Shown: piece by piece, positions 1-10,728 of the stretch
How positions within the stretch are numbered: position 1 is the stretch's first letter
Layout: each line of letters opens with the position of its first letter
Source: Azonexus sp.
Lineage (GTDB): Bacteria > Pseudomonadota > Gammaproteobacteria > Burkholderiales > Rhodocyclaceae
Length of the DNA stretch: 10,728 bases
Direction: 5' to 3'
Assembly: GCA_030697085.1 (NCBI GenBank)
Contig: JAUYQT010000197.1
Span: 1 to 10,728 of the forward strand
Notes under the pieces: model-generated
Told to the model about the DNA's origin: nothing
Seen by the model: only the letters and a program-made list of their open reading frames with translations
The model's database searches: none
Made by a program: the position numbers and the translations under genes

Positions 1-327
1 TTCCTTGACGAGATTCCAGTTGGCGACTAGCGAGCCGAGAAAAAGCAGCGCGGTGGCCGGTAAAAAGAGCACCGAAAGGCCGTCGACCGCAACCAGGTAG
101 TGCACGTTGAGGCTGGCGATCCACGGCGTGCGTTCGATTAGTTGGAAGCGTTCGCCGCTTGGTGCGAAGCTGAAAAGCGCAAGAGTCGAGATGAGCAGGG
201 TCAGGAGCAGCGTCAGTGCAACAACATGGCGAGCGGCACGCGTTGGCAACAGCCAGAGCAGCGCTGCGCCGCCGAGCGGCAAAAAAATGAGTAGTGAGAG
301 GAGTGGTAGGTTGAGCGGCAGACTCAT
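1..327 (-). CDS. NuoM-like proton-conducting antiporter subunit, N-terminal part (runs off left edge)
   Basis: Only the first 109 codons are present; the gene continues past base 1. The ATG at 327 overlaps the stop of the preceding gene as ATGA, which fixes the start by translational coupling. The fragment is hydrophobic: a membrane segment at about residues 8-27, another at about 34-53, a polar loop (about 55-75), then the family motif VAVDGLS (79-85) followed by a third membrane segment. The same VDG(L/I)S motif sits at almost the same position in the two other NuoM-like proteins of this operon, so this is a further paralogue of the complex I/Mrp antiporter family. By context it is a membrane subunit of the DabA-linked inorganic carbon system. 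The key charged residues of helices 5, 7, 8 and 12 lie outside the window, so whether it can move protons cannot be judged. It could equally be called NuoN- or MrpD-like. Confidence 0.85.
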   Translation of the reverse strand, partial: MSLPLNLPLLSLLIFLPLGGAALLWLLPTRAARHVVALTLLLTLLISTLALFSFAPSGERFQLIERTPWIASLNVHYLVAVDGLSVLFLPATALLFLGSLVANWNLVKE

Positions 328-1826
328 TGGCTGAATCTCGCAGCGGCAGTCTGGCTGGCTATTTCGGTCAGGCGTAGCCAGGGTTCGGTGAAAAAGCCAA
401 TGGCCAGCATGGCGGCGAGGGCGATGCCGCAGACTAGATATTCCATGGGTAATGTGCGGTCGACGTTGAGTTCGCGGCCTTCCTTGTGCGGCGAGAGAAA
501 GGCGCGCTGGAAGGCCCAGAGCAGAAAGCCGGCGGCGGCGACGTTGCCGAGTGCGGCAGCGACGGTCGATAGCGCGCCAAAGCGGTCAATCGCCGCCTCG
601 AGCACCAGATGGGCGGCGTCGAAACCCGGCGTGCCGGGCATGCCGACGATGGCCAGGCCAAAAGTGAGGAAGGCGATGGCGAGGAAGGGAATGCGCTCAA
701 AGAGTCCCGACAGTTCGTGTAACTCAGTGGTGCCGGTGCGCCGGAAGACGAAGCCGACAATGAACCACATGCCGGTGGCGGCCAGCCCGAAATTGGCGGC
801 GAGCAGGATGGCGCCTTGAATGCCGGATTCGTGCAGGCTGAAGACGCCGATGACGAGCAGGCTGGTATGGCTGACCACGGCGAAGGCGAGCAGACGGCGC
901 AGATTGGTCTGCTGGAAAGCGAGCGCCGCCGTGAAAAAAATGCCGGCCATGGCGAAGCCGACGATATAGGGCTGCCAATATTGGACCGCTGCCGGGGTCA
1001 GGGGCAGGACAAAACGCACCATGCCGTAGATCCCCACCTTGACGCCGACCATCAGCGCCGGGGCGACGGCGATCAGGCCGTGTTGCGCCATGTTGGGTAG
1101 CCAGCCATGCAGTGGGAAAAGCGGCGTGCGTACCGCGAGGCCATAGAAAAGTAGATAAAAAGCGGCGGTCTGGAATTTGCCGGGGGGCGCTGCGCCGACC
1201 AGTTCAAATAGATCGAAGCTCCAATAGCCGCCATTGGCATCGGCATAGGCCCAGCTCAGCACCACACAGCCGGCACTGAAAAGCGCCCAGCCGAAGGCTT
1301 GATACTGGATGAAGCGGGCCAGCGCGAGAATTTCGGCTCGTGACGAGGCCCAGCGCCGTAGCAGGAACACGACGGCCCATAATTCCAGCGCCGAAAAAGC
1401 GCAGAACCAGGCGAGATTGACCGTGACCAGCATGCCGACCAGGCCGGCTTCGGCGAGCAGCAAGACCGCAAACAGCCGGCCCGGCGAGATCATGCCGCGG
1501 CTCATGCCATACAGGGTCATCAGGAAGGTGAGCAGCGCGGTGACGAGTAAAAAGAGCAGGCTAAGGCCGTCGACCGCGACATGGTAGGCAATCAAATCAA
1601 CCCGTTCGGCCAGTTGCAACGCCGGCAGCAAGGGGTCGATACGGCTGGTGGCGACGATGCAGAGCAGCAGTTCGGCCAGCGCGAAGACCTTGCCGGCAAT
1701 GACTGCGGTCGACCGTTCTTTGAAGGCAAAAACCACGAGCGCGCCAATGATGGGCAGTAACTGAAGCCAGATCAGCAGGGGCAGGCTGGATTGTTCCTGC
1801 CAGAAAATCTCGCTCAGCGGGCCCAT
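324..1826 (-). CDS. Divergent NuoM-like proton-conducting antiporter subunit
   Basis: A 500-residue polytopic membrane protein of the NuoL/M/N-MrpA/D antiporter family, with roughly 14 membrane segments. Landmarks are VAVDGLS (83-89), FSALELW with the helix-5 glutamate E148, VRTPLFPLHGWLP (232-244), VGVKVGIYG with the helix-8 lysine K263, and NLRRLLAFAVVSH (308-320), which matches the NuoM DIK..AYSSISH region. It departs from typical NuoM at two points of the proton path: the helix-7 lysine (FGVKMP in the first operon gene) is arginine R233, and the helix-12 glutamate of the GxxGFxxE motif aligns with A405, with D403 and E410 close by. The ATG overlaps the upstream stop as TAATG. It is probably a membrane partner of the DabA/NuoL-like proteins in a bicarbonate-accumulating complex. 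Database names are likely to be NuoM or proton-conducting transporter subunit; a true complex I role is unlikely because no other nuo genes are adjacent. Confidence 0.9.
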   Translation of the reverse strand: MGPLSEIFWQEQSSLPLLIWLQLLPIIGALVVFAFKERSTAVIAGKVFALAELLLCIVATSRIDPLLPALQLAERVDLIAYHVAVDGLSLLFLLVTALLTFLMTLYGMSRGMISPGRLFAVLLLAEAGLVGMLVTVNLAWFCAFSALELWAVVFLLRRWASSRAEILALARFIQYQAFGWALFSAGCVVLSWAYADANGGYWSFDLFELVGAAPPGKFQTAAFYLLFYGLAVRTPLFPLHGWLPNMAQHGLIAVAPALMVGVKVGIYGMVRFVLPLTPAAVQYWQPYIVGFAMAGIFFTAALAFQQTNLRRLLAFAVVSHTSLLVIGVFSLHESGIQGAILLAANFGLAATGMWFIVGFVFRRTGTTELHELSGLFERIPFLAIAFLTFGLAIVGMPGTPGFDAAHLVLEAAIDRFGALSTVAAALGNVAAAGFLLWAFQRAFLSPHKEGRELNVDRTLPMEYLVCGIALAAMLAIGFFTEPWLRLTEIASQTAAARFSQ

Positions 1827-3352
1827 TAGAGAATCACCACGAAAGTCGCCATCACCGCCATCATCAAATAGCGCGGCTGTTCGAGCAGGTTTTCCAGGGT
1901 TTGCAGGTAGCTGCCGAGACGGCGCAGCAGTTGCTCTCCGATGCCGCCGCGGCCACGGAGCAGCAGACGGTTTTCAATTCGCTGCAAGGCTTCGGCGCTC
2001 GCGGCCAGAAGGTGGCCGGGCAGGCCGCTGGTCAGAATCAGCGGGTATTTGGGATCAATCGGCTGGCCGCGCCCGGGCTCGCCGATGGCGTGGTCGATGA
2101 AGTTTTCTTCCAGATTGCGGAGGTCGCGGGCGAACGATTCGGTCGGTTGAAGGAGTAGCGCTAGCCCTAATTTATCGAGCCAGAAATGTTGCTGCGCTGC
2201 GGTGTAAAGGAGCTGGTTACGGCACAACCAGGCGGGCGGCGGCGCTGGTCGCCCACGGGTGATGACCAGCCAGGAAGGAGCGAGGAGAAATTGCCAGGTC
2301 CGCCAGGCGGCGTGCAGGCAAAGATGGACGGTCGCCAGCGTTGTCCAGCCGAGGCCGATTTCGATGAACATCAGCGCGACTTGAAACACCGTGGCAAAGA
2401 TCAGTGCCGATTTGACATCGGTCTGGACCAGGCCGCAGAGCCAGGCGTAGAGGGCGGTCAGCGTACCGATGAAAATCAGGACGGCCAGCACCTCCGGCAG
2501 TTGGGTCAGTAAGGGTTCGAGGCGCAACATCAGGTAAACACCGGCATGCACCATCACGGCGCCGTAAAAAATGGCCGATGATGGGGTTGGTCCTTCCAGC
2601 GCCCGGGTGATCCACGGCGTGAAGGGTAATTGGGCCGATTTGGCCAAGGCGGCGAGGACGAAGCCGAGGGCGATCAGGCGGGCGTTGGCGCCGCTGAGTG
2701 TTGCGCCGGTGGTCAGTACCGGCCACTCGAAACTACCCAGCCAGGCGGCAGAAAAACCCAGGGCGAGGAGGAATCCGGCATCGCCGCCGCGGTTGGTGAT
2801 AAAGGCAAATAGCGCGTTTCCGCTTGCCACTGGGCGTTGCCAGGCATAGGCAATGAGCAAAAACGACGCAATGCCGCACATTTCCCAGCCGATAAAGGCG
2901 AGCAGACCGTTGCCGGCGAGTATTACGATTTGAATGCCGGCGAGAAAGAGGCTGAGGATAATAAAGAAGCGGTGAAAGCCCACTTCGCGGTGCAGGTAAT
3001 TGGCTGAAAAACGTACGACCAGCCAGCCGATTAGCGCGGTTAGGGTGGAAACACTGAGTGACAGGCGATCAAGCAAAAAAGAAATGCTGCCATGCCAATT
3101 GCCGCTGGCGAACCAGATACCGAGGACGCGATGCCCCGGTACGGCACCGTGCCACAACGCGTTGCCATCGATGGCGAGGAGCAACAATAAGCCGCCAAGT
3201 GCAGCCAGGGCGGCTAGGCGGGCGGTTAGCGGTTCGGCGCTATCGCCGCTGGCCCGGCTGAGGAGAACGCGGCTGCCGATGATAAGCACGGCGAAGAGCG
3301 GCAGCGCCGGTACCAGCCAAACGACATCGGCAAGGTGAGCGAGTAGGTTCAT
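1826..3352 (-). CDS. NuoL/DabB-like antiporter subunit, shortened form beside DabA
   Basis: A 508-residue membrane protein with a NuoL-type core: LLDRLS (93-98), a Y-L-H-R-E-G-F-RFF stretch (119-130), GWEMCGIASFLLI with helix-5 E157, FITNRGGD (184-191), AKSAQLPF with helix-7 K238, EGPTPSSA (253-260), MVHAGVYLMLR with H269, and VQTDVKSALI with K314. After the helix-11 region (HLCLHAAWRTWQFL, 343-356) it jumps to a segment resembling the NuoL C-terminus: WLDKLGLALLLQPTESFARD (391-410), then an amphipathic stretch and a last membrane helix (494-508). Helices equal to NuoL 12-15, with the helix-12 lysine, are missing, and the helix-11 lysine is R351. NuoL is usually just over 600 residues. The start at 3352 was chosen over an in-frame start at 3439 because the latter adds 29 polar residues and overlaps DabA; no strong ribosome site is seen before it. 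As the nearest neighbour of dabA it is the best candidate for the ion-conducting partner DabB. Confidence 0.88.
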   Translation of the reverse strand: MNLLAHLADVVWLVPALPLFAVLIIGSRVLLSRASGDSAEPLTARLAALAALGGLLLLLAIDGNALWHGAVPGHRVLGIWFASGNWHGSISFLLDRLSLSVSTLTALIGWLVVRFSANYLHREVGFHRFFIILSLFLAGIQIVILAGNGLLAFIGWEMCGIASFLLIAYAWQRPVASGNALFAFITNRGGDAGFLLALGFSAAWLGSFEWPVLTTGATLSGANARLIALGFVLAALAKSAQLPFTPWITRALEGPTPSSAIFYGAVMVHAGVYLMLRLEPLLTQLPEVLAVLIFIGTLTALYAWLCGLVQTDVKSALIFATVFQVALMFIEIGLGWTTLATVHLCLHAAWRTWQFLLAPSWLVITRGRPAPPPAWLCRNQLLYTAAQQHFWLDKLGLALLLQPTESFARDLRNLEENFIDHAIGEPGRGQPIDPKYPLILTSGLPGHLLAASAEALQRIENRLLLRGRGGIGEQLLRRLGSYLQTLENLLEQPRYLMMAVMATFVVIL

Positions 3353-3393
3353 CGGGAAAATCTCGGCGCTGCGGTAAAAATGCCAATCTTCAT
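3349..3393 (-). other. 14-codon mini-ORF bridging dabA and the NuoL-like gene
   Basis: The ATG at 3393 overlaps the dabA stop as ATGA. The frame reads MKIGIFTAAPRFSR and ends in a TGA that overlaps the ATG of the next gene (again ATGA, at 3352-3349). It therefore fills exactly the only sizeable gap between genes in the operon. No strong Shine-Dalgarno site precedes the downstream ATG, so ribosomes finishing dabA could pass through this frame and restart. A coupling role is inferred from geometry alone; the peptide itself resembles nothing I recognise and chance is possible. Confidence 0.35.
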
Positions 3394-6300
3394 GCTGGCC
3401 TCCCCAACAAGAGCGCTGGTGGCAAGGCTTCGCGCTCACCGGCGAACCATTCGCTCGAGTGCGCCACCTGGGGCAATACGGCCTTGCCAGACCAGGCGAG
3501 CCAGCCGCGGCGCGGGCAGTATTGTTCGATGGCTGCGACCATGGAGTCGTCGGCTGGCCCCAGGGGCGACGGGTTTTTTGCCGCCAAAATGATCCAGCTA
3601 TTGTTGATCAATTCTTGTAGTGCGGGTTGGCGGTTGAGGATGGCGCTGAGAATGGCGGTTGTCTGTTCGACGACGACGAGCAGGCGCATCGGTTCGTGAA
3701 TTTCAACCATCTGCCAGGGCAGACCGGTGCGCAGGTCCGAATCGGCGCCTTCCATGACGCCGAACAGGCCGGTGAGGTTGTGGGTGATTTTTGAGCCACA
3801 ACCGAAGCGTTCGTTATCGACGCTGGAAAAATAATATTCCAGGGCGATGCCGGCGCCGACCGGGGCGGTGGCGAGCAGGATGCTTTCGAGAATGTGGCCC
3901 TCGTCATCCGTCGTCGGATCATGGGAGATCAGGAAGACGCGGCGGTCGAGGAATAGCCCGCGGCTCATGCTGCGGCGGCCGATAAAGGCGGCGGCATTGT
4001 TGGCGTGGCCGAGTTCTGGCCGGGTTTGGGAAATGTCGTGGGCGCGGGCAAGCACATGCTGCTGTCCTTGCCAGGGGGAAAGCCGTTCCGGGGCTGAGGC
4101 GAAGCGTCGACAACGCTCGGCGGCATGCGCCCGACAGGCTTCGCTCAATTGAGCGAGCAACTGGTCAAGCGCGGCTTGCCAGGTATTTGGCACCTGCGCG
4201 AGGTCGTACCATTCGACAGTGTCGTCGCAAGTGTTGTGCTCGGCGGCGATAAACCAGGTTGTGGGCGGAATCATCAGCCCACGTTTTGCCAGCTCGGCAC
4301 GCACCGCCGGGCGGTTCGCCATCGTCGCAAAGACGCGTGCATTCGGCCCGCCATGGCGGCCCGAGCAGGCGCCGCAATCGTAGGCGGAAAGGTGTGGATT
4401 GTTCTGGCTGCCTGAGCCGTGGCCGAGTAGCAGAACCAGCGGGGCGAAGGCGTCGGTCAGGCCGATGCTGCGCAGGAAGGTTTCAATGCGGTCAACCTGC
4501 TCAGTTTCGCTAAATCCGGTTTGTGGCTGTTCGGGTGTGGCGGTAGTTGCGATGGGCGGCTCGCTTGTCAGGCTGAGTTCGGTACTGACGCTGCCATCGA
4601 ACTGTCGGCGCCAGCGCTGGTTCGCCGAGCCGAACCAGCCGGGGGTAAGACTGTTGGCGAGCAATGAAGCGAGCGCTGGCCCAGCCGCTAAAGCAGTGAG
4701 TAACGGCCCACTAATTGCGTGGCGTCGTGTTGATTGATAGAGCCGCTCGCGCCAGCGCAGGCGCGTTTCCCGTCGCTGTGTATGCACGGTAAAGCTGGGT
4801 TTGGCCTCGTGCGTTGGCAATTCACGCACCAGATTTTTTGGCTGCACAACGACCGGGCAAAGCGCTGTTTTGTCGGTATCGTCCAGCCCCTGCCAATACA
4901 TGGCGACGCCAAAAAACCCGGCGGCGCCGTAAGTGGCAATGTTCGGGGCGATTTCCTCGAGATGCCGGCGGGTGCCTTCTTCGCGGTCGTCCATGCAGAA
5001 TATGACCTGCGCTGACGGACTGGGCGGGGTTGCTCGCCGTGGGTGGTTGGTGGCGAGCGCGACAAATAGTTGTTCGCGGTAATGACGTTCGTAGGCAAGT
5101 AGCCAGATTTGGCTGCGTTGCATCGGTGTCAGGTGGTCGGCACAGTCCACTAGTGCGCTGATTTCCCTGTGCTCGATTGTCGATAGATCGGCCAGTGTCA
5201 GATGTAATCGACGGCTCAGTCCGGCCAGGCGCCAGGCTCGGCTTGCGGCTGTGCCATTGGCGCTCGTGCCGGCAATCGATTCAGCCAGCTTTTGCCATAA
5301 TTCATCGCTGCCGGTCGCGTCGGCGCGTACTTGATTCGCCGATTGGTGCTGCAATTCCTCCGGCAGGCTTTGACGGCGCAGGGCGTCGCGGACAAAAAAT
5401 TCGGCGGGATGGCTGGCGTAGTAGTCGCTGAATTCAGCGAAATTCATCGACGTGCCGCTCAGTCGCGTCATCAGATCATCACAAAGCAGGCGCTCGAGCA
5501 GCACGCGAACGGCCAGGTAATCGAGCATCGCGACCGGCGTGCCGTCGCCGCGCCCTGGGTTGCGCTCGCGCCAGAGCACCATGCCGGACCAGCCGGGGAG
5601 TTCCAGGCTCAGGCGTTGCAGGTAGCCGTACCAAAGGTCTTGATCGGGAATCAGGTGGGCGAGTGCCTCGAGCAATACGTCGAGAGGGTCGTCAACCAGG
5701 TGCGTGATTTCGTCGCGCACATTGGGTAACTCATCAAGTTCCCAGAACATATCCTGGCTGGCACTGGCTCGCCAGGCGGCGAAAAATCCCTGGCCCTGCG
5801 CCGGGTTGCGCCAGGCGGCAACGCCGAGGTCAAGATGAGCGGCAAGTTGGCGTTGCAGGATGTAGCGGACGCGCTCCAGCACATCCTCGCCGCTGAGATG
5901 TTCGAGCAGGCTGCGTAGGGTCCAGTCCTGGCCGACACGTTGGCAAAGTTCGCGCCAGCGAGTAATGGCGCTGGTTTGCCAGTCAGTGAGCGGCGGCTCA
6001 AGCATGGCGTCAACGGCAGCATCTGCGGTCAACGTTAAAAAATGGGCAAAAAATGGATCGTTTGCCAGCTCGTGTTCACGTTTCAACCAGTCAATGCGCT
6101 GAGCACTCGGTGTATCCGGTGACTCGAGCAGGCTGGCGAGCAGGATGTCGCGTTGCGTCAGGGCGCCGATCAGCGGCTGGTCGAGATCCGGTAAGCCAGC
6201 CTCGTCGAGCGCAGCGCACAGGTCGTCCCGAGTGATCCGCCCCTTGTCATAACATTCGCGGAACTTGCTCTCTGGCCAATAGGTCGTGGCGCCGGTGAGC

Positions 6301-6467
6301 CGCTGCGCGGCGGCCAGTGCTTCGGGAAATGGCAGGTGCTGAAAGCCATGCAAGGTGTTGTGATGGACAAAGTCACGGATCGGCGCTTGTGCCGGCAGCA
6401 CATGTGTCAGGTGCTCGACCCACTGAGCCAGGCGTTGGCGGATGGGGACTGTGTGGTCGAGGTTCAT
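3390..6467 (-). CDS. dabA: DabA: DUF2309 carbonic-anhydrase-like subunit of inorganic carbon transporter
   Basis: A 1025-residue soluble protein of the DUF2309 (PF10070) family, the DabA half of DAB carbon accumulation systems, thought to sit on the cytoplasmic face of its membrane partner and hydrate CO2 at a beta-carbonic-anhydrase-like zinc site. The expected zinc ligands are visible: C491 and D493 in FCMDDREE, H683 in LLGHGSGSQNNPH and C698 in YDCGACSG. The H-to-C spacing of 15 equals that of Halothiobacillus DabA (H524, C539), and R495 follows in the C-x-D-x-R arrangement. The N-terminus has the family signature FVHHNTLHGFQHLPF (33-47); another conserved stretch is EHNTCDDTVEW (743-753). 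It is long for the family, with about 140 more residues before the zinc site than the Halothiobacillus protein. The start at 6467 follows a GGGGGATGAG ribosome site and lies one base after the upstream stop; an in-frame start 87 bases earlier would only add residues read inside the upstream gene. Neighbours on both sides are antiporter-type membrane proteins, as expected for DabA-DabB. Confidence 0.93.
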   Translation of the reverse strand: MNLDHTVPIRQRLAQWVEHLTHVLPAQAPIRDFVHHNTLHGFQHLPFPEALAAAQRLTGATTYWPESKFRECYDKGRITRDDLCAALDEAGLPDLDQPLIGALTQRDILLASLLESPDTPSAQRIDWLKREHELANDPFFAHFLTLTADAAVDAMLEPPLTDWQTSAITRWRELCQRVGQDWTLRSLLEHLSGEDVLERVRYILQRQLAAHLDLGVAAWRNPAQGQGFFAAWRASASQDMFWELDELPNVRDEITHLVDDPLDVLLEALAHLIPDQDLWYGYLQRLSLELPGWSGMVLWRERNPGRGDGTPVAMLDYLAVRVLLERLLCDDLMTRLSGTSMNFAEFSDYYASHPAEFFVRDALRRQSLPEELQHQSANQVRADATGSDELWQKLAESIAGTSANGTAASRAWRLAGLSRRLHLTLADLSTIEHREISALVDCADHLTPMQRSQIWLLAYERHYREQLFVALATNHPRRATPPSPSAQVIFCMDDREEGTRRHLEEIAPNIATYGAAGFFGVAMYWQGLDDTDKTALCPVVVQPKNLVRELPTHEAKPSFTVHTQRRETRLRWRERLYQSTRRHAISGPLLTALAAGPALASLLANSLTPGWFGSANQRWRRQFDGSVSTELSLTSEPPIATTATPEQPQTGFSETEQVDRIETFLRSIGLTDAFAPLVLLLGHGSGSQNNPHLSAYDCGACSGRHGGPNARVFATMANRPAVRAELAKRGLMIPPTTWFIAAEHNTCDDTVEWYDLAQVPNTWQAALDQLLAQLSEACRAHAAERCRRFASAPERLSPWQGQQHVLARAHDISQTRPELGHANNAAAFIGRRSMSRGLFLDRRVFLISHDPTTDDEGHILESILLATAPVGAGIALEYYFSSVDNERFGCGSKITHNLTGLFGVMEGADSDLRTGLPWQMVEIHEPMRLLVVVEQTTAILSAILNRQPALQELINNSWIILAAKNPSPLGPADDSMVAAIEQYCPRRGWLAWSGKAVLPQVAHSSEWFAGEREALPPALLLGRPA

Positions 6468-6468
6468 C

Positions 6469-7914
6469 TCATCCCCCGAATAGCCGTGCCATCTGGCTGA
6501 CGCTGCCGGCGACAAGATCAAGCAAGGGCGCCGGCCAGACGCCAAGGGTGACAATGCTGAGCGCGAGAATGCCGGCCGCGGCGCTTTCGGTTCGCGTCAT
6601 ATCGGCGATTTGCATCGGCGGCCCTTTCAGGCACAGGCGACCGATGACGCGCAGGCTGTAAGCCGCGGCGATCAACATGCTGAGAAGGATGATCGAAATC
6701 CAGCCACCCCAGCGGCCGAAACCGCCGACCAGTGCATGCAGTTCGGCAATGAAGCCGGCGCTGCCCGGCAAGCCAATCGCGGCGAGTAGCGCAAAGGCGG
6801 TAAAAAAAGCGAAGCGCGGTGCCTTGCCGAGCAGTGAGCCGTAATCGGCCAGATCGCGACTGTGCGTGCGCTGGTAGAGCAGGCCGACAATCAGAAAGAG
6901 CAGACCGGCGGTCAGGCCGTGCGCCACCATCTGCATTACGGCGCCAGTCAAGCCGGTCACATTGAGGCTGGCGATGCCGAGTAGGACAATGCCCATATGT
7001 GAAATCGACGAATAGGCGACCATCGCTTTCAAATCCTGCTGCCGCCAGGCGAGGATGCCGCCATAAAGCAGGCTGATAAAGGCCAGTAAAGCCAGCCAGT
7101 CTTGCGCGGCGAGAAGCGCGGCAGGCAAGGTTTCGGCGGCACGAATCAGACCGTAAGCGCCCATTTTGAGGAGTACGCCGGAGAGCAGAATCGACACCGG
7201 GCTGGGCGCCTCGACGTGGGCCAGCGGTAGCCAGCCATGTAGCGGAAAAACGGGCATTTTGACGCCGAAGCCAATAAAGAAGCCGGCGAAAATCAATAGC
7301 TGCGTTTGCACCGGCAAGTTACGCCCACCTGCGGCCATGTCGGCCATGGCAAAACTGTGGCCGGGTGCCGCGTCATAGAGGAAGAGCAGGGCGACCAGCA
7401 TGAAGACAGAACCACCCAGCGTATACATAAAGAAATTAAGCGCTGCTCGCTGCCGGTTCGGCCCCCCCAGGCGGTCGATCAGGAAAAATAGCGGGAGTAG
7501 GGTGGCTTCCCAGAAAACATAGAACAGGGACCAGTCGCGGGCGGTGAAGACGCCGAAAATGGCGGACTCAAGCAGCAGTACCAGGGTGAAATAAAGCCGT
7601 GCCCCGGCTTCCATTCGGTGTGAAACCAGCACGGCAATGAGCGTCAGCAGTGCGGTCAACAGCAACATGGCCAGCGAAATGCCATCGACCCCAAGCGCAA
7701 AATAAGAACCGAGCCGGGCATTCCAGGCCCGGCTTTCAAACATCTGTACCGCTGGCCCCGCCGGATCAAAGTGGGCGGCCAGCCAGAGCGAATAGGCGAG
7801 CGCCAGCAGTGAAAAAAACATCGCTACCTGCCAAAGCAGGACAGGTCGGCGCGCCGGAAAAACAGCCACGGCGACAGCCCCGATGACCGGCAGAAAGACC
7901 AATGCCTTCAGCAC
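6469..7914 (-). CDS. NuoM-like proton-conducting antiporter subunit (canonical residues)
   Basis: First gene of the minus-strand operon: 481 residues, about 14 membrane segments, very close to NuoM of complex I, where this family moves protons through a chain of buried charged residues. The chain looks intact: helix-5 E136 in FYVFWEATLLPLFFLI, helix-7 K219 in GFGVKMPVFPLHGWLP, helix-8 K250 in LSGVLLKMGAYG, K296 in QDLKAMVAYSSISHMG, and helix-12 E391 in LPGSAGFIAEL. The VDGIS motif is at 76-80. The start is a GTG at 7914; a GGAGCGGGG stretch upstream can serve as ribosome site, and no upstream alternative fits. Its TGA is separated from the dabA ATG by one base, so the two are surely co-translated. 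It is not part of a nuo operon here, so the role is inferred to be energy coupling for DabA. Mrp-type cation/proton exchange is the main alternative. Confidence 0.93.
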   Translation of the reverse strand: MLKALVFLPVIGAVAVAVFPARRPVLLWQVAMFFSLLALAYSLWLAAHFDPAGPAVQMFESRAWNARLGSYFALGVDGISLAMLLLTALLTLIAVLVSHRMEAGARLYFTLVLLLESAIFGVFTARDWSLFYVFWEATLLPLFFLIDRLGGPNRQRAALNFFMYTLGGSVFMLVALLFLYDAAPGHSFAMADMAAGGRNLPVQTQLLIFAGFFIGFGVKMPVFPLHGWLPLAHVEAPSPVSILLSGVLLKMGAYGLIRAAETLPAALLAAQDWLALLAFISLLYGGILAWRQQDLKAMVAYSSISHMGIVLLGIASLNVTGLTGAVMQMVAHGLTAGLLFLIVGLLYQRTHSRDLADYGSLLGKAPRFAFFTAFALLAAIGLPGSAGFIAELHALVGGFGRWGGWISIILLSMLIAAAYSLRVIGRLCLKGPPMQIADMTRTESAAAGILALSIVTLGVWPAPLLDLVAGSVSQMARLFGG

Positions 7915-7964
7915 GCGCCGGCCCCGCTCCCGTTTGCCGAATCTATTGTTGTTTTCATGCGGTA

Positions 7965-7995
7965 ATTATGCCAGCGTCGCCTGCCATATATACAA
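7965..7995 (-). promoter_or_regulatory. Candidate promoter for the antiporter-dabA operon
   Basis: On the minus strand, TGG followed by CATAAT (7973-7965) gives an extended -10 element with five of six consensus bases. The -35 is weak: TTGTAT (7995-7990) at a long 19-bp spacing. It lies about 50 bases before the GTG start. No repressor or activator site could be assigned. Confidence 0.35.
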
Positions 7996-8038
7996 GCGAA
8001 AGCTGAACCAATGCGGCTATCCCGCCTCAAACCGACGT

Positions 8039-8067
8039 TTGACACCGCATGTCCGCTTCGTTAAATT
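8039..8067 (+). promoter_or_regulatory. Sigma-70 promoter for the peroxiredoxin gene
   Basis: A perfect TTGACA (8039-8044), a 17-bp spacer and TAAATT (8062-8067, four of six consensus bases). Transcription would start near 8074, leaving a leader of about 36 bases with AAGGAG at 8098-8103, seven bases before the ATG. No convincing OxyR-type site was seen. This intergenic region (7915-8110) has no gene. Confidence 0.7.
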
Positions 8068-8110
8068 TGAAGCTTTCCCCCAATAGCAATAATGAATAAG
8101 GAGTTCCCCT

Positions 8111-8710
8111 ATGGCCGTTCTCGTTGGCAAGCAAGCCCCGGATTTCACTGCAACTGCTGTTTATGGCAACAATGAAATCAAGGAATTAAAACTGTCGCAA
8201 TTTATGGGCAAGCCGGTTGTTCTGTTCTTTTACCCGCTCGACTTTACCTTTGTCTGCCCGTCTGAACTGATCGCCTTCGATCATCGTCTGGAAGAGTTCA
8301 AGCAGCGCGGCGTGGAAGTAATTGGTGTCTCCATCGACTCCCAGTTCACCCACCTGGCGTGGAAGAACACTGCGATCAAAGATGGTGGCATCGGTCAGGT
8401 GGGTTATCCGCTGGTGGCTGACATCAAACACGATATCTGTCGCGCTTACGACGTTGAACTGGAAGCTGCCGGCGTGGCGTTGCGTGGCTCATTCCTGATC
8501 GACAAAACGGGTGTTGTGATGCATCAAGTGGTCAATATGTTGCCGCTCGGCCGCGATATTGACGAAATGTTGCGCATGGTTGATGCACTGCAGTTCTTTG
8601 AAGAGCACGGTGAAGTATGTCCGGCGGGCTGGAGCAAGGGCAAACCGGGCATGACCGCCAGCACCGAAGGCGTTGCGGCTTATTTGGCCAAGAACGCCAA
8701 GAAGCTTTAA
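8111..8710 (+). CDS. Typical 2-Cys peroxiredoxin (AhpC/TSA, Prx1 type)
   Basis: A 199-residue cytosolic thiol peroxidase that reduces hydrogen peroxide, organic peroxides and peroxynitrite, recycled by a disulfide reductase not encoded here. The peroxidatic cysteine is C49 in [11 protein letters not shown], giving the P42-T46-C49 active-site motif, and the catalytic arginine is R125 (VALRGSF). The resolving cysteine is C170 in GEVCPAGW, which with the C-terminal tail marks the typical 2-Cys dimer class. A third cysteine, C110, is not one of the two catalytic ones. Length matches the Prx1/AhpC family (about 190-200). The ATG has AAGGAG seven bases upstream and a strong promoter, so expression is probably high. 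It is transcribed alone: a terminator follows at once. It diverges from the carbon-uptake operon, and no functional link is shown. Confidence 0.96.
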
Positions 8711-8745
8711 GCCCAGTATTCCCGCTGTTTGGAGCGGTCCACGAC

Positions 8746-8780
8746 AAAACCTCAATCGTTTTTTGATTGGGGTTTTTTTC
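8746..8780 (+). terminator. Rho-independent terminator after the peroxiredoxin gene
   Basis: AAAACCTCAATC (8746-8757) pairs with GATTGGGGTTTT (8765-8776), with one G-T pair, around the loop GTTTTTT. The descending arm runs into an unbroken T tract (8773-8779). It lies 35 bases after the stop codon. The A-rich left arm may also let it work weakly on the other strand. Confidence 0.87.
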
Positions 8781-8781
8781 T

Positions 8782-8810
8782 GCTACAAATCATTATTTTT
8801 GGGCTAGAAT
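8782..8810 (+). promoter_or_regulatory. Weak candidate promoter for the HTH-receiver gene
   Basis: TAGAAT (8805-8810, five of six -10 bases) lies directly after the terminator in an AT-rich stretch. The hexamer at 17-bp spacing is GCTACA (8782-8787), matching only half of the -35 consensus. A promoter is needed here because transcription from the peroxiredoxin should stop upstream. Confidence 0.35.
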
Positions 8811-8813
8811 TTG

Positions 8814-8869
8814 CCGAATTTCTAATTTTAAAAAATGGCGAGTGCTCATGGCTGATTCCGAATTTCTAA
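8814..8869 (+). repeat. 12-bp direct repeat flanking the regulator start codon
   Basis: CCGAATTTCTAA occurs exactly at 8814-8825 and again at 8858-8869, 44 bases apart (about four helix turns). The first copy is just after the candidate -10, the second is within codons 4-8 of the regulator. Placement suits an autoregulatory operator, but this is inferred only. Confidence 0.5.
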
Positions 8870-9435
8870 CTACCCGGCAAGCCGCATTGCGCTTGGGGTT
8901 TTCTCTCGGCACCGTGCAAAACATGGTGGAAAGCGGCGCCCTTGAAGCGTGGAAAACATCCGGTGGCCATCGCCGGATTCCGGTCGCTTCCGTCGAAAAA
9001 CTGCTCGCCCGGCGGCGAAATCTGACTCCCGGGAATCATGACGCAGGAACGCCAATAGATATTCTGATTGCCGAAGACGACCCCACCTTGCAGTTGCTCT
9101 ATCAACTGACCATCGAAGGCTGGGATTTGCCAATCAAGCTGCGCATTGTGGCCAATGGTTTTGATGGCCTCTTGCAGGTTGGGCAGCACGTTCCGGATAT
9201 TCTCATTGCCGACCTGATGATGCCGGGCATGGATGGCTTTGAGATGATTCGGAATTTACGCGCCAACACGACGCTGGCAAGGATGGACATCATCGTTGTG
9301 AGTGCCATTGAGCGTGAAGAAATCAATCAGAAAGGCTTGCCGTCGGACATAACTGTGCTGGGTAAGCCCATACCATTCCATGAAATTAAGGGTTTTTTGC
9401 TCGGCCGTCTGGCTGCTCGCCAGCGGCCGCTTTAA
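8848..9435 (+). CDS. Response regulator with N-terminal excisionase-like HTH and C-terminal receiver
   Basis: A 195-residue protein in two parts. Residues 6-54 form an excisionase/MerR-like winged helix-turn-helix ([20 protein letters not shown], then SGGHRRIP at 38-45), which binds DNA in this family. Residues about 69-190 form a CheY-like receiver with the acidic pair D77/D78, phosphoacceptor D122 in ADLMMPG, S152 and K173 (LGKP), so it looks fully able to accept phosphate. The order is the reverse of most response regulators. The start at 8848 was chosen because the HTH begins there; an in-frame upstream TTG at 8767 would lie inside the terminator. The ribosome site (GGCGAG) is weak. No histidine kinase is in the window; the next gene on the same strand is a chemotaxis receptor. 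Targets are unknown, though a 12-bp repeat around its own start suggests self-control. Confidence 0.9.
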
Positions 9436-9444
9436 AGCAAGAAA

Positions 9445-9463
9445 ACCCTGCGACTCGCAGGGT
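9445..9463. terminator. Perfect 8-bp hairpin between the regulator and the chemoreceptor gene
   Basis: ACCCTGCG (9445-9452), loop ACT, CGCAGGGT (9456-9463). On the plus strand no T run follows, so it would be at most a pause or attenuator there. On the minus strand the stem is followed by TTTTC, which is closer to a terminator form and would stop antisense transcription. It begins nine bases after the regulator stop codon. Confidence 0.45.
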
Positions 9464-9488
9464 ACATAATTATAAGCAGGGGACAAAA

Positions 9489-10728
9489 ATGGGGTTTTTT
9501 GGAAATAGTGCGGCAATCAACAAGATTGATCGCGATATTGCCGCTATCGCCGAAGGCAATGCCGACCTCTCTCATGGGGTAGGTAGTGCTGGCAATGATA
9601 GCGCTGGGCGGATATCCGCCAATATCAACCGCTTTTTTAGTCGGGTCCGCGGCCTGATTTCCCATGCTCGTGAGCGTAGCGTCAGTATTGCCTCCGATGC
9701 CGCCCAAATGAACTATCTGGTGCAGTTGACCGGTGATGCTGTACGCCGCCAGGAGTCCTTGGCGAGTGATGTTTTCGCCTCAAGTAACCGGGTCAATCTC
9801 GCCGTCGGCGAAGTAGCGACAAACTCGGACGCCATTCAGTCATCGACCAAAAATAATCTCGATCTCGCCCAGCGCTCGCTGGAACAGATGGAAACCGTAG
9901 CGTCCACGATGCGCTCGACTAATCAGCATATCGAGCATTTTTCCTCGACAGTCGGCGAACTGCACACCAGTTCGATGAAAATCAACGAAATTGTTTCGCT
10001 GATTAACGACATTTCCGATCAAACCAATCTGTTGGCGCTCAACGCAGCGATCGAAGCGGCTCGTGCCGGTGAGGCCGGGCGCGGTTTTGCGGTCGTTGCG
10101 GATGAAGTTCGCAAACTGGCCGAAAAGGTTAAGACGGCGACGCAGGTCATCGGTCAGAACACGCAGTCAATGATCAATCTGGTTGCCGATACTTCAGCCA
10201 AAACGCAGACCATCGTTGGCGAAGTGACGCGTGCCAACAGCTATATTGAAACATCTGCCGCCGATTTGACGACCATGGTGGGTGATTTCAAGCGCACGAC
10301 GGAACAGCTTTCGACTATTTCCGGCGCTATTTATAACCTGCGCGAAAGCAATCAGACCATTCATCGGGAGGTTGAGGAAATTCGCAATCACTCGGTCGAT
10401 ATTTCCGGCCGTATGAAACAGTGCCTTGATTCTGCCAAGACGCTGCGCGAATCGACAGAAGACCTGCAGTGCACGCTGGCCGACTTTCGTACTGGCAACA
10501 GCAAGTTCGATACTTTGCATGATAAGTGTGCTGGTTTCCGCGATGCAGTACTCGGCATTCTGCAGAAGCTCAATGATCGCGGTGTCAATGTGTTTGACCA
10601 GTCCTACAAGGATATTTCCGGTTCCAACCCGAAGCGTTTCTCCACCGCATACGATAGTCAGTGCGATGGTGAACTGACTCGTCTATATGATGATCTGTTG
10701 CGCGATGTGCCTGGCCTGACCTACTCGC
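9489..10728 (+). CDS. Soluble methyl-accepting chemotaxis protein, signalling domain first (truncated at right edge)
   Basis: The open frame of 413 codons runs to the edge. AGGGGA lies just before the ATG. No membrane segment or signal peptide is seen, so this should be a cytoplasmic receptor. Residues 1-330 are mostly helical; the kinase-control hairpin tip is plain: [20 protein letters not shown] (174-193), then [19 protein letters not shown] (194-212), the part that contacts CheA/CheW. From about residue 335 comes a different region, with [15 protein letters not shown] (347-361), [16 protein letters not shown] (366-381) and [18 protein letters not shown] (393-410). From memory this resembles a C-terminal sensory (Cache-like) domain of some proteobacterial chemoreceptors, but the end is missing, so that is tentative. 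Four cysteines (C312, C328, C347, C392) lie only in the latter half. It follows the HTH-receiver gene by 53 bases and may be co-transcribed with it. Ligand unknown. Confidence 0.92.

What the first reader, a model, noticed from the sequence alone, without database searches (positions are those of the whole stretch)
1..7914. DabA operon with at least four different antiporter-type subunits
Sequence: one DUF2309/DabA protein is packed between a NuoM-like protein and a NuoL-like, a second NuoM-like and a third (partial) NuoM-like protein, with junctions of -4, -1, 37 and 1 bases. Known: characterised DAB systems need only DabA plus one NuoL-like DabB. Inference: this is an expanded, complex-I-arm-like carbon concentrating machine, in which several proton (or sodium) channels in series could drive CO2 hydration with more ion translocations per bicarbonate. 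No hydrophilic complex I subunits are visible.
Basis: partly seen in the sequence, partly recalled or inferred. Interest (0 to 1): 0.72.

Follow-up and report, generated by a model that had tools for sequence, protein, structure and literature searches.

The report
DabA operon with four antiporter-type proteins
A relative of the bacterial CO2-hydrating DAB pump is encoded in a conserved five-gene set with four ion-channel-like proteins akin to the membrane arm of respiratory complex I, with matching changes at the residues that carry protons in the known two-part pump, so it is probably a variant of that pump with a different proton route; nothing has been tested at the bench.

Summary
In detail: DabA lies in a minus-strand operon M1-DabA-L-M2-M3 (L = NuoL/DabB-like, M = NuoM-like; M3 is cut by the contig end). 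Of the 80 closest DabA loci kept, 69 have all five genes, 10 are cut by contig ends and one has DabA apart. M1, M2, M3 and L form four separate clades, apart from the host's own NuoL and NuoM. Gene set and proton-path residues change together. DabA keeps the zinc site, but the finger glutamate that DAB2 needs (E444) is absent in 30 of 30 multi-antiporter DabAs and present in 32 of 32 DabAs without M genes. L keeps the complex I TM5 glutamate that two-gene DabBs lack and ends after TM11 plus a lateral-type helix. M1 and M3 keep all four NuoM residues; M2 is re-wired. Best reading: a DAB variant with a complex-I-like antiporter arm, probably one complex. Several ions per CO2 is plausible but untested, and that idea was outlined in 2017 (PMC5700660). 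A RuBisCO-linked role is not supported.

The parts
6469..7914 (-). M1: NuoM-type antiporter subunit, first gene (GTG start); keeps TM5 Glu, TM7 Lys, TM8 Lys, TM12 Glu
3390..6467 (-). DabA (PF10070), 1025 aa; zinc ligands C491, H683, C698 and dyad D493-R495 present; finger helices modelled at 553-582 and 586-607 with Ala592 where DabA2 has Glu444
1826..3352 (-). L: NuoL/DabB-type subunit, 508 aa; TM1-11, then a long C-terminal helix; E157 (TM5), R188, D191, K238, K314, H347 kept; Y263 and R351 in place of His and Lys
324..1826 (-). M2: re-wired NuoM-type subunit (Ala at TM5 Glu, Arg at TM7 Lys, Lys kept in TM8, Ala at TM12 Glu; D403, H406 and E410 invariant in 32 aligned sequences)
1..327 (-). 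M3: N-terminal 109 aa of a third NuoM-type subunit, cut by the contig end; about 485 aa in relatives, with all four NuoM residues there

Best explanation
The operon encodes a five-subunit variant of the DAB type of energy-driven carbonic anhydrase. DabA is the cytoplasmic zinc enzyme that turns CO2 into bicarbonate. L is its docking subunit: a NuoL cut down to TM1-11 plus a C-terminal lateral-type helix. L, the re-wired M2 and the two canonical NuoM-type subunits M1 and M3 form a membrane arm like that of complex I without redox subunits. In the two-gene DAB2 pump the proton path uses a glutamate on a DabA finger inserted into DabB. Here that glutamate is gone and L ends without NuoL's TM12-15, so I infer that protons enter through neighbouring subunits (M2 next to L, then M3 and/or M1) and that coupling runs along the chain of buried Lys/Glu pairs to L, whose TM5 glutamate is kept as in complex I. 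Ions flowing down their gradient would then drive CO2 hydration one way, possibly with more than one ion per bicarbonate. Shown: gene set, conservation, residue switch, separate clades. Inferred: one complex, subunit order, proton (not sodium) use, direction, stoichiometry.
For: 69 of 80 loci hold all five genes. M1, M2, M3 and L are each one clade (100/100, 100/100, 100/98, 100/100), L sister to two-gene DabB (94/85), apart from the host's NuoL and NuoM. DabA zinc site intact in 64 of 64 rows. E444: 0 of 30 multi-antiporter DabAs (window, 27 in operon, 2 apart); 32 of 32 DabAs without M genes, plus DabA2. An earlier set: 0 of 25 against 5 of 5, one of the 25 (L129) having Asp there. L TM5 Glu: 30 of 30 multi-type (window, 27, 2 apart) against 0 of 24 two-gene DabBs and Ile in DabB2. 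M1 and M3 keep all four residues in 21 of 21 and 19 of 19, then 28 of 28 and 24 of 24; M2 has Arg at TM7 and no Glu at TM5 or TM12 in 22 of 22 and 28 of 28. M2 goes with this DabA: 36 of 36 genomes with M2 have DabA, and no M2 was found in the 32 other DabA genomes (at most three candidates per genome were scored). In two genomes M1-M3-L-M2 is a cluster with DabA on another contig. A rare three-gene set DabA-L-X has an X with most of the M2 signature in 6 of 6. E444 and the ion pairs matter in DAB2 (PMC13144422).
Against: No biochemistry, no co-purification, no multimer model. The finger hairpin is modelled but its insertion into L was not tested. L129 has Asp at the finger position, so an acidic residue is not excluded in every member. 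The DabA-L-X set shows that M1 and M3 are not always needed. The window's genome has a beta-carbonic anhydrase and no RuBisCO hit, so the need for a strong DIC pump is not obvious. Only one proton at a usual membrane potential could already drive large bicarbonate accumulation (inference), so the gain from more channels is unclear.
Confidence: 0.5

Rival explanations
1. DabA, L and M2 form the working DIC pump (M2 supplies the half-channel that DabA's finger glutamate supplies in DAB2); M1 and M3 are a separate ion pump that is only co-expressed.
For: The rare DabA-L-X set has only an M2-like third gene; M1 and M3 look like ordinary complete NuoM-type pumps.
Against: M1 and M3 are present in each of the 69 loci of the 80 that are neither cut by a contig end nor without DabA's neighbours, and M1-M3-L-M2 stay together where DabA has moved away. 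X aligns to the M2 profile only weakly (probability 9%).
Confidence: 0.2
2. The machine runs the other way or serves ion and pH balance: bicarbonate dehydration or bicarbonate flux drives ions out, so it builds or trims membrane potential rather than feeding carbon fixation.
For: No RuBisCO hit in the window's genome and no association in the genus; a beta-carbonic anhydrase is present; COGNAT proposed an exergonic, ion-pumping reaction.
Against: DAB2 and MpsAB act in DIC supply (PMC13144422, sections and passages; PMC6689103, start of abstract in the listing); a SulP gene lies in the fetched flanks of 41 of 80 loci and a CcmM-like gamma-CA in 2 of 80; carboxylation other than by RuBisCO also needs bicarbonate.
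Confidence: 0.15
3. A sodium-coupled bicarbonate carrier of the MpsAB kind rather than a carbonic anhydrase.
For: MpsAB is argued to use sodium (as told in PMC13144422); antiporter-type subunits can carry Na+ in Mrp (recalled).
Against: All zinc ligands and the Asp-Arg dyad of DabA2 are kept in 64 of 64 rows, which a mere carrier would not need.
Confidence: 0.1
4. An operon of leftover complex I duplicates without joint function.
For: All four are homologues of complex I subunits.
Against: Each is its own clade with strictly kept residues across the rows examined; gene order kept in 69 of 80 loci; the set reaches another class.
Confidence: 0.03

Closest known systems
DAB2 of Halothiobacillus neapolitanus (DabA2-DabB2; PDB 9rd0; PMC13144422)
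   Same: PF10070 enzyme with the same Zn ligands and Asp-Arg dyad; NuoL-type partner; L is sister to two-gene DabBs in the tree; helical hairpin at the finger in the model
   Different: Five genes instead of two; no finger Glu444 equivalent; TM5 Glu kept in L (Ile151 in DabB2); His to Tyr and Lys to Arg in L; DabA about 1000-1100 aa against 870
COGNAT clade C neighbourhoods of ybcC/COG3002 (PMC5700660, 2017)
   Same: ybcC upstream of the nuoL homologue, with NuoM (COG1008) and SulP (COG0659) genes nearby; the idea that more membrane subunits may mean more ions
   Different: No statement in the section and passages read on five genes, on which residues change, or on CO2
Membrane arm of respiratory complex I (NuoL/M/N)
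   Same: M1 sister to NuoM; M1 and M3 keep E/K/K/E; L model superposes on NuoL and reaches its lateral-helix region
   Different: No NuoK or NuoJ genes found near the operon; L lacks NuoL's TM12-15; M2 re-wired; the host has separate NuoL and NuoM genes
Cyanobacterial NDH-1 CO2-uptake complexes with CupA/B, NdhF3/NdhD3 (recalled)
   Same: CO2 hydration attached to a complex I-type antiporter arm (recalled)
   Different: Driven by electron transfer with an unrelated CO2-hydrating protein (recalled); L scores lower on ndhF3 (126 bits) than on NuoL (226 bits)
MpsAB of Staphylococcus aureus (PMC6689103; only the start of the abstract seen)
   Same: Relative in DIC supply
   Different: Argued to be sodium-linked (as told in PMC13144422)

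Membership tests
DabA family (PF10070) | PF10070 match over the curated cut-off across the whole profile | tested here: met
   818.5 bits, 1-747 of 747
DabA family (PF10070) | Zn ligands Cys351, His524, Cys539 and dyad Asp353-Arg355 | tested here: met
   C491, H683, C698, D493, R495 in the window; 64 of 64 rows
DAB2-type two-subunit complex | DabA finger glutamate (Glu444) | tested here: not met
   Ala592 in the window; 0 of 30 multi-type against 32 of 32 without M genes
DAB2-type two-subunit complex | Non-acidic residue at the TM5 Glu of DabB (Ile151) | tested here: not met
   Glu157 in window L; 30 of 30 multi-type Glu
DAB2-type two-subunit complex | One NuoL-type membrane partner | tested here: not met
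   Four antiporter-type genes in one row
DAB2-type two-subunit complex | Energy-driven CO2 hydration, rescue of carbonic-anhydrase-deficient strains | not testable with these tools
   needs bench work
Respiratory complex I (NDH-1) | Small membrane subunits (NuoK, NuoJ) and hydrophilic subunits in the set | tested here: not met
   no NuoK or NuoJ match and one weak NuoI match in 96 loci; NuoH, NuoA and other hydrophilic subunits not searched by homology; 4 of 80 loci have a hydrogenase-4-like cluster nearby
Mrp Na+/H+ antiporter | MrpA-type large subunit with small MrpB, C, E, F, G genes | tested here: not met
   no MrpC-like match in 96 loci; L matches NuoL models better than MrpA models and is far under the Mrp cut-offs; MrpB, E, F, G not searched
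COGNAT clade C operons | ybcC upstream of the nuoL homologue with extra NuoM and often SulP | tested here: met
   order DabA-L-M2-M3; SulP within the fetched flanks of 41 of 80 loci

The most novel reading that the evidence does not exclude
A non-redox complex I: a carbonic anhydrase fastened to a four-subunit antiporter arm, in which L and the re-wired M2 together make one composite channel that replaces the DabA finger, while M1 and M3 add two full channels, so that about three ions pass per CO2 hydrated. The DAB family would then be a natural series (one-channel DAB2, DabA-L-X, five-gene) for changing the coupling ratio of one reaction.
Probability: 0.3. Interest if true: 0.82.

Novelty: new variant of a known kind. 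Interest (0 to 1): 0.6.

Why it matters
How ion flow is coupled to catalysis over a distance in complex I is a long-debated question. Here the same antiporter subunits appear to be attached to a simple zinc enzyme without electron transfer, with a clean residue switch between one-subunit and four-subunit versions. If the arm is real, the coupling stoichiometry of a carbonic anhydrase could be measured and changed by removing subunits. It would also correct public names: the named ones among the 120 listed M2 homologues are called complex I subunit 4 or NADH-quinone oxidoreductase subunit M or L, although the canonical residues are lost in the M2 rows aligned. The gene set occurs in Dechloromonas/Azonexus, Accumulibacter, Thiobacillus, Thiothrix, Thiodiazotropha, Methylobacter and others.

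Tried and rejected
Rejected: (1) that the left flank hides a nuo or mrp operon: in relatives no further antiporter-type gene follows M3 in the genus loci and no NuoK-, NuoJ- or MrpC-like gene is near; often a convergent PhnA/SulP pair follows. (2) That the M genes are recent copies of the host's NuoM. (3) A RuBisCO-linked role: no association. (4) Replacement of a missing carbonic anhydrase: all 24 DabA-bearing genomes of the genus have a beta-CA hit. (5) Plasmid carriage: M2 finds nothing in the plasmid collection at E 1e-50.

Led nowhere or weak: Foldseek of the DabA model gave no match at E 0.001 or better; the best was the beta-CA CsoSCA at E 0.0069, and none of the 50 rows shown is DAB2 (the library ends on 2026-04-08). 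X against the M2 profile gives only 9% probability, so the X argument rests on the Pfam hit and four alignment positions, at one of which (TM8) X differs from M2. NuoL K399/D400 fall on gaps for L but on Leu/Phe and Asp/Glu, so that part of the alignment is not reliable and the lack of TM12-15 in L rests on length, model and range of superposition. The promoter scan of 7850-8150 found one sigma-70-like site, on the plus strand.

Limits of the counts: of the 36 five-gene genomes in the phylum sample, 30 DabAs were read for E444; 6 were not (G085, G120, G223 not fetched; G081, G128, G148 in fragments). For the 32 DabAs without M genes, 'without' means none in the fetched stretch and no M2 hit in the genome; a full DabB was seen beside 24 of them, part of one beside L220 and L221, fused in L183, and in 5 no DabB lay in the short stretch fetched. 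L170 was labelled '?' by my script and is counted among the 32. In one search at most three candidates per genome were scored. One search counts 69 complete loci with a score cut, with a looser rule, counts 70. Overlap between the locus sets was not checked.

Papers: PMC13144422 read in sections 8 and 11, outline with abstract, and passages; PMC5700660 section 10 and passages; PMC6689103 and the others in search listings only; the 2021 DAC paper PMC8570276 is not held; Desmarais 2019 is recalled. That no paper describes a five-gene DAB rests on searches, of open-licence papers only, of which capped lists were seen.

Full report
WHAT IS THERE. The window is one whole contig (G000:C252) of a genome whose nearest named relatives with this operon are Dechloromonas and Azonexus. 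On the minus strand five genes follow one another: M1 (7914-6469), DabA (6467-3390), L (3352-1826), M2 (1826-324) and the start of M3 (327-1), with junctions of 1, 37, -1 and -4 bases. Pfam gives PF00361 for M1, L and M2, PF00662 for L and PF10070 for DabA; the 109 residues of M3 match NuoM models in NCBIfam, below their whole-protein cut-offs.

THE WHOLE OPERON. DabA is found in 24 of 36 genomes of the genus, the window's included. Of the 20 loci fetched, 16 are from the genus and all 16 show M1-DabA-L-M2-M3, with M3 split into two frames in L040; the four from other families of the order hold a DabB-DabA pair. No further antiporter-type gene was hit after M3 in these 16; in many loci a convergent small PhnA-type gene and a SulP transporter lie there, in some after another gene. 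So there are four antiporter-type genes. In 96 loci (these 16 and the 80 below) no NuoK-, NuoJ- or MrpC-like gene was found, and one weak NuoI-like match. A scan of the collection of 84,980 species found at least 555 DabA relatives, of which the best 80 were kept. In these, 69 have all five genes, 10 lack some at a contig end, and one (L122, Magnetococcales) has DabA without neighbours of this kind. Hosts include Accumulibacter, Sulfurimicrobium, Thiobacillus, Thiothrix, Thiodiazotropha and Methylobacter (record titles).

THE L122 CASE. L122 has the contig length and the ORFs of G215:C88. In G215, and in G219 of the same genus code, a cluster M1-M3-L-M2 lies on another contig (in G219 M1 is cut by the contig start). 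The four antiporter genes thus stay together when DabA is elsewhere, an argument that they are one unit.

FOUR SEPARATE PROTEINS. In a tree of 51 antiporter sequences, M1, M2, M3 and L are each one clade (100/100, 100/100, 100/98, 100/100). M1 is sister to NuoM (97/87), M2 and M3 are sisters (94/90), and L is sister to two-gene DabBs (94/85), next to NuoL. The host's NuoL and NuoM lie on C80, and further antiporter clusters on C102 and C412. The four are not recent copies of the host's complex I genes.

THE RESIDUE SWITCH. The DAB2 structure paper reports that DabA2's Zn ligands and Asp353-Arg355 are needed, that Glu444 on a finger helix inserted in DabB2 takes the place of NuoL Lys399/Asp400 and is essential, and that DabB2 has Ile151 at NuoL Glu144 (PMC13144422 sections 8 and 11). 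In my alignments the Zn ligands and dyad are kept in 64 of 64 DabA rows. Glu444 is present in DabA2 and in 32 of 32 DabAs without M genes, and absent in 30 of 30 DabAs of the multi-antiporter kind (window, 27 in-operon, 2 apart) and in the DabA of a three-gene locus. A first set gave 25 of 25 non-Glu, one of them Asp (L129), against 5 of 5 Glu. In the window it is Ala592 inside a modelled helix 586-607 without acidic residues. In L, the TM5 Glu is present in 30 of 30 multi-type and in 0 of 24 two-gene rows; His254 is Tyr and Lys342 is Arg in all 30 multi-type rows. M1 and M3 keep the four NuoM residues in all rows of two sets (21 and 19; 28 and 24). M2 has Arg at TM7, keeps the TM8 Lys, and has no Glu at TM5 or TM12 (22 of 22; 28 of 28), with D403, H406 and E410 invariant in 32 rows.

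SHAPE. The AlphaFold2 model of L (mean pLDDT 83.8, from 33 sequences) has eleven TM helices, then a helix at 389-423 and low-confidence C-terminal helices (TM counting is mine). It superposes on NuoL: 393 residues at 2.2 A with 7p7e_L, model 8-412 on chain 1-560, so about 160 residues of NuoL (the TM12-15 region) are skipped and the helix falls in the lateral-helix region; this last step is my inference from the ranges. The DabA model (80.2) keeps a helical hairpin at the finger.

ONE-TO-ONE PARTNERS. Among 398 genomes of the phylum, 36 with the window's have an M2 orthologue, with a clear gap from E 1e-174 (1e-102 for one copy broken into two frames) to the next proteins at 1e-97 and above, many of which lie next to M2, that is M3 (at most three candidates per genome scored). 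All 36 have a DabA; in the 32 other DabA genomes no M2 was found. By the kinship labels 34 of the 36 lie outside the class. One genome (G372) carries, besides a DAB of the short kind, a rare DabA-L-X set. There L has the TM5 Glu, DabA lacks Glu444, and X is a weak PF00361 member (33 bits) with most of the M2 signature in 6 of 6 sequences: no TM5 Glu, Arg at TM7, no TM12 Glu. X has His where M2 has the TM8 Lys. The extra, re-wired partner thus goes with loss of the finger glutamate. I read this as M2 or X completing the proton path that DabA's finger completes in DAB2; this is inference. In a DAB of the short kind, DabB and DabA are fused in one frame (L183), which fits direct contact of the two.

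RESULTS AGAINST A CARBON-FIXATION ROLE. No RuBisCO hit in the window's genome (91.7% complete). In the genus RuBisCO is in 15 of 24 DabA genomes and 8 of 12 others (Fisher p 1.0). In the phylum sample 1 of 36 five-gene genomes has RuBisCO, against 113 of 398 overall. A beta-carbonic anhydrase is present in the window's genome. For DIC: SulP genes lie within the fetched flanks of 41 of 80 loci (the genus SulP scores best on DauA and lower on BicA, below both cut-offs), and a CcmM-like gamma-CA lies beside SulP in L096 and L098 (only L096's was scanned against the family library).

PRIOR ART. COGNAT (2017) noted that neighbourhoods of ybcC genes upstream of nuoL frequently contain NuoM and SulP genes, and suggested that the number of membrane genes might relate to the number of ions. 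It does not, in the section and passages read, give the five-gene set, the residue switch or CO2. The DAB2 paper describes two- and three-subunit forms, the third subunit of DAB1 being a small hypothetical TM protein. Five searches of open papers showed no description of a five-gene DAB; most subscription journals are not in that library.

VERDICT. A real, conserved and, as far as searched, largely unremarked variant of DAB with a complex-I-like arm. Composition and residue switch are solid; one complex is likely; multi-ion coupling is a testable guess.

Noticed in passing
window 8111-8710, 8767-9435, 9489-10727 (+): Divergent neighbours: a peroxiredoxin, a protein joining an excisionase-type HTH to a receiver domain, and a methyl-accepting chemotaxis protein; the first two recur beside the operon in many genus loci.
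   Followed up: partly
L114 8475-23147: Thiothrix locus M1-DabA-(DUF559 protein)-L-DabA'-L'-M2-M3: the DabA-L pair is doubled inside the operon; both DabAs lack the finger Glu.
   Followed up: partly
L199 110-5719: Rare three-gene set DabA-L-X, X being a 433-aa divergent antiporter-like protein; besides the query itself six relatives of 46% identity or more were listed, one labelled Cellvibrio.
   Followed up: partly
L183 1-3867: Natural DabB-DabA fusion in one 1288-aa frame in a DAB of the short kind.
   Followed up: partly
L129 (DabA, finger position): A Methylobacter five-gene DabA has Asp where DabA2 has Glu444, the only acidic residue there among the five-gene DabAs aligned.
   Followed up: no
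L096, L097, L100, L105: Hydrogenase-4-like gene cluster (HyfB/E/F, in three of them with a NuoCD-like subunit) near the operon; 4 of 80 loci, two of them Accumulibacter.
   Followed up: partly
L096 6471-7031, L098 5423-6025: CcmM-like gamma carbonic anhydrase next to a SulP transporter upstream of M1; in L096 also a sulfide:quinone reductase-like gene.
   Followed up: partly
L040 6283-8174; G203:C315: M3 is split into two frames in one single-contig genome, and M2 into two frames in G203; described only.
   Followed up: no
G000 contigs C102 and C412: Two further clusters of antiporter-type genes in the window's genome, apart from its NuoL/NuoM and from this operon in the tree.
   Followed up: no
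L122 / L203: DabA without antiporter neighbours in Magnetococcales, with M1-M3-L-M2 on another contig.
   Followed up: yes
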